From Microvirga terrae (GTDB lineage Bacteria > Pseudomonadota > Alphaproteobacteria > Rhizobiales > Beijerinckiaceae), in the NCBI RefSeq assembly GCF_013307435.2, contig NZ_CP102845.1, positions 4,884,001-4,948,000 on the forward strand: 64,000 nucleotides of DNA, given 5' to 3'. The translations under genes and the position numbers were made by a program. Positions 1 to 64,000 of this stretch are shown here, piece after piece (the stretch's first letter is position 1; each line of letters begins with the position of its first letter). The notes under the pieces were generated by a model. That model saw only the letters and a list, made by a program, of their open reading frames with translations. It made no database searches and was not told where the DNA came from.

Positions 1-1
1 C

Positions 2-655
2 GCCGATCACCAGAACAAGGGCACTGAACCCAAAGGCTACCTGATATCCCACATAGCGGCACTCCTGGAAGCGCGGCGCCCGATCACCCTCATTCAGCCG
101 GAGACAGGGAGCTTGGCCGTCGTCGGCGATCCGCGCGTTCGGACAACGGGATGGCACGACGACGCTATTGTTTCCTGGCACGCGCCCCCTTTGGGGCTCA
201 TGATCCTGGGAGAGGGTGCCGAGGCCATGATGCTGGCGCAACTGGGTCGTGCCTTTGGAGCCAACATCACGGTACTGTCGCTCAATGGGCAGACGCTGGC
301 CTATGCGGACGGTCTTGGGCTATGCAACCTACCACTCACGACGCCCAGCGCCGTGACGGAGTTCGTTGCCGATCCATGGAGCGCGGCCATTTTCCTGTTC
401 CACGACCACGCCTGGGATCCCTTGTTGATGGAAAGGGTACCGTCCCAGCCTGCCTTCTTCATCGACGCTATGGGAAGCCGCCGGACCCATGCCGCCCGCC
501 TTGATACCCTTCGGAGCCGGGGTGTTCGGCAGGAGGCTCTGGAGCGCATCGTCTCACCGCTCGGCCTGATCCCGTCGGCCCGCGAACCCGCGACGCTTGC
601 CCTCTCAGCCTTGTCCCAAGTCGTCGACGCCTACCGCGGCGTCACAACATCGTGA
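2..655 (+). CDS. XdhC/PaoD-like molybdenum hydroxylase maturation protein (5' end outside window)
   Basis: The frame is open from the first bases, so the N-terminus lies outside the window and about 217 residues are visible. The visible part looks like the C-terminal Rossmann-type domain of XdhC proteins, with the stretch GLMILGEGAEAMMLAQLG acting as the nucleotide-binding turn and ITDE-like acidic positions replaced by FLFHDHAWD. XdhC proteins bind molybdenum cofactor, help its sulfuration and hand it to xanthine dehydrogenase-family enzymes. The three oxidoreductase subunits follow 260 bases downstream on the same strand. In E. coli the XdhC-like PaoD serves the paoABC enzyme in the same way. 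The neighbours therefore support the call. The residual uncertainty is the missing N-terminal half. Confidence 0.7.
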   Translation, partial: ADHQNKGTEPKGYLISHIAALLEARRPITLIQPETGSLAVVGDPRVRTTGWHDDAIVSWHAPPLGLMILGEGAEAMMLAQLGRAFGANITVLSLNGQTLAYADGLGLCNLPLTTPSAVTEFVADPWSAAIFLFHDHAWDPLLMERVPSQPAFFIDAMGSRRTHAARLDTLRSRGVRQEALERIVSPLGLIPSAREPATLALSALSQVVDAYRGVTTS

Positions 656-663
656 CACCTCCA

Positions 664-689
664 GCCCGGGTCAATTCCAATACCCGGGC
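664..689 (+). terminator. hairpin just after the XdhC-like gene
   Basis: Perfect 8-bp arms GCCCGGGT (664-671) and ACCCGGGC (682-689) enclose a 10-base loop, starting 8 bases after the stop codon. There is no clear U-tract. A terminator or processing stem is inferred. Confidence 0.45.
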
Positions 690-916
690 GGGCCAGGACT
701 GGTCAGGCTTTGTGACGGAATTCAACGACTTCCCGCCAGTCTCATAGGCCATTCATAAGCCCTGAACATAAGTGCATGCAGCTTTAGGGCATAATCTTTC
801 GCCCGCCCCTACCCTAGACTCGTTCCAGTTGAGCCCAATCTGTGTGTCCTCGAACCAAGCGGCGGATACGCCCGGGACATGCCATCAGACCCTGAATGGA
901 AGGAGCATCGACCAGC

Positions 917-1552
917 ATGCCGATCCCTCATGACCTGGAACTCAACCGACGCGGCCTGATGGTTGGCGGTGGCACTTTGGCGGCCCTGACTGCGATCCCT
1001 GCTGGTGTTCAAGCCCAATCATCCCCAGCCGGAGCGCCTGCCTTGATAAAGGTATCACTGACCGTGAACGGCCAGTCCCACGATCTTGAGATCGACACGC
1101 GAACGACCCTCCTCGACGCTCTGCGCGAGCATCTGCACCTGACCGGGTCCAAGAAAGGGTGCGACCACGGTCAGTGCGGTGCCTGCACGGTTCTCATCGA
1201 CGGTCGCCGGGTCAACTCCTGCCTCACCCTCGCGGTCATGAACGAGGGCATGGAGGTCACCACGATCGAGGGTCTCGGTACCCTCGAGAACCTCCATCCC
1301 ATGCAGGAGGCTTTCATCAAGCACGATGGCTACCAGTGCGGCTACTGCACGCCGGGCCAGATCTGCTCGGGTGTCGCGGTGTTGGGTGAGATCAAGGCTG
1401 GAATCCCAAGCCACGTCACCTCAGACCTCACGCAACCAATCACTTTGAGCGAGGCGGAGATCCGCGAGCGCATGAGCGGCAACATCTGCCGCTGCGGCGC
1501 CTATTCCAACATCGTTGAAGCCATGACCGAAGTCGCCGGGAGGCAGGGATGA
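917..1552 (+). CDS. paoA: 2Fe-2S subunit of a periplasmic aldehyde/xanthine oxidoreductase-type molybdenum hydroxylase (PaoA-like)
   Basis: This is the electron-transfer subunit of a three-part molybdenum hydroxylase. A Tat-type signal (NRRGLMVGG, Arg11-Arg12) is followed by a hydrophobic stretch and an AQA cleavage site, so export to the periplasm is expected. Two 2Fe-2S sites are visible: the plant-type set C82, C87, C90, C102 and the helical-domain set C141, C144, C191, C193. At about 211 residues it matches PaoA/YagT in size. The ATG at 917 is preferred over the in-frame ATG at 896 because AGGAG at 901-905 lies 11 bases before it. Its stop overlaps the next start (ATGA), showing translational coupling. 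Confidence 0.85.
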
Positions 1553-2499
1553 GGGCATTTACGTACGAGCGGGCGGCATCGCCCGTCCAGGCGGTGGCCG
1601 CAGCTGCGGCCAATCCCGGTGCGAAGTTCATTGCTGGCGGCACCAATCTGCTCGACCTGATGAAGCTCGAGATCGAGACGCCCATCCACCTGATCGACGT
1701 GAACGGGCTTGGGCTCGACACGATCGAGACCACACCTGAGGGCGGATTGCGGGTTGGGGCGCTGGTGCGCAACACCGACCTCGCCGCCGACGAGCGGGTG
1801 CGGCGCGACTACAGTGTGCTCTCGCGAGCGATCCTCGCCGGAGCGTCCGGGCAGCTTCGCAACCGGGCCACCACCGGCGGCAATCTGCTCCAACGCACCC
1901 GCTGCCCCTACTTCTATGACACCGCCCAACCCTGCAACAAGCGTCAGCCCGGCTCGGGCTGCTCCGCCATCGGCGGATTCTCCCGCCAGCTCGGCATCGT
2001 CGGCACGAGCGAGGCCTGCATCGCCACGAACCCGTCGGACATGGCGGTCGCCATGCGAGTCCTCGACGCAATGGTCGAGACGGTGAAGCCCGATGCCACG
2101 ACGCGCCGAATCCCGATCGCCGAGTTCCACCGCCTGCCGGGCGATACGCCGCATATCGAGACCGCGCTGGAACGAGGTGAATTCATCACATCGGTCACGC
2201 TGCCCCCGCCCATCGGCGGCAAGCAGCTCTACCGCAAGGTTCGCGACCGCGCATCCTATGCCTTCGCACTGGTATCAGTGGCCTCGGTCATTCAGCAGGA
2301 TGGCACCGGCCGTATAGCGGTGGGCGGCATCGCCCACAAACCCTGGCGGGTTGAGGCCGCCGAGGCTGATCTGCCTCGCGGCGCGAAGGCAGCCGCAGAG
2401 GGGTTGCTGGCTGGCGCGACACCAACCCACGAGAACGCATTTAAGGTGCTTTTGGTCGAGCGTACGCTCGGCTCCGTACTGGACGAGGCGAGGAGCTGA
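1549..2499 (+). CDS. paoB: FAD-binding subunit of the molybdenum hydroxylase (PaoB-like)
   Basis: The 316-residue protein has the FAD-binding fold of the CO dehydrogenase/xanthine dehydrogenase family: the N-terminal [13 protein letters not shown] loop and the [11 protein letters not shown] motif near residue 110. Between residues 119 and 157 it carries the cysteine-rich insert (C119, C129, C138, C157) that in E. coli PaoB binds an extra 4Fe-4S cluster. That insert separates the Pao type from ordinary xanthine dehydrogenases. The subunit passes electrons from the 2Fe-2S clusters to an external acceptor. It has no signal peptide of its own and would be exported with the PaoA-like subunit. The start overlaps the previous stop, and the next gene begins 4 bases downstream. 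Confidence 0.88.
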
Positions 2500-2502
2500 G
2501 GC

Positions 2503-4692
2503 ATGAAGTTCGACAAGCCGGAGACAACAAATCCGATCGACCAGCTCAAGGTCGTGGGGCAGCCGGTCAACAGGGTCGATGGCCCTCTCAAGGTCACGGG
2601 CGCCGCAACTTATGCTTATGAATGGCACGATCCCGATGCAAGGCTAGCCTATGGCTACCCTGTCGGATCGACTATCGCCAAGGGACGGATCACCTCGATG
2701 GATCTCTCACAGGCGCGCGCTGCACCCGGCGTGGTCACAATTGTGACGGCCAAGGAGGCTGGCCAGCTCGGCAAGGGATCACGGAACACGGCGACGCTCC
2801 TGGGCGGCCCGGACATTGAGCATTATCATCAGGCAATTGCCGTCGTGGTGGCCGAGACCTTCGAACAGGCCCGCGCCGCCGCGGCGCTCGTGCACGTCAC
2901 CTACGAGGAGGCCGAGGGCCGGTTCGATCTCACGGCCGAGAAGGATGGCCTCGGGCCGACCGAGTCCGACGTGAGGGTCGGTGAGTTCGAGACGGCTTTC
3001 GCCGAGGCGGCCGTGCGCCTGGATGAAACCTATACCACCCCGGACCAATCGCACGCCATGATGGAGCCACATGCGTCCCTGGCCGCCTGGGACGGCGACA
3101 AGCTGACGATCTGGACGTCCAACCAGATGATCGCCTGGAGCGTCGGCGACGTCGCGAAGACACTCAAGATCCCCCCGGCGAACGTGCGCGTGATCTCCCC
3201 CTATATTGGCGGCGGGTTCGGGTCGAAGCTGTTCGTCCGGTCGGACATGATCCTGGCTGCGCTTGGATCTCGCGCCGCCGGACGGCCCGTGAAGATCGCG
3301 CTGCCGAGGCCGTTTCTCATGAACAACACCACCCATCGGCCGGCGACCATCCAGCGCATCCGAATTGGCGCTGGGCGAGACGGCAGGATCACCGCCATCG
3401 CGCATGAGGGCTGGTCAGGGAACCTGCCGGACGGTGATCCCGAGAACGCCGTGGATCAGACCAAGCTGCTCTATGCCGGTGCCCACCGCCTGACCGGCAA
3501 CCGTCTTGCGACGCTCGACCTGCCCGAGGGCAACGCCATGCGGGCCCCGGGCGAGGCGCCCGGCCTGATGGCACTTGAGATCGCCATGGATGAAATGGCC
3601 GAGAGGCTCGGCCTTGATCCGATCGAGTTCCGGGTGATCAACGACACGCAGGTCGACCCGGGCAATCCCGCCCGGCCGTTCTCGCATCGCCAGCTCGTGG
3701 AATGCCTGCGCGTCGGTGCCGGGCGCTTCGGCTGGGCGGCCCGCGACGCCCGTCCCGGGACCGTGCGGGACGGGCGCTGGCTCAAAGGCATCGGGGTCGC
3801 GGCCGGCTTCCGCAACAACCTGACCATGAAGTCGGGTGCCAGGGTGAGGCTGGACCGTCGCGGGGTCGTCACGGTCGAAACCGACATGACTGACATCGGG
3901 ACTGGCAGCTATACGATCATCGCCCAGACCGCCGCCGAGATGATGGGTCTCTCGATCGAGAGGATCTCGGTTCGCCTCGGTGACTCGGCGTTTCCGGCCT
4001 CGGCAGGTTCTGGCGGCCAGTGGGGGGCCAACAGCGCAACGGCCGGTGTCTATGCCGCTTGCGTCAAGCTTCGCGAGACGGTCGCGCAGCGACTTGGGTT
4101 CAATTCCAAGGACGCTGTCTTTGCAGATGGCGAGGTCCGGTCGGGTGATCGACGCGTGTCCCTGGCCCAGGCGGCCAGCGATGGTGAACTCGTCGTCGAG
4201 GACACGATCGAGTTCGGCGACCTCAAGAAGACACATCAGCAATCGACCTTTGCGGCCCACTTCGTGGAGGTGGCCGTTGACGCCGCGACCGCCGAGACGC
4301 GCGTGCGGCGCATGCTCTCGGTGTGCGCGGCAGGCCGCATCCTCAACCCGAAGACGGCCCGCAGCCAGGTGATCGGCGCCATGACGATGGGTGTCGGAGG
4401 CGCGCTGATGGAGGAGCTCGCCGTCGATGCGCGGCGCGGCTTCTTCGTCAATCACGACCTCGCGGGCTACGAGGTTCCGGTCCATGCCGACATCCCGCAC
4501 CAGGACGTGATCTTCCTCGACGAGGTCGATCCGATGTCCTCACCAATGAAGGCGAAAGGTGTCGGCGAACTTGGGCTGTGTGGCGTCGGCGCGGCCGTCG
4601 CCAACGCGGTCTACAACGCAACCGGGGTCCGCGTGCGGAGCTATCCGATCACCCTCGACAAGCTGATCACGCAGCTCCCCGGCGCGTCATGA
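2503..4692 (+). CDS. paoC: molybdopterin-binding catalytic subunit of the molybdenum hydroxylase (PaoC-like)
   Basis: This 729-residue subunit binds the molybdenum cofactor (cytosine dinucleotide form in PaoC) and hydroxylates the substrate, usually an aromatic aldehyde in this subfamily. Family landmarks include the IGGGFGSK loop near residue 240, the MRAPGEAPG segment near residue 347, a GGQWGANSAT cofactor loop, and the C-terminal GVGELGLCGVG motif with the presumed catalytic Glu. Length and motif order agree with PaoC/YagR. It is the last gene of the operon. The true substrate cannot be read from the sequence. The next gene downstream is on the other strand, 468 bases away. Confidence 0.88.
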   Translation: MKFDKPETTNPIDQLKVVGQPVNRVDGPLKVTGAATYAYEWHDPDARLAYGYPVGSTIAKGRITSMDLSQARAAPGVVTIVTAKEAGQLGKGSRNTATLLGGPDIEHYHQAIAVVVAETFEQARAAAALVHVTYEEAEGRFDLTAEKDGLGPTESDVRVGEFETAFAEAAVRLDETYTTPDQSHAMMEPHASLAAWDGDKLTIWTSNQMIAWSVGDVAKTLKIPPANVRVISPYIGGGFGSKLFVRSDMILAALGSRAAGRPVKIALPRPFLMNNTTHRPATIQRIRIGAGRDGRITAIAHEGWSGNLPDGDPENAVDQTKLLYAGAHRLTGNRLATLDLPEGNAMRAPGEAPGLMALEIAMDEMAERLGLDPIEFRVINDTQVDPGNPARPFSHRQLVECLRVGAGRFGWAARDARPGTVRDGRWLKGIGVAAGFRNNLTMKSGARVRLDRRGVVTVETDMTDIGTGSYTIIAQTAAEMMGLSIERISVRLGDSAFPASAGSGGQWGANSATAGVYAACVKLRETVAQRLGFNSKDAVFADGEVRSGDRRVSLAQAASDGELVVEDTIEFGDLKKTHQQSTFAAHFVEVAVDAATAETRVRRMLSVCAAGRILNPKTARSQVIGAMTMGVGGALMEELAVDARRGFFVNHDLAGYEVPVHADIPHQDVIFLDEVDPMSSPMKAKGVGELGLCGVGAAVANAVYNATGVRVRSYPITLDKLITQLPGAS

Positions 4693-5160
4693 AGCATACG
4701 GCAGGGGACGCCCCGTGAGCGCAACGCACACGCGGGCGCGCCTGCCTTCCTGCCCGAAGTTTGTCGCCGTGCCCGGGGCGCGGGTGCTGCCCTGGGCAGA
4801 TCAATACGATGGGGGGAAACCCGCAGCCGGCCAGTTCCTTCAACACCCCGCCACGGAAACTCTGGAAGGCGGCATGGTATGGTTGCACGACCCAGTGGAG
4901 AGGCATTCCTCTTCTGGTCCAAGCCATGGCCCGAGGGCATCAAGGTCGCCAAACTGCCCTTTCCCGGCGAAGCGCCCGTTCGCGACCTTGGCGTGCTCTG
5001 GCCCAGAGGTTCACCTCGGAGCCACATGATCCATGCACTCCTGAAGGGAGCCGCCACAACCTGAGCCGGCATCCTTCAGGCATCAGAATCCATCGATCCA
5101 ACCGGCTGTCGAAGATGGCCTGCCTTAGCCAATGCAGACGAATTGGCTGGCACTCGATTG
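4693..5160. other. intergenic stretch without a recognised gene
   Basis: It lies between two convergent genes. Short open frames exist in several phases, but none matches a family I know or has a convincing ribosome site. It may hold decayed coding sequence. Confidence 0.5.
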
Positions 5161-6132
5161 CTAACCGAGTCCGAGTTCTTTGAGGATCGCCGTGATACGG
5201 GCCTGCTCTTCCTTGATGAAGTCGCCGAACGGTGCGGAGGGCATGTAAAGATCAACCCACTCCCGTTCCTGAAGCAGCTTCTTCCAGGACGGGCTCTGCA
5301 CCAGCTTGGCAACTGCTGCTTCAAGCGCCTGCTTGTCCTCGGCACTGGCGTTAGGAGATGCCATCAGACCGCGCCAGTTGACCAGTGTCGCGTCAACGCC
5401 CTGCTCACGGAAGGTTGGAATGTCGATGCCCGGCAGGCGTTCCGGCGACGAGATGCCGATCGGCCTGAGCTTGCCGGCCTTGAACTGGCCAGCGACCTCG
5501 TTAAGTCCGCCCGTCGCGACCGTGATCTTCCCATTCATGACCAGAGGCAGCATCTCGCCGCCGGTCCCTACCGGAATATAGTTCATCTTCTTGACGTCAC
5601 CGCCGGAGGCCTTCACGACCAAGCCGCACAGAACGTGGTCGGGAGAGCCATGTGCGAAGCCGCCCCAGGTGACCGAGCCGGGATCCTGCTTGAACCTGTT
5701 AACCAGGTCCGTGACGCTCTTGATGGGCGATTCAGCAGCAACGAACAATGGCTGATACTCGCCCTGGAGGCGGGCAATAGGGGTCACCTGCTCAAGAGTG
5801 ACCGGGGACTTATTGATCACCGGTGCGCCCACGAGACCAAAGCCCGCAACCATCAGCGATGGGTCGCGCTCCTTGGAGTTGATGACCTGGGCCAGACCGA
5901 TAGTGCCGCCAGCACCCGGCACGTTCTGGACCTGGACGCTCGTGACGAGCTTTTCGCTCATCAGGACTTCCTGTACCGCGCGGGCGAGCTGATCGTATCC
6001 ACCTCCAGGGCCGGCGGGAGCGACGATCTTGACGCTTCCGAGCTGCTGCGCCCATGCCGGCAACGCGGGTAGGAGGCTGGCCGAGGCGGCGGCCAAGAGG
6101 GCTTTGCTGAAGCTGCGGCGATCTAAGGACAT
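5161..6132 (-). CDS. Bug/TctC-family tripartite tricarboxylate transporter substrate-binding protein
   Basis: This periplasmic binding protein has about 323 residues. The ATG at 6132 begins MSLDRRSFSKALLAAAS, a Tat/Sec-like signal ending in PAWAQ. An upstream extension would be nonsense-like, and this start has AGGAG directly before it plus GGGAGA a little upstream. The mature part begins VKIVAPAGPGGGYDQLAR, the hallmark beta-strand and glycine loop of Bug proteins, which bind carboxylates and related small acids. No TctA or TctB membrane subunits are in the window, so it is either served in trans or acts as a sensor. It is divergently placed from a TctD/TctE-like two-component pair, the usual arrangement for regulated uptake. 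Confidence 0.85.
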   Translation of the reverse strand: MSLDRRSFSKALLAAASASLLPALPAWAQQLGSVKIVAPAGPGGGYDQLARAVQEVLMSEKLVTSVQVQNVPGAGGTIGLAQVINSKERDPSLMVAGFGLVGAPVINKSPVTLEQVTPIARLQGEYQPLFVAAESPIKSVTDLVNRFKQDPGSVTWGGFAHGSPDHVLCGLVVKASGGDVKKMNYIPVGTGGEMLPLVMNGKITVATGGLNEVAGQFKAGKLRPIGISSPERLPGIDIPTFREQGVDATLVNWRGLMASPNASAEDKQALEAAVAKLVQSPSWKKLLQEREWVDLYMPSAPFGDFIKEEQARITAILKELGLG

Positions 6133-6406
6133 CTCCTGTCTCCCCTCTGAACTCTCTCCGGCATGGAGGAGCTTAAATCTTGTTCCATTACAGATGCATG
6201 ATGTTCGGAACGGCTCGAACCGAGTAGCTTTCGGACCCGGATGATGGGATCTGGTGCGCACGGGCAGGTGCCGCGACGCTCGACCAAGGATTGATCGAGC
6301 CGCATGCAAGTGCCAGGAGGAGGCGCATCCTCATCGTTTCGTCCCGTTACAATATTGGTCTTACACTCAGTGTGGCCCGAGCTTATGGGGTAACGTAGGG
6401 TCGGAA

Positions 6407-6425
6407 CCTGTCATTCACCTGTCAT
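6407..6425 (+). promoter_or_regulatory. tandem CCTGTCAT direct repeat, candidate response-regulator site
   Basis: CCTGTCAT occurs at 6407-6414 and again at 6418-6425. The 11-base spacing is what OmpR-family dimers usually recognise. It ends 17 bases before the response-regulator start, in the divergent promoter region. Autoregulation is inferred. Confidence 0.4.
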
Positions 6426-6442
6426 CCGAGGTGACGGAAGGC

Positions 6443-7120
6443 ATGCGCATCTTTCTGGTTGAGGATACCCGCGACGTCGGGGAGGCGATTGTCGAGCACT
6501 TCGCCCGGATTGGTCACGTCGTGGATTGGGAAACCGACGGGGGTGCAGCCGCAATCACACTCGATGATACAACGTACGATCTGATCATCCTGGACGTGAT
6601 GCTGCCAAGCCAGAGCGGATTTTCGATCCTGCAACGCCTTCGAGCCTCCGGAAGCACGACCCCGGTCGTGATGCTCACCGCCCGGTCCGAGGTCGAGGAC
6701 CGAGTAAGCGCTCTCGATATCGGTGCCGATGACTACCTCGTGAAGCCTTTCGATTTCCGTGAACTGGAAGCCCGGGCCCGAGCCCTGCTGCGCCGCCGGC
6801 ATGGCGAAGCCACGAACCTGCTCGAATGCGGTGACATCTGCATTGACAGGTCGGCCCGTGCCGTGCGGGTCGGCCAGCGCGAGGTGCATCTGACCCGCCG
6901 TGAGGTGACCCTGCTCGAGATCCTGGCCTCCCGTCCCGGCCGGGTCTTCAGCAAGGAGGATTTGCTGGACCAAGTCTTCGGCTTCGACGAGGAAGCCCCT
7001 TCCTTCAATGCAGTTGAGCTTTATATCGGCCGCTTGCGCAAGAAGCTCCACGGCGCACGCGCCGAGATCGTGACGGTCCGGGGCTTCGGCTATCAGATGG
7101 TTCCCCATGGCCCGTCGTGA
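6443..7120 (+). CDS. OmpR-family response regulator, TctD-like
   Basis: The 225-residue protein has an N-terminal receiver domain with acidic pocket E7/D8, phospho-acceptor D51 (IILDVMLP) and K101 (DYLVKPFD). A winged-helix DNA-binding domain follows (LTRREVTLLEILASRPGRVFSKEDLLDQVF). The start MRIFLVEDTRD is the normal receiver N-terminus; upstream in-frame sequence does not look coding. It overlaps the kinase gene by 14 bases. With the divergent Bug protein, it most resembles TctD, which controls tricarboxylate uptake in response to substrate. Confidence 0.88.
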   Translation: MRIFLVEDTRDVGEAIVEHFARIGHVVDWETDGGAAAITLDDTTYDLIILDVMLPSQSGFSILQRLRASGSTTPVVMLTARSEVEDRVSALDIGADDYLVKPFDFRELEARARALLRRRHGEATNLLECGDICIDRSARAVRVGQREVHLTRREVTLLEILASRPGRVFSKEDLLDQVFGFDEEAPSFNAVELYIGRLRKKLHGARAEIVTVRGFGYQMVPHGPS

Positions 7121-8489
7121 ACCATCCCTGTTCACCCGCCTGATCGTCCTCATCTCGCTGGTGCTGATGGTGGGGGCCGCTGCCCTGACAACGGCAGCCT
7201 GGTATTACGCCCGTGCGGCTGCAAACAACGCCTATGACCGTTTATTGGTAGGTGCCGCTTACCAGATGGCGGAAGCGCTCACCGTGCAGGGCGGAACGCT
7301 GACCGTTGAACTTCCGGTGTCGGCCTTCGAGTTGCTGGCGAATTCGGAGCGTGACCGGATCTTCTACAAGATCGTCGATCCTGGCGGGCGCACGTTGACC
7401 GGCTACCCCGATCTCACGACGCCGGAGAGCGATGCCCCCGCGATGGCCAATCCCGAAGCCAAGGACGGGCGGTTCAAGGGAGTCAATGTCCGCGTCACGA
7501 AGGTCGGACGCTTCTTCTCCGACCCATCCGTCCAGGGACGGGTTGATGTGGTCGTGGCCCAAACCACTGAGGCGCGGACGGCTTTGGCCCGGGAGCTGAC
7601 CTTGCGCGCGGTGGCGCTCATCATCGTCATGAGCGCCTTGGCCCTCGGCGGTGCCGTCTTTGCAATCCGGTATGCTCTCAGACCGATTGGACGCGTCGGA
7701 GCGGCGCTTCGGGACCGGGACCCCCATGACGTGACGCTAATCACCGTCAGCACCCCCCGTGAGCTGCGCCCGTTTGTATCCGCCACGAACGAGTTCATCA
7801 CGCGGCTGAAGAGCCGGATGGATCTGATGCAGCAGTTCATTGCCGATGCCGCCCACCAGATCCGCACGCCCCTGACAGCCCTGAAAGCGCAGCTTCAGCT
7901 TCTGTCGCGTCAGACGATGGAGCCCCAGAGGCTGCAACACCTCGCACGCGTGCAGGAGCGTGTCGACCAGTTGTCCCGTCTCGCAAGCCAGTTGCTTAGC
8001 CATGCCATGGTCAATCATCGTGCGGGAGCCGTTCCGTTGGAGATCGTCGATGTGGTTGAGGTCGTCCGGCGTGCCATCCGCGAGGCGGTGCCGGAAACAC
8101 TGGACCGCGACGTCCTGACTTCCCTGGAACTGCCTCCGGATCCGGTGACGATTGAAGGCGATGCGATCAGTCTCAAGGAAGCCGTGAAGAACGTGGTGGA
8201 CAATGCGGTTCGCCACGGCGCACCGACGCAGCTCACGCTTCGGGTGCGCCGGCAATCCCAGACCGTGGACATCGAGGTGGAGGATGATGGCCCTGGCATC
8301 CCGCCTGAGCTGTGGCCGCAGGTGACGGAGCGGTTCGGCGCACCTTCGCCGGGCGGATCCGGGCTCGGGTTATCGATTGCCGCGGACGTGCTGGCTGCAC
8401 ATGGCGGACGTCTGACCTTCCGCCATGCCGACGGGAACGGCTTTGCCATCATCATGAGCCTGCCGAGCAGGATTGGACCCAAATTATGA
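7107..8489 (+). CDS. TctE-like sensor histidine kinase
   Basis: The 460-residue inner-membrane kinase has two transmembrane segments (about 11-32 and 167-187) that frame a roughly 130-residue periplasmic sensor region of the 2CSK_N type. The H-box is FIADAAHQIRTPLTALK with phospho-acceptor H250. An N-box (VKNVVDNAVRHGA) and glycine-rich ATP-lid motifs (EDDGPGIP, GGSGLGLSIA) follow. It phosphorylates the preceding response regulator. Its stop TGA shares bases with the ATG of the next gene, so the three are translated together. Confidence 0.88.
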   Translation: MARREPSLFTRLIVLISLVLMVGAAALTTAAWYYARAAANNAYDRLLVGAAYQMAEALTVQGGTLTVELPVSAFELLANSERDRIFYKIVDPGGRTLTGYPDLTTPESDAPAMANPEAKDGRFKGVNVRVTKVGRFFSDPSVQGRVDVVVAQTTEARTALARELTLRAVALIIVMSALALGGAVFAIRYALRPIGRVGAALRDRDPHDVTLITVSTPRELRPFVSATNEFITRLKSRMDLMQQFIADAAHQIRTPLTALKAQLQLLSRQTMEPQRLQHLARVQERVDQLSRLASQLLSHAMVNHRAGAVPLEIVDVVEVVRRAIREAVPETLDRDVLTSLELPPDPVTIEGDAISLKEAVKNVVDNAVRHGAPTQLTLRVRRQSQTVDIEVEDDGPGIPPELWPQVTERFGAPSPGGSGLGLSIAADVLAAHGGRLTFRHADGNGFAIIMSLPSRIGPKL

Positions 8490-9598
8490 CCCGCCCAAGG
8501 AGACTGCCGTGTCGGCCCGTGGTTCTGTGCCTTTGTCTGTTATGGGCTGCGGTCCGACCTCTAGCTGGCCTTGCTCAAGGTATTCCGACCCCGACATTCC
8601 CGGCCTTGCAGGCCGAGCAGGAGGTCTTGTCGATCCACGCCGCCACCGACCGTCCGGCCATGGAGCCACTGATCCGCGACTTCCAGCTCCTGAACCCCAA
8701 CACCCGAGTTGTGTTCGTGGAGTACGTCACGAACGATCTCTTCGCCGCGGCGTCCAAGGCCTGTCGGGATGGCCAAGCCTTGGGCGACGTGCTGCTGTCC
8801 TCGGGCGTCGACCAACTGGTGAAACTCGCCAATGACGGCTGCGCAGGCAGTGTCCGCTCACCGGAAACCCAGACGGTTCCACGCTGGGCCAACTGGCGGG
8901 ACGAGGTGTTCGGATTTACCTTCGAACCCGTGGCGTTCGTCTACAATAGGGACAGGGTCCCCGTCGAGGATGTCCCGAAAACACATCTTGAGATCGCCGA
9001 CCTTCTGCGGTTGAAGCCTGACACTTACCAAGGCCGCGTCGGCACCTATGACATCCGTCAGTCGGGCATCGGCTATCTGCTGGCCTTTAACGACTCGCAG
9101 CAGACGACCACCACCTATGGCCGGCTCCTCGAAAGCCTGGGGCGCGCCCACACGGTCGTACGCTGCTGCACGGGCGAAATCCTCGACGAAATCGAGGCAG
9201 GCCGCATCCTCATCGGCTACAACATGCTGGCGTCCTATGCCTATGCCCGTGTCCGTTCCGGAGCCAGACTCGGACTGGTGATGCCCGCAGACTACACTCT
9301 TGTGCTCAGCCGGGGGGCGATGATCCCCGTTGGCGCAGGCAATGCCGCCGCGGGAGCCCGTTTCGTGAACTACCTTCTGTCAGCTCGGGGCCAGGCACTG
9401 GCACAGCGCGAGGCCTTCTTCTTCGGCTTCGCCGGAGAGGCCCCTGCCGGCATCAAGGGCGCAGCCTCCATCGTACGCGCAGGCATCGCCCGTCCGATCG
9501 CGATCGGCCCAGCGCTGCTCGCGGTTCAGGATGAGGAGAGGCGCAGGCGGTTCATTGCCGACTGGAGCCGCTCGCTTGTCGACATGACCCCACGGTGA
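8486..9598 (+). CDS. periplasmic ABC-type substrate-binding protein coupled to the two-component system
   Basis: The 370-residue protein starts at the ATG overlapping the kinase stop. An N-terminal signal (about residues 8-32, PLAGLAQG) precedes a type II periplasmic binding fold resembling iron(III)/polyamine binding proteins: TDRPAMEPLIRDFQLLNPN near the N-terminus, then FGFTFEPVAFVYNRD and GYLLAFNDSQ. No permease or ATPase is nearby. Translational coupling to the TctE-like kinase suggests it works as a ligand-bound accessory sensor of the kinase rather than for transport. That is an inference from gene order; such triplets are common with 2CSK_N kinases. Confidence 0.72.
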   Translation: MTRPRRLPCRPVVLCLCLLWAAVRPLAGLAQGIPTPTFPALQAEQEVLSIHAATDRPAMEPLIRDFQLLNPNTRVVFVEYVTNDLFAAASKACRDGQALGDVLLSSGVDQLVKLANDGCAGSVRSPETQTVPRWANWRDEVFGFTFEPVAFVYNRDRVPVEDVPKTHLEIADLLRLKPDTYQGRVGTYDIRQSGIGYLLAFNDSQQTTTTYGRLLESLGRAHTVVRCCTGEILDEIEAGRILIGYNMLASYAYARVRSGARLGLVMPADYTLVLSRGAMIPVGAGNAAAGARFVNYLLSARGQALAQREAFFFGFAGEAPAGIKGAASIVRAGIARPIAIGPALLAVQDEERRRRFIADWSRSLVDMTPR

Positions 9599-9660
9599 GC
9601 GGCCGTCCTCCTGGAACATGTCGGCAGTCCTTGCGGGTTGAGTGGTCAGGCCTTCGCGTG

Positions 9661-10128
9661 TTACCCGACGGCCATGCGCGTGCCGCCATGCAGTTGCCGG
9701 TTGCCCCAGCTCCGCAGCGCCCGTTGTGTAATGCTGGAGATCTTCCACAGGCCCTCAGCCTTGCCGAACCGGAACTCGTAGGCTCCGCATGAATGGTAGA
9801 AGTCCTCACCCTCCCCCTTGAAGTCGCGGTCGAACCTCAGGATCAGATAGTTGCAGCGCCCCCGCACGCCCTCCGGTTCGTTCGACAGCAGCAGGTTGGA
9901 GAAGCTGTGATGCTTGGCAAGGGTATCAACCGCATTCCGCCGGCGCTGGACGAACTCGGCGCCGTTCATGGTGTTGGGTGGTTCCCGCCCGGACGAGGCA
10001 TAGTCAATGAAGACCTCCGTTGCGAGGCAGGCTTCCATGGCTGCCCAGTCCCTCTCGTCGAAGGCTAGGAAGAAGCGGCAGAGGACGTCGTTGATGGCGA
10101 TGTGGTCGAGTGGATCCAAGGCTTGCAT
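9661..10128 (-). CDS. SnoaL-like (NTF2-fold) protein
   Basis: About 155 residues start at MQALDPLDHIAINDVLCRFF. Family features are the N-terminal helix with the DERDW turn, then YASSGREPPNTMNGAEFV and the C-terminal SCGAYEFRFGKAEGLWKI strand pair. The fold forms a small conical pocket used by ketosteroid isomerase-like and polyketide cyclase-like enzymes or by ligand-binding proteins; the reaction is unknown. The start at 10128 is preferred because homologues begin there and AGAGGA lies about 9 bases upstream. A longer frame reaches 10251 and could add a hydrophobic N-terminus. Confidence 0.65.
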   Translation of the reverse strand: MQALDPLDHIAINDVLCRFFLAFDERDWAAMEACLATEVFIDYASSGREPPNTMNGAEFVQRRRNAVDTLAKHHSFSNLLLSNEPEGVRGRCNYLILRFDRDFKGEGEDFYHSCGAYEFRFGKAEGLWKISSITQRALRSWGNRQLHGGTRMAVG

Positions 10129-10358
10129 GACGATCGTCCTCTTTGGCGGAGTGGGATCGGTGGGTACGGGCATCATTGATGCAGTCAGTGCTGCCACTGC
10201 CATAAAAAGCCGTTCCGGGAAAGAAAAGCCGGGAAGTCCGCAACGGGTCAAACTAAGCCATTAGACGTGGGTTTTTGAAGGTCAGCTTACCCTAGGACTG
10301 CGGAAGTTCCGCTTTCGGCAGGCTCCGTAGAGTCGAGGATGGGCGCGGTAGCTTGGGC

Positions 10359-10820
10359 CATGCGGCAACGCTCCGTTTCCCACCCCCGTTCCTCGATTCG
10401 TGCCTTCAGCCACAGCCTGATCAGCCGCAGCGCGGAACTATCTGCGCTCCGACGCGCCACCGATTGCAGGAGTTCGCGGTGCGGGTTCGTATCGAAGGAG
10501 AGGCACAAGTTAGCATCAACCACATCGGTTCAGCCCCGGCAGATCAGCCGGTGCACTTCCTTGACCGCACCCATCGCCCCACGCGCGGGGCGATAGCCGT
10601 TGGCATTGTCCTCGAAGATCGGCTCCAGCACGAGTTTTTCGGTGGTTTGCACGACCCGATCCCGAAGGGTCGGAATGCCGAGCACTCGCTCGCCGTCACC
10701 CGGCTTCGGGATTGTCATCGGCCGCACCGGATCGGCCCGATCGGTCTTCGAGACCAGTTCCTCGCGCAAGCCCGCCAGCTAGGCCTCCAAGCCCTGCGCC
10801 TCGATCTGCTCGAAGCTCAT
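10359..10820 (-). pseudogene. decayed group II intron reverse transcriptase/maturase fragment
   Basis: In a single frame from ATG 10818-10820 the translation follows the N-terminal part of LtrA-type group II intron reverse transcriptases: MSFEQIEAQGLEA, then REELVSKTDRADPVRP, IPKPGDGERVLGIPTLRDRV, and the stretch ending AVKEVHRLICRG, followed by VDANLCLSFDTNPHRELLQS. Two in-frame stops break it, TAG at 10779-10781 and TGA at 10530-10532, where intact relatives have sense codons. Similarity ends near 10359, before the catalytic YADD motif. The C-terminal domains and the intron RNA are missing, so it cannot be mobile. The reading frame is kept across both stops, so the first damage was point mutation plus a 3' deletion. 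Confidence 0.75.
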
Positions 10821-10886
10821 CCTGCCCACCCCTGGTGCCTCATGTTGTTTCTTAAATGGGGCACTCGTCTGCGCGGGTCAGCAATA

Positions 10887-10913
10887 TTAGCACTCGACGC
10901 ATCAGAGTGCTAA
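10887..10913. promoter_or_regulatory. CIRCE element (HrcA operator) without an adjacent chaperonin gene
   Basis: TTAGCACTC (10887-10895), a 9-base spacer, and GAGTGCTAA (10905-10913) form the exact CIRCE consensus bound by the heat-shock repressor HrcA. CIRCE normally precedes groESL or hrcA/dnaK operons. None is present here: the decayed reverse transcriptase lies on one side and an unrecognised frame on the other. The element is symmetric, so it does not show which side it controlled. Confidence 0.88.
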
Positions 10914-10964
10914 ACGGAAATAATCACGCGGTCGGGAGGGCTGCAAGCCACCCCTTATGGATAG

Positions 10965-11648
10965 GTGAACCTGGAGAGAACAGGATCCTCGGGAGCGACG
11001 TTGCCCCCGTGGGCTGCTTGGCCGTTCGGAGGTTCAGTCGTGTTGAGCTTTGAAGCCGTTGAAGAGGTCTGTGAGAGCAAGCAGATGACGCTTGTCATCC
11101 ACCCAGCGACCCGCCGAGCGATCAAAGGATACGAGGAAAGCCTCTACGTCGGGTTGCGCTGCTTTCTGGCGGGAGGGTCAGACGGCCTCTATGTCCTCCC
11201 GCTCCAGGGCACTGGCTATGTGCGTCTCATCTTTTCAAAGCGGGTTTCATTTGGAGGGCACAATCTTCTCAGGATTGGACCGCTGACGAAGGAGGGATTG
11301 GCACGGATCAAAGCATCCTTGGGCTGGCTGCTCTCAAGGCTGCATTATCGCCTGCCCCCAGTCGAGCATCCACAGCAGACCTTGCGGCGTCAGCGCGGCG
11401 GTTACCAATCAGAGATGCGGCGACAGGGTTTAGGGCGGCGCCTGTGCAAAATAACACGTGAGGCCAGCCAGATCTCATGGTGCCATGATCCCTTCATCGA
11501 TAACCAGAAGCCTGTAATTCGAAGAGTTCGGCGTAGCGCCCGCCTGATGCAACAAGCTCTTCGTGGGAGCCAGCCTCCGCAACCTGCCCATTCTCGAGAA
11601 CGAGGATGCGGTCGGCCATCCGTACGGTCGAGAAGCGGTGCGAGATGA
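10965..11648 (+). CDS. unrecognised open frame downstream of the CIRCE element (doubtful)
   Basis: A 227-codon frame runs from 10965 and overlaps the end of the oppositely oriented ABC exporter by about 155 bases. The middle (from MTLVIHPATRRAIKGYEES to about LHYRLPPVEHPQQ) reads more protein-like than the ends. I do not recognise any family. It is listed because it is the only frame downstream of the CIRCE operator on this strand. It may be chance, or a remnant joined to a chaperonin promoter by rearrangement. Confidence 0.2.
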   Translation: MNLERTGSSGATLPPWAAWPFGGSVVLSFEAVEEVCESKQMTLVIHPATRRAIKGYEESLYVGLRCFLAGGSDGLYVLPLQGTGYVRLIFSKRVSFGGHNLLRIGPLTKEGLARIKASLGWLLSRLHYRLPPVEHPQQTLRRQRGGYQSEMRRQGLGRRLCKITREASQISWCHDPFIDNQKPVIRRVRRSARLMQQALRGSQPPQPAHSRERGCGRPSVRSRSGAR

Positions 11649-13350
11649 GAATGGCGGTTCTGCCCGCGCTAAGATCCCGAAACCGCTGGAAAACCTCATA
11701 CTCGGAGCGGGCGTCGAGAGCGGCGGTTGGCTCGTCCAGGATGAGCACCTCCGCATCCCGCATGTAAGCCCGGGCGATCGCGATCTTCTGCCATTCGCCC
11801 CCGGAGAGGTCCGCGCCCTCGTGGAACCGCTTGCCAAGCGGCTGGTCATAGCCCTGAGGCAGGCGTCGAATAATGCAATCGGCGAGACTGCGCTCGGCCG
11901 CCTGCTGAATCCGACTGCGATCATCGGTGGCCTCAATGCGGCCTGCTCCGATGTTCTCACCCGCCGTGAAGTGAAACCGCACAAAGTCCTGAAAGATGAC
12001 GCCGACGTGGCGTCGCAGGTCGGCCAGATCATATTCACGCAGGTCATGGCCATCGAGAAGGATCCGTCCCTCTGTCGGATCGTAGAGCCGGGCAAGGAGC
12101 TTCACGACCGTGGTCTTGCCGGCCCCGTTCTCCCCCACCAGAGCCACAACCTCACCAGCCGTCAGCGTTAAGCTCAGGTGCCGGACCGCCCAGCGATCGG
12201 AATCTGGATACCGGAAGCCCACATTTTCAAACACGATCCCCGACACCAGCGGCTGCGGGAATGGTCGAGGAATTGGCGGTGACGTGATGCTTGGACGGAC
12301 ATCGAAGAAGGAGAACAGATCCTCCAGGTACAGCGCCTGCCCGGCGATCTGGGAAAAGCCAAGAAGCAATCCTTCAAGCAACCCTCGCAGGCGCAGGAAA
12401 GAGCCGGACAGGAACGTCAGGTCACCGATGCTAAAGTCGCCCCGGACAGTTCGCCACACGATCAGAGCGTAGGCCAGGTAATAGGCGCAAGACGCAAGTG
12501 CGGCAAAGAGCGTACCCCATGCGGCCCTGCGGATCGCAAGCCGCTGGTTGTCCGCGTACATCCGATCTGCGAAGGCTCTAAATCGATCGACCAGGAAACA
12601 GTTGAGACCAAAGAGCTTGATTTCCTTCGCAGTCTCGACGCTTGAACCCAGGTAGCGGATGTAATCGAGTTGGCGTCGTTCCGGCGTGCGGAAGTAGTTG
12701 AGCCGATAGCCCTGAGCGTTGAAATGCACCTCGCCGACGAAGGCTGGCAAAAGCGCAAGGATGATTAGGACGATGAGCCAAGGCGCATAGGCGAGCAGGC
12801 CGGCAGCGAGCGACAGGACCGTGAGCACGTCCTGGACTTGGCCGAAGATCTGGGTCAGGAGGGTGGTTCTCCCGGTGACCTGACGGCGGGCCCGCTCCAA
12901 TCGGTCCTGCTGATCACTGCTCTCGAACTGCTCGAGGTCCAGCGTCGTCGCGTGCTCCATCAGGCGCACACTGGCAAAGTTGCTGTAGCGCTCGGACAGG
13001 AGGCTGTCGACGAGGGAACTAGCTCGCCCCAGAAGATCGGCCACAATTGCGAGGACCAGCTCCAAAACGAGCAGCCCGCCGAGAGCATCAAGTCGGCCGC
13101 TCCCGAACCAATCGCTAAAGCCTCCCCCTGGTGAGGGGATTTGTGTCTGGGCTACAACCTCATCGATGATGAGCTTACCGACAAAAAGTACCAGAATGGG
13201 CAGGACTGACCGCGTCAGTCGCAGCCCGAGACTTGCTGTTGTAAGAGCGGGACTGGCCTGCCAGACCAGGCGGAACAGAGACGGAAGGTGACGGAAGGCA
13301 CCAACCCGCTCACGCAAGGAGCGGCTGGAGGGGAACACTGGAGCGGCCAT
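11494..13350 (-). CDS. ABC exporter, fused permease and ATPase
   Basis: The 618-residue half-transporter has an N-terminal membrane domain with about six segments (roughly residues 40-350) and a C-terminal ATPase. ATPase motifs are Walker A GENGAGKTT (406-414), signature LSGGEW (515-520), Walker B VLILDEPT ending at E540, and the switch histidine in ISHRFS. This type I exporter layout works as a homodimer that pumps lipids, peptides or drugs outward; the substrate is unknown. The signature has GGEW rather than GGQ, common in this exporter subgroup. The gene stands alone, and its 5' region faces the cupin gene. Confidence 0.85.
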   Translation of the reverse strand: MAAPVFPSSRSLRERVGAFRHLPSLFRLVWQASPALTTASLGLRLTRSVLPILVLFVGKLIIDEVVAQTQIPSPGGGFSDWFGSGRLDALGGLLVLELVLAIVADLLGRASSLVDSLLSERYSNFASVRLMEHATTLDLEQFESSDQQDRLERARRQVTGRTTLLTQIFGQVQDVLTVLSLAAGLLAYAPWLIVLIILALLPAFVGEVHFNAQGYRLNYFRTPERRQLDYIRYLGSSVETAKEIKLFGLNCFLVDRFRAFADRMYADNQRLAIRRAAWGTLFAALASCAYYLAYALIVWRTVRGDFSIGDLTFLSGSFLRLRGLLEGLLLGFSQIAGQALYLEDLFSFFDVRPSITSPPIPRPFPQPLVSGIVFENVGFRYPDSDRWAVRHLSLTLTAGEVVALVGENGAGKTTVVKLLARLYDPTEGRILLDGHDLREYDLADLRRHVGVIFQDFVRFHFTAGENIGAGRIEATDDRSRIQQAAERSLADCIIRRLPQGYDQPLGKRFHEGADLSGGEWQKIAIARAYMRDAEVLILDEPTAALDARSEYEVFQRFRDLSAGRTAILISHRFSTVRMADRILVLENGQVAEAGSHEELVASGGRYAELFELQASGYR

Positions 13351-13523
13351 CCCATTAAAATAGGGGTCCAGGGTTCACTCGTCGAGCCGAGGCACTGCTG
13401 CAGTCGGGGCCTTCTCTTTGCGAATAACATCATACCGAAGGCCTGAACCCGCCGTCTTATCCTCGGTCTCCTTGCTCGTGATCTAGGGCTAGGACAAAAT
13501 GCCATATCGTCGCGGAGAGCGCC

Positions 13524-14021
13524 ATGACAGATCACAGCCACGACAACGTCCACGATCCGCACGAGCACTGGAAGCACCACGGCGTCCAGGTGATCAAGGG
13601 CGACCGCCTCGATCCGAACACGGCCCAGACCCCAGGCATGTTTCGCCAAGCTGCCATCAATCACGCCCGGGTGGGCGCGCAGAAAATCTGGGCGGGCACG
13701 GTTTCGATCCAGCCGAATGCCAAAACCGGGGTGCACCACCACGGCGAATTGGAGAGCGTCATCTATGTGGTGCGGGGCAAGGCTCGCATGCGCTGGGGCG
13801 AGCGGCTGGAGTTCGTTGCAGAAGCCGGACCAGGGGATTTCATCTATGTGCCACCCTTCGTGCCCCATCAGGAGATCAACGCCAGCCCGGATGAGCCCCT
13901 CGAATGCGTTCTGGTGCGCAGCGACAACGAAGCCGTTGTCGTGAACATCACCGATGTGGATCCGGTGGAACAGCCGGAGGAGGTGTACTGGGTCGACCCG
14001 ATCCACAAGCACCCGGGATAA
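13524..14021 (+). CDS. cupin-domain protein
   Basis: The 165-residue single-domain cupin contains the first cupin motif with metal ligands, GVHHHGELESVIYVVRGKARMRWG, and the second motif in PGDFIYVPPFVPHQEINAS. The His-rich N-terminus (MTDHSHDNVHDPHEHWKHHG) could bind metal. It is a soluble cytoplasmic protein; the reaction is not evident. A GGAGAG ribosome site precedes the ATG. An M32 carboxypeptidase gene follows about 100 bases later on the same strand. Confidence 0.75.
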   Translation: MTDHSHDNVHDPHEHWKHHGVQVIKGDRLDPNTAQTPGMFRQAAINHARVGAQKIWAGTVSIQPNAKTGVHHHGELESVIYVVRGKARMRWGERLEFVAEAGPGDFIYVPPFVPHQEINASPDEPLECVLVRSDNEAVVVNITDVDPVEQPEEVYWVDPIHKHPG

Positions 14022-14122
14022 GGCTAGGACAGGGCCTCAGAGGCAGGCTCAAATTCAACCGATGCATCATCGGGAACGGCTGCGGGTTCACACCTCAACC
14101 CAAGAACGGGGTTCACGCCCAC

Positions 14123-15616
14123 ATGGAAACCTACAAGACGCTGGAAGATCGCTTTGCCCGCATCAGCTCAATCGCGGATGCGGTCGGCATTCTGCAATGG
14201 GATGCCGAGACCCTGATGCCGGAGGGCGCCGCCGATAGTCGCTCCAACCAACTCGCGACGCTCAAGGGCATCGCTCATGAGCTTCTCACCGCACCCGATA
14301 CAGGCGACCTCCTGGGCCAAGCAGGCCAAGACAGCGATCAGCTCGACGATTGGCAACGCGCCAACTTACGCGAGATGCGGCGGGTCTACCTCCATGCGGC
14401 TGCGGTTCCGGCCGATCTCGTCGAGGCCAGCTCCAGGGCTGTATCCCGGGCGGAATTGGTGTGGCCCGAAGCCCGGCAGAATGGCGATTTCGCCCTGCTT
14501 CTGCCGCACCTGTCCCAGGTCCTCGCCCTCCAGCGGCAGATCGGCCAAGCCAAGGGCGAGGCGTTGGGGCTTTCCCCCTACGATGCTCTCCTCGATAGTT
14601 ACGACCCGGGTCTCCGCCAAGCCGCCATTGACCCCCTGTTTGCCGAACTCGGCGCCGAACTGCCGGACCTGATCCAGGAGGCACAGGAGCGCCAGAAGGG
14701 CTTTCCTGCCATTCAGCCGCTCAACGGCCCCTTCCCTGTCGACGATCAGCGACGCATCGGCGAGCAGTTGATGCAGGCCGTTGGGTTCGATTTCAACCGG
14801 GGGCGGCTCGATGTGAGCCTGCATCCCTTCTGCGGTGGATCCACGGGTGATGTCAGGATCACCACCCGGTACGACGAGGCGAACTTCATGAACGCGCTCA
14901 TGGGAGTGCTCCATGAGACCGGGCATGCGCTCTATGAGCAGGGCCGCCCCGAGGATTGGCATCGCCAGCCGGTTGGGCTCGCGCGCGGCATGAGCCTGCA
15001 CGAGAGCCAATCGCTGCTCATCGAGATGCAGGCCTGCCGGAGCTGGGAGTTCGTCACATATCTTGCTCCCCTCGTACGGGAGACTTTCCAGGGTGAGGGG
15101 CTAGCCTGGAACCCGGAAAACCTCCACCGAATCCTAACCAGAGTGGAGCCGGGCTTCATCCGCGTGGATGCCGACGAGATCACCTATCCGGCCCACATCC
15201 TGGTTCGCTACAAACTCGAGAAGGCGCTCATTGCCGGCGTTCTTCAGATTGACGACCTGCCCTCAGCGTTCAATGAGGAGGTCAAAAAGCTTCTCGGTCT
15301 CACAGTGCCTAATGACAGCCTGGGATGCTTGCAGGATATCCACTGGCCTGGTGGCGCGTGGGGCTATTTTCCGACCTACACGCTTGGCGCCGTGACGGCA
15401 GCCCAACTCTTCGAAGCTGCCTGCCATGCAGATTCCAGCATTCTTCCTGGGCTGACCTCTGGGGATTTCGGACCCCTTCGCGGATGGCTGCGTTCAAATG
15501 TCCATTCCAAGGGCAGTTTGGTGACGACCGATGAGCTTCTGATGGGTGCAACCGGACGACCGCTCTCGGCGGATGTCTTCCGCACTCACCTTCGGGAACG
15601 GTATCTCGCCCGCTGA
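14123..15616 (+). CDS. M32-family metallocarboxypeptidase
   Basis: At 497 residues this is the normal size for carboxypeptidase Taq-type enzymes. The zinc-binding HETGH motif is at 264-268 and the family's downstream HESQS at 293-297; the C-terminal RYKLEKALI and WPGGAWGYFPTYTLGA stretches are also typical. It removes C-terminal residues from peptides in the cytoplasm, except where proline blocks it. METYKTLEDRF at 14123 is the normal family start; the frame is open further upstream but overlaps the cupin gene. The next gene begins 18 bases after the stop. Confidence 0.88.
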   Translation: METYKTLEDRFARISSIADAVGILQWDAETLMPEGAADSRSNQLATLKGIAHELLTAPDTGDLLGQAGQDSDQLDDWQRANLREMRRVYLHAAAVPADLVEASSRAVSRAELVWPEARQNGDFALLLPHLSQVLALQRQIGQAKGEALGLSPYDALLDSYDPGLRQAAIDPLFAELGAELPDLIQEAQERQKGFPAIQPLNGPFPVDDQRRIGEQLMQAVGFDFNRGRLDVSLHPFCGGSTGDVRITTRYDEANFMNALMGVLHETGHALYEQGRPEDWHRQPVGLARGMSLHESQSLLIEMQACRSWEFVTYLAPLVRETFQGEGLAWNPENLHRILTRVEPGFIRVDADEITYPAHILVRYKLEKALIAGVLQIDDLPSAFNEEVKKLLGLTVPNDSLGCLQDIHWPGGAWGYFPTYTLGAVTAAQLFEAACHADSSILPGLTSGDFGPLRGWLRSNVHSKGSLVTTDELLMGATGRPLSADVFRTHLRERYLAR

Positions 15617-15633
15617 AAGGACCTAAGCTGCAA

Positions 15634-16422
15634 ATGATAGCTATCAGCTCCAATCTCGGCCGCTCGCTCTCCCGGGCAATCATCCTGGTGTCCGGGACCC
15701 TCATGTCCCTTGGTCTGCCTGCCGGACGACCCGTGGCTCAGGCCGCTAGCGATCCGTGTCGGCCAGTCCAATATGCTGACAGCACCTTCGTGGTCTGCAC
15801 GGTGGATCTGCAACGATACGAGGTGAGACTGTTCTGGCGTGGGCCGGACGGGGAGGTTCTTGGCTCGTTCGATCGGTTGAGAGGGACGCCGGAGGGTTCA
15901 CGCCTTGCTGTCGCCATGAATGCAGGCATGTACCATGAGGACCGCTCGCCCGTAGGGCTTTACGTTGAGAATGGAAAGGAGTTGAAGGCGGCCAACACAA
16001 GGAACGGCCCTGGGAACTTCCACCTCAAGCCCAACGGCATCTTTTATGTCAAAGGCCGTCAGGCCGGCGTGCTTGAGACCGGAACCTATCTGAAGCGGAG
16101 AATCAGGCCCGATTTCGCGACGCAATCGGGCCCAATGCTCGTCATCGACGGGAAGATCCACCCTCAGTTCTCAGAACAAAGCACCTCCCGCAAGATCCGG
16201 AATGGCGTCGGCGTGAAAGGCCAGGACACGGTCGTGTTCGCGATTTCAGAAGACCCAGTCACGTTCAGCACATTCGCTCGCTTGTTCCGGGACGAGCTAG
16301 GTTGTCCCAATGCCCTGTTCTTGGATGGAAGTGTCTCCAGCCTCTATGCCCCTTCATTGGAGAGGATGGACACGCTCATGCCCATGGGGCCGATTGTCGG
16401 GGCCTTACGCCGGCGCTCATAA
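15634..16422 (+). CDS. secreted phosphodiester glycosidase-like (NAGPA/DUF2233) protein
   Basis: The 262-residue protein has an N-terminal signal ending near VAQAAS. The domain matches the phosphodiester glycosidase (NAGPA-like) family: VAMNAGMYHEDRSPVGLYVENG, then FATQSGPMLVIDGKIHPQF and FLDGSVSSLYAP, where the Asp/Gly positions shape the active site. The family trims sugar phosphodiesters or acts on envelope polysaccharides; the substrate is unknown here. The periplasm is the likely location. Confidence 0.78.
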   Translation: MIAISSNLGRSLSRAIILVSGTLMSLGLPAGRPVAQAASDPCRPVQYADSTFVVCTVDLQRYEVRLFWRGPDGEVLGSFDRLRGTPEGSRLAVAMNAGMYHEDRSPVGLYVENGKELKAANTRNGPGNFHLKPNGIFYVKGRQAGVLETGTYLKRRIRPDFATQSGPMLVIDGKIHPQFSEQSTSRKIRNGVGVKGQDTVVFAISEDPVTFSTFARLFRDELGCPNALFLDGSVSSLYAPSLERMDTLMPMGPIVGALRRRS

Positions 16423-16434
16423 GAGGGGACTTCA

Positions 16435-17586
16435 GTGACAGTGCAGACGTTTCAGGTCGAAGCTGGAGGCGTACCAGCGATGCCTTCAGGATCCATGCAT
16501 AAAGTGGTTATTCGCAAAGCCGGCGGATACGAGCAGCTGAAGCTCGAAACACATCCCTTGCCCGAACCTGGCAAGGGACAGGTTTTGATCCGCACCGAGG
16601 CAGTGGGGGTGAACTATGCTGACATCTGTGTTCGTTGGGGCGTGTACGAGTCCGCGCGTCGGTTTGTGGGCTGGCCGATCACGCCCGGATTCGAATATTC
16701 AGGCTGGGTGGAAGACGTTGGCCGTGAGGTCGAGCATGTGAAGCCCGGCGACCCGGTGTTTGGAGTCACTCTCTTCAACGGCTATTCCACGCACGTCTGT
16801 GCCCCAGCAGATCTGGTGTGGCTTAAGCCTCAGGCTCTTGACTTTGAGGCAGCGGCTGGTTTCCTGGCCGTCCACCTGACCGCGTATCATGGCTTGCTCC
16901 AGAATGTGGTGATCCGGCCCGGCATGAGGGTGCTCGTGCATTCGGCCGGCGGCGGAGTGGGCTCGGCGCTCATCCAACTCTGCAAGTTGCACAATCTGCA
17001 CGTAACCGGCGTGGTGGGACGAAGCCATAAGGTCGAGTATGTGCGCCAGCTCGGCGCAGACGCCGTAATCGACAAATCCACTCAGTTGCTTTGGGATGAA
17101 ACCAGGCGCCTCTGCCCTGACGGCTACGACTTGATCTTTGACGCGAACGGCCCTGAAACCTTGGCGCAAAGCTATGCGCATCTCAAGCCCACAGGCAAGC
17201 TGTTGGTCTATGGCTTTCATAGTTTTCTGCCCAAACAGGGTGGGCGCATCAACTACCTCAAGGCGGCCCTTGGAATGCTGAGGATGCCGCGCTTCAATCC
17301 TTTGTCGATGACAAGCGAGAACAAAGGTGTCGTGGCGTTCAATTTGTCGTTCCTCTTTCCGCGTGCCGACCTGTTGCACGCGGCTGTGAACGATCTCACC
17401 GCCTGGTTAGAAGCGGGGGACATTCGGGTGCCAAAGGTTCGTTCTCTTGCATTGGAAAATGTGGCTCAAGCTCACCGATTTCTGGAGTCAGGCGAAACCA
17501 CGGGCAAGTTGGTCTTGCGAACAGCGCCGCGCTTCAGAGCGTCAGCGAACGAGGCAACTGTTCAGGGAGCCTCTGCTCCTGATTAA
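16435..17586 (+). CDS. zinc-free medium-chain dehydrogenase/quinone reductase-like oxidoreductase (VAT-1 type)
   Basis: This is an NADPH-dependent MDR protein. The GroES-like N-terminal domain has GEVLIRTEAVGVNYAD-like sequence (here GQVLIRTEAVGVNYADI). The Rossmann domain carries RVLVHSAGGGVGSALIQLCK and KVEYVRQLGADAVIDK. The catalytic-zinc cysteines of alcohol dehydrogenases are absent, which fits quinone or enone reductases. The GTG at 16435 follows AAGAGGGGAC. An in-frame ATG at 16495 (MHKVVIRKAGG) matches the usual family N-terminus and could be the true start, giving about 363 residues. Confidence 0.8.
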   Translation: MTVQTFQVEAGGVPAMPSGSMHKVVIRKAGGYEQLKLETHPLPEPGKGQVLIRTEAVGVNYADICVRWGVYESARRFVGWPITPGFEYSGWVEDVGREVEHVKPGDPVFGVTLFNGYSTHVCAPADLVWLKPQALDFEAAAGFLAVHLTAYHGLLQNVVIRPGMRVLVHSAGGGVGSALIQLCKLHNLHVTGVVGRSHKVEYVRQLGADAVIDKSTQLLWDETRRLCPDGYDLIFDANGPETLAQSYAHLKPTGKLLVYGFHSFLPKQGGRINYLKAALGMLRMPRFNPLSMTSENKGVVAFNLSFLFPRADLLHAAVNDLTAWLEAGDIRVPKVRSLALENVAQAHRFLESGETTGKLVLRTAPRFRASANEATVQGASAPD

Positions 17587-18034
17587 TGAGCGCGAAAGTT
17601 GCCTGAGTGCGCTGTGGAAGAGGCTGTCTGATCACCTCGGCATAAATAGAACGGAGATCTTGCTCGATCCGGCGCAGGAGTTCGGTATTGGAGATTGCCA
17701 CGGGTCGCTCGCCCCGATCCGTTGTCCATCTTCACCTCCAAATCCGCCCTCATCTCCTGAGTATCGCTTCGCTAACCGATGATTGACCACTTTCCTTGTC
17801 GGCTGTGGAAACCGAGCAGAACTCTGCGAATGCTCGGGATTGACGCTTGCAAGCTTAGCATCACAACCGGACTCGCGAATTGTCCCTGCGCGCGGTCGTG
17901 TCAAGCTGAGTCGCCGCAAAAAAGCCTTGAAACGAACCAAGAACATCCGATGACAATATAGGGATAGCATCCTCGTCAGTGGTGCCATCCAACGATACAG
18001 TCGGAGAGCCGAGGAACCTTCCCTGGCAGTCACC
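17587..18034. other. intergenic stretch, no gene recognised
   Basis: About 450 bases precede recD2. A TTGAAA followed by an AT-rich CAATAT lies near 17930-17960 and could be part of its promoter, but the spacing is poor. Confidence 0.4.
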
Positions 18035-20233
18035 ATGAACCAAATGATGCGCCCCTCACAAACCGATCAGAGGCCTGCCCTCGAGACACTCGCGGGTTCG
18101 GTGGAGCGCATCACCTTCCACAATGCCGAGAACGGCTTCGCTGTCCTGAAAGTTTATACGCGTGGCAAGCGTGACCTTGTGACAGTTGTGGGCCACACCC
18201 CGGCGGCGTCGGCCGGGGAGTGGGTCACAGCCAGTGGGCTCTGGATCAGCGACCGCACGCACGGGCTCCAGTTCAGGGCCGAGGTTCTGAAGACCACCCC
18301 GCCCACCGGGGCAGAGGGCATCGAGAAGTATCTGGCCTCGGGTCAGATGCGCGGCATCGGACCCGCCATGGCCAAGCGGATCGTGGCAGCCTTTGGCGTG
18401 GACACCTTCGAGATCATTGAAGCCGCCCCCGAGCGCCTGACCGAGGTGCCCGGCATCGGCCCGATGCGGGCCTCCCGCATCGTGGCGGGCTGGGCCGAAC
18501 AGAAGGCCGTGCGGGAGATCATGATCTTCCTTCATGCGCACGGGGTCGGTACCGCCCGGGCGGTCCGCATCTTCAAGACCTACGGCTATGAGGCCATTCA
18601 GGTCATGACCGAGGACCCGTACCGGTTGGCGAAGGATGTGCGCGGCATCGGCTTCCGGACAGCGGATGCCATCGCAGCCAAGCTCGGAATGGAGAAGACA
18701 GCCCCTCAGCGCATCCGGGCTGGTATCTCGTTCGCGCTCCAGACGGCGACGGATGAGGGGCACTGCGCATTGCCGGTCGAGGCTCTCACCCGGCTGGCCG
18801 AGCGACTCCTTGAAGTGGATGAGGCCCTGATTCGTACCGCCATCGTCGAGGAACTGTCCAAGGGCGAGATCGTCTCGGACACCATTGGTGAGGAGACCTG
18901 CCTCTTCCTGAAAGGGCTGTACTTGGCCGAGCAGGCGATTGCCTCTCGTTTGATCGAGCGAGCGTCTGGTCCAACACCTTGGCCCGAGATTGACCTCGAC
19001 AAAGCCATTCCCTGGGTCGAGGGCCGCACGGGCAAAACCCTGGCCGCCTCGCAGCGTGAGGCACTGAAGCTGGTGCTCGGCGCCAAGGTCGCGGTGGTGA
19101 CCGGCGGTCCCGGTGTCGGCAAGACGACCTTGCTCGACACCATCCTGCGCTTGCTGGTCGCCAAGCGTGTTAGGGTGGCGCTGGCGGCGCCGACAGGACG
19201 GGCGGCCAAGCGTATGACCGAGCAGACCGGGCTGGAAGCCAAGACCATCCACCGGCTCCTGGAGATCGATCCTAAGCACGGGGGCTTCTCGCGCAATGAG
19301 GAGAACCCGCTCGACTGCGATCTGCTGGTTGTGGACGAGACCTCCATGGTGGATGTGCCGCTGATGAACGCCCTCACCAAGGCCATTCCAGCTCAGACGG
19401 GTCTGCTGCTGGTGGGCGATGTTGATCAGTTGCCGTCGGTCGGCTCGGGACAGGTACTGGCCGATATCATCGCCTCAGAGCGCATTCCAGTGGCGCGTCT
19501 GACCGAGGTGTTCCGGCAGGCGGCAGAAAGCCGGATCGTGGTGAACGCCCATCGCATTAACAGGGGCCAGATGCTCGAGCCTCTCAGGGCGGGCGAAGAG
19601 AGCGACTTCTACTTCGTGGAAATCAACGATCCCGAGGAAGGGGTGCCGAAGATCATCCAGATGATCAAGGACCGCATGCCACATCGCTTCGGGCTCGATC
19701 CCATGAAGGACATCCAGGTGCTCTGCCCCATGAATCGGGGGGTGCTGGGTGCCCGCAACCTCAACATCCAGCTCCAGGAGGTGCTCAATCCCAATCCGTC
19801 TGCGAAGGTGGAGCGGTTTGGCTGGCGCTTCTCACCCGGTGACCGGGTGATGGAAACCCAGAACGACTACGACCGGGAGGTGTTCAATGGCGATCTCGGT
19901 ACGGTAGTCAGGATCGACGATGAGGAAGGGGCGCTGATTGCTTCCTTTGATGGCTGGGAGGTGTCATACCCATTTGGCGAGCTCGACACCCTCGTCCCCG
20001 CTTATGCGACCACCATTCACAAATCGCAGGGGTCGGAATATCCCGCCGTCATCATCCCGGTCGTAACACAGCACTTCGCGATGCTGGCTCGCAACCTGCT
20101 TTACACCGGCGTCACCCGCGGCAAGCGGTTGGTCGTTCTAGTGGGCCAGAAGAAAGCAGTTGGGATTGCAGTTAGAGGCGGGCAGATGAAGAGGCGCTGG
20201 ACGAAACTGCGGGAATGGTTAGCTGCTCACTGA
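18035..20233 (+). CDS. recD2: RecD2-type SF1B DNA helicase
   Basis: The 732-residue protein has the RecD2 layout: an N-terminal OB-like part (about 15-90), tandem helix-hairpin-helix motifs (RGIGPAMAKRIV near 106, VPGIGPMRASRIV near 138, GVGTARAVRIF), then helicase motifs. Walker A is GGPGVGKTT (357-365) and Walker B is LLVVDETSMVD (434-437 DETS). The C-terminal ATTIHKSQGSEYPAVIIP is motif VI-like and the GVTRGKRLVVLVG end is typical. It unwinds DNA 5' to 3' outside the RecBCD complex. No recB or recC is nearby, consistent with RecD2. It is the only gene on its transcript. Confidence 0.88.
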   Translation: MNQMMRPSQTDQRPALETLAGSVERITFHNAENGFAVLKVYTRGKRDLVTVVGHTPAASAGEWVTASGLWISDRTHGLQFRAEVLKTTPPTGAEGIEKYLASGQMRGIGPAMAKRIVAAFGVDTFEIIEAAPERLTEVPGIGPMRASRIVAGWAEQKAVREIMIFLHAHGVGTARAVRIFKTYGYEAIQVMTEDPYRLAKDVRGIGFRTADAIAAKLGMEKTAPQRIRAGISFALQTATDEGHCALPVEALTRLAERLLEVDEALIRTAIVEELSKGEIVSDTIGEETCLFLKGLYLAEQAIASRLIERASGPTPWPEIDLDKAIPWVEGRTGKTLAASQREALKLVLGAKVAVVTGGPGVGKTTLLDTILRLLVAKRVRVALAAPTGRAAKRMTEQTGLEAKTIHRLLEIDPKHGGFSRNEENPLDCDLLVVDETSMVDVPLMNALTKAIPAQTGLLLVGDVDQLPSVGSGQVLADIIASERIPVARLTEVFRQAAESRIVVNAHRINRGQMLEPLRAGEESDFYFVEINDPEEGVPKIIQMIKDRMPHRFGLDPMKDIQVLCPMNRGVLGARNLNIQLQEVLNPNPSAKVERFGWRFSPGDRVMETQNDYDREVFNGDLGTVVRIDDEEGALIASFDGWEVSYPFGELDTLVPAYATTIHKSQGSEYPAVIIPVVTQHFAMLARNLLYTGVTRGKRLVVLVGQKKAVGIAVRGGQMKRRWTKLREWLAAH

Positions 20234-20271
20234 TCGACAGATCAAATTTCCTTTGTCACGACGCGTTCGAG

Positions 20272-20293
20272 GTATGGTGTTCCAACACCATAC
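20272..20293. terminator. 22-base near-perfect palindrome downstream of recD2
   Basis: GTATGGTGTT (20272-20281) and AACACCATAC (20284-20293) are perfect 10-bp arms around CC. The 2-base gap is too tight for a normal hairpin loop, so it suits a dimeric protein site at least as well as a terminator stem. Confidence 0.4.
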
Positions 20294-20502
20294 GCAAATC
20301 TCCAGATAAAATAAGCTAGACCGTTCCGCTGCACGCATACACCCACTCAGGAGAGCCGCATATTGCGCCACCGATGACTGATGAATGGGAGCAACTGCGA
20401 TCAGCGCGAAATCCAGATGCGCGGATGCCATATGGGAAAGGGCGGGCCGATGTCCTGTTCCTCCGGCCTGGGAAACCCTGGACCGTCGCCATTGAAGCCT
20501 AG

Positions 20503-20551
20503 AGCCTCGGACGTGAGAAGTGGACACCACTTTTGGGATTCATCCGAGGCT
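20503..20551. repeat. nested inverted repeat, REP-like
   Basis: Outer arms AGCCTCGGA (20503-20511) and TCCGAGGCT (20543-20551) enclose inner arms AAGTGG (20518-20523) and CCACTT (20527-20532). The AAGTGGACACCACTT core resembles interspersed palindromes I associate with Hyphomicrobiales genomes. No second copy is in the window. Confidence 0.45.
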
Positions 20552-20976
20552 CCCTCTCTTGACCGGCGCATCGGTTGACGCGGCCTTATGGATCCGTCCG
20601 ATGCGCTAGGTTCAGCTCCAGGGGGAGGAAGCTTACCACCAACGGGGGCTTCCCGAACCTCAAACCTCTCTTTGACGAGATCCGCGCTCGCCCGGCCGCT
20701 CAGGCCGCTTCCGCGCTGAAGGAGAAGCACAGCTTCAAATCTGAGGTGGAGGACGAAGCACGCCAACATATGTTCCGGCATTTGGCTGCCCCGGTCAGCT
20801 GAATTCTCACGCATCCCGCCGTTCCTCCGTCCAGTATGCAGGATGGTCACTGGGCGGAGGCAAAAAGCCGCGGAGAGATTTCGATGTCCAGGGGAGTTCC
20901 ACGTCTGACGCTGGAGGTGCGGCACCAGATGTGGTGAACAACCCAGGTGCGAAGCGACTGAGGCGGCCGTCTGGCG

Positions 20977-22455
20977 TTACGTCCCGCAGAATGTCCGATA
21001 GACGCGCTGGTGTGGTTCCGGTGGTTCGGAATAGTGGGCGAAAGCTGGTTGGTCCTCATAGGGACGCGAGAGGACCATCAGAAGCTCCTCGAACGGAGCA
21101 AAGTCGCCCTGCTCCACTGCAGCTTGTATCATCGCCTCCACGCGATGATTGCGCGGGATAAAGGCTGGATTCGCCGCGCGCATGGCCGCTTGGCGGGTTG
21201 CAGCGTCTTGCGGCTCCTGGCTCAACCGCTCGCGCCAGCGGGTGGCCCAAGCATCATAAGCAAGCGGATTGATGAAGAGGTTTCGGGCGGCCTCGTCTCC
21301 CTCAGGACCAGCGGCAGCATCGCTCAGCCGCCGGAAGGTCAGGGTGAAGTCAGCCTGGTTCTCGGCCATGGCCTTCAGGAGATCACCGGCAAGCGTCGGG
21401 TCCTCCTCGCGCTCCGTCAGCAGCCCGAGCTTGCGCCTGAGCCCCGCGTGATAGGCCGCCTCGAACTTGCCCGCGAAAGCTTCGAGCGTCTCGCTCGCTT
21501 CAGCCACGGCCTTCTCCTCGTCCTCAGACAGGAGCGGCAGAAGCGTCTCGGCCAGCCGCGTCAAATTCCAGAGGCCGATGCGCGGCTGGTTGCCATAGGC
21601 GTAGCGGCCCTGCCGGTCGATGGAGCTGAAGACTGTCGCGGGATCGTAGGCATCCATGAAGGCGCATGGGCCATAGTCGATCGTCTCGCCGGCGATGGAC
21701 ATGTTGTCGGTGTTCATGACTCCATGGATGAAGCCGATGTGCAGCCAACGGGCAATAAGGTCTGCCTGGGCGGCGATCACCTGGTCGAGGAACGCGCGGT
21801 AGGGACGATCGCTTTCGGCAGCGTGCGGGTAGTGTCGGCCGATGACGTAGTCGGCGAGGAGTCGTAGCCCTTCCGTATCCTGCCGGGCTGCAAACAACTG
21901 GAACGTGCCGACCCGAATATGGCTCGATGCTACCCGGGTGAGAACCGCACCGGGAAGTGGCGTCTCCCGGACAACGGTCTCTCCGGTCAACACAGCGGCG
22001 AGCGCACGCGTTGTCGGCAGGCCGAGCGCCGCCATGGCCTCGCTGAGGAGATACTCACGCAGGACCGGTCCCAGTGCCGCCCGACCATCACCGCGGCGCG
22101 AGAAGGGTGTCGGACCTGAGCCTTTGAGCTGAATGTCCCGACGGATGCCATTTTGGTCGACCACTTCACCGAGGAGGATGGCACGGCCATCGCCGAGTTG
22201 CGGCACGAATTGCCCAAACTGGTGCCCGGCATAGGCCATGGCGATGGGCTCGGCCGCATCTGGAACGCGGTTGCCGGACAAAAGCTCGACTCCATCAGGG
22301 CTGGAGAGGTGATCAGGGTCGAGGCCGAGGTGTAACGCGAGATCCCGGTTCAGCCGGATGAGTCTCGGAGCTGTGACGGCTTCGGGTTCTATGCGCGCAT
22401 AGAACCGATCAGGCAGGCGCGCGTAGGTGTTGTCGAAGGGAAAATGAATTGTCAT
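20977..22455 (-). CDS. selO: SelO (YdiU) protein adenylyltransferase
   Basis: The 492-residue pseudokinase-fold protein transfers AMP to Ser, Thr or Tyr of target proteins, linked to redox stress. The family core is intact: [84 protein letters not shown] and the late [12 protein letters not shown]. It ends in TFCGT, so the C-terminal selenocysteine position of some eukaryotic SelO proteins is cysteine. The start [22 protein letters not shown] is the normal family N-terminus. It is a monocistronic cytoplasmic protein, divergent from the exonuclease gene. Confidence 0.92.
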
Positions 22456-22726
22456 GGTCCAGGCTCACCATTAGGACCACGTGAAATCGTATGAAGCGCT
22501 TCAGAAAACAAGGGTCGGACCATAAATCCGGACTGGGTTCAAAGCACTCCCGCTGTAACCTTGTATAACAGATCTGCCCCCACGATCGAGACAGACCAAC
22601 CACTCCACAGTTTGTACGCCCTCCCGCCTATCTTGTGCATTAACGATCTGGCGACCCGCACCCTCTAGTCTGCCCCGCCGGGCCCGACGCGGGGGCCTGT
22701 CCTGTTGGCGGGCAGAAGGTGCGGGA

Positions 22727-23728
22727 ATGCGAGGCCAGGCTGACCTTTTCTTGGACTACGATGCACCGCCGGGTCCGATCAAGACGAGTCCCGTCGATGA
22801 GATTGTCATCAAGGCCACGCAACGCAGCGAGTCCTTCAAGGCTCCTGACTATGAGACCGCCGCCCGGATGCTGGAGGCCACAGGCGACTACCGCGTTCTG
22901 CGCCGATTGACACCGCGCCCCATCGTCGTGTCCCGCACCTCTTTCCACGGCGAGAAGATCGCCGTCATCCTGGACACCGAAACCACAGGTCTGGATCACA
23001 CAAGAGACGAGGTCATTGAACTCGGCATGGTTGCCTTCACCTATGATGAGGAAGGCCGGATCGGTGATGTGATTGGGACGTTTAATGCCCTGCGTGGGCC
23101 GAGCGTACCGATCAGCCCTGAAATCACTCGCCTGACCGGGATCACGCCTGACATGGTCGCCGGCCAGGTGCTCGATCTCGAGGCAGTGGAGAGGTTCATC
23201 GCGCCGGCGGAGTTGGTCATCGCGCATAACGCTCGCTTTGATCGGCCCTTCTGTGAGCGCCTGTCCAAGGACTTCCAGCTCAAGGCGTGGGCCTGCTCCC
23301 ATTCCGAGATCGCCTGGAGCGGGTTCGGCTTTGAAGGATCGAAGCTCGGGTACCTCCTGACGCAATGCGGCTGGTTCCACCAGGGCCACCGGGCGGTCGA
23401 GGATTGCCATGCCCTGCTCGAGGTGCTGGCCTCCCCCCTCCCCTCCGGGGCCGGGTTCGCCTTCGAGCATCTGCTGAACTCGGCGCATAAAGCGCTCGTG
23501 CGCATCTGGGCCGAGGGCAGTCCGTTCGACATGAAGGATGTGCTGAAGGCGCGCAAGTACCGCTGGAACGATGGCACCGATGGCCGACCGAAGGCTTGGT
23601 GGGTGGAGGTCAGCGAGGAGGCCTTTGAGGCTGAACTCGCCTTTCTCCGGCGTGAGGTTTACCGGCGCGAGATCGAGCCCTTCAGCCAGAGGATCACCGC
23701 CTTCGAGCGGTTCCGGTCGGCACGCTAA
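22727..23728 (+). CDS. DnaQ-like 3'-5' exonuclease
   Basis: The 333-residue protein has a DEDDh exonuclease domain: Exo I VILDTETTGLD (D83, E85), Exo II HNARFDRPFC near residue 167, and Exo III HRAVEDC near 222. An N-terminal region of about 75 residues and a C-terminal region of about 90 residues, including KARKYRWNDGTDGRPKAWW, flank it; the latter is seen in stand-alone exonucleases rather than DNA polymerase III epsilon. It probably trims DNA in repair. The gene is divergent from selO and is followed 115 bases later by htpG. Confidence 0.82.
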   Translation: MRGQADLFLDYDAPPGPIKTSPVDEIVIKATQRSESFKAPDYETAARMLEATGDYRVLRRLTPRPIVVSRTSFHGEKIAVILDTETTGLDHTRDEVIELGMVAFTYDEEGRIGDVIGTFNALRGPSVPISPEITRLTGITPDMVAGQVLDLEAVERFIAPAELVIAHNARFDRPFCERLSKDFQLKAWACSHSEIAWSGFGFEGSKLGYLLTQCGWFHQGHRAVEDCHALLEVLASPLPSGAGFAFEHLLNSAHKALVRIWAEGSPFDMKDVLKARKYRWNDGTDGRPKAWWVEVSEEAFEAELAFLRREVYRREIEPFSQRITAFERFRSAR

Positions 23729-23843
23729 GCGGCATCTGCTAGATTTCTGCGCAGCCGGACTCACCCAAGGCTTTCAGGCTTGAAATCTTGACCGTCCGCA
23801 GCCATCTCATCGCCCGCCGGAGCAACAAGGTTCATCTCACGCC

Positions 23844-25736
23844 ATGACGACTGCTGACACCACTCCCGCCCCTGAGAACCACACGTTCGAGGCCGATGTC
23901 GCCAAGCTGCTGCACCTGATGGTGCACTCGGTCTATTCCGACAAGGACGTCTTCCTGCGTGAACTGATCTCGAACGCCGCCGATGCCTGCGAGAAGCTGC
24001 GCTACGAGGCGATCTCCCACCCCGCCCTGCTCGGCGATGATCCCAAGGCCCGGATCACGCTCCTGATCGATGCCGACAGCCGCCGCCTGACGGTTGAGGA
24101 CAACGGCATCGGCATGAGCCGGGACGAGATGATCGAGGCGCTCGGCACGATTGCGCGCTCGGGCACCAAGGCGTTCATGGACCGGATCCAGGCGACCCAG
24201 GGCGGAGAAGGGGCTCAGCTCATCGGGCAGTTCGGCGTCGGGTTCTACTCGGCCTTCATGGTGGCCGACCGGGTCGATGTCGTCTCGCGCCGAGCCGGCA
24301 GTGAGGAGGCCACGACCTGGTCGTCCGACGGCAAGGGCTCCTACACGGTCGCGCCCGCATCCGCCGACGAGGCCCCAGCCCGCGGCACGCGGGTGATCCT
24401 CCACCTGATGGAGGACGCAACATCCTGCACGGAGCGCTACCGGCTCGAGCGCATCGTCAAGGAGCAATCCGGCCATGTTCCGGTTCCGATCGCCCTTGTC
24501 GAGAAGCCCGGAGCGGAGCCGCAGGAGCTCGCCGACGGCGCCGCACTGTGGGTGAAGCCGCGCTCCGAGATCACACCTGAGGATTACACCGACTTCTACC
24601 GCAGCGTGGCCGGCCAGTTCGATGAGCCGGCGCTGACGGTGCATTTCCGGGCCGAGGGCCGCCACGAGTATACGGCGCTTGCCTTCGTGCCGGGCTCCAC
24701 GCCGTTCGACCTGTTCGATCCCGACCGCCACGGACGGATGAAGCTCTATGTGAAGCGGGTTTTCATCACCGACGAGGCCGAGCTCCTGCCGCGATACCTG
24801 CGCTTCGTGCGCGGACTGGTCGACTCGGCCGACCTGCCGCTCAACGTCTCGCGCGAGATGATCCAGGAGAGCCCGCTTCTCGCTGCCATCAAGAAGGGCG
24901 TGACCAGCCGGATCTTGAGCGAGCTTGAGAAGCTCGCGCAGAACGATCCGCAGGCGTACACCAAGGTGTGGGAGACCTTCGGCCCGGTGCTGAAGGAAGG
25001 GCTCTACGAGGATTTCGAGCGGCGGCAGACTTTGCTCGGACTGGTCCGGTTCAAGACCACTGCGTCCGGTGGCGGCTGGCGCTCGCTCAAGGATTATGTC
25101 GGCACCCTCAGGGAGAACCAGACCGCGATCTATTACGTCACCGGAACGGATCTCGGCCGGCTCGAGGCCTCGCCGCAGCTTGAGGGCTTCCAGGCGCGTG
25201 GCATCGAGGTGTTGCTGCTGCCCGATCCGGTCGACAGTTTCTGGGTCACGGCCGGCATCGATTTTGAGAACAAGCCGTTCAAGTCGGTCACCCAGGGCAC
25301 GGCCGACCTTGCGCAGATCCCGCTGACCGAGGCCCAGGAGAACGTGGGCGCGTCGGCGCCGGAAGCGGTGACGCGGTTCATCCAATCCGTGAAAGCGACC
25401 CTCGGGGAGGCCGTCGCCGATGTGCGCGCCTCCGAGCGGCTCACCGAAAGCGCCGTCTGTCTGGTGGCAGCAGAAACAGGCATGGATCGGCAACTGGAGC
25501 GGCTTCTCGCGCGAGCGGGTCAGCTGACGTCCGCGGCCAAGCCCATTCTGGAGATCAACCCGCGCCATGACCTCGTCGTGGCCCTGGCCAACCTGAGCGA
25601 GGATCAGCAGGTTCTGCGCGAAGACGCCGCTCACCTGCTGCTGGACGAGGCGCGGATCCTGGACGGTGAACTCCCGGCTGATGCAAAGGCATTCTCACAG
25701 CGGCTCGCTAGGGTAATGCGGCGGTGCGTGCCCTGA
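23844..25736 (+). CDS. htpG: HtpG, Hsp90-family chaperone
   Basis: At 630 residues this is the standard bacterial Hsp90 length. The GHKL ATPase domain has VYSDKDVFLRELISNAADACEKLR, DNGIGMSRDEMIE and GQFGVGFYSAFMVADRV. The middle domain carries LPRYLRFVRGLVDSADLPLNVSRE, with the catalytic-loop Arg. The C-terminal dimerisation domain is shorter and more variable and lacks the eukaryotic MEEVD tail. It remodels client proteins with DnaK in the cytosol. No CIRCE element is found in front of it. Confidence 0.95.
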   Translation: MTTADTTPAPENHTFEADVAKLLHLMVHSVYSDKDVFLRELISNAADACEKLRYEAISHPALLGDDPKARITLLIDADSRRLTVEDNGIGMSRDEMIEALGTIARSGTKAFMDRIQATQGGEGAQLIGQFGVGFYSAFMVADRVDVVSRRAGSEEATTWSSDGKGSYTVAPASADEAPARGTRVILHLMEDATSCTERYRLERIVKEQSGHVPVPIALVEKPGAEPQELADGAALWVKPRSEITPEDYTDFYRSVAGQFDEPALTVHFRAEGRHEYTALAFVPGSTPFDLFDPDRHGRMKLYVKRVFITDEAELLPRYLRFVRGLVDSADLPLNVSREMIQESPLLAAIKKGVTSRILSELEKLAQNDPQAYTKVWETFGPVLKEGLYEDFERRQTLLGLVRFKTTASGGGWRSLKDYVGTLRENQTAIYYVTGTDLGRLEASPQLEGFQARGIEVLLLPDPVDSFWVTAGIDFENKPFKSVTQGTADLAQIPLTEAQENVGASAPEAVTRFIQSVKATLGEAVADVRASERLTESAVCLVAAETGMDRQLERLLARAGQLTSAAKPILEINPRHDLVVALANLSEDQQVLREDAAHLLLDEARILDGELPADAKAFSQRLARVMRRCVP

Positions 25737-27119
25737 TGCTCGGCCAAAGCGACTATTAGGCAAGGACGCATGCAAAACCACTTCAAATGTGAGCAGCGCC
25801 CTGCTGGGCTCGACGAAGGTACAAAGGTCTGGTACAAAAGCCAGACGATACGGCAGCCGAAAACCCTTGCAAACTAGAGGTTTTCTTGATGTTGGCGGAG
25901 AATCTCCCGCTCTCCGCCATCATTTTCCTGAAAAGGTTTGTAAGGTTTAGAGAAAATGATGAGTGGACGAACCGTTCCCCACCTTTGATCCTGGCTTGGA
26001 TATTGAGCAACTGCGTCTCAGACGCACGGAGAGGTGGTGTGCGGCGGCAAATGCATCTGTCCTAGTGATAACTGGCTGTGAGAGATGCCTTTGCTGGACC
26101 GAGGGTCACCCTTCTAACTGAGTTCTCATGTAGCTGTCCTAACCTCAGTCGGCGTCTCCCGCTCCGATGACATGCCTCGGAGGCAGCACCGTTTCCTTCT
26201 AGAGTTATCTGCCTCAAAAGCTCCGCGGTGGGTACCTCATCTACCTTAGCGGTTCCTTCAAAGTCGGCACTGGCTTAAAATCCTATCGTCGACTAGGAAT
26301 CTCAGCGGGGAGGTCCGTGCAGTGCGCATTGAGGCAATGAGTGCTATCGTTCTGGCACTCCGCTGACAATTTCCCACGTGCAAGGCTTAACCGAATTGGA
26401 GAAGCGGCGAGCCAATCTTCCATTTGTCCGAGAGGCAACGAAATGAATTGCCGAGCATGTCCGAGCAAATTTGCCTCAGAGGCATGCGCCTAAGGACATC
26501 CTCAAAGCCGTCGGCGGAGCCGCCCCCGGTTGCCAGCAGACTGTCAAATGGATGGTTGATGAACACGACAAGATCTACGGCTTGGAACAGGCCAGAAGTT
26601 CTTGGCAGGTCCGTACATACAGGATTTGCCTTGCGCCGTGATGGCCCAGAACACGTCGCTAGATGACGTGAATACGGCAGGGGTAGCGTGTGATGCTGGT
26701 GAAATCGTCTTCGCTCCCATCAAAGACCCCAAGGCTCCACACTTGTCCATGACCTGAGGAACAAGGAAACGGGGTGGACACTTCGAATTGTGGAAACAAG
26801 CGAGACTTTTCAGTTCAGACAATAGCGCAAAAAGAACACTGAACGCGACTTCCTCATCTCCGCTGCGTCATCTGAGCCGCAGAAAGCGTTAGCTGCAGAG
26901 GTTCAGCTTTATAGGGACCATAGCGGCAACATCGGCTCCATTAATATTGAGAAGATATGGGAATCGTTTAACCACTACAGAATCGCATGAAGCCAGGAAC
27001 CGGAAGGATCGGATGTTCGTCAGGATGGGATTGTGAGCAAGCCGCTCGGCGTTAATGAGCATTGTTGCGAGTACCCATAGTTCCCAAGGTTCCAGTCTGT
27101 GTTCCATCTCCGACCGAAC
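25737..27119. other. coding-poor region after htpG
   Basis: About 1.4 kb has no frame that I can support. It has more A+T than its neighbours. Near 25859-25887 there is an imperfect GAAAACC/GGTTTTC pair, and next to it the stem listed separately. No tRNA, integrase or transposase was seen. Confidence 0.5.
25894..25921. terminator. hairpin TGGCGGAGA/TCTCCGCCA
   Basis: Nine-base perfect arms surround an 8-9 base loop and are followed by CATTTTCC. It lies about 160 bases after htpG. Terminator function is uncertain because the T-run is interrupted. Ends are accurate to about 1 base. Confidence 0.35.
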
Positions 27120-27302
27120 ATGGCAGCTGAGTATCGTCAGCAGGCCGAGAGCATCCGGACCATGGCTCGGCAAATCTCGTTAAGCGACATGAAAAGGCAG
27201 CTTCTCGACGCTGCCGTGCATCTCGACGTGTTGGCCGAGCAAGAGGAGCGCAGGGCTCGGCAAGCCGCCTCCCAGGAGCAGCCCAAGACGCTGGACGATT
27301 GA
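27120..27302 (+). CDS. small conserved-looking hypothetical protein
   Basis: The 60-residue protein begins MAAEYRQQAESIRTMARQISLSDMK and continues with charged, amphipathic helix LLDAAVHLDVLAEQEERRARQA. I recall similar short proteins of the form AxxYRxxAxxxRxLA in Hyphomicrobiales, none with a known function. The ATG at 27120 is preferred over an upstream in-frame alternative start because the conserved part begins there. It is cytoplasmic, with no signal or membrane segment. It stands alone in a coding-poor region. Confidence 0.6.
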   Translation: MAAEYRQQAESIRTMARQISLSDMKRQLLDAAVHLDVLAEQEERRARQAASQEQPKTLDD

Positions 27303-27561
27303 CTTCGGCCGTAGACCCGACTGGCCTTTTGCAGGATTGCGCCTGGGTCTGACGCGTGTGCGAGCAAAGGCACCAAACAAACAAGGAAGGCTACAGTTCT
27401 CTGCATTTTGCGCATTCGCGAGCTTCCGAGTGCGTGCCAGCAGCCGATGCTGCCTAGACTCGGAGTGTCCTGAAACATTCTTATAGCCTCCGTGATGGAA
27501 TAGATCAGCGTGACCACCGTTTACTGGCCATCTGACGTTATTGAAAAGGCTGGGTCGGCTC

Positions 27562-27726
27562 ATGAACTCCGTACAATCTTCCAAAATTCATCCTGATGAT
27601 ACGGTGGATCCGAAGAGCGTTGCCAACACAGGCCCATCATTTCGGCGGGCATCGATCCTCTTTGTGACTTCTTTCGGCTCTCTCATTGGAGCCAGCCTGT
27701 TGATCGCTAGTCTCGCCCAGTACTAG
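27562..27726 (+). CDS. possible small single-pass membrane peptide
   Basis: 54 codons from MNSVQSSKIHPDD. The last 27 residues (RRASILFVTSFGSLIGASLLIASLAQY) make one convincing hydrophobic helix after an Arg pair. No family is recognised and the ribosome site is weak. Confidence 0.3.
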   Translation: MNSVQSSKIHPDDTVDPKSVANTGPSFRRASILFVTSFGSLIGASLLIASLAQY

Positions 27727-27772
27727 ATCCTTACGACCTATCGCATGTGGAGCCGAACAGCGCTCAACGGAG

Positions 27773-27955
27773 ATGCTGGCGATGGATTACAAAATCGAAC
27801 TCGGGGGCCAAGCACTCCATCGAGCGGAACACAAGGACCATTAGGACAACGGGCCTGCTATCTGTCAGGAGCGCTTCCGTGAGTACGCCCGCAACGCAAT
27901 GAGGCGACTCGACGACGAAATTGGTGTCCTACGGCTGAACCCTAGAACAGTGTAG
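27773..27955 (+). pseudogene. possible small gene interrupted by an amber codon
   Basis: From ATG 27773 (preceded by AACGGAG) the frame reads MLAMDYKIELGGQALHRAEH, then stops at TAG 27842-27844 and continues in the same frame as DNGPAICQERFREYARNAMRR and further, to TAG 27953-27955. The second half reads like a charged alpha-helical protein. It may be a decayed small gene or chance. Confidence 0.3.
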
Positions 27956-28539
27956 GAGCAGGCCCAAAACCGAGTTTTCCAGAGAAAACCCCGACGCCAA
28001 GGGGCAAGGAGACCCCGCTCAGCCTGAGCACCCGAGCCGGGCTCTGCGGGCGCAGATTGCCAAGTAGAGGGCGAGAGAGATTGGGGTGACTATCTCCATA
28101 TTCTTGATTTCTGAATCGAAATCTCCTGGCTAAAGCGGCTCTTTCATTTGCTCCCTTACTCTCATGCGTTTCGAGCATCGGCGCGAAGAGAGACAGAGAC
28201 GGGAGCTGTCCCAAATCCCAAGTGGAACACTTTCGCCGCCGAAGCGATTCACACTGCGACGGTGTTCACCCGTCAACTTAGCAACATCCATCGAACAAGC
28301 CCCGATGACTGGTTTACAGTCACCGGCTAAATTTTTCGCGCCATGATTAGCACAAGCATAAGTCTCTACTTGGTGTACAAGTACGCTCAATTATTTTTGC
28401 CTGCACAGTTTTGCATCCTACCTATAAAGGGTTACTCTCCTTTGGATTAGGGAACGGCATTCTACGTGTGAACGTATTTCTAACAACAACACTGCAATTC
28501 CGTAGTGCCATATTAAACGTAGATCAGTGTAGGTGAACT

Positions 28540-29544
28540 ATGAAGCGTTCGTACGCTCTTGTTGTGTCCAGCGTAGCCCTGTTCTTGGCTTCCTCTTTTA
28601 CCGCTTCTGCCCAAATCATCAGAACAGGCCAACAATGCGTGCCTGCGGTTGCCAACCCCTCAATGTATCGCAACTGCCGTCTGCATATTGTCCAGGGTAA
28701 TGAAGTTTGCCGCTGCGCCATTGCCCCCCAAGCGCTCCGCCAGCGCATGGACCGGCAGAATGAGCCTGATGATCTGAGCACCGGCTCCATCAGTTCCCGT
28801 AGAGTGAATGGCGCGGTGGGCAGCATCGGAACAGCCGGTGGGGGCCGCAATGCAGGCCCGAACGGAACCCTCGGGAATATTGGCACTCAGAGCACAGCCG
28901 GGACCGGCATTGCAGCCAGCGGAGCAAGCAGCGTCGGTGCGCCCGGTAATGTTGGCGTACGTGGAGCCGCTGGTCCAGTGAGCAACGGAGGCGCAGTCAG
29001 CAACACTGGTGTCAGTGGCTCTGTCAGTGGGATCGGCAGTACAGGCGCAGGTGCTGGCGTTGGAACCAGTGGCGCGGCTGGCACCGTCGGAGGCGTGGGG
29101 GCTGGCAGCGCCGTCGGAACTGGCAGCACCACTGGAAGCAGCGGCGCTGTTGCCGGCAATAGCGGCACCGGTGGGAACGGCAGCACAAGAGGCTCTGGTA
29201 GCTCTACCGCTGGCGGTAGCAGCAACGTTGGAGGTCCGGGCAATCCGGGCAACGACAAAGGCGTTGGCAATGCGGGCGAGAGCCCCAATGGCCGCGACTT
29301 TGGTGGTGGCACGCAAGGCCGGAGCGACGCGGGCGGCAATGGCTCCAACGGCCATGGCGGCGGCCACGCTGGCGGAGCCGGCAACCCCGGCAATGACCGG
29401 AGCGTCGGCGGGGCTGGCGAGAGCCCGAACGGTGGTGACTTCGGCGGTGGAACGCAGGGCCGCAGCGATGCGGGCGACAAAGGGGGCAACGCGGGTGGAA
29501 ACGGGAATGGCGGCAACGGCGGTGGACGCGGCGGTAGGGGTTGA
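28540..29544 (+). CDS. exported Gly/Ser/Asn-rich low-complexity repeat protein
   Basis: The 334-residue protein starts with a clear signal peptide (MKRSYALVVSSVALFLASSFTASA). A short folded-looking part with four cysteines follows (about 25-70: C33, C46, C57, C59). From about residue 88 to the end it is almost only Gly, Ser, Ala, Asn and Thr. Two near copies of a unit containing PGND(K/R)-VG-AGESPNG-DFGGGTQGRSDAG lie 48 residues apart (nt about 29233-29340 and 29377-29484). The tail is GNGGNGGGRGGRG. The layout suggests an extracellular or envelope structural protein. The ribosome site GTAGGTG precedes the ATG. The function is unknown. Confidence 0.7.
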   Translation: MKRSYALVVSSVALFLASSFTASAQIIRTGQQCVPAVANPSMYRNCRLHIVQGNEVCRCAIAPQALRQRMDRQNEPDDLSTGSISSRRVNGAVGSIGTAGGGRNAGPNGTLGNIGTQSTAGTGIAASGASSVGAPGNVGVRGAAGPVSNGGAVSNTGVSGSVSGIGSTGAGAGVGTSGAAGTVGGVGAGSAVGTGSTTGSSGAVAGNSGTGGNGSTRGSGSSTAGGSSNVGGPGNPGNDKGVGNAGESPNGRDFGGGTQGRSDAGGNGSNGHGGGHAGGAGNPGNDRSVGGAGESPNGGDFGGGTQGRSDAGDKGGNAGGNGNGGNGGGRGGRG

Positions 29545-29621
29545 AAACCCATGGGGATGAAAACATCCCTTGTTCAGTCGCTTCACTGTCCTGTGTAAGC
29601 TGACCTGCTTGAGGCGAGATG

Positions 29622-29651
29622 GGCCCTTGGCTCGATGATGAGCCAAGGGCC
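29622..29651. terminator. strong hairpin between convergent genes
   Basis: GGCCCTTGGCTC (29622-29633) and GAGCCAAGGGCC (29640-29651) are perfect 12-bp arms around a 6-base loop. The position between the Gly-rich gene and the opposite-strand gene suits a bidirectional terminator; there is no U-run on the plus strand. Confidence 0.6.
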
Positions 29652-29721
29652 TTCACGCGATGGATCAATGTCCAAGCGGCGGCAGCCGCAGCTTAGAACG
29701 CTTAAATCTCGCGCCGACCGA

Positions 29722-30369
29722 TCAAGACGGGGGCGGCGGGGAACTGGCATTGGGCGAGGCTTCCTGCCCTCGTAAGCCAAGAGCCTGTTGCAAATTCGAG
29801 CTGAGGCTGTTGAGAGGGACGAACTCATACTGCGAGACCGTTATGCATCGTCCCTCAATGCTTGCCATCACCACGGCGTTGGCAGAAAGCTGTTGGCTTT
29901 CGCCTGCTGGGGCGCTCGTTGAACTTCGACGGGCCTCGTCCGGACTACCCTCCTTCGTCACAGCGATGACGTACCAGACGTTTCCGGTTTTCGCCGCTTC
30001 GGCCAATAACCGCGCTCGTTGCTTAGTCTCGTTCAACGCCTTGCGACGCTCTTCAATGGACTCACCCCGTGTGAAGGCGAGATTGGGGGGCGTGTCTCCG
30101 CTTTCGCCGTAGGGATGAACGAAGTTCAACGTCATCCGCAAGCTGTCAGCCTTAACCTCGGTGACGGGAAGCGCTGCAGCTTCTTTACGCCCCTGGACAA
30201 ACTCGCGCACGGCCACATCGCAGGACCGGAACTCATCCGGTTCCTGCACAGCTTGCCGAGGCTCTGACTTGGCCTGGGGAGGAGGGTTGCGTTTCCGGGA
30301 TGGTGCGCCCTCCGCGCCAGCAGAGAAGGCAAGAACACAAGCGACAGCTAACGGGAAAACTCGCACCAT
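29722..30369 (-). CDS. exported hypothetical protein
   Basis: The 215-residue protein has a signal peptide (MVRVFPLAVACVLAFSAGAEGA). A Pro/Lys-rich linker leads to a globular part (about 45-190) with FRSCDVAVREFVQGRKEAA and GNVWYVIAVTKEGS. The C-terminal tail ASPNASSPPPPS is disordered. Two cysteines (in RSCDV and GRCIT) could pair in the periplasm. I do not recognise the family. It converges with the Gly-rich exported protein gene across the shared hairpin. Confidence 0.6.
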   Translation of the reverse strand: MVRVFPLAVACVLAFSAGAEGAPSRKRNPPPQAKSEPRQAVQEPDEFRSCDVAVREFVQGRKEAAALPVTEVKADSLRMTLNFVHPYGESGDTPPNLAFTRGESIEERRKALNETKQRARLLAEAAKTGNVWYVIAVTKEGSPDEARRSSTSAPAGESQQLSANAVVMASIEGRCITVSQYEFVPLNSLSSNLQQALGLRGQEASPNASSPPPPS

Positions 30370-31214
30370 GGCTCCTTCCTCCTGACATCAGGAAGAACGT
30401 CCCCAACCCAGCCTAAGGCCAAGCTGCTTGGTTCGTAACGAGTCCCCAGCCGAGATGGCTACGCTCAGGAAAACAACGTTCAGGCCGGTTCTTAGTTGCT
30501 GAGCGGTCTTTCAACCGCTTAGCGCTGCCGTTCTGGATATCCTGCAACCAGCCAGACAGGATCAACTCTCGCCCTTGTGCTTCAGCGCACTTATGTCGTG
30601 GCAAGCTCTCGTGACAACAGGCTTCTCGTCACCAGACAAATCCGGGCCAAGAAGGACGCTATAGCGGGTTCGGGTCCCAAGATGCACTGCCTCACATACT
30701 TCTGCAGCTCTCCAATGCGTCGTTCTCGGATTAACGAATGACGGAAGCAATCCTGGCAAAGGCCTTATCTGTCAGTTGCCAGGAAGGACTTGCACTGTCG
30801 CCTTCAACTAAGTCGATATACATATGAAATGTTTCACACAGCCTCTCAGCGGGCTCTTGTGGAGTTATCTGAGCCATATCGCTCCTGACCGGTTGGGAAA
30901 TCGAATCTCGGCGCGCGAAGTTGATTAGTGAATGTGGAAATAATGGATAGAGGTGGGTCTACCGCATTGGCCTACGTTCTTTCTGCAATTGCCCATCGTC
31001 TCCATGACCTGCTCAGCGACATCTAGCCAAGCTGGAGCAACTTCGGCTCCATCGTTGTTGGTTGGCCCTCTTGAAGTTGTGTACCAACGAGTTGTTTGTA
31101 GATTTCGCAGGTGCAAACGAAACATTGAGTATTTCCCATGTGGTAGCTCGTCATAAGGTGAGCATTCCTATGGACGAGCGCCGTGAGTTATTCAAAACAT
31201 TGAAAGCATGATCA
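30370..31214. other. intergenic region without a recognised gene
   Basis: About 845 bases upstream of the RTX gene. Short frames on both strands have no recognisable family. The last 300 bases are lower in GC and may hold the RTX promoter. Confidence 0.45.
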
Positions 31215-32124
31215 ATGGCTGACATTCTCGGGAACGCCCGTCCCAACGACCTCATAGGCACAATCTTATCGGATCGGATCATTGGATTTGATGGAGACGA
31301 CATACTACTCGGGTTACTCGGTAATGATACCATCTACGGAGACGGTGGGTTTGATCGCATCGACGGACAAGATGGCAATGATGTAATCAGAGGGGGGGGG
31401 AAGCCAGCTCGACTATATCGCCGGTGGTCGCGATAATGATCGCATTTACGGTGATGACGCAAACGACCAGCTTATAGGCGAAGCGGGAAATGACACCATC
31501 TTCGGTGGCCGCGGCGACGACTATGCGGCGGGAAATCCAGGGGATGATTCGATCGCTGGCGAGGCAGGCGACGATTTCTTCGTTGGAGAGGCAGGCAATT
31601 ATGTTGTCCGTGGCGATTCCGGCAATGACTTTGTCGCTGGTGGAGATGGCGACGACCGTGTTCTAGGCGGAACCGGACGTGATCTCGTCGACGGAGATCT
31701 CGGAAACGACCTGCTCTACGGCCAAGCCGGAAATGACGTCCTAAACGGCGATGCTGGAGACGATTATCTCAACGGCGGTGCTGGAAACGATAGGCTTGTC
31801 GGTGGACCGGGAAGCGACGCATTCCACTTCGGCGATGCATTGTCTCCATCGAACGTTGATCGGATTGTCGACTTCAATGTAGCCGAAGATACGATCCGTC
31901 TGGAGGACAGGATCTTCAACCGTGCAGGACCAACCGGCACGTTATCTGCCGAAGCCTTCCAAGTCGGGGCAAGAGCGCAAGATGCTGATGATCGAGTTAT
32001 CTATGACTCGACGACCGGCGCACTCTATTATGATCGAGACGGTAGCGGTTCATCAAACCAGGTGAAGTTTGCACAGCTCAGCAGCGGCTTGGCATTGACG
32101 AGCGACAACTTCCTATTGGTCTAA
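31215..32124 (+). pseudogene. RTX (hemolysin-type calcium-binding repeat) protein, frameshifted at a G9 tract
   Basis: From ATG 31215 the frame encodes RTX nonapeptides (GFDGDD, LLGNDTIYGDGGFDR, GQDGNDVI) and then breaks at AGA plus nine G (31392-31400), ending at a stop near 31436. The next frame resumes at once with GSQLDYIAGGRDNDRIYGDD and many GGxGxD repeats, and runs through the usual RTX C-terminal part (YDSTTGALYYDRDGSGSS, ending TSDNFLLV) to 32124. With eight G the gene would encode about 302 residues, all repeats plus C-terminal secretion region. Such proteins bind calcium outside the cell after type I secretion; no type I exporter genes are adjacent. It could be a phase-variable gene, a pseudogene or a sequencing error. 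Confidence 0.8.
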
Positions 32125-33572
32125 AGCTCAGACCCAATTACGTGATGGCGGGAAATTCAAAGGGCGGCGGTTGAGCCGCCCCTATTCGCAGCGGTCATCT
32201 GATGAGCCTTGAACCATTCACGTCCCATCCCATACATGATCGATGCTCTTCCGGTCGACGCCCTTCCGGCGCTAAACGACGTCCTGCTCCTGCTGGACAT
32301 CTTCAGGGCGGTCTGGGCCTCGGTGTGTACTCGCGCTCTCAAAAGGTCACTCAAGTTAGAGCTTGATCGCGGGTCCTAGAGGAATAGGAAAACACGGCCT
32401 AAACGTCAGTCCAAAAAGGCATGGCTAGGTTGCAGAATGTCTTTCACAGTTGCTTGGCTACGGTTCTACTAATCCAAAAGCGTCGGAGCGGGCGTCTACT
32501 GCCGAATTCTGGACTTCTGAAACGCAATCTCTTGGTCAAATCCAAATCTGCTAGAGAAGCAACTTGTCCAATAGAAATGAAACCGCGTGAGAACCAGACA
32601 AATCGCGGAAACCAAATACACAGTATTAAGCCGAGTGGCAGGAAAATTTTCGATAGGATAGTTCAATCGCGAAAGGCTGGAATGGTTCAATCTGAGTTCT
32701 TGCGCGAGATTTTACGAAAATTCCAATGCCGTTCTATTGCGGAAATACGGCCAAGGTCGGCCCAGTGCCATTTCCAGACTTTCAACAGTTGGCAAATCCA
32801 ATCCACTCGAGAGACACATGAACGCCAGATGCTCGGATATGGTTATGCCGTCTGGCAAGCGTTCCGGATTCCACAACTCGCGAACAAATCAAGAACATTT
32901 CCATAGTATCCCAGCCTTGGAACCAATAACTTCGCTCTTCTTGATGAAGGTGACGATGACTGGCCAGACCCAAACCGTATCCGACCCGAACGAAACGAAT
33001 GCTCACGTCATAGCGGTGATCGAGGCTTGTAGGGATGTCCCAATCTGGCGATCAGGGCTCTACTTACCAAGCAGGAGATACTGGAGCAGCGGATCGGTCG
33101 TCCGGCATCGGCGCTTTCGTTCGGATACGTCCGCGGCCGCACCAGGGTCGCGCCAAGACAGTCCGGCTGACGCGCCGCCCGGCTCCGGAGGTCCGCTCAC
33201 ATGCGGCATGGTCGTTCGAAATGGTCCCGGCGCATGATGTCCCCCGAGATTGCCGGCCGGCTCTGCTGGCATCCCTACGCCGGACCCGGCGCTTGCTCAC
33301 GAGATCACTGGCCGATATCCCGATCGGGTGCCCCGAGTACAAACAGTCCGACCGTGTGGCAACCGAAATCGACGGACTGGCGAGGATCCTGACGGGCGAT
33401 GCGACCTATTACTACCGCGACGGTCATCCACCCGATGCGCCGGACGGGACCTGTCGCACGGTGAGGGCCTTGGAACTCGACAAGCGGTCCTGAAGCTTTC
33501 CGTCGACGCGGATCGGACTATATCGCTGACACATACACGGTGTCCTGCGTGAATGCTGTTGCAAGGTGGATC
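32125..33572. other. coding-poor region after the RTX gene
   Basis: About 1.4 kb. Positions about 32350-32950 are clearly richer in A+T than the rest of the window. A frame at 33035-33493 ends in a plausible stretch (EYKQSDRVATEIDGLARIL), but I do not recognise it and its first half looks like shadow coding. Confidence 0.45.
32162..32181 (+). terminator. hairpin after the RTX gene
   Basis: GGGCGGC (32162-32168) and GCCGCCC (32175-32181) are perfect 7-bp arms around GGTTGA, 38 bases after the RTX stop, followed by CTATT. It is probably a terminator. Confidence 0.5.
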
Positions 33573-33881
33573 ATGAGTTTCGACACGTTCGAGGCGTCCT
33601 TGTCTTATTCCAGTCCCCCTGAAGGCTGGAGCCGAGCATTGCAGGCCCTCTGGTGGGACGCCCGCGAAGATTGGGAAAGGGCTCACGGCCTTGTCCAGAT
33701 GGACGAGGCTGACCGTCAATGCGCCTGGGTCCATGCCTATCTGCATCGGAAGGAAGGCGATCTCTCGAATGCAGCCTACTGGTACAGGCGAGCGGGCCAG
33801 CCCGTCGCGACCGGTTCCCTCACCCAGGAGCGGCAAGCGATTGCGGACACTTTGATCCGCGACGCGTCACGCGCGGAGTGA
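33573..33881 (+). CDS. small conserved hypothetical protein (AWVHAYLHRKEGD family)
   Basis: The 102-residue protein begins MSFDTFEASLSYSSPPEGWS. Its core QALWWDAREDWERAHGLVQ, then AWVHAYLHRKEGDLSNAAYW and YRRAG, is a pattern I have seen in short uncharacterised proteins of Alphaproteobacteria and some other bacteria. Two helix pairs with W/A/Y spacing suggest a TPR-like helical hairpin. The ATG at 33573 is the family start; an upstream alternative start at 33540 adds 11 residues without merit. It is cytoplasmic with no operon partners. Confidence 0.75.
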   Translation: MSFDTFEASLSYSSPPEGWSRALQALWWDAREDWERAHGLVQMDEADRQCAWVHAYLHRKEGDLSNAAYWYRRAGQPVATGSLTQERQAIADTLIRDASRAE

Positions 33882-34665
33882 CCGCGGCCGAGCCGTGCAA
33901 GGCAGGCCTGCAAAAGAGCGATCCTGCCACCAGATCAATGTCATTGGGGTCCGAGCCCCTCTGACAATCTCCCAGGAGGTTGCGATGTCGGACTCTCTCA
34001 CCTGACGAGCGCGTGTGCCGTGCTCCGAACTTGGGAGATATCCATACAGATTCCCATTCGATGACATCGGCCTGACGGCGAGCTTCCTCGTTCGCCCTTC
34101 TCACAAACCGACGCAGAGTATGCCGGATGTGCGCGACGATGGCCTCTCGGCCGGACGTCATGGTCATCCAGGGCTGTCAGCACGACGACCGCACATGGGA
34201 TCTCGAATGTTCAGGAAAATCGCCAAGCTCATCTTCTTCCTCTGGCAGAGCCGGCAACCAGGATCTGGGATACGGCCATGGCAAGCCGTGGAAGTACAAG
34301 AAGTGGAAGGGATACAAGGGCGGACGCCACCGGGATCACGGCGGGTATCCTCCCTACGAGCATGGATACCGCCACCCGGGGCACTACCGGCCGCCTAGCG
34401 TGCAGGGCCTCATCGTCGATGTCCTCCTGCGTCGAGTGCTGCATCGCCGCTGAGGATCGGTCCCAACGGACGTCGGCCCTTGAGTGTGGAAGCGGAGCAT
34501 TCGCTTACGTCTCAGGAATGCCAGGAGCAGTCCTTTGTCGCAGGTCTTCAAGTCTATCCGGATTCGTCAGCGAGTTCCCAGAGAAGTCGACGTTCAGTCG
34601 GAGAGCATTACAGGAGCGGCCCTCGATGATGGAACGATGCATCTGAGCGGCTACACGCCAGATTG
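33882..34665. other. region with at most one broken small gene
   Basis: Nearly 800 bases lie between the small conserved protein and rpiR. Apart from the broken His/Gly/Tyr-rich frame at 34207-34453, frames on both strands lack support. A minus-strand frame starting near 34160 has a plausible helical N-terminus but runs antisense over that broken gene's upstream part. Confidence 0.4.
34207..34453 (+). pseudogene. possible frameshifted small exported His/Tyr/Gly-rich protein
   Basis: ATG 34207 opens MFRKIAKLIFFLW, like the start of a signal peptide. Within about 15 codons the sensible sequence moves to the next frame: NQDLGYGHGKPWKYKKWKG, then GGRHRDHGGYPPYEHGYRH. Small exported proteins with this kind of basic, His/Tyr/Gly-rich tail after an MFRKIA-type start are common in related bacteria. 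Decay by one small indel is inferred. It could also be chance. Confidence 0.35.
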
Positions 34666-35544
34666 TCACTGATAGAACGTCCAGAGAAGACTTTCACTGA
34701 GTTCTTTCAAGGCCTCGACGGCATCGGGTCGCTCCCGGGCCACCGCAGCAACGATGGCATCGGCAAGCGCGAAGGCAGCGGTCGGCGAATTCGGCAGCAG
34801 CCGGTTCCTCGCCGGAGCGAAGAGGGTGATGTCGGCGATGGGGACAAGGGGCGAACTCGGCCCGTCCGTCAGGGCCATGATCGTCGCCCCACGGTTCTTG
34901 GCGAGTTTCGCTAGATCGACGGTTCCCCGTGAATAACGCGGAAGCGAGATGGCCAGCACGAGGTCATCCGGTCCCACATTCATCAGGTGCCGGACCGCTT
35001 TTTCAGCGCCTCCGCGGGACGATGCGAAGATTACGCTCGAATCGAGATAGAGCGTCAATCCTTCATCCAGATGCGCCGCCACATGGTGGCTTGCCCCGGA
35101 TCCGACGATGAAGATACGACGGGCGCGCAACAGAACGTCCATGGCCCGGGAGCAGGTTTCCTCATCGACGGCCGCGAGGGTCTCGTCCAGGTTGGCGGCC
35201 TGATCCTTGAGAGCTGTCACGAAGGTTGCGAAGGCGGAACTTTTCGTGCTGTGGGCATCGGCGAAACTGTCGACGGGAGCCATCGCCAGTCGCAGCGCCT
35301 CGGAGAGCGCCGCCCGGAACTCGCCGTAGCCGGCGTAACCCAGAGAGCGGACGAAGCGTGTCACCGTCGCCGTGGAGGCGCCGCTGCGCTCCGCGAAACC
35401 CTCGATCGTCATCGTCGCCGTCTCGAGAGGGTTCTGCAGCACGAAGTCCGCCGCGCGCCGATGTGCGTCACTGAGCGCGGCATACACGAGGGCAATGCGG
35501 TGAGCCAGATCCGTCGTCGGCTTCAGGACTTGAGACACGGGCAC
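34666..35544 (-). CDS. MurR/RpiR-family transcriptional regulator
   Basis: The 292-residue protein has an N-terminal HTH_6 domain (about 20-95: SDAHRRAADFVLQNPLETATMTIEGFAERSGASTATVTRFVRSLGYAGYGEF) and a C-terminal SIS domain (about 130-270) with FIVGSGASHHVAAHLD and LAISLPRYSRGTVDLAKLAKNRGATIMALTD. SIS domains sense phosphosugars or related small ligands. The start is GTG at 35544, since no better ATG precedes the HTH. It is divergent from the peptide-type importer operon, whose regulator it almost certainly is. A palindrome in the shared gap is the likely operator. Confidence 0.85.
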   Translation of the reverse strand: MPVSQVLKPTTDLAHRIALVYAALSDAHRRAADFVLQNPLETATMTIEGFAERSGASTATVTRFVRSLGYAGYGEFRAALSEALRLAMAPVDSFADAHSTKSSAFATFVTALKDQAANLDETLAAVDEETCSRAMDVLLRARRIFIVGSGASHHVAAHLDEGLTLYLDSSVIFASSRGGAEKAVRHLMNVGPDDLVLAISLPRYSRGTVDLAKLAKNRGATIMALTDGPSSPLVPIADITLFAPARNRLLPNSPTAAFALADAIVAAVARERPDAVEALKELSESLLWTFYQ

Positions 35545-35566
35545 TCCAGACTGATTGACGTCAGGA

Positions 35567-35596
35567 TATTTTCATGATCTTTAATCTGAGAAAATA
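35567..35596. promoter_or_regulatory. candidate RpiR operator in the divergent promoter region
   Basis: TATTTTC (35567-35573) and GAAAATA (35590-35596) are perfect inverted arms 16 bases apart, in the AT-rich 95-base gap between the regulator and the importer operon. RpiR sites often contain such GAAA/TTTC half-sites. The assignment is inferred. Confidence 0.45.
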
Positions 35597-35639
35597 AATC
35601 TGTCAAAAGCAGTCGCCAAGGGAACCGGAGAGATACTCG

Positions 35640-37250
35640 ATGCGCCGTCCACTCATATTTGCCTTCGTCGCCAGCACCTGCCTGCTCAGCGCTCCCGCAT
35701 GGGCTCAATCCCTCAAGATCGCGCTCAGCTCCGAGCCGACAGCGATCGACCCACACTACCATGATCTGACACCGAACAATGCCCTGGCGGCTCATATCTT
35801 CGACGGATTGACCAAACAGGACGAGAAGCAGAAAGTCCTGCCCAATCTCGCGACGTCGTGGGAGAACGACGGCCAGAATCGTTGGACCTTCAAGCTCCGC
35901 CAAGGCGTGACGTTCTCGAACGGCCAGCCTTTCACCGCTGACGACGTGATCTTCAGCTTCTGCCGTACCCTGAAGAACGAGACGGCGATCGCAGGTTCGT
36001 TCGCCGACATCACGGGCAACTTCACGGCCGTCGAGGCGCCGGATCCGCACACCATCGTCATCACCACGAAGGCGCCGGACCCGCTGCTGCCGAACTTCCT
36101 TTCCGGCCTCGCCATCCTGAACTCGTCCATCCTTCCGCATGACAAGCTGACCTTCGATGTCGCGAAGAACTGCGGCGTCACCGGAGCATGGCCCGTCGTC
36201 GGCGACTTCAACGACGGCAAGCTCGCCATCGGCACGGGTCCCTACAAGTTCAAGAGCTACACCAAGGGCACGAGCGTCGAGCTCGAGCGCAACGACAAGT
36301 ACTGGGGCCCGGCGGAGCCTTGGGCCAGCGTGACCTTCGTGCCGGTCCCCAATGCCGGTCCGCGCCTGGCGGGCCTGCTCGCCGGCGACTACGACGTGAT
36401 CGAGAACCCGGCTGCGCGCGACGTGTCCCGCATCAAGGACGACAAGCGCTTCGGCCATGTGATCACGCCCTCGACCCGCGTCATCTACTTCCAGCTCGAC
36501 GTGGAGCGCGAGCCGAGCCCGTTCGTGAAGGCGGAGAACGGCAAGAACCCGCTCAAGGATGCGCGCGTGCGCAAGGCGATGTCGCTCGCAATCGACCGCG
36601 ACGCCATCATCAAGCGCATCATGGACGGGGCCGCCGAGCCGGCCTATCAGTTCCTGCCCAACGGCATGTTCGGCGCGCTGGAGAACCCGCCGAAGCTCGC
36701 CTACGATCCGGCCGCGGCCAAGAAGCTCCTGGCGGAGGCCGGCTATCCGAACGGCTTCCAGGTCACGCTCTCGACAACCAACGACCGTTACATCAACGAC
36801 AGCCAGATCACGCAGGCCGTTGCCCAGTATCTCACGCAGGTCGGCATCCGCTCCGAAGTGGACGCCATGGCCCGCGCCATCTACTTCCCACGTCGCGCCA
36901 AGAAGGAATTCAGCGTGGCTCTCGGCGGCTGGGGCTCCACGAGCGGCGAGGCTTCGTCCTTCCTGAAGCAGTGGGCCGCGACCCCGGACGAAGCGAAGAC
37001 CATCGGCGGCTCGAACTACGGCGGCTATGCCGATCCGGAATTCGACAAGCTGATCCGCACGGCGATCACCACCCTCGATGAGGCCAAGCGGGCCGAGCTT
37101 CTCAAGCAGGCCGGAACGAAGGCCATCGAAGGCGGCGCGTTCATCCCGCTGCACTTCGAGAGCACCATCTGGGCCTACAAGGCGAACCTGAACTACATCG
37201 GCCGCGCGGACCAATTCACGATGGCCATGCAGGTCAAGCCCGCGAAGTAA
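35640..37250 (+). CDS. dipeptide/oligopeptide-type ABC transporter substrate-binding protein
   Basis: The 536-residue SBP_bac_5 family protein has a signal peptide (MRRPLIFAFVASTCLLSAPAWA). Mature hallmarks are SSEPTAIDPHYHDLTPNNALAAHIFDGLTKQD and the WTFKLRQGVTFSNGQPFTADDVIFSF box. The C-terminal part has YGGYADPEFDKLIRTAITT. It captures the solute in the periplasm and delivers it to the two permeases encoded next. Ligands in this family include di- and oligopeptides and opine-like compounds; downstream hydrolase and amidohydrolase genes point to an amide-bonded substrate. GGAGAG lies about 10 bases before the ATG. Confidence 0.9.
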   Translation: MRRPLIFAFVASTCLLSAPAWAQSLKIALSSEPTAIDPHYHDLTPNNALAAHIFDGLTKQDEKQKVLPNLATSWENDGQNRWTFKLRQGVTFSNGQPFTADDVIFSFCRTLKNETAIAGSFADITGNFTAVEAPDPHTIVITTKAPDPLLPNFLSGLAILNSSILPHDKLTFDVAKNCGVTGAWPVVGDFNDGKLAIGTGPYKFKSYTKGTSVELERNDKYWGPAEPWASVTFVPVPNAGPRLAGLLAGDYDVIENPAARDVSRIKDDKRFGHVITPSTRVIYFQLDVEREPSPFVKAENGKNPLKDARVRKAMSLAIDRDAIIKRIMDGAAEPAYQFLPNGMFGALENPPKLAYDPAAAKKLLAEAGYPNGFQVTLSTTNDRYINDSQITQAVAQYLTQVGIRSEVDAMARAIYFPRRAKKEFSVALGGWGSTSGEASSFLKQWAATPDEAKTIGGSNYGGYADPEFDKLIRTAITTLDEAKRAELLKQAGTKAIEGGAFIPLHFESTIWAYKANLNYIGRADQFTMAMQVKPAK

Positions 37251-37292
37251 GCAAGCCGTGAACGAACCCGCGAGCAGATCGGAACGCCTCCC

Positions 37293-38270
37293 ATGACGGC
37301 CTACATCCTGCAACGCCTAATCCAGAGCGTCCTGGTTCTGCTCGCGGTTTCCATCGTGGTCTTCCTCGCCGTCTATGGCATCGGAGACCCGATCGAGCTC
37401 CTGGTGCCGCCACAGGTCAGCGCCGCCGAACGCATGGTCATGATCCAGCGCCTCGGGCTCGATCTGCCGGTCTGGCAGCAATATCTCGGCTTCCTGGGCA
37501 AGGCCCTGAAAGGCGATCTCGGCTTCTCCTTCGTCCATGGCGTTCCGGCGGTCGATCTGATCCTGGCGCGGCTGCCGGCCACCTTCGAGCTCGTCCTCCT
37601 GGCCATGAGCCTTGCCGCAATCATCGGCATTCCGCTCGGTCTCCTGGCCGGGCTCAATCCCGAGAGCCGTCCGAGCCGCGCCATCATGGCTGGAACGATC
37701 CTCGGTTTCTCCCTTCCGAGCTTCTGGAAGGGCATGATGCTCATCCTGCTCTTCAGCGTCTTCCTCGGTTGGCTGCCGACGGCGGGGCGCGGAGAGACGG
37801 TTTCCGTGTTCGGCATTCCGACGAGCCTGCTGACCCTCGATGGCCTGAAGCATCTTGCCCTGCCCGCCCTGAACCTCGCCATTCCGAACATGGCCCTGAT
37901 GATCCGCCTCGTGGCGGCGGGCACCACGGAAGCGATGACGCAGGATTACGTGAAATATGCCCGCGCCAAGGGCGTGCGCCGCAAGCGCATCGTCGGGCGG
38001 CATGTGCTGCGTAACATCCTCATTCCCGTCGTGACGGTGGCCGGCATGGAATTCGGCAGCCTCGTGGCCTTCTCGACCATCACCGAGACCGTGTTCGCCT
38101 GGCCGGGCATGGGCAAGCTCCTCATCGACAGCATCTACCAGCTCGACCGCCCCGTGGTCGTCGCCTATGTGATGCTCGCAACGTTCCTCTTCGTCGCCGT
38201 GAACTTCCTCGTCGACATTCTCTACGCGGCACTCGATCCCCGCGTGAAGCTGACGGGAGAAATGGCATGA
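37293..38270 (+). CDS. ABC transporter permease, DppB type
   Basis: The 325-residue inner-membrane protein has six predicted transmembrane segments (first at about 9-30) and the N-terminal TAYILQRLIQSVLVLLAVSIVVF signature of DppB/OppB permeases. The EAA coupling loop is near DYVKYARAKGVRRKRIVGRHVLRN. It pairs with the next permease to form the translocation path. The stop overlaps the next start by 4 bases. Confidence 0.92.
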   Translation: MTAYILQRLIQSVLVLLAVSIVVFLAVYGIGDPIELLVPPQVSAAERMVMIQRLGLDLPVWQQYLGFLGKALKGDLGFSFVHGVPAVDLILARLPATFELVLLAMSLAAIIGIPLGLLAGLNPESRPSRAIMAGTILGFSLPSFWKGMMLILLFSVFLGWLPTAGRGETVSVFGIPTSLLTLDGLKHLALPALNLAIPNMALMIRLVAAGTTEAMTQDYVKYARAKGVRRKRIVGRHVLRNILIPVVTVAGMEFGSLVAFSTITETVFAWPGMGKLLIDSIYQLDRPVVVAYVMLATFLFVAVNFLVDILYAALDPRVKLTGEMA

Positions 38271-39171
38271 CCGCTTCGAAGACGGCGGCCGTGACGGCCG
38301 AGGCCGATACGGCGCTGCGCCACAAGGTCCTGCGCCGGATCAAGAGCCGCCCGACGACGCGGGGCGCGGTCGTCCTCTTGGGAATCCTCCTGCTGCTCGC
38401 GCTGCTGGCTCCCTTCATCGCGCCGCAGAACCCGCACGACCTCGCGTCGCTGAGCGTGATGGACAACCGCCTTGAGCCCGGAGCGCGGGGGATGACCGGC
38501 ATCACCTACTGGCTCGGCACCGACGCGCAGGGCCGCGACATGCTCAGCGCCATTCTCTACGGTCTGCGGACCAGCCTTCTGGTCGGCCTCACATCCACCG
38601 CAGGCGCGCTCGCCATCGGCATTCTCGCGGGCCTTGTCGCGGCACAGTTCGGCGGAGCCATCGATGCGGCGATCATGCGCGTCGTCGATTTCATGCTCGG
38701 CTTCCCGTCGATCCTGATCGCCCTCGTGCTCCTCGCCTCGATCGGGCGCGGCGTCGACAAGGTGATCATCGCCATCATTCTGGTGCAATGGGCGCAATAT
38801 GCCCGCCTCATGCGCGCGGCGGCCCTCGTCGAGCGGCGCAAGGAATACATCGAAGCCGCGGTCAATTTCGGCCTGCCTACCCGCCACATCATGCTGGCCC
38901 ATCTCCTGCCGAACTCCATCAGCGCCGTCCTGGTCGTCTCGACGATCAGCATCGCGGGCGCGATCACGCTGGAAGCCACCCTGTCCTTTCTGGGAGTCGG
39001 CGTTCCGGTGACGCAGCCGTCCCTCGGCCTTCTGATCGCCAACGGGTTCGAGTTCCTGCTCTCCGGAGAATACTGGATCGCAGCCTTCCCGGGCATCGCT
39101 CTCGTGCTCTTGATCATGTCCCTCAACCTCGTGGGCGAGCGCCTGCGCCGCAGCTTCAATGTGAGGGGCCA

Positions 39172-39175
<4 letters not shown>
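38267..39175 (+). CDS. ABC transporter permease, DppC type
   Basis: The 302-residue second permease has a cytoplasmic N-terminus with RRIKSRPTTRGAVVLLGILLLLALLAPFIAP as the first helix, then the periplasmic LGTDAQGRDMLSAILYGLRTSLLVGL motif typical of DppC/OppC. The EAA loop is RKEYIEAAVNFGLPTRHIMLAHLLPN. The start is coupled to dppB-like translation by an ATGA overlap, and its own stop overlaps the ATPase start. Confidence 0.92.
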
Positions 39176-40151
<976 letters not shown>

Positions 40152-40155
<4 letters not shown>

Positions 40156-41156
40156 CCGAGCCCTTCTTCGAGCTGCGCGGCCTCAGGAAGTACTTTCGCG
40201 GCAAGGCGACCATCGCCCAGCGCATCCTGGCTGCAACCGGAAGCGTCCCGCCACCTCCCGTGCTGAAAGCGGTCGATGGTGTCGATCTCAGCGTCAAGCG
40301 GGGCGAGGTGCTTGGCCTCGTCGGCGAATCCGGCTGCGGGAAGTCCACGCTGGCGCGGGCCGCGACCGGGATCACAAAACCCACCGCCGGAGACATCATT
40401 TACGAAGGACGGCGCGTCGCCGAACTGCGCGGCAAGGACCGGCTGGATTATCTGCTCAAGGTCCAGATGGTGTTTCAGGACCCCTATGCATCGCTCAATC
40501 CGCGAATGCAGGTGCGCACCATCGTCGGAGAGGCCTTGCGGGTTCACGGCCTTTTGCCGAAGAGCGATATCGACGCCGCCGTCGACAAGGCTTTGACCGA
40601 AGTCGGCCTCGATGCCGCTTATCGCAACCGTTATCCGCATCAGTTCTCCGGCGGACAGCGCCAGCGTATCGGCATTGCCCGCGCGCTCGCAGTGAAGCCT
40701 GGGTTCCTGGTCTGCGACGAACCGGTTTCTGCGCTGGACGTTTCGATCCAGGCCCAGGTCATCAACCTGTTCATGGACATTCGCGAGAAGCATGGCCTGA
40801 CTTATCTGTTCGTCAGCCACGATCTCGGAGTCGTCCGGCATATCAGCGACCGCGTCGCGGTCATGTATCTCGGGCGCATCGTCGAGATCGGGCCGGCCTC
40901 AGCCATCTTCGCTGAACCGGCCCATCCCTACAGCGCGGCGCTCATTGCGGCGAGCCCCTCCACGGCGCAGCGCAAGCGCGTTTTCCAACCACTCAAAGGC
41001 GAGCTGCCCTCCCCTCTGGCGCCGCCCGGCGGGTGCCCGTTCCACCCTCGCTGCGAGCACGCGATGGCAATATGCCGTGACGTTCGCCCGGCTCTGAAAG
41101 AGATCGCCCCCGGACGTAGCGCAGCCTGCCATCTCCACAATTTGGACAACACATGA
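40152..41156 (+). CDS. ABC transporter ATP-binding protein, DppF type
   Basis: The 334-residue partner ATPase has Walker A GESGCGKST, Q-loop VFQDPYASLNPRM, signature FSGGQRQRIGIARAL, Walker B FLVCDEPVSALD and switch FVSHDLGVV. The C-terminal cysteine-bearing tail GGCPFHPRCEHAMAIC matches oligopeptide importers. The start at 40152 overlaps the previous stop. The importer set is thus complete in one operon. It is followed, again with overlap, by an alpha/beta hydrolase. Confidence 0.92.
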
Positions 41157-42025
41157 CGACAACGACTCTTAGCCCTGAAATCGGCCGTAGCTCGCTTACC
41201 TTCGTCGATTCTCATCATCCTGACAGGCTGATCGAGGTCAACTTCTATCGCCCGGCCGGCCACGGTCCCGACGATCCGGTCGTCATCGTCCAGCATGGCA
41301 TGCTTCGCAACGGCGACGAGTATCGGGATTTCTGGATTCCAGCCGCGGAGAAGCATCGCATCCTGATTGCCGCACCCACCTTCTCCGACGCGTCCTTCCC
41401 AGGACCGGAATCGTACAACAACGGCTTGGTGATCCAGGACGGCGGAAGCGTGCGTCCTGTCGAGAAGTGGCTCTATGGCATTCCGGCCCGCGTCCTGGCC
41501 GCCCTGCAGGAAGGTGGCGTGACGCGTCGCGCGAAGGCGTGGCTCTTCGGTCACTCAGCCGGAGGACAGTTCGCGCACCGGATGCTTGCAACGCAGGATC
41601 ATGGCTCCTTCGAGGCCGTCATCGCGGGCAATCCGGGCTGGTACACATTGCCAACCCTGGAGCGCAGCTTCCCTGAAGGACTCGGCGGCCTCGGCTTCGA
41701 TGAAACCAGTATAGCGCGCTGGTTCGCTTATCCGATGCACATCTTCGCGGGCGATCAGGACATCAGCACCGACGATCCGAACCTGCCGGCGCAGGCGGAG
41801 GCCCTTAGGCAGGGGCCACATCGCTACGGGCGTGCGCAATTCGTCTACGATTTCGCCCGCCGCGAAGCCGAACGCCTCGGACTTCCCTTCCGTTGGAAGC
41901 TGATCCGCGTCGAAGGCGTGGGCCATGACGGTGCCGCCATGTCCCGCGCGGCCGCCGCTTACTGGTTCGAAGGGCGTATTCCACCGGCTGAAGAGCTGAT
42001 CACGGCTGAAGTGGGCGCCTTGTAA
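41153..42025 (+). CDS. alpha/beta hydrolase in the importer operon
   Basis: The 290-residue cytoplasmic protein has the nucleophile elbow GHSAGG (Ser near residue 133), an oxyanion-type VQHGM near residue 47 and a late VGHDGA that supplies the catalytic His. No signal peptide is present. Overlap with the ATPase gene places it in the importer operon, so it probably cleaves an ester or amide bond of the imported compound. The exact substrate is unknown; annotated relatives include poly(hydroxyalkanoate)-depolymerase-like and generic hydrolases. Confidence 0.78.
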   Translation: MTTTTLSPEIGRSSLTFVDSHHPDRLIEVNFYRPAGHGPDDPVVIVQHGMLRNGDEYRDFWIPAAEKHRILIAAPTFSDASFPGPESYNNGLVIQDGGSVRPVEKWLYGIPARVLAALQEGGVTRRAKAWLFGHSAGGQFAHRMLATQDHGSFEAVIAGNPGWYTLPTLERSFPEGLGGLGFDETSIARWFAYPMHIFAGDQDISTDDPNLPAQAEALRQGPHRYGRAQFVYDFARREAERLGLPFRWKLIRVEGVGHDGAAMSRAAAAYWFEGRIPPAEELITAEVGAL

Positions 42026-42072
42026 AGCAACGTCGCCTCGCCGACCGTCCACGACCGATTCTGGAGCAAGAC

Positions 42073-43491
42073 ATGAACGTCCGAAATGACATCTGGCAGC
42101 ATGTGGATGCCGCGAAGAGCCGCCTCATTGCCTTGAGCGACCGCATCTGGGGGATGCCGGAGGTCTGCTACACCGAGGTGTGCTCGGCCGCCGAACATGC
42201 CGCGGAACTGCGCCACCAGGGCTTTCGTGTCACCGAGGGTGTCGCTGGCATCCCGACCGCGATCATCGGCGAAGCCGGTGAAGGCGGCCCGGTCATCGCA
42301 TTCCTCGGCGAGTACGACGCGCTTCCGGGGCTCAGCCAGGAATCGGGCGTTGCGGAGCATCGTCCCATCGAGCCCGGCGGCCATGGACATGGATGCGGTC
42401 ACAATCTCCTCGGATCGGGCGCGATGCTGGCCGCGATTGCCTTGAAGAACTGGCTTGCGGAGAAGGGCATTCCAGGCCGCGTCCGGTATTACGGCTGCCC
42501 GGCTGAGGAAGGTGGCGCGGCCAAGACCTTCATGGTTCGCGCCGGAGCCTTCGACGACGCCGATATCGCGATATCATGGCATCCCTACAGTTTCTGGGAG
42601 GTCGCGCCCGCACTGTCTCTTGCCAACACGCGCGCCGATTTCGCCTTTACGGGCCGAGCCGCTCACGCGGCCGCTTCGCCCCATCTGGGGCGAAGCGCGC
42701 TCGATGCGGTCGAGTTGATGAACGTAGGCGTGAACTACATGCGCGAGCACATGCCGTCCGACGCGCGCGTGCATTACGCCCTGCTCGACACGGGCGGCAT
42801 CGCGCCGAACGTGGTGCAGGCCTATGCCCGCGTGCGCTATTCGATCCGTGCCATGGACCTTCAGGGTATGCTCGACCTCGTCGAGCGCGTGCATAAGATC
42901 GCGCAGGGCGCCGCCCTCATGACGGAAACCAGTGTCGAGATGCGGATCGTCAGCGCCGTCTCGAACACGCTTGGAAACACGCCGCTCGAACATGCTCTGC
43001 ATAATGCCATGGAGGAACTCGGAGCTCCACCCTTCGACGAGGCCGACCGTGACTTTGCCCGGAAGATCCGCGCAACCCTGTCGGACCAGGAGATTGCATC
43101 GGTCTACCGAGCCATCGGCCAGCCGAGGACCGATGCCCCTCTCGCCGATTTCCTGACGCCGCTCGACTCGCCGCGCAAGCCGATGATCGGTTCGACCGAT
43201 ATCGGCGACGTGAGCTGGGTGGTGCCGACCGTCCAGGCGCACGCGCCGACGGTCGCTATCGGCACACCGTTTCACACATGGCAGGTCGTAGCCCAGGGCA
43301 AGATGCCGGCGGCGCACAAGGCGATGGTGCATGTTGCCAAGGCCATGGCAGCCACCGGGATGGCCGCGATAACCGATCCATCCCTGATAACCGCCGCCAA
43401 GGACGATCTCGCCCAGAGGACACGGGAAACCCCATATGTGAGCCCGCTTCGCGAGGGCGTCGAGCCACCCTTGGATATGTCGCGTATCTGA
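42073..43491 (+). CDS. M20-family amidohydrolase, AbgB-like
   Basis: The 472-residue zinc-dependent amidohydrolase has metal ligands in GGHGHGCGHNLLG, the acid/base pair in CPAEEGGAAKT, and the dimerisation/lid domain in the middle (TRADFAFTGRAAHAAASPHLGRSALDAVE). Its length and motif set are nearest AbgB, which cuts p-aminobenzoyl-glutamate, and to aminoacylase-like enzymes. It is the last gene of the importer operon, with GGAGC before the start. The pathway would be uptake followed by hydrolysis of an N-acyl amino acid or similar conjugate. Unlike abgAB, there is no second amidohydrolase subunit. Confidence 0.85.
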   Translation: MNVRNDIWQHVDAAKSRLIALSDRIWGMPEVCYTEVCSAAEHAAELRHQGFRVTEGVAGIPTAIIGEAGEGGPVIAFLGEYDALPGLSQESGVAEHRPIEPGGHGHGCGHNLLGSGAMLAAIALKNWLAEKGIPGRVRYYGCPAEEGGAAKTFMVRAGAFDDADIAISWHPYSFWEVAPALSLANTRADFAFTGRAAHAAASPHLGRSALDAVELMNVGVNYMREHMPSDARVHYALLDTGGIAPNVVQAYARVRYSIRAMDLQGMLDLVERVHKIAQGAALMTETSVEMRIVSAVSNTLGNTPLEHALHNAMEELGAPPFDEADRDFARKIRATLSDQEIASVYRAIGQPRTDAPLADFLTPLDSPRKPMIGSTDIGDVSWVVPTVQAHAPTVAIGTPFHTWQVVAQGKMPAAHKAMVHVAKAMAATGMAAITDPSLITAAKDDLAQRTRETPYVSPLREGVEPPLDMSRI

Positions 43492-44101
43492 TTGAAGCGC
43501 GGATGCCACATGAGCGGCGAATATCGCCCTCTCCTTATCGGGGAAAGTCTCGCACGGGCGGAAGTCAAGGCCTCGAGTACGGCACTCATACGCTCTCACG
43601 AACGTGAAACGCGGAAAGCAGCTCGGCTGTGTTTCGACGTATAAGACCGGAAAAGCTGAGCTCTGCCCCAGACACCCTGCAGAAGAGCATTCAGGAGAGA
43701 ACTCAATGCCCCGTCCGTCCGATAGTCGATTGAACTATAGCCTCGCTTAACCGTTGAACCGGGCAACATGGGCTAAAATGGTCGACCCCAGCCCGTACTG
43801 TCTTGGCTTATGATCCTACCACAAAATTGGGCGGTCACTTGCTCGGAACCAAGGTTTCTGGAAGTCCGGGGTGGGTCTTGGTCGTTTAAAGGCGCTTTGG
43901 CAGAAGTTGGTTTGCAGCTCCCAACGAGCCAGAGAACTCCGCCATCATCAGTGAGCGCCATTCCGCCAGTCGCCGATGGAATGAGGCTCGAACTCCTTAA
44001 GAAGCGGGTGTCCTGTGCGTTCTGAGCTTCAAGACGCGGGCACAGCCCGGCCCTAGGTCTTGAGGGCGGCTATCAACGGCTGGATGCCTAGAATGTTCAG
44101 C
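43492..44101. other. intergenic region between the importer operon and the transposase remnant
   Basis: About 600 bases without a supported gene. The part next to the remnant fuses to its frame, giving unrelated residues after SIDG. Confidence 0.4.
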
Positions 44102-44531
44102 ACCGTCGATGGATACGCTGGCGGTGTTCAGCAGCCCCAGCCCGCGGCTCAGGGTAACGAACTGGGTGCAGACCTGCCGGATTGTGCGGCCGCTGTCTCT
44201 GCGGGATTTGGCGATGGTCTTGTGATCAGGGGCCAGGCGGCCGGTGAGCCACATCAGCGCGACATTGCGACTGGCCTCGCGTTCCAAGCGCCGGCTCGAT
44301 CGCACCCGGTTGAGATAGCCATAGATGTACAGCTTGAGCAGGATAGCGGGATGGTACGACGGGCGTCCGGTGGCTTCGGGCACAACACCGTCAAAGCCAA
44401 GTGCCCGCAGATCGAGCGAGTCGACAAAAGAGTCGATGACGCGCACCGGGTTGTTCTCATCAACCCAGTCGTCCAGGCTTTCAAGACAGGGCGGTCTGGC
44501 TGCGATCCACGCCTTCAACAATGCGCCTCAT
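44102..44531 (-). pseudogene. truncated, frameshifted IS1182-family transposase
   Basis: From ATG 44531 (with GGAGG before it) the frame reads MRRIVEGVDRSQTALS and then stops. The continuation, ESLDDWVDENNPVRVIDSFV through GRPSYHPAILLKLYIYGYLN to APDHKTIA and SVSIDG, is in another frame, so a small indel lies near 44484. This is the N-terminal third of an IS1182-type DDE transposase. Similarity ends at about 44102, before most of the catalytic domain. It is immobile. A GTTTTGACA-like end may lie near 44574. Confidence 0.78.
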
Positions 44532-45053
44532 CTGACCTCCAAACATGGCTGGGAGATCATATCATCGGCCGCGTTTTGACACACCCAGGGTCAATCTCAA
44601 GCATTCAGCGCGACCGTAACAGGGTCAGCTGTCTAGTCGGCTCCTGACGTTCGCTGATTCTGGCAGGGCGCGTCTGCTAGGCTGTCCAGTCGCGGAAGGG
44701 CTTGCGCCCGGTCTGGCGCCTGACCGGGCGCAAGGCGATTGAGCATGGATTATCCTCAATCAGGACGAGCGACCCCCTCCAACCAGAAAGGGCCAAGCGC
44801 TAACAGGGGTTCGTTCGTGAAGCGTCCGAGAACGCCGTCTATCTGAAGGGCTCGCAGAGCTTTCAGCCGCAGGTCGATGGCCATCTCTCCGAGGGAACGT
44901 CAGCATTGGGGATCGTTCATCAGACAAAATGGCGGTCGACTTGAGCAAAGTGACGGCCCATCGCCGAGTCCTGCGTGGCGACTGGCGTTATGAATGAGGC
45001 TAATGTGACCTCGCCCGCGGTGTGACATCAGGTCCGTGAAGAAAGAAATAGAT
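44532..45053. other. intergenic region upstream of the fusion enzyme
   Basis: About 520 bases contain no recognised gene. It holds two successive inverted repeats listed separately and the fusion gene's promoter, which I cannot define. Confidence 0.4.
44701..44761. other. two consecutive stem-loops
   Basis: CTTGCGCCCGGTC (44701-44713) and GACCGGGCGCAAG (44722-44734) are perfect 13-bp arms around 8 bases. GATTGAG (44737-44743) and CTCAATC (44755-44761) form a second 7-bp stem. They may be a terminator pair or part of a small structured RNA. Confidence 0.5.
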
Positions 45054-48000
45054 ATGAGAGAGGCATCGCCGATGTGTCCCGTCCAGGTGGCCAACCAAAC
45101 ATGGTGGGAAAACGTGCTCCTGGAGCACTACGGCATCCAGGCCTCTCTCACTCCCCTGGACGGGGAATACGATCTGAATTTCGCCGTTCACCAGGATGGA
45201 AGGAGAACCCATGTCCTGAAGGTGATGCGGCCGGGATGCGAGACCTCGCTCATCGAGGTGCAATGCCAAGCGCTCGACCATATCGCGCAGCATGGCCCGG
45301 AGGTGGTCGTGCCCCGTGTCGTGAAGGCGCGTGACGGATCCCGGTTCGTGTCGACACCCGATCAAGATGGTGAGGAACGGTTGGTCTGGCTCATCACGAA
45401 CCTCCCCGGCCGCGTCTATGCGCAAACGAGCCCGCAGACCCATTCCCTGCTGCGCGAAATCGGCGCCACCCTGGCGATGATGGATCGCGCTCTCGAGGGC
45501 TTCACACACCCTGCCCTTGGGCGAGACATCAAATGGGATCTGCGCCGATCCGGATGGATCCAAGATGCGACCGACCTGATCGATGGCGCCGGCAGGCGGG
45601 AGATCGTCGAGCGGATTGTCGCCGCATTCGACGATGGCCTGCTGGGCCGCCTCAACGCCCTTCCCACCACGGCGATTCACAACGACATCAACGACTACAA
45701 CATGCTCGTGGATGCGAGCACGGGGGAGTCGCGGCTGTCGGGAATCATCGACTTCGGCGACATGATCGACGCTCCCGTGATCGCGGAACTCGCAATCGCC
45801 GGAGCCTACGCGGTTCTCGGTCAGGAGCGCCCCGTTGCGGCTCTTGCGGCGCTTGTCGCCGGGTACGACAGCGTCCGGCCGTTGAGCGACGAAGAACTAG
45901 CCCTGCTCTTTCCCCTTGTCCTGACGCGACTTGCCGTGAGCGTCACGAACTCCGCAATCGTCAAACGGGAGAAGCCCGACGACCCGTATGTCACGATATC
46001 CGAGCAGCCGGCCTGGGCTTTCCTGGAGGCGAATTCCAGCCTTGCGCCCGACTTGGTACTCGCGTGCCTTCGAGTCACGTGCGGACGGGCCGGACACCCC
46101 CGTTCCGATGCGGTGATGGGCTGGATCGAAAGCCATAGAGGCCGGTTCGCCTCGATGTTCGGCCGGAATCTCGACGGAATTCCGGTCATCGACCTGAGCG
46201 TCGCCGGTCCCGCATCCCCCCGCAACCCGTTCGATCTTGACGCCGACGACCTGGACGACGCGGTCGCCGAAGCGATGGGGGGTGCCGACATCGCGCTCGG
46301 CCGCTATGGCGAGCCGCGTCTCATCTACACGGGGCCTGAGTTCCGGAAGGCCCCCTATGCGGGATCCCACAGACGCACGGTCCACATCGCCGTGGACGTG
46401 TTCGTCGATGCCGGCATCGAGGTCCGGGCACCCCTCGACGGCGTCGTGCATGCCGTCGAGCTCCGCACCTCGCCGCTCGACTATGGTGGCGTGGCAGTCC
46501 TGGAACACACGACGCCGGACGGCGACAGGTTCTATACGCTCTACGGTCACTTGGCCGCAGACGTCGTCACACGCCTTGCGCCCGGGCAGACCGTGATCGC
46601 CGGGGAGGTCATCGCTCTCATCGGTGATCGGACGGAGAACGGCGGCTGGACTCCTCATGTCCATTTTCAGCTCGGCCTGACCACACTGGGTCGCGGGGCG
46701 GATTGGCCCGGCGTCGCCGATCCTGACGAGTCCGCCGGATGGATGGCACTGTACCCCAATGGTGCGGCACTCCTGAACCTGGCCGATGAGGATACCGCCG
46801 CCGTCACCATCACGACAGACACCGTCCTGCCTCAGCGCAGGAAGCGCTTCGCCGGCAACCTGAAGCTCTCCTATCGCAGGCCTATCACCTTGCTCCGGGG
46901 CTACAAGCAGTTCCTGTTCGATCAAGATGGCCGAACCTACCTCGACGGGTACAACAATGTACCGCACGTGGGTCACTGCCACCCACGGATCGTCGCTGCG
47001 GCAGAGCGGCAGAACCGACTGCTCAATACCAACACGCGGTATCTGCACCCAGCGCAGGTTGAGTATGCGGATGCGCTGACGTCGCGGCTTCCGGATGAGC
47101 TGAGCGTCTGCTTCTTCGTCAACTCGGGAAGCGAGGCGAACGAACTCGCCCTGCGGCTTGCGCGCGCCCACACCGGAGCCGTCGACACGATCGCGATGGA
47201 TTCCGGCTACCACGGCAACACCAACACGGCAATCGACATCAGTCCCTACAAGTTCAATGGTCCCGGAGGGCGGGGAGCACCGGACTGGGTTGACGTGGTG
47301 CCCGTCGCCGATCCTTACAGGGGTCCATACAAGGGGAGCGACCCAGAGGCAGGGCGGAAGTATGCCGATCACGTCCGCGCGGCCGTCGAACGAATTCAAG
47401 CTCGGAACCGGAGGGTCGCCGCCTTCATTTGTGAGATATTCCCAAGCGTCGGCGGGCAGATCATTCCGCCCCCGGACTATTACCGTCAGGCATACTCGGC
47501 TATCCGGTCCGTCGGGGGCGTATGCATCGCGGACGAGGTGCAAACCGGTCTCGGACGCATCGGCACCCACCAATGGGGCTTTGAGACTCAAGGGGTTGTG
47601 CCCGACATCGTCGTCCTGGGCAAGCCCATGGGGAATGGACATCCCATCGGGGCCGTCGTCACGACCCCGGCAATTGCCGCATCATTCGCAAACGGGATGG
47701 AATTCTTCAGCACCTTCGGCGGGAGCACGCTTGCTTGCGTGATCGGCCGCGAGGTCCTTCGCGTCGTCGATGAGGAGGCCCTTCAGGAACAGGCTCTGGA
47801 CGTCGGCACGTTCATGCTGGATGGACTGCGCGAGCTTCAGAAGGAACACGCGGTGATCGGCGACGTCCGGGGATCTGGCCTCTTCATCGGCGTGGAGTTG
47901 ATCAAGGACCATGACACCCTCGAGCCGGCGCAAAGGCAGGCGTCGTACATCGTGAACCGCCTTCGCGAGCACCGCATCCTGATCGGCACCGACGGGCCGC

Positions 48001-48110
48001 TCGACAACGTTCTGAAGATCAGGCCGCCCCTCTGCTTCACCCGCGAGGACGCGTCTCATCTCCTGGGCCGCTTGGCCACCGTGCTCAGAGAAGAACCCTG
48101 CCGCATGTAG
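45054..48110 (+). CDS. three-domain fusion: APH-fold kinase, M23 metallopeptidase-like domain, class-III aminotransferase/phospholyase
   Basis: A protein of about 1,018 residues joins three usually separate proteins; numbering below runs from the GTG at 45036. Residues about 30-380 are an aminoglycoside phosphotransferase-fold kinase with Brenner motif HNDINDYN (215-222) and metal-binding IIDFGD (237-242). Residues about 430-550 are a LytM/M23 domain with H450, D454, YGHL (503-506) and HVH (541-543), so all zinc ligands are kept. Residues about 590-1020 are a PLP class-III aminotransferase fold with NSGSE (696-700), ADEVQTG (D833) and Schiff-base K863 in GKPMGNG. Kinase plus class-III lyase mirrors hydroxylysine kinase and phosphohydroxylysine/phosphoethanolamine phospholyase, so phosphorylation and then elimination of an amino alcohol is likely. 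The start is uncertain: GTG 45036, ATG 45054 or ATG 45072; the last has GAGAGG 9 bases upstream. No signal peptide is seen. An Lrp/AsnC regulator converges on it. Confidence 0.88.
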
Positions 48111-48141
48111 CGGCGTGGTGCTGCCAGCAGGGATGAGCGTT

Positions 48142-48585
48142 TCAGGAGAATACGGTTCTGAAGTTCGTTGCTAGAACCATGTGGGTTCGCACATCGGCGA
48201 CCCCGGACAGTGTCGAAACCCGGTCCCGAACCTTGTTGAGGGTTTCGACCGCGTCGGCGGCAACATCCAGCACGAGGTCGATGTCGCCAGCCACTGACCG
48301 GCATTGAATGACCTCGTCGATCTGCCGAATGGCATCGACGATGTCGTAAGCGGGCGTCTTGTCGAGCTTCACGAGCAGGACGGCTTGGTTCGGCCTCGGC
48401 AAGAGGCCGGATGACAGGACGGCACAATAGCCTTGAATGAAGCCATTCTTCTCCAGCCGTCGAAGACGAGCCGTCAAGGTGCTGCGGGACAGGCCAACGG
48501 CACTCGCCAGTTGCTTCAAGGGTTCGCGACCGGAGCGCGTCAGGATCTTGAGGATCTGGCGGTCTGTTTCGTCGAGAGACATCAT
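48142..48585 (-). CDS. Lrp/AsnC-family transcriptional regulator
   Basis: The 147-residue protein has an N-terminal helix-turn-helix (about 5-60: LDETDRQILKILTRSGREPLKQLASAVGLSRSTLTARLRRLEKNGFI) and a C-terminal RAM ligand-binding domain (about 75-140), with SVAGDIDLVLDVAADAVETLNKV and TMVLATNFRT-like strand (here THMVLATNFRT). Members sense amino acids and act as dimers or octamers. Its gene converges with the fusion enzyme, 31 bases apart at the stops, and is the best candidate to regulate it in response to an amino acid. Confidence 0.88.
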   Translation of the reverse strand: MMSLDETDRQILKILTRSGREPLKQLASAVGLSRSTLTARLRRLEKNGFIQGYCAVLSSGLLPRPNQAVLLVKLDKTPAYDIVDAIRQIDEVIQCRSVAGDIDLVLDVAADAVETLNKVRDRVSTLSGVADVRTHMVLATNFRTVFS

Positions 48586-48921
48586 GATGTTGCCCTGGCT
48601 CTCGTAATCGTACGGGAGGCTTTCAGTCCAAGTGCCAAGTGCAGGAGGCCGACGCCGATGACGGCTGCGGGGAACACGCGAGACGAAGCCATGAGAGGAG
48701 TCCTATGGTCGGGAGCGGGAGGGTGGGGAGAAGGAGGACGTTCCCTCCCCTTTTGATATCTCCGGCAGCATGGAAAACGCCGGCGCATGAGGCATGCGGC
48801 GTTCTCCGCCCCGGTCGAGCATCTGGTGTCGGCGCAGCGTACGCTGGCCAGGACGCCGACCACACCATTCACACCGGACAATTGGTTCTGCCGATCATGG
48901 TTGTGGCCTGCCGCTCCTGGA

Positions 48922-48944
48922 CCTGCCCAACGGGCAGGCCTGCC
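48922..48944. terminator. overlapping stem CCTGCCC/GGGCAGG and palindrome GGCAGGCCTGCC
   Basis: CCTGCCC (48922-48928), AAC and GGGCAGG (48932-48938) form a hairpin. GGCAGGCCTGCC at 48933-48944 is a 12-base palindrome that shares its arm, so two alternative pairings are possible. The role is unknown. Confidence 0.35.
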
Positions 48945-49073
48945 TCTCCCGCGCGAACAAGGGCCTAGTAGCCCTAGAGACGGGTGATATCCCCAAGCGC
49001 CTCAAGCTCCTTGGCTGCTTGCTTGACATTCATGGAACCAAGCTTCCTGGATCGCGGACGATTGTCAATCAGG

Positions 49074-49211
49074 ATGTACGACATCGTCTGCGATCAGGCG
49101 ACCGGCGATGTGTTCTACGGTCCCGATGGGACAGGCGCAGCCGCCCAAATCAAGTTCGTGGTCGTCGCCAATCATCTGCAGCCGAGCGCTGCCAGCTTCC
49201 AGATCGGATGA
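49074..49211 (+). pseudogene. C-terminal remnant of an RTX calcium-binding protein
   Basis: The frame reads MYDIVCDQATGDVFYGPDGTG followed by AAAQIKFVVVANHLQPSAASFQIG and a stop. This matches the end of hemolysin-type repeat proteins, as in the window's own RTX gene (YDSTTGALYYDRDGSG, then QVKFAQL and FLLV). No GGxGxD repeats or start lie upstream, so it is an orphan tail left by deletion or rearrangement. Confidence 0.65.
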
Positions 49212-49333
49212 CGCGCCGCTTCAACATCGCCTACCGAAAGGCCGGAAGGCGCGGCCCGAAAGCCGCGCATTTGAAGCTCTTACATTGGGAACGGGGGCGG
49301 CCGAACATCCGCGCTTGTCCCCCAAACTTCCCT

Positions 49334-49687
49334 TCAAAGGCCGAAGCAAGGGCCGCCGAATACCGAGCGGATGCAGGGTGATCCGCCGCGCCTGCTTCCC
49401 GAGGATGTGACCGTCACCCCGCCCTGAGGTCCTCGTGGGACTCGGTGATCCCGCACGATCGGAGTCGTGCGATGGTCTCTGATCACGGGTTCGTCCCGAT
49501 GGTCTCTGACGATCACGGGGGTTCGATGATCACGCACCACGGGTGGCATGCGATGATCGCGAACCACGAAGCCGCTGCCATCATAGCCGCGGTCGCGGGC
49601 TGTGGCTCCATCGTGAACAGCAACAAAAGCGAGACTGGCAGAGAGCGCAATGGCAACGCGGGTCAACGTCCTGATATCAGCTTTCAT
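49334..49687 (-). CDS. exported protein with five VRDHR repeats
   Basis: The 117-residue protein begins at ATG 49687 with AGAGGAG before it. A signal peptide (MKADIRTLTRVAIALSASLAFVAV, cleaved near ATA) leads to a basic/acidic region with five copies of a 9-residue unit (V/I)(V/I)RDHRxxP between residues 41 and 85 (nt about 49433-49567). The C-terminus carries two cysteines in SPCIRSVFGGPCFGL. The strict 27-base period shows recent duplication. RDHR units are strongly charged and could bind metal or polyanions. No known family or partner genes are evident. Confidence 0.65.
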   Translation of the reverse strand: MKADIRTLTRVAIALSASLAFVAVHDGATARDRGYDGSGFVVRDHRMPPVVRDHRTPVIVRDHRDEPVIRDHRTTPIVRDHRVPRGPQGGVTVTSSGSRRGGSPCIRSVFGGPCFGL

Positions 49688-49796
49688 GGAAGGCTCCTCT
49701 TCGACACGTGAGGAGCTTACGACGTGCTCCATCCAGCATCTGTGATGGAGATCACAGGCAGAATGTCTCCGCCTGAGCTGTCTGAATCGCGGCCCG

Positions 49797-50207
49797 TCAG
49801 TCGGCGCCTACGGCATTGATCTCGATGACATTGCGGTCAGGGTCGAGAACATAGATCTGCGGGTATCCGACCCGCATCGAAGTCCTGATGCCCATCGGAT
49901 CATCTGGGCTCATGTCCTCGCGATAGCCTTGGGCTTTGAGCGCTTCCAGAGCTTGCCTGTAGCTGGTAACCCGAAGGGCGAAGTGGATGTCGTTGGTGTC
50001 CAGTCCTTTGGAAATCCGGAATGTTGCCTGAGCATCCCCGACGACCAGATGCAGTTCCTGGTTAGCGCCGACCTGGAACCACGCGCCGGCTACAGGCAAG
50101 GCGGGCCGGGGGATTTCCGTCAGGCCGAGGATCTCCCGGTAGAAGCGGCGGGAGCGCTCCAGGTCCGCACATGGGAGAGCCACATGATGGAGGCCGTGTA
50201 TCTCCAT
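49797..50207 (-). CDS. VOC (glyoxalase/bleomycin-resistance fold) protein
   Basis: The 136-residue protein has two beta-alpha-beta-beta-beta modules. The first starts MEIHGLHHVALPCADLERSRRFYREILGL, with His at the first metal position; ELHLVVGD and the C-terminal YVLDPDRNVIEINAVG supply the second His/Glu pair. This is typical of single-domain metal-dependent VOC enzymes (glyoxalase I, dioxygenases, fosfomycin resistance type). The reaction is not evident. It appears monocistronic. Confidence 0.8.
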   Translation of the reverse strand: MEIHGLHHVALPCADLERSRRFYREILGLTEIPRPALPVAGAWFQVGANQELHLVVGDAQATFRISKGLDTNDIHFALRVTSYRQALEALKAQGYREDMSPDDPMGIRTSMRVGYPQIYVLDPDRNVIEINAVGAD

Positions 50208-50598
50208 GATCCTCTCCTGGCTGACGGTCGTTAGTTCACATTGAGCAACGGCTGGAGCGCATTCGTGTCACTATGGCGAGCCTTAGCGCGCCCCGGCAAT
50301 TCACCTTGGGAGGTAACTACAGAGCCTAAGCCTCGGCTTGGGTCCTCGCATCCGGCTGAAGCCACCTTCGTGAAGGGTGAGGGATGTTCAGAACCTAATC
50401 CAAAGGCGACCTTCCTGAGCATGCCTCCGTGGAAGTCAATGGCTTACCCACTCATCGATAGCGCCTGAATTGGCCATTAGACCTCTATGCATTGTCTTGG
50501 AAAAGGGTCTCTTTGGGAGCATCTGCGAACTCCTTGAGCGTCCGCGCGGGCACTGCCGTCGAGCATATCGACGGTCACCTTCATTATGGACGCACTCC
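50208..50598. other. intergenic region without a recognised gene
   Basis: About 390 bases. A short CCTAAGCC/GGCTTGGG stem lies near 50327-50344. I see no other feature. Confidence 0.4.
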
Positions 50599-51306
50599 TC
50601 AGAGGGAAACGCCAAACCGGCCTGCAGCCGAGCGGATATGGCTTTGCATGGCCGATTCTGCCGCGTCAGGATCTTGGCTGGCTATACCCTCCAGAATGGC
50701 CTCATGCTCAGACACGGTTTCATTCAGGCGATCGAATTGCGCCATGGGAAGGCGTTGACTTTCGACGAGCATTTCGCGGACCGGCCGATACATGGCGGCG
50801 AGAACCGGGTTTCCAGAGAGCTCAAAGATCATGTCGTGGAATTCCGTGTCGTTTACGGCGAGGCTGATCACGTCGCCCGCCTCGAAAGCGGTTCGCATCG
50901 CATCGGTGCACCGTCTCAGGCGCTCCTCGGCGGGTTTGTCGATGCGCGCGGCTGCGAGCCTCGCAGCGTACCCTTCCAGCCCCAGGCGTGCCTCGTAAAC
51001 ATCGGCCGGCGTGCAACGATCCGAGTAGCGCCACAGCGGCCGGCGCGCATCGGCTTTTGCGACGAAGACTCCGCTGCCCACCCGTACGGTCACGAGACCC
51101 ATGGTCTCCAGGACGGTCAGGGCCTCCCGCACGGACGGACGGCTGACGCCCAGCTGCTCCGCCAGTTCCCGCTGAGAAGGAAGCCGCTGACCGGCCTTGA
51201 GGCCGCCCTTCAGGATCAGGCGCTGAATATGATCGACGATGCCGCGTGGCACAGGCGTGCGATCGGCGAGTTCCAATTCAGACAGACTCACTGCATCACT
51301 CGTCAT
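50599..51306 (-). CDS. FadR-subfamily GntR transcriptional regulator
   Basis: The 235-residue protein has an N-terminal winged helix (about 20-90: QRLPSQRELAEQLGVSRPSVREALTVLETMGLVTVRVGSGVFV) and a C-terminal FCD domain (about 100-225) with the metal/ligand residues in NDTEFHDMIFELSGNP (D, H) and a late SEHEAILEGI plus MQSHIR. FCD domains bind carboxylates. The gene is divergent from the ABC importer and ureide-type genes. Its likely operator lies in the gap between them. Confidence 0.88.
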   Translation of the reverse strand: MTSDAVSLSELELADRTPVPRGIVDHIQRLILKGGLKAGQRLPSQRELAEQLGVSRPSVREALTVLETMGLVTVRVGSGVFVAKADARRPLWRYSDRCTPADVYEARLGLEGYAARLAAARIDKPAEERLRRCTDAMRTAFEAGDVISLAVNDTEFHDMIFELSGNPVLAAMYRPVREMLVESQRLPMAQFDRLNETVSEHEAILEGIASQDPDAAESAMQSHIRSAAGRFGVSL

Positions 51307-51464
51307 CAGGCACCCTCATCTCGGTCTCGCATCGAGCGCTCATGGCGCGTCGGGCTTAGCTCATGAGCCTCATTTTTGATCATCTCTGGACCGCATTTTA
51401 ATCGCCGCGGACTCCGGATTGGCCTTGACCATGCGCCAGGATGGCTGCACGATCAACTGGTCAG

Positions 51465-51487
51465 ATTGGTAAGACCAGTTTGGCCAA
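51465..51487. promoter_or_regulatory. FadR/GntR-type operator TTGGT-AAG-ACCAG
   Basis: ATTGGT (51465-51470), AAG, ACCAGT (51474-51479) matches the TGGTNNNACCA core bound by FadR-subfamily regulators. TTGGCCAA (51480-51487) abuts it, and an ACTGGT lies just upstream, pairing with ACCAGT. The location between the regulator and importer genes supports binding by the regulator just described. Confidence 0.65.
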
Positions 51488-51585
51488 TACGTCCGGCCAA
51501 CGCAAGCGTTCAGGGAGCCGGCTACCAGATGGCAGCAGAGAATCGGTCGCCGGCCATGGAGCCGGCGTGCAAGATGGAGGACCAG

Positions 51586-52389
51586 ATGTCAGCGAAATTC
51601 ACCCGACGCAGCACATTCGTCGCAGGTTTAACGGCCGTGTTCGTCATATCGGGAGGAACGATGGCCTTTGCCGCCGACATGAAGGTCGGAGCGAACGTCG
51701 GCAACGTTCCGTGGGAGTTCCAGAACGAGAAGGGCGAGATCGTCGGTTTCGAAATCGACCTTGCTAAAGAAGTCGGCAAGCGCCTGAACATGAACGTGTC
51801 CTTCGTGAACATCCCGTTCAACGGATTGTTTGCTGCGGTGCAGTCGGGTCAGGTTGATGCCGCCGTATCCTCGATCACCATCACTAAGAAGCGTCTCGAG
51901 TCGGTATCCTTCGCCCAGCCATATTACGATAGCGACCAGTCGCTGGCGGTGCGAGCCAACTCGGGCATCAAGAACCTGGAAGGTATGGCGACCAAGGTGG
52001 CCGCAGTCGATACGGGTTCGACCGGCGACATGTGGTCGACTGAGAACCAGCAGAAGTACAAATTCTCGGACATCCGCCGCTACGAGGGCTTGGCTCCGGC
52101 GATGCTCGACCTCGCAGCAGGCCGCATCGACGGCTATGTCAGCGACATCCCGGCCGTCCAGTATTACATCAAGGACAAGCCGATCTATCAGGTGGTGGAG
52201 CGCATCCCGACCGGCGAGCAGTATTCGATGATGTTCGCGAAGAACAGCCCGTTGGCAGAAAAGGTCAATGCCGAGATCACGAAAATGAAGCAGGACGGAA
52301 CGCTGGCAAAGATCCACGAGCAGTGGTTCGGCGCCAAGGCCGAGCCGAACTCGGCAACCGTCAAGGTCATGGAGATGCCCAAGCTCTGA
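51586..52389 (+). CDS. polar amino acid-type ABC transporter substrate-binding protein
   Basis: The 267-residue family-3 binding protein has an N-terminal signal (MSAKFTRRSTFVAGLTAVFVISGG, cleaved near AFAA). The mature chain has FEIDLAKEVGKRLNMNVSFVNIPFNGLFAAVQSGQVDAAVSSITIT and the second-lobe YEGLAPAMLDLAAGRIDGYVSD. GGAGG at about 51577 precedes ATG 51586; the frame stays open upstream without coding character. It supplies ligand to the permease and ATPase that follow. The ligand could be a ureido acid given the downstream enzymes. Confidence 0.88.
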   Translation: MSAKFTRRSTFVAGLTAVFVISGGTMAFAADMKVGANVGNVPWEFQNEKGEIVGFEIDLAKEVGKRLNMNVSFVNIPFNGLFAAVQSGQVDAAVSSITITKKRLESVSFAQPYYDSDQSLAVRANSGIKNLEGMATKVAAVDTGSTGDMWSTENQQKYKFSDIRRYEGLAPAMLDLAAGRIDGYVSDIPAVQYYIKDKPIYQVVERIPTGEQYSMMFAKNSPLAEKVNAEITKMKQDGTLAKIHEQWFGAKAEPNSATVKVMEMPKL

Positions 52390-52464
52390 CAGCAGCTCTC
52401 CCCGAGCGTCTGGCATCCGTGCCGGGCGCTCGGCATGGCCACGAAAATTGAGGTGCTGCCCGTC

Positions 52465-53136
52465 ATGTCCATCTTCGACACCTTCCTGAACTGGAAGGTT
52501 TTCGTTCAAACGCTCCCGCTCCTGTTATCGGGTTTGACCACCACGCTAACCCTGGGAGTCACAGCCATCGTCCTGGGCTTCATCGGCGGCTTGGTTCTCG
52601 CCCTGCTCCGGCTCTATGCCAGATCACCCCTCAGGCAGATCGCCATCGCCTATATCGATGTCTTCCGCTCCATCCCGATCTTGGTCCTGCTCGTCGTTAT
52701 CTACTATGCCCTGCCTTTCATTGGGCTGCGGCTCTCCCCCTTTGGAGCTGCCGCCTCTGCCCTGAGCCTCGTGTCCGCTGCGTATTCCGCTGAGATCTTC
52801 CGGGCCGGCATAGAGGCCGTGCCGAAGGGCCAGTTTGAGGCTGCCCGTGCCTTGGGTCTCAGCCCCTGGCGGCGAATGAGCGACGTGGTGCTGCCGCAGG
52901 CGCTTCGGATCGTGATCCCACCGATCACATCCAACTCCATCAACGTGATGAAGGACACGGCTCTCGCATCCGTAGTGGCGATGCCGGACCTGCTCAAGCA
53001 GGCAACGCAGGCCCAGGCGCTGGCGGCGAACCCGACGCCTCTCATCAGCGCGGCCGTCATCTACATCCTGCTCCTGATGCCGCTCGTGCGGCTCGTGGGG
53101 GTTTTCGAGAAGAGACTTGCGGTGAGGGGACGATGA
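52465..53136 (+). CDS. polar amino acid-type ABC transporter permease
   Basis: The 223-residue inner-membrane permease has about five segments. Family marks are the [28 protein letters not shown]-terminal region, [27 protein letters not shown] and the EAA loop [33 protein letters not shown] 52465 ([10 protein letters not shown]) is chosen; an ATG at 52435 adds ten residues but lacks a ribosome site. It must work as a homodimer as only one permease is encoded. The stop overlaps the ATPase start. Confidence 0.88.
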
Positions 53137-53867
53137 CGCGCCCGATTATCGAGATGAAGAACGTCGTCAAGTCGTTCGGCCTATTCACGGCACTGCATGG
53201 CGTCGATCTCCAGGTCAGAGAAGGCGAGATCGTCGTCGTCATCGGTCCGTCCGGGTCTGGCAAGTCCACGTTGATCCGCTGCATCAACCAACTTGAGGAG
53301 CACAACGGCGGCGAGATCATCGTCGACGGGGCGCAGGTCGGCCACGGACGCAAGAGCACCGTTCTCACTGAGGTTGGAATGGTGTTCCAGAGCTTCAACC
53401 TCTTTCCGCATATGACCGTTCTTCGTAATGTCGCGCTCGGCCCTGTCCGCGTGCGCGGCCTGTCGTGGGCAGCGGCCGAGGAGCGCGCTCAGCGCCTGCT
53501 AGCCCGCGTCGGGCTCGAAGGTCACGTGGGGAAATATCCAGCGCAACTCTCCGGCGGGCAACAGCAGCGCGTCGGAATAGCCAGAGCTCTGGCCATGGAG
53601 CCGAAGGTCCTGCTCTTCGACGAGCCGACCTCCGCGCTGGATCCAGAAATGGTGGGCGAGGTCTTGGATGTGATGCAGCAACTTGCAAAGACAGGGGTTA
53701 CCATGGTCGTCGTGACTCACGAGATGGGCTTTGCGCGTAGAGTCGCCGACCGGGTTGTCTTCATGGATGGAGGACGAATCATCGAGGAAGGGCCTCCCGA
53801 CGAGATTTTCAGTTCGCCACGCGATCCGCGCCTCGGAAGCTTCCTCCAGGCCGTCTTGTCACACTAG
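53133..53867 (+). CDS. polar amino acid-type ABC transporter ATP-binding protein
   Basis: The 244-residue GlnQ/HisP-like ATPase has Walker [11 protein letters not shown]-loop [17 protein letters not shown], signature [15 protein letters not shown], Walker [15 protein letters not shown] and switch VTHEMGFA. It completes the importer. The GTG of the ureidoglycolate lyase-like gene follows 12 bases after the stop, so the enzymes are co-transcribed with the importer. Confidence 0.9.
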
Positions 53868-53879
53868 GCTTACACAACC

Positions 53880-54398
53880 GTGCAGACCCTGTTTCCAAAA
53901 CGCTTGACGCCTTCAGCCTTTCGCCCATTTGGCGAGGTGCTGTCTTTCGACCCGGAACGCAGTCGGCTGGTCAATGACGGACGGGCACTGCGCTTCGACA
54001 CGGACACGCGCTTCGACCGCGCATCGCCCGACGGAGAGCCTGTGCTCGCCGTGTACCGGGCGAGCGGCGGGCCGCTGCCGATGCGGCTCCTGACCTTCGA
54101 ACGGCACCCTCTGTCTTCGCAAACGTTCGTGGCTCTTTCTGCTGAACGATTCCTGATCGTTGTCGCTCCCGAGGATCGGGCTGGGCTGCCTGATCTCAAA
54201 CGCGCCGAAGCGTTCGTCGGCCATCGAAACGAAGGCATCAACTACGCCCGCAACCTCTGGCACGCTCCGATCGCGGCGATCGGCCCAGACGGCGATTTTC
54301 TCATGTTCATGTGGGAAAGCGGCTCCCCTGAAGACTGCGTTTTCCACCACCTCCTAGAGCCGCTTGTCGTCAGCTCGTTTCAACCGCCCGCAGAATAG
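53880..54398 (+). CDS. ureidoglycolate lyase-family protein (AllA-like)
   Basis: The 172-residue cupin-like protein carries the family marks LTPSAFRPFGEVL at the N-terminus, LTFERHPLSSQTFVALS in the middle and EGINYARNLWHAPIAAI towards the end, where HAP lies in the active-site strand. AllA cleaves ureidoglycolate to glyoxylate and urea in purine breakdown. No allantoinase or allantoicase is in the window. It starts with GTG. The operon context suggests a ureido acid formed by the dihydropyrimidinase-like enzyme is its substrate. The precise reaction is uncertain. Confidence 0.8.
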   Translation: MQTLFPKRLTPSAFRPFGEVLSFDPERSRLVNDGRALRFDTDTRFDRASPDGEPVLAVYRASGGPLPMRLLTFERHPLSSQTFVALSAERFLIVVAPEDRAGLPDLKRAEAFVGHRNEGINYARNLWHAPIAAIGPDGDFLMFMWESGSPEDCVFHHLLEPLVVSSFQPPAE

Positions 54399-54406
54399 GT
54401 TCATCC

Positions 54407-55621
54407 ATGTCTCTTGATCTCGCCTTCGTCCGCTCCCAGTTTCCTGCTCTGGCGGACGGCTTCGCCTATTTCGACAATGCTGGCGGCTCCCTCGTCCTGC
54501 GCAATGTTGCCGAACTTATCTCGGAGTATCTTCTGACCACGAGCGTGCAGACCGGCGCCAGCTACGAGCACTCGCAACGGGCCACGAGCCGGCTCATGGA
54601 AGCCCGCGCCAAGATTGCACGTCTGCTCGGCGCAGCGCGACCGGAAGAAATCGTGCTGGGACCCTCGACCACTGTTCTGGCCCAGTTTCTGTCACGAGCC
54701 ATGGAAGGGCGCCTCAAGCCGGGTGACGAGATCGTCGTTACGAATTTCGACCACGAGTCGAATATTGGGCCATGGCGCTCCCTGGAGAAGCGCGGCATCG
54801 TCATCAGGGAGTGGTCCATCGACCGCGACAGCTACGAGATCGACCTGGATGAACTCGATCGCCTGATGAGCGGACGGACCCGGCTCGTGGCTGTGACCCA
54901 TGCCTCGAATATTCTGGGCACGATCAACCCGGTCAAGGAGATCGCGCGCCGTGTGCACGAGCGTGGCGCCGAAATCGTCGTCGACGCCGTTGCCTATGCG
55001 CCCCACCGGGCCGTGAATGTGAGCGATCTCGATGTCGATTACTATATCTTCAGCTTCTACAAGACCTACGGCCCCCACTTCGCCGTGATGTACGGCAAAT
55101 ACGACAAGCTGCTCGAACTCGACGGGCTCTATCACTACTTCTACGGTCGCGAGAAGGTGCCGATGAAGCTTGAGCCAGGCAACACCAATTACGAGCTTGC
55201 CTGGGGTTCGGCCGGCATCGTGGACTATATTGGCTCCCTCGGCGGCGGCACCGGCGACCGGGCCGCCATCGACCGCGCCTTCGACAGGATCGCGGCGCAC
55301 GAGACCCTTTTGGGAGAAAAGCTGCTCGCCTACTTGAGAGACCGCAACGACGTGCGCATTGTCGGGCGCCGCGACAGCGCTACGGATCGTCGCGTGCCGA
55401 CCATCGCTTTCAAGGTGGACGGGCGCGACTCGGCCGAGATCGTACGTTCCGTCGAAGTCGACAGGATCGGCATCCGCTTCGGGGACTTTCACTCCCGCCG
55501 CCTGATCGAACACCTCGGCCTCGCCGATGGCAATGGTGTGGTACGCGTCTCCATGGTGCACTACAATACACCAGAGGAGGTCGACCGGCTGATCGGAAGC
55601 CTCGACCGCTCGCTCGCCTGA
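54407..55621 (+). CDS. class V PLP enzyme, cysteine desulfurase-like
   Basis: The 404-residue fold-type I protein begins FPALADGFAYFDNAGGSLVL, has the PLP-binding HASNILGTINPVKEI region with D193 in VVDAVAYAPHRAV, and the Schiff-base lysine K219 in FSFYKTYGPH. The pattern fits the cysteine-desulfurase-like subgroup of unknown role rather than IscS or SufS, which have a catalytic Cys loop not seen here. It sits between the lyase and dihydropyrimidinase genes in one operon. It may release an amino group or cleave a side chain of the ring-opened compound. Confidence 0.82.
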   Translation: MSLDLAFVRSQFPALADGFAYFDNAGGSLVLRNVAELISEYLLTTSVQTGASYEHSQRATSRLMEARAKIARLLGAARPEEIVLGPSTTVLAQFLSRAMEGRLKPGDEIVVTNFDHESNIGPWRSLEKRGIVIREWSIDRDSYEIDLDELDRLMSGRTRLVAVTHASNILGTINPVKEIARRVHERGAEIVVDAVAYAPHRAVNVSDLDVDYYIFSFYKTYGPHFAVMYGKYDKLLELDGLYHYFYGREKVPMKLEPGNTNYELAWGSAGIVDYIGSLGGGTGDRAAIDRAFDRIAAHETLLGEKLLAYLRDRNDVRIVGRRDSATDRRVPTIAFKVDGRDSAEIVRSVEVDRIGIRFGDFHSRRLIEHLGLADGNGVVRVSMVHYNTPEEVDRLIGSLDRSLA

Positions 55622-55632
55622 GGAGGACGTCG

Positions 55633-57051
55633 ATGGAGCTCGATCTCGCGATCAAGGGCGGCACTGTCGTCACCGCATCCGACACGATCCGCTGCGACGT
55701 GGGTGTCAGGGGTGAGCGCATTGTTGCGCTCGGTGAGAATCTTCGCGCTCAGCGGGAAGTCGATGCTTCCGGGCTCCTCGTGCTGCCCGGGGGCATCGAC
55801 AGCCATGTTCACATCGCTCAACCCTCAGGGCCCGGCGTGGTGATGGCGGATGATTTCGCCTCGGCCACGGCTTCGGCTGCGGCTGGCGGCAACACGATGG
55901 TTCTTCCCTTCGCACTCCAGCAACGGGGCACGTCCCTGCGCGCCTGCGTCGAGGACTACAGGAGGAAGGCCGAGAACGAGTGCTACGTCGACACGGCCTT
56001 CCACCTGATCGTCTCGGATCCGACGCCCGAGGTTCTGGGGCAGGAGCTTCCCGCGCTGCTCAAGGACGGCTACACGTCGTTCAAGGTTTTCATGACGTAC
56101 GATGATCTCGTGCTGAAGGACCGCGAGCTTCTCGACGTGTTCGAGGTGGCGCGTCGGGAGCGCGCCCTTGTGATGGTGCACGCGGAGGGGTATGACGCGA
56201 TCCGCTACATGACCGAGCGTCTTGAGCGCGAGGGTCGTACTGCTCCCTATTACCATGCTGTTTCGCGCCCGGAAATTGTGGAGCGGGAGGCCACGCATCG
56301 GGCGATCAGCCATGCGGAGCTCGTCGATGTGCCGATCATGATCGTGCATGTGTCCGGTCGCGAAGCGATGGAGCAGATCCGCTGGGCACAGTCCCGCGGC
56401 CTCAAAATCTATGCCGAGACCTGCCCGCAATACATCACGCTCACCGCCGAGGACCTGCAAGGTCCGGACATGGACATGAGTGGTGCGAAATACGTCTGCT
56501 CGCCTCCGCCGCGGGATGAGGAGAGCCAGGCGGCCATTTGGGAGGGATTGCGCAGCGGCGTGTTCCAGACTTTTTCGTCAGATCACTGCCCATTCCGCTA
56601 CGACAGTCCGTCCGGAAAGCTCCACCCGAACGGCAGGAGCTCCTTCCGGTGGGTGCCGAATGGCATCCCTGGTGTCGAGACACGGCTGCCCATTCTGTTC
56701 TCGGAGGGAGTTTCCAAGGGGCGGATCTCCCTCAACCGCTTCGTGGAACTGACCGCCACGAACCACGCGAAGATCTACGGCCTCTATCCACGCAAGGGTT
56801 CCATCGGCGTCGGGTTCGACGCCGATATCGTGCTCTGGGATCCGAACCGACGCGAGGTCATCCGCCAGGAGATCCTCCACCATGGTGCCGACTATACACC
56901 CTGGGAGGGATTCGAGGTCACAGGATGGCCGATGATGACGCTGCTGCGGGGCCAAATCGTCGCCGAAGGCGGACGTATCGTCGGCGCCAAAGGAGCCGGC
57001 CGCATCTTGGCTCGGGACGTATCGGCCTATGCAGCACCCAGCGGCACCTAA
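55633..57051 (+). CDS. dihydropyrimidinase/hydantoinase-family cyclic amidohydrolase
   Basis: The 472-residue enzyme has the HxH metal pair H58/H60 in GGIDSHVHI, the carboxylated lysine K151 in SFKVFMTYDD, H183 in MVHAEGYD, a later MIVHVSGREA His, and the Asp in FSSDHCPF. The size is right for dihydropyrimidinase. It would open cyclic ureides such as hydantoins or dihydrouracils to N-carbamoyl acids. The motif HAEGYD replaces the usual HAENGD, and SSDHCPF is typical. GAGGAGG lies 8 bases before the ATG. It ends the operon, with a hairpin covering the stop. Confidence 0.88.
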   Translation: MELDLAIKGGTVVTASDTIRCDVGVRGERIVALGENLRAQREVDASGLLVLPGGIDSHVHIAQPSGPGVVMADDFASATASAAAGGNTMVLPFALQQRGTSLRACVEDYRRKAENECYVDTAFHLIVSDPTPEVLGQELPALLKDGYTSFKVFMTYDDLVLKDRELLDVFEVARRERALVMVHAEGYDAIRYMTERLEREGRTAPYYHAVSRPEIVEREATHRAISHAELVDVPIMIVHVSGREAMEQIRWAQSRGLKIYAETCPQYITLTAEDLQGPDMDMSGAKYVCSPPPRDEESQAAIWEGLRSGVFQTFSSDHCPFRYDSPSGKLHPNGRSSFRWVPNGIPGVETRLPILFSEGVSKGRISLNRFVELTATNHAKIYGLYPRKGSIGVGFDADIVLWDPNRREVIRQEILHHGADYTPWEGFEVTGWPMMTLLRGQIVAEGGRIVGAKGAGRILARDVSAYAAPSGT

Positions 57052-57062
57052 AGGTGCCGCTG
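57039..57062 (+). terminator. hairpin overlapping the dihydropyrimidinase stop codon
   Basis: CAGCGGCACC (57039-57048) and GGTGCCGCTG (57053-57062) pair around TAAA, so the stop TAA (57049-57051) is in the loop. There is no U-run. It is a likely operon end or mRNA stabiliser. Confidence 0.5.
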
Positions 57063-57586
57063 AAATCCGCCTCCTTGATGGGAACGGAGGTGTGCGGGTG
57101 CCGCTGTCCGCAGGCTCAAATCGGCACAGCCCACGGTGATCGGGTTCGTCATTTTCCAGCCCAAGACTAGCAGGCGAGGGATCCAATAAGCCTCGGAAGG
57201 AACGCTGATCTGGCGGATGTCTTACGAGAGGCAGAATTCTAGGATGCCGCAATAGACCATGCCCGCAGCCCTGCTGAGGCGGCCGCTTTCACACTTGGCC
57301 GGCACGATAAAATTCGGGTCCATTCGAAGACACCGGCCGCTCTTGACAGTCTGTGGTGGCTGGCGAGTTCCGGAATGACGTCGCTCATGAGATGGGGCTC
57401 GAGGGTTGGCACCAGCCGGGAGCTGCCGACCACGCCTTTGCACGGCGGCCCGGCTCCGGGCCCATTCCCCTTGCAGACTCGGACGTTCGCTCGTCTTCCC
57501 CTCAGTGCTACAGGGGTCCTCTCGAGAGATCACGGCTGTCGAGATGCGATGTCGCTGAAGACGGTTGATCGGCGTGGAGCCACGCC
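57063..57586. other. intergenic region before the interrupted kinase gene
   Basis: About 520 bases have no supported gene; frames on both strands look like chance. Confidence 0.4.
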
Positions 57587-57742
57587 TTACGCGACTGGGG
57601 CATCGACCGTGCACACAACCCCTGTCGGCTCGAAAGCGATCTCCACCTGACCGTCCAGATCCTGCGCCAGGCTGCGCTCAATGAGGCGGGATCCGAAGCC
57701 GCGGCGAGACGGCGCCTTTACGGGCGGCCCACCACGTTCCGT
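57587..57742 (-). pseudogene. 3' part of the HWE histidine kinase, cut off by the IS element
   Basis: Read from the IS edge: TERGGPPVKAPSRRGFGSRLI, ERSLAQDLDGQVEIAFEPTG, then VVCTVDAPVA and TAA (57587-57589). This is the conserved GGP and glycine lid end of HWE kinases, in frame with the 5' part at 59141-60082 after removing the IS and one target copy: 1,089 bases, 362 residues. Confidence 0.85.
57734..57742. repeat. left target-site duplication of the IS256-type element
   Basis: ACGTTCCGT here equals the 9 bases at 59141-59149 on the far side of the element. Confidence 0.9.
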
Positions 57743-59140
57743 GAGCTATGACGGAATTTAGGTGACGGGGCCGATCAGGCGGCGCTGTTTGTCGGCACCG
57801 GAATGACCTCGCTGCCGTCCTTAAACCTGACACCGGCGATCACCTTCGGCAACTGGTTTTCACCCATCAACCTCCGCCAGCTTTTCGAAGCTGCCATGAT
57901 GAGCTTGAACACCATCAGTCGCGCCGTTGTCGGCGACAGCGCGCCCTTGGTGCGCACGGTCCGGTGCCGCACCGTCGCGAACACACTTTCGATGGGATTT
58001 GTCGTCCGCAAATGGATCCAGTGCTCAGCCGGCCAGTCGTAGAAGGCCAGCAGCGCCCGCTGGTCCTTGCGCACGCACTCCACGGCTTTTGGATAGCGCG
58101 CCTGATAGGCTTCGGCGAACAGGTCGATGGCGATCTCGGCTTGGGCTCGGGTCGGCGCGAGATAAATCTCCCGCAGCGCCACCTTCATGCCGGGCTGCAC
58201 GGATTTCGGCACTTTGTTGAGCACGTTGGTGGTCTTGTGCAGCCAGCAGCGTTGATGGTGCGTGCCGGGAAAGAGTTCGTCGAGCGCCTTCCAGAAGCCG
58301 AGAGCCCCATCCCCGACCGCAATCCGGGGCGGAACGGACAAGCCCCGCCGCTTGATCTCGACGAGAAGCTCGCGCCAGCTTTGGGCGCTCTCGCGCACGC
58401 CAGCCCGGAAGCCGATCAACTCCTTCTTGCCCTCTGGCGTGGCACCGATCAGCACGAGGATGCACTCGGCTTGATCCTCCATCCGGGCCTGGAGATAGAC
58501 GCCGTCGGCCCAGACGTAGACGTAGCGGCGCGCCGACAGGTCGCGCGCCTGCCAACGCTCGTATTCGGCCTGCCATTCGCCGGTGAGCCGGGTGATGGCG
58601 GACGGCGACAGGTTCGGGGCGTCCTTACCGAGCAAGGCTGAGAGCGCCTCCTGGAAGTCGCCGGTCGAGAGCCCGCGCAGATACAGGACCGGCAGCAGCG
58701 CATCCAAGCTCTTTGTCCGCCGGGCCCATTTCGGCAGGATTGCCGAGGTAAAGCGGATGCGGTCGGCATCGTCCGTGGCGCCGCGGTCGCGGATCTTGAC
58801 CCGGCTGACCTCCACCGGACCGATGCCGGTTTGGATCATGCGCTCGGGGCCATGGCCGTGCCGGACCAGACGCTCACGCCCGTCCGGCAGCTTCAACTCG
58901 CGCATGCTGGCGAGATAGGCCTCAGCCTCGATCTCGATGGCCTGGGCCAGCAATTTACGGGCGCCGGCGCGCAGAATATCGGTCAGGGGATCGTCAATCG
59001 TATCGGGCTGACGAAGGCGCAAAACATTGGTAGTGTCGTTCATGGCGTATCGCTCTCTCGAAGAGGTTCTGGCAGGCTCGACACCCGCCTCGATACGCCG
59101 CCCTTCTCACACCGTCATCACCCAGTTTCCGCCATAGCTC
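57743..59140 (-). mobile_element. complete IS256-family insertion sequence
   Basis: The 1,398-bp element is bounded by 9-bp duplications. Its ends are inverted: GAGCTATGACGGAA at the left and, on the other strand at the right, GAGCTATGGCGGAA, with one mismatch in 14 and weaker similarity further in (GGTGA shared). It carries one transposase on the minus strand. Identical target copies mean the insertion is recent. Confidence 0.92.
57775..59043 (-). CDS. IS256-family (mutator-type) transposase
   Basis: The 422-residue transposase has the DDE triad D180 (VYVWADGVYL), D245 (AVGDGALGFW) and E352 (TTNPIESVFATVRHRT). The family's HHQRCWLHKTTNVLNKVPK block is between the second Asp and the Glu. It has no stops or shifts, so the element is probably active. 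It is the only gene in the element. Confidence 0.95.
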   Translation of the reverse strand: MNDTTNVLRLRQPDTIDDPLTDILRAGARKLLAQAIEIEAEAYLASMRELKLPDGRERLVRHGHGPERMIQTGIGPVEVSRVKIRDRGATDDADRIRFTSAILPKWARRTKSLDALLPVLYLRGLSTGDFQEALSALLGKDAPNLSPSAITRLTGEWQAEYERWQARDLSARRYVYVWADGVYLQARMEDQAECILVLIGATPEGKKELIGFRAGVRESAQSWRELLVEIKRRGLSVPPRIAVGDGALGFWKALDELFPGTHHQRCWLHKTTNVLNKVPKSVQPGMKVALREIYLAPTRAQAEIAIDLFAEAYQARYPKAVECVRKDQRALLAFYDWPAEHWIHLRTTNPIESVFATVRHRTVRTKGALSPTTARLMVFKLIMAASKSWRRLMGENQLPKVIAGVRFKDGSEVIPVPTNSAA

Positions 59141-59149
59141 ACGTTCCGT
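59141..59149. repeat. right target-site duplication of the IS256-type element
   Basis: ACGTTCCGT, identical to 57734-57742. Confidence 0.9.
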
Positions 59150-60082
59150 CCAGTGCAGGTTCAGCCGGGGTGGCGCTACCCGGTTCTGCACCGTCCATGA
59201 GACTTCCACGATGCCAACCTTGTTCGAGAGGGCACCATATTTGACCGCGTTGGTCGCCAGCTCATGCAGGGCCATTGCCAGGGCCAACGACATGCGGGGC
59301 GTGAGCCGCACATGCGGCCCGGCAATGTGAAGCCGGCTCCCGTTCACGGTCTCGTATGGCTCAAGCGCTCGCGTGACGACCTCGATCAGGTCGGCGCCCT
59401 CCCAGCTCTCGCGGGTGAGCACGTCGTGCGCCCGTGACAGGGCCAGCAGCCGCATCTGAATGGCCTCTTTTGCGTCAGCGGACGTGACGTTCGTGCGCAA
59501 GGTCTGCATGACGATGGACTGTACGGTCGCAAGGGTGTTCTTCACGCGGTGGTTCAATTCGCCGATGAGCAAGGTCTGGTGCTCGGCGGCGCGCCTGGCT
59601 TGGTCGAGCGCGGCCGTGAGACGCTTTTCCGCCGTATGCATCTCCTCCAGGCGCGCCCTCGCCTCGTATTGCCGCTCCCGGCCGCGCAGGGCCGTCCGCG
59701 CCACACTGATCAGCGTCCCCGCGTGAAAGGGACGCTCCAGGAAAGTCACATTGCCGAGAATCTCAGTCAGGCGAGCGAGGGCAGGATTGCGTTCGACGCC
59801 TCCTCCGCGCTGGGTCAGCAACACGAAGGCAAAGTCGGACCAGGGCGGCTGGTCCGCCAACCAGCGGGACAGATCGCTCAAATCCGCCGTGCGGAACGTC
59901 TCGTCGGTGATGAGCGCGAAGCCTGCTCCCCGTTCGAGCTCTCGGACCAGCCCCGGCAGGTCGGGGCAGACCTCGGTGGCGATCCCCACCGCGCGCAGAA
60001 GATCGGCGGCAACAGCAGAATCCCGACCATGTGGGGCAAGGATGAGAGCCCGCATGGAGTGGAGATGAGACACGGCGTCCAT
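59141..60082 (-). pseudogene. 5' part of an HWE-family histidine kinase, interrupted by IS256
   Basis: The intact gene would encode 362 residues. A divergent receiver-like domain comes first (about 10-130: MRALILAPHGRDSAVAADLLRAVG, then FALITDETF). A coiled-coil helix and the H-box LIGELNHRVKNTLATVQ with H178 follow. The N-box is HELATNAVKYGALS (273-286). The WxE motif is LHWTER, and the IS lies immediately after R314. From there the reading frame runs into IS sequence (ELWRKLG) and gives a 362-codon chimera lacking the ATP-lid. Kinase activity is expected to be lost. The start is 2 bases after the KaiC-like gene's stop. Confidence 0.88.
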
Positions 60083-60084
60083 GC

Positions 60085-61582
60085 TCAGCGGTCTTCGAGC
60101 AGAGAGGCGCGATCCTCCTCTGCCATCACCGGCACGCCCCGCAGCACACCCTGGAAGCTCCTGAGCGGTGCGCCGATGGCAATCCCGCTGCTGTCGACCC
60201 GGATCTCCCGGATAGTGCTCTCATGCGAACCGAATCGCTTCTTGATAACAGACCGAGCCCGCCGCACCTGGCCGAAGGCCTCGAAATAGCGCAGCAGGAT
60301 CACCGTATCGGCCAGATAGGTGACGTCGACCGGTGCCTTCATGTCGCCGACAAGCCCGTGCTGCGCTACGAGCAGGAAGGTCGAAGCGCCCTGCCGGTTG
60401 AGGTATTGCAGCAGCTCATGCATGTGCAGGATCAGAAACTGCTCCTCCGGCATGGCGGCCTGATAGCCGTTGAGGCTGTCGATTACGATGGTCTTGACCC
60501 CATGCTCAGCCACCTGGGTCCGCACCCGGTGCGTGAACTCGCCCGGCGAGAGTTCGGCGGCGTCGAGCTGCTCGATGAACAGGTTGCCGGCCACGCACAT
60601 CGCCTCCAGGTCGATGCCCATCAGCCTGGTACGATCGAGCAGGAGACCGAGCTCTTCGTCAAAAACGAACAATGCCGCCTTCTCACCCCGCTGAACGGCA
60701 GAGACTGCAAACTGCACCGCGAGAAGCGACTTGCCGCTGCCGGCTGGACCCATGATCAGAGTGCTGGAGCCCCGCTCGATGCCACCGCCGAGCAAAGCGT
60801 CGAGTTCCCTGATCCCGCTCGTCAGCACGGTGCGGGCAAAGCCCGTCTTGTGCTCGCCTGACACCAAGCGCGGGAACACCTGGACTCCACCCTCAACAAT
60901 CGTGAAGTCGTGAAAGCCGCCTCGGAAGCTCTGGCCGCGATATTTGATCACCCTCAAGCGGCGGCGTTCGGCCCCATAAGTCGGGGTCATCTCCTCCAAG
61001 CGGATGACCCCATGGGCGAGACTGTGCACGGTCTTGTCGTTCGTGTCGGTGGTCAGATCATCGAGCATCAGGACGGTTGCGCCCTGCTGGGCGAAGTAGT
61101 GCTTCATCGCCAGGATCTGCCGGCGATAGCGCAGCGAGCTTTGCGCCAGGAGGCGGATCTCGGACAGGCTGTCGATCACGATCCGGACTGGACGGGCCCG
61201 GTCGATGGCCTCGAACACGGCCTTGGTGGTCTCGCCGAGTTCCAGGTCGGAGGAGTAGAGCAGGCTCTGCTGGTGCTCCTCGTCGAGCAGGCTCTCAGGT
61301 GGCACAAGCTCGAACACATGGATGGCATCATCCAAGGACCAGCCATGCGAGGCGGCACCCTCGCGCAGCTCCCGCTCGGTTTCAGACATGGTGATGTAGA
61401 GGCCTGTCTCGCCCACCTTGGCACCTTCCAGCAAGAACTGGAGGGCAATGGTGGTCTTGCCGGTGGCCGGGGCTGCCCTCCAGGAGATAGACATGGCCTG
61501 GAGCGAGGCCGCCGACGAGAATGTCATCGAGGCCCTCGACCCCGATCTTCGCTTTGGGGACGGGCTTGGATGGAGCGGTCAT
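60085..61582 (-). pseudogene. KaiC-like (RecA/Rad55-fold) ATPase, frameshifted in the first Walker A
   Basis: From ATG 61582 the protein reads MTAPSKPVPKAKIGVEGLDDILVG through to LLEGSPG and then loses frame. The sense continues one base off as TGKTTIALQFLLEGAK and on to 60085. GGCC at 61465-61468 has one base more than needed for GSPGTGKTT, the first P-loop. Without it there would be 498 residues in two KaiC domains; the second P-loop GPAGSGKS and its DxxNGY region (IDSLNGYQAAMP) are intact. KaiC-like ATPases of this kind pair with HWE kinases in signalling, not necessarily clock output. Whether the shift is real or a sequence error cannot be judged. An ATG at 61527 could yield a near-full-length chimera with APATGKTT. 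Confidence 0.82.
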
Positions 61583-61922
61583 GCAAAAGTCCGATCTCGG
61601 CCTGAATGGCCGGAGGCAGGATGTGGGACGGGATCATGGTCAACACCCCGGCAAGAGCCTGTTCGGCATGCCAGAGGTCATAGCGCTGCTGGAGATCGAG
61701 CCAGAGCCGCGGGGCGGTTCCTGACAGGCGGGCCAAGCGGGTGGCCATCTCGGGGCTGACCGCGGCCGTGCCGGCGAGAACCCGATGGAGCGTCTGGCGA
61801 GCGATGCGAAGTTCGCGGGCGGCTTGGCTCACGGAAAGGCCGAGCCCGGGCAGCACCTGATCGCGCAGCATGCCACCGGGATGGAGCGGGGCCTGAGGGC
61901 AGGCATCGCGGGGTGAGGCCAT
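61524..61922 (-). CDS. HigA-like XRE-family antitoxin/regulator
   Basis: The 132-residue protein starts at ATG 61922 and contains the HigA pattern HPGGMLRDQVLPGLGLSVSQAARELRIARQTLHRVLAGTAAVSPEMATRLARLSG, then WLDLQQRYDLWHAEQA. The helix-turn-helix is about residues 30-65. Antitoxins of this type neutralise HigB and repress their own operon. No HigB frame lies upstream in the 128 bases before the racemase-like gene's stop, so it is an orphan. Its 3' end overlaps the KaiC-like gene by 59 bases in another frame, with translational coupling possible. Confidence 0.75.
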   Translation of the reverse strand: MASPRDACPQAPLHPGGMLRDQVLPGLGLSVSQAARELRIARQTLHRVLAGTAAVSPEMATRLARLSGTAPRLWLDLQQRYDLWHAEQALAGVLTMIPSHILPPAIQAEIGLLHDRSIQARPQSEDRGRGPR

Positions 61923-62050
61923 GATCCTGCTTTCGGTAAGGCGGATTGTAGCGTTATGGGTGACAGCGTCCAGAAAGCAAGAGGAAGCCCTCCACGACTG
62001 GGCCGCGATACCGAACGCTCGGACCATAAGTCTGGCTGTCCAGGGTCGCC

Positions 62051-63082
62051 CTACCTGAGCATCGGCCAAGTGTCGGACAGCTTGTACCCTCCAGGGAATG
62101 GGTCGGACGGGTCGAGCATGAGCTGGGAGGTTCCGGCGATCCATGCGCGTCCGGAAATCGACGGAATGATCGCCTTCTGTCCTGCCACCGTCGTCTCGCG
62201 CACGATCCTGCCGATGAATTGGGTATCGATGATCGAGACGCCGGTCAGCGTCTCACCTTCCTTGAGCAGGCCGCGGGCGTTCAGGATTGCCATCCGGGCC
62301 GACACCGCCGTGCCGGTCGGCGACCGATCGACTTTGCCCGGCTGAATGGCGACCGCCGAGCGCGACATCAGCCGTCCCTCCTCCCGGTAAAGGGGCCCCC
62401 CGAAGGCGCAGAAGGAGATGTGGTTCCATCCTGTGTCCTCAGGATGGGAGAAGCCCAGTTGCTCGTTGGCCGCATTGGTGATCCTGATGCCGATCTCGGC
62501 CAGCGCGCGGGCCTCATCCGCAACGAGCCTGAAGCCGAGCGTCTGGGCCTCGACGACGACGAAACTGTCGCCGCCATAGGCGGTATCGACCGTCATCGTC
62601 CCCAGCCCCGGCACTTCGAGCGTCGCGTCGAGCCTGGCGGCGAAGCTCGGCACGTTCGTGACTGTGATCCGCTCAGCCTTGCCATTGCGGCACTCCGCGA
62701 CGACCTCCACCAACCCAGCGGGAGCCTCCAGGACCATGCGGGTTTCCGGTTCGGTCATTGGAATGATGCCGCTGTCCAGCAGCACGGTCGACACGCAGAT
62801 CGAGTTCGAGCCTGACATGGGAGGCGTGTCCTCCGGCTCCATGATGATCCAGCCCATTTGCGCCCTGGGGTTCTTTGGGGGAACGAGCAGATTTACGTGG
62901 CGGAAGACGCCCCCGCGCGGCTCGTTGAGAACGAAATTCCGCAGCGTCTTGTCCTGTGCGATCCACCGCGACTGTTCCCACACGGTCTCTCCGGGCGGAG
63001 GCGCGACACCACCGACGATCACGTCACCCACCTCGCCTTCGGCATGGCAACTGACCACATGGATGATTTTCGAGGAACGCAT
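62051..63082 (-). CDS. proline racemase-superfamily protein with Ser and Thr at the catalytic positions
   Basis: The 343-residue protein has the superfamily's two-lobe diaminopimelate-epimerase fold: [49 protein letters not shown] and [17 protein letters not shown]. The two catalytic positions, usually Cys/Cys in racemases and 4-hydroxyproline epimerases and Cys/Thr in trans-3-hydroxyproline dehydratases, are S90 and T256. The start [10 protein letters not shown] is the usual one. A racemase mechanism with two thiols is therefore excluded; a dehydratase or low-efficiency epimerase is possible. A binding-protein gene, perhaps importing the substrate, precedes it on the same strand. Confidence 0.85.
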
Positions 63083-63204
63083 CGTTCGGTTTCCTTAAAA
63101 GATGGCATAAGCTCAGGGGCTGAGTAGCAGGGCTTCGGGACTCCGGTTTTGTGCGGCCTCTATGAAAGGAGCACGGTCGGCTCCACTGTCATGAGGAAAG
63201 GAAT

Positions 63205-63229
63205 GCGGCGCCCTTTTTGTGGGCGCCGC
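63205..63229 (-). terminator. hairpin between the binding-protein and racemase-like genes
   Basis: GCGGCGCCC (63205-63213) and GGGCGCCGC (63221-63229) are perfect 9-bp arms around TTTTTGT, 22 bases after the binding-protein stop in the transcription direction, followed by ATTCCTTTCC. It is probably a terminator or attenuator of read-through to the next gene. Confidence 0.6.
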
Positions 63230-63251
63230 TGATGGGACCGACCGATCGGGA

Positions 63252-64000
63252 TTAGGTTCCCGGGGCATAGTCCGCCTTGCCGCCCTTCCATTGATAGACC
63301 ACGAAACCCGGTTGCTTGTTGTCGCCCTTGGCATCGAAGCCGATCGGCCCAGCCACCGTTGGGACGGTGTTCGCCGCAATGGCCTTGGCCACCGCCGGGC
63401 CATCGACCTTGCCGGCCTTCTTGAGCGCGTCGGCAAGGACCTGGACGGCCGCATAGGCATAAAGCACATAGCCCTCCGGCTCGATGTTCTTGGCCCGCAT
63501 CTCCTTCACCACGTCGGTCGCGGCCGGGTCCTTGCGCGGATCGGGGCCGAAGGTGAACAACGTGCCCTCGGCGGCCGGTCCGGCAATCGAGAGGAGTTCC
63601 TGGGTCGAGATCGGATCGCCGCCGATAAGTTGGAGCTTGAGGCCCTGGTCGGCCGCCTGGCGCAGGATCAAACCGGCCTCGGCATGATAGCCGCCGAAGA
63701 ACAGCACCTCGACGCCGGCCGTCTTCAGGCGGGTGATCAGCGCGGTGTAGTCCTTCTCGCCAGGATTGATGCCGGCCTCCACCACGACCGACTGCTTCCC
63801 CTCGGCAAGCTTCTTCTTGACCTCTCCGACAAGGCCGGTGCCGAACGGGCTCTTGTCGTGCACAAGGGCGATCTTCTTGCCGGACAGATTCTTGATCACG
63901 TAATCGGCTGCGGTCGGTCCCTGCTGATCATCGCGTCCGGTGATCCGGAAGATCGTCTTCATGCCCCGCTCGGTAACCTTGGGGTTGCTGGATACCGTGA
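63252..64000 (-). CDS. branched-chain amino acid-type (LivK) ABC substrate-binding protein, 5' end outside window
   Basis: The frame continues to the window edge (TVSSNPKVTERGMKTIFRIT), so about 249 residues of the C-terminal two thirds are visible. Family marks are FRITGRDDQQGPTAADYVIK, KIALVHDKSPFGTGLVGEVKK, INPGEKDYTALITRLKTAGVEVLFFGGY and the late GPIGFDAKGDNKQPGFVVYQWK. Such periplasmic proteins bind hydrophobic amino acids and other carboxylates. The next gene is the proline racemase-like enzyme. The permeases lie outside the window if present. Confidence 0.9.
   Translation of the reverse strand, partial: TVSSNPKVTERGMKTIFRITGRDDQQGPTAADYVIKNLSGKKIALVHDKSPFGTGLVGEVKKKLAEGKQSVVVEAGINPGEKDYTALITRLKTAGVEVLFFGGYHAEAGLILRQAADQGLKLQLIGGDPISTQELLSIAGPAAEGTLFTFGPDPRKDPAATDVVKEMRAKNIEPEGYVLYAYAAVQVLADALKKAGKVDGPAVAKAIAANTVPTVAGPIGFDAKGDNKQPGFVVYQWKGGKADYAPGT

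Follow-up and report, generated by a model that had tools for sequence, protein, structure and literature searches.

The protein encoded at positions 45054 to 48110 of the window (the whole 64,000-nucleotide stretch of Microvirga terrae DNA that was analysed) joins an APH-type kinase, a peptidase family M23 module with an intact active site and a class-III PLP domain of the phospho-lyase type, and this three-domain design is widespread and already catalogued. We consider it possible, although somewhat short of probable, that the fusion is a cytoplasmic three-step salvage enzyme. Translation of the open reading frame, Pfam matches exceeding the cut-offs for all three domains (APH, 2.1e-24; Peptidase_M23, 2.6e-12; Aminotran_3, 5.1e-73) and a motif scan that found the catalytic motifs of each confirmed that a kinase, an M23 domain and a class-III PLP domain lie in one chain, as a sequence-only reading of this DNA had claimed. 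The residues named in that reading (H450, D454, H541, H543 and K863) are correct when counted from an alternative start, GTG 45036, but the reading omitted H499 of the YGHL motif, which we take, by comparison with LytM-type enzymes, to be the fifth active-site residue. Numbered from ATG 45054, as here, the residues are H444, D448, H535, H537 and K857. The features of the fusion gene are as follows.

45054..48110, + strand: three-domain protein, 1018 aa, with no internal stop in the translation
45036, + strand: alternative start GTG, six codons 5' of ATG 45054
45150..45878, + strand: APH-type kinase domain, aa 33-275, with HNDINDYN at 209-216 and IIDFGD at 231-236
46287..46778, + strand: M23 module, approximately aa 412-575, limits set by eye from alignments
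46380-46673, + strand: M23 Pfam core, aa 443-540
46383..46397, + strand: H444 and D448 (HxxxD) codons, motif HIAVD at 444
46548..46550, + strand: H499 codon, within YGHL at 497
46656..46664, + strand: H535 and H537 (HxH) codons, HVH at 535, with the branch motif NGGWxP just before
46893..48086, + strand: class-III PLP domain of phospho-lyase type, aa 614-1011, with NNVPHVGH
47622-47624, + strand: K857 codon, within LGKPMGN at 855

A 581-aa open frame also runs antisense to the fusion gene (window 45897-47642, - strand) and is presumably a by-product of codon use.

The catalogued family and its outer domains

The window protein scored 1391.8 bits against NCBIfam NF004799 (PRK06148; cut-off 1128) across residues 14-1013 of 1018, and is therefore a member of this family, which it matches end to end with no difference found; a new architecture is thereby ruled out. 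Against NF004800 (PRK06149, 'aminotransferase') it scored 737.9 bits, below the cut-off of 973, and is not a member. The NF004799 label, 'hypothetical protein' at the subfamily level, carries no function, and NCBI names members of the family 'aminotransferase class III-fold'. The three-domain order, which the sequence-only reading had suggested seeking in other genomes, does recur there, but in a family already catalogued as PRK06148 and found in many phyla. Relatives numbered 1818 among 8000 scored candidates, and the best 120 of the 1818 were examined for precomputed Pfam labels; 119 carried all three (one being the window's own protein), while the sole exception, P0117, lacked only the APH label. 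Together with the Pfam and NF004799 matches, this rules out chance or an annotation artefact. The nearest relatives among these best 120, with the window's own entry excluded, were Microvirga proteins of at most 93% identity. Loci with names came from Pseudomonadota, Bacteroidota, Chloroflexota, Acidobacteriota, Gemmatimonadota, Planctomycetota, Latescibacterota, Thermodesulfobacteriota and others; many of these loci derive from metagenome bins. No paper on a PRK06148-type protein was found in the literature searched, which included few subscription papers; in a table of PMC8249566, 'PRK06148' is the domain label of a Mycoplasma lipoprotein.

The kinase domain falls in the APH kinase superfamily by its Pfam match and by its catalytic residues D211, N216 and D233. 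Across an alignment of 92 proteins (the frames of 91 loci and, in addition, the window protein, itself one of the loci), D211 and N216 are each kept in 91 and D233 in all 92. Position 209, a histidine in the window protein, retains that residue in 83, with Y replacing it in 8 and F in 1. The domain bears a weak likeness to homoserine kinase (NF003558), scoring 59.5 bits against a cut-off of 271, and is not a member of that family.

The order of scores and the PLP lysine place the C-terminal domain in the phospho-lyase branch of class-III PLP enzymes. Among solved structures, human ETNPPL (6tor) scored 446 bits and the Arthrobacter phospholyase (5g4i) 308 bits, compared to 174 bits for the best other class-III enzyme, and the motif NNVxHVGH is common to the window domain and both solved phospho-lyases. 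K857 is kept in 91 of the 92 aligned proteins, the exception being the degenerate L104. By sequence, then, the domain is closest to ethanolamine-phosphate phospho-lyase. The kinase and phospho-lyase character of the outer domains is well supported by kinship, and the logic that the sequence-only reading had seen in them, phosphorylation followed by phospho-elimination, gains support accordingly, with human ETNPPL as the closest solved relative.

When 106 lyase domains were placed in a quick tree, one clade (SH-aLRT 95) comprised 68 fusions with a live M23 site, six kinase-lyase fusions without M23, human ETNPPL, one M23-lyase and one lone lyase. The second clade (SH-aLRT 99) held eight PRK06149-type proteins, and the third (SH-aLRT 99, 17 rows), which adjoins the fusion clade, held split or lone proteobacterial lyases together with 5g4i; two lone lyases, L255 and L256, fell outside all three. 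Human ETNPPL lies inside the clade of fused lyases in this tree, but we do not claim that it is nested within the three-domain clade, as a tree excluding it was not rejected (AU p 0.434). Unlike the fusion, ETNPPL (499 residues) and the Arthrobacter phospholyase (446) are too short to contain a kinase or an M23 module.

Conservation and loss of the M23 active site

Ordinary M23 enzymes are known as exported cell-wall enzymes that cut peptidoglycan cross-links. The window module belongs to peptidase family M23 by its Pfam match and its pentad (HxxxD / H / HxH), both of which it has in common with the lysostaphin / LytM type. Of the five M23 matches in the source genome (6.13 Mb, 4 contigs), the module of the fusion scores lowest against Pfam, and a profile built for its branch gave 21-24 bits with three of the ordinary M23s, compared to at least 90 for branch members, and no match with the fourth. 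In contrast with lysostaphin and LytM, the branch carries ExRxxY and mostly NGGWxPHxHFQ motifs, and in contrast with the cell-wall type it either sits behind a kinase domain, which forms the N-terminus of the fused form, or is encoded without an evident export signal. N-terminal hydrophobicity maxima, which are a rough sign only, were 0.25-1.98 in 18 separate relatives and 2.35 in one ordinary M23. These features set the module in a distinct M23 branch that is probably intracellular.

The pentad is intact in 86 of the 92 aligned proteins, and of the six exceptions five are PRK06149-type proteins that exceed the cut-off of their family, while the sixth is a degenerate frame. Among 167 branch sequences picked by a profile score of at least 90 bits, which favours conserved sequences, HDHHH was present in every one (111 from three-domain frames and 56 from others). 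By frame type, this amounts to 111/111 with kinase and lyase, 41/41 M23-only (one gene counted twice), 14/14 short and 1/1 M23-lyase. The 111 fused sequences also show no variation at four positions beyond the pentad (E420, R422, R441 and Q539), and 110 of them keep W532. The complete zinc site noticed in the sequence-only reading is thus strictly conserved in the PRK06148 family, with no general loss of its ligands found, but the sister family PRK06149 has lost them. The lipoyl-like carrier role that the same reading had entertained for the middle domain is unsupported, since five catalytic residues and an existence as a separate gene, both of which the module has, are not what a carrier requires. 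Given its strict conservation, its loss elsewhere and its occurrence as separate genes, the module looks like a working hydrolase.

PRK06149-type proteins have the same kinase, lyase and homologous middle module as the window protein, but their module lacks the zinc site. The spacer of six such proteins aligned to the M23 branch (hhalign probability 99.2, E 6.8e-20) with the pentad absent from all six; by eye, the position of E420 is E in four and Q in two, and that of R422 is R in three and Q in three. The module can also be missing altogether. Kinase-lyase fusions of 757-797 aa without M23 occur in 6 of 247 Bacteroidota genomes (L245-L250); they sit at two places inside the lyase fusion clade (supports 93 and 90), which probably reflects two losses of the module. 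Seven Pseudomonadota genomes (eight loci, two from one genome) encode the kinase and the lyase in neighbouring but separate genes and lack a branch M23. That the module is dead in PRK06149, missing in two lineages and absent beside split genes implies that the kinase and lyase need no M23; where M23 remains in the PRK06148 clade, its active site stays intact. Seemingly truncated Sinorhizobium meliloti copies were set aside as an effect of a stricter E-value limit, NZ_CP021820.1 having matched from residue 26 versus 208.

The branch module also occurs as separate genes. A search with just the module returned 132 proteins, the best 120 of which include small ones of approximately 190-310 aa, some on long contigs, and 21 selected proteins of the separate type were 32-44% identical to the window module, with the pentad kept in all 21. 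In a survey of one alphaproteobacterial family (the family of one genome), 41 of 295 genomes matched, and M23-only frames accounted for 10 of the 30 loci kept. Across the 247 Bacteroidota genomes, M23 was fused in 23 and separate, by frame length, in 48, and no genome had both (hypergeometric P 0.005, with the kinship of genomes ignored). A separate M23 was found in 4 of the 6 Bacteroidota genomes with a kinase-lyase fusion without M23, compared to 48 of the 224 lacking the three-domain fusion (P 0.020, kinship likewise ignored). No close phospho-lyase was detected in 42 of the 46 tested genomes with a separate M23, indicating that the substrate of a separate M23 need not be the amino alcohol, and none was found in 20 genomes without a branch M23. 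On the M23 tree, the separate genes form two supported groups lying among the fused ones, one of 30 Bacteroidota rows including 14 short ones (support 100) and one of 10 alphaproteobacterial rows (support 99). Fused and separate modules therefore interleave, and the tree fits freeing or joining alike.

Gene neighbourhoods

The genes nearest to the fusion in the window are as follows.

48142..48585, - strand: regulator of Lrp/AsnC type, convergent with the fusion and conserved in four Microvirga loci
42073..43491, + strand: M20-type amidohydrolase, upstream of the fusion, its link to the fusion unproven
43997..44521, - strand: fragment of an IS1182-family transposase, separating the M20 gene from the fusion

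The sequence-only reading had taken the Lrp/AsnC regulator as a sign of an amino acid-type substrate, and an amino-acid flavour is indeed borne out for some surroundings. All four Microvirga loci have such a regulator adjoining the fusion, as do L122 and 4 of 6 annotated plasmid loci of Rhizobiaceae/Phyllobacteriaceae, and the window copy is 41-43% identical to the regulators beside Rhizobiaceae copies. A gene for an amino-acid-type binding protein lies downstream in three of those six plasmid loci, all three of which also have the regulator, and these binding proteins are 79-84% identical to each other. The IS1182 fragment parts the fusion from the M20 amidohydrolase and a peptide-type ABC operon. 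Farther along the window (50599-57051), translations judged by eye give a GntR-like regulator, an amino-acid-type ABC transporter and aminotransferase-like and dihydropyrimidinase-like genes, which looks like another nitrogen-compound cluster.

No partner gene is conserved family-wide. The commonest families among 113 immediate neighbours scanned had five members each, a universal operon partner was not present among the neighbours examined, and the substrate is consequently not pointed at by a conserved gene partner. Of 91 neighbourhoods reaching at most 9 kb to either side, 8 contain an aldehyde dehydrogenase gene; this is a raw count without a control, and the domain was confirmed for one representative. 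The Ruegeria TM1040 fusion has an aldehyde dehydrogenase, a membrane dipeptidase and a BCCT transporter upstream and a LysR gene downstream, and in Paracoccus seriniphilus a MurR/RpiR gene lies upstream of the plasmid copy. Glutamine-synthetase-like and branched-chain-type ABC genes lie near L011, L055, L125 and the Paracoccus seriniphilus copy (L262), and an N-formylglutamate-amidohydrolase-like gene lies near L011, L055, L077 and the Paracoccus copy; the glutamine-synthetase-like neighbours are suggestive of gamma-glutamyl chemistry. Dipeptide-type ABC genes near the fusions of the window, L007, L008, L085, L116, L118 and L121 (a raw tally without a control) were set aside as a clue to a partner, as such transporters are common in these bacteria. 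At L119 and L120, a PRK06149-type gene is followed, directly or one gene on, by a gene of the Porphyromonas-type peptidyl-arginine deiminase family (named from Pfam for L120 and from its cluster for L119), a family to which agmatine deiminases belong.

The 14 short M23 loci, all from Bacteroidota (L229-L242), were compared with the reference L231, itself counted, with names taken from Pfam and NCBIfam for L231. Twelve of the 14 combine genes for an SSF symporter, a GNAT protein and an Orr-type racemase, 11 have an M20 amidohydrolase gene and 9 an alanine racemase gene. The contigs of the two loci that lack SSF and GNAT measure 7.5 and 5.1 kb. In L231, the racemase scores 316, below the Orr cut-off of 480, the amidohydrolase scores 229, above the general cut-off of 154 and below its specific cut-offs, and the only NCBIfam match of the M23 protein is PRK06148, across the M23 part. 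Near two separate M23s, a carboxyl-transferase gene is followed by a Mur-ligase-domain gene, a pair that is presumably accD-folC.

A possible three-step reaction and its alternatives

In the three-step reading, the M23 module would hydrolyse a small amide or peptide conjugate to free a compound bearing a terminal amine, either an amino alcohol or a hydroxy-amino acid, with ethanolamine, 1-amino-2-propanol and 5-hydroxylysine as candidate substrate types. The APH-type kinase would then phosphorylate the hydroxyl of the freed compound with ATP, and the C-terminal PLP domain would eliminate phosphate and ammonia to yield an aldehyde. We infer that an M23 module freeing the substrate of the kinase and lyase is the simplest joint reading; the order of the steps, the substrate, the zinc and the cytoplasmic place of the enzyme are likewise predictions. 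The lyase scores and tree, the conservation of the pentad, the distance of the branch from the ordinary M23s of the genome, the interleaving of fused and separate modules and their distribution in Bacteroidota genomes, the neighbours of the short loci and of the Lrp/AsnC type, and the aldehyde dehydrogenase genes in some neighbourhoods argue for this reading, while the lack of a conserved partner, the dispensability of M23 and the 42 of 46 separate-M23 genomes without a close phospho-lyase weaken it. Slightly more tentatively, we suggest that the intracellular M23 branch may have departed from the cell wall and taken on the role of a metabolic amidase, acting on small amino-alcohol or diamino-acid conjugates and serving as the first step in PRK06148, as a separate gene in Bacteroidota and, in its short type, near racemase and amidohydrolase genes.

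In the leading alternative, itself unlikely, the enzyme is a two-step kinase/phospho-lyase whose M23 module binds zinc or a ligand for structure, dimerisation or regulation and hydrolyses nothing. Kinase-lyase forms with a dead M23 or none at all imply that the module can persist without an active site, and E420, R422, R441 and Q539 are kept as strictly as the pentad that they lie outside of. However, all 111 fused sequences keep the five catalytic residues, beyond the metal ligands alone, and single-domain versions of the module also keep all five. That the module instead acts on imported peptidoglycan peptides in muropeptide recycling, and was joined to the kinase and lyase for co-regulation, is quite improbable. 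Peptidoglycan cross-links are the target of ordinary M23 enzymes, and the short separate M23s lie near genes for alanine racemase, Orr-type racemase and amidohydrolase, but among the annotated neighbours, which are a part of all neighbours, none was recognisable as a murein recycling gene, the Mur-ligase-domain genes near two separate M23s look like accD-folC, and the branch is far from the ordinary M23s of the source genome itself.

The order of the domains along the chain would suit a reaction that starts with phosphorylation of the conjugate by the kinase and leaves the phosphorylated compound to the M23 module and the lyase (kinase, hydrolase, lyase). As chain order is no guide to reaction order, however, we regard this sequence of steps as very improbable. 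We give hardly any credence to a fusion that does other chemistry by combining an ordinary class-III transaminase with a protein or homoserine-type kinase; it would agree with the NCBI naming 'aminotransferase class III-fold' and with the weak likeness to homoserine kinase (59.5 bits versus 271), but not with scores of 446 bits for phospho-lyase versus 174 for the best other class-III enzyme, or with the NNVxHVGH motif common to both solved phospho-lyases.

Returning to the three-step reading, animals reportedly have a hydroxylysine kinase / phospho-hydroxylysine lyase pair, said to have been described by Veiga-da-Cunha and colleagues in 2012, and its logic of a kinase followed by an ammonia-phospho-lyase is the same as that proposed for the fusion. 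The two animal enzymes are reportedly separate proteins and are not known to carry an M23 module. Veiga-da-Cunha et al. 2012 appears in the reference list of PMC8154272. An intracellular M23 branch with a strictly kept active site, fused to or separated from a kinase and a phospho-lyase, would bring a hydrolase into small-molecule metabolism and would provide a function for a large family of 'hypothetical protein' and 'aminotransferase' entries, among whose related enzymes the live, dead and missing M23 sites amount to a natural experiment. On pSymB of Sinorhizobium meliloti Ak57 (L264:6953-14135), a single gene separates a PRK06148-type gene with a live M23 from a PRK06149-type gene with a dead one.
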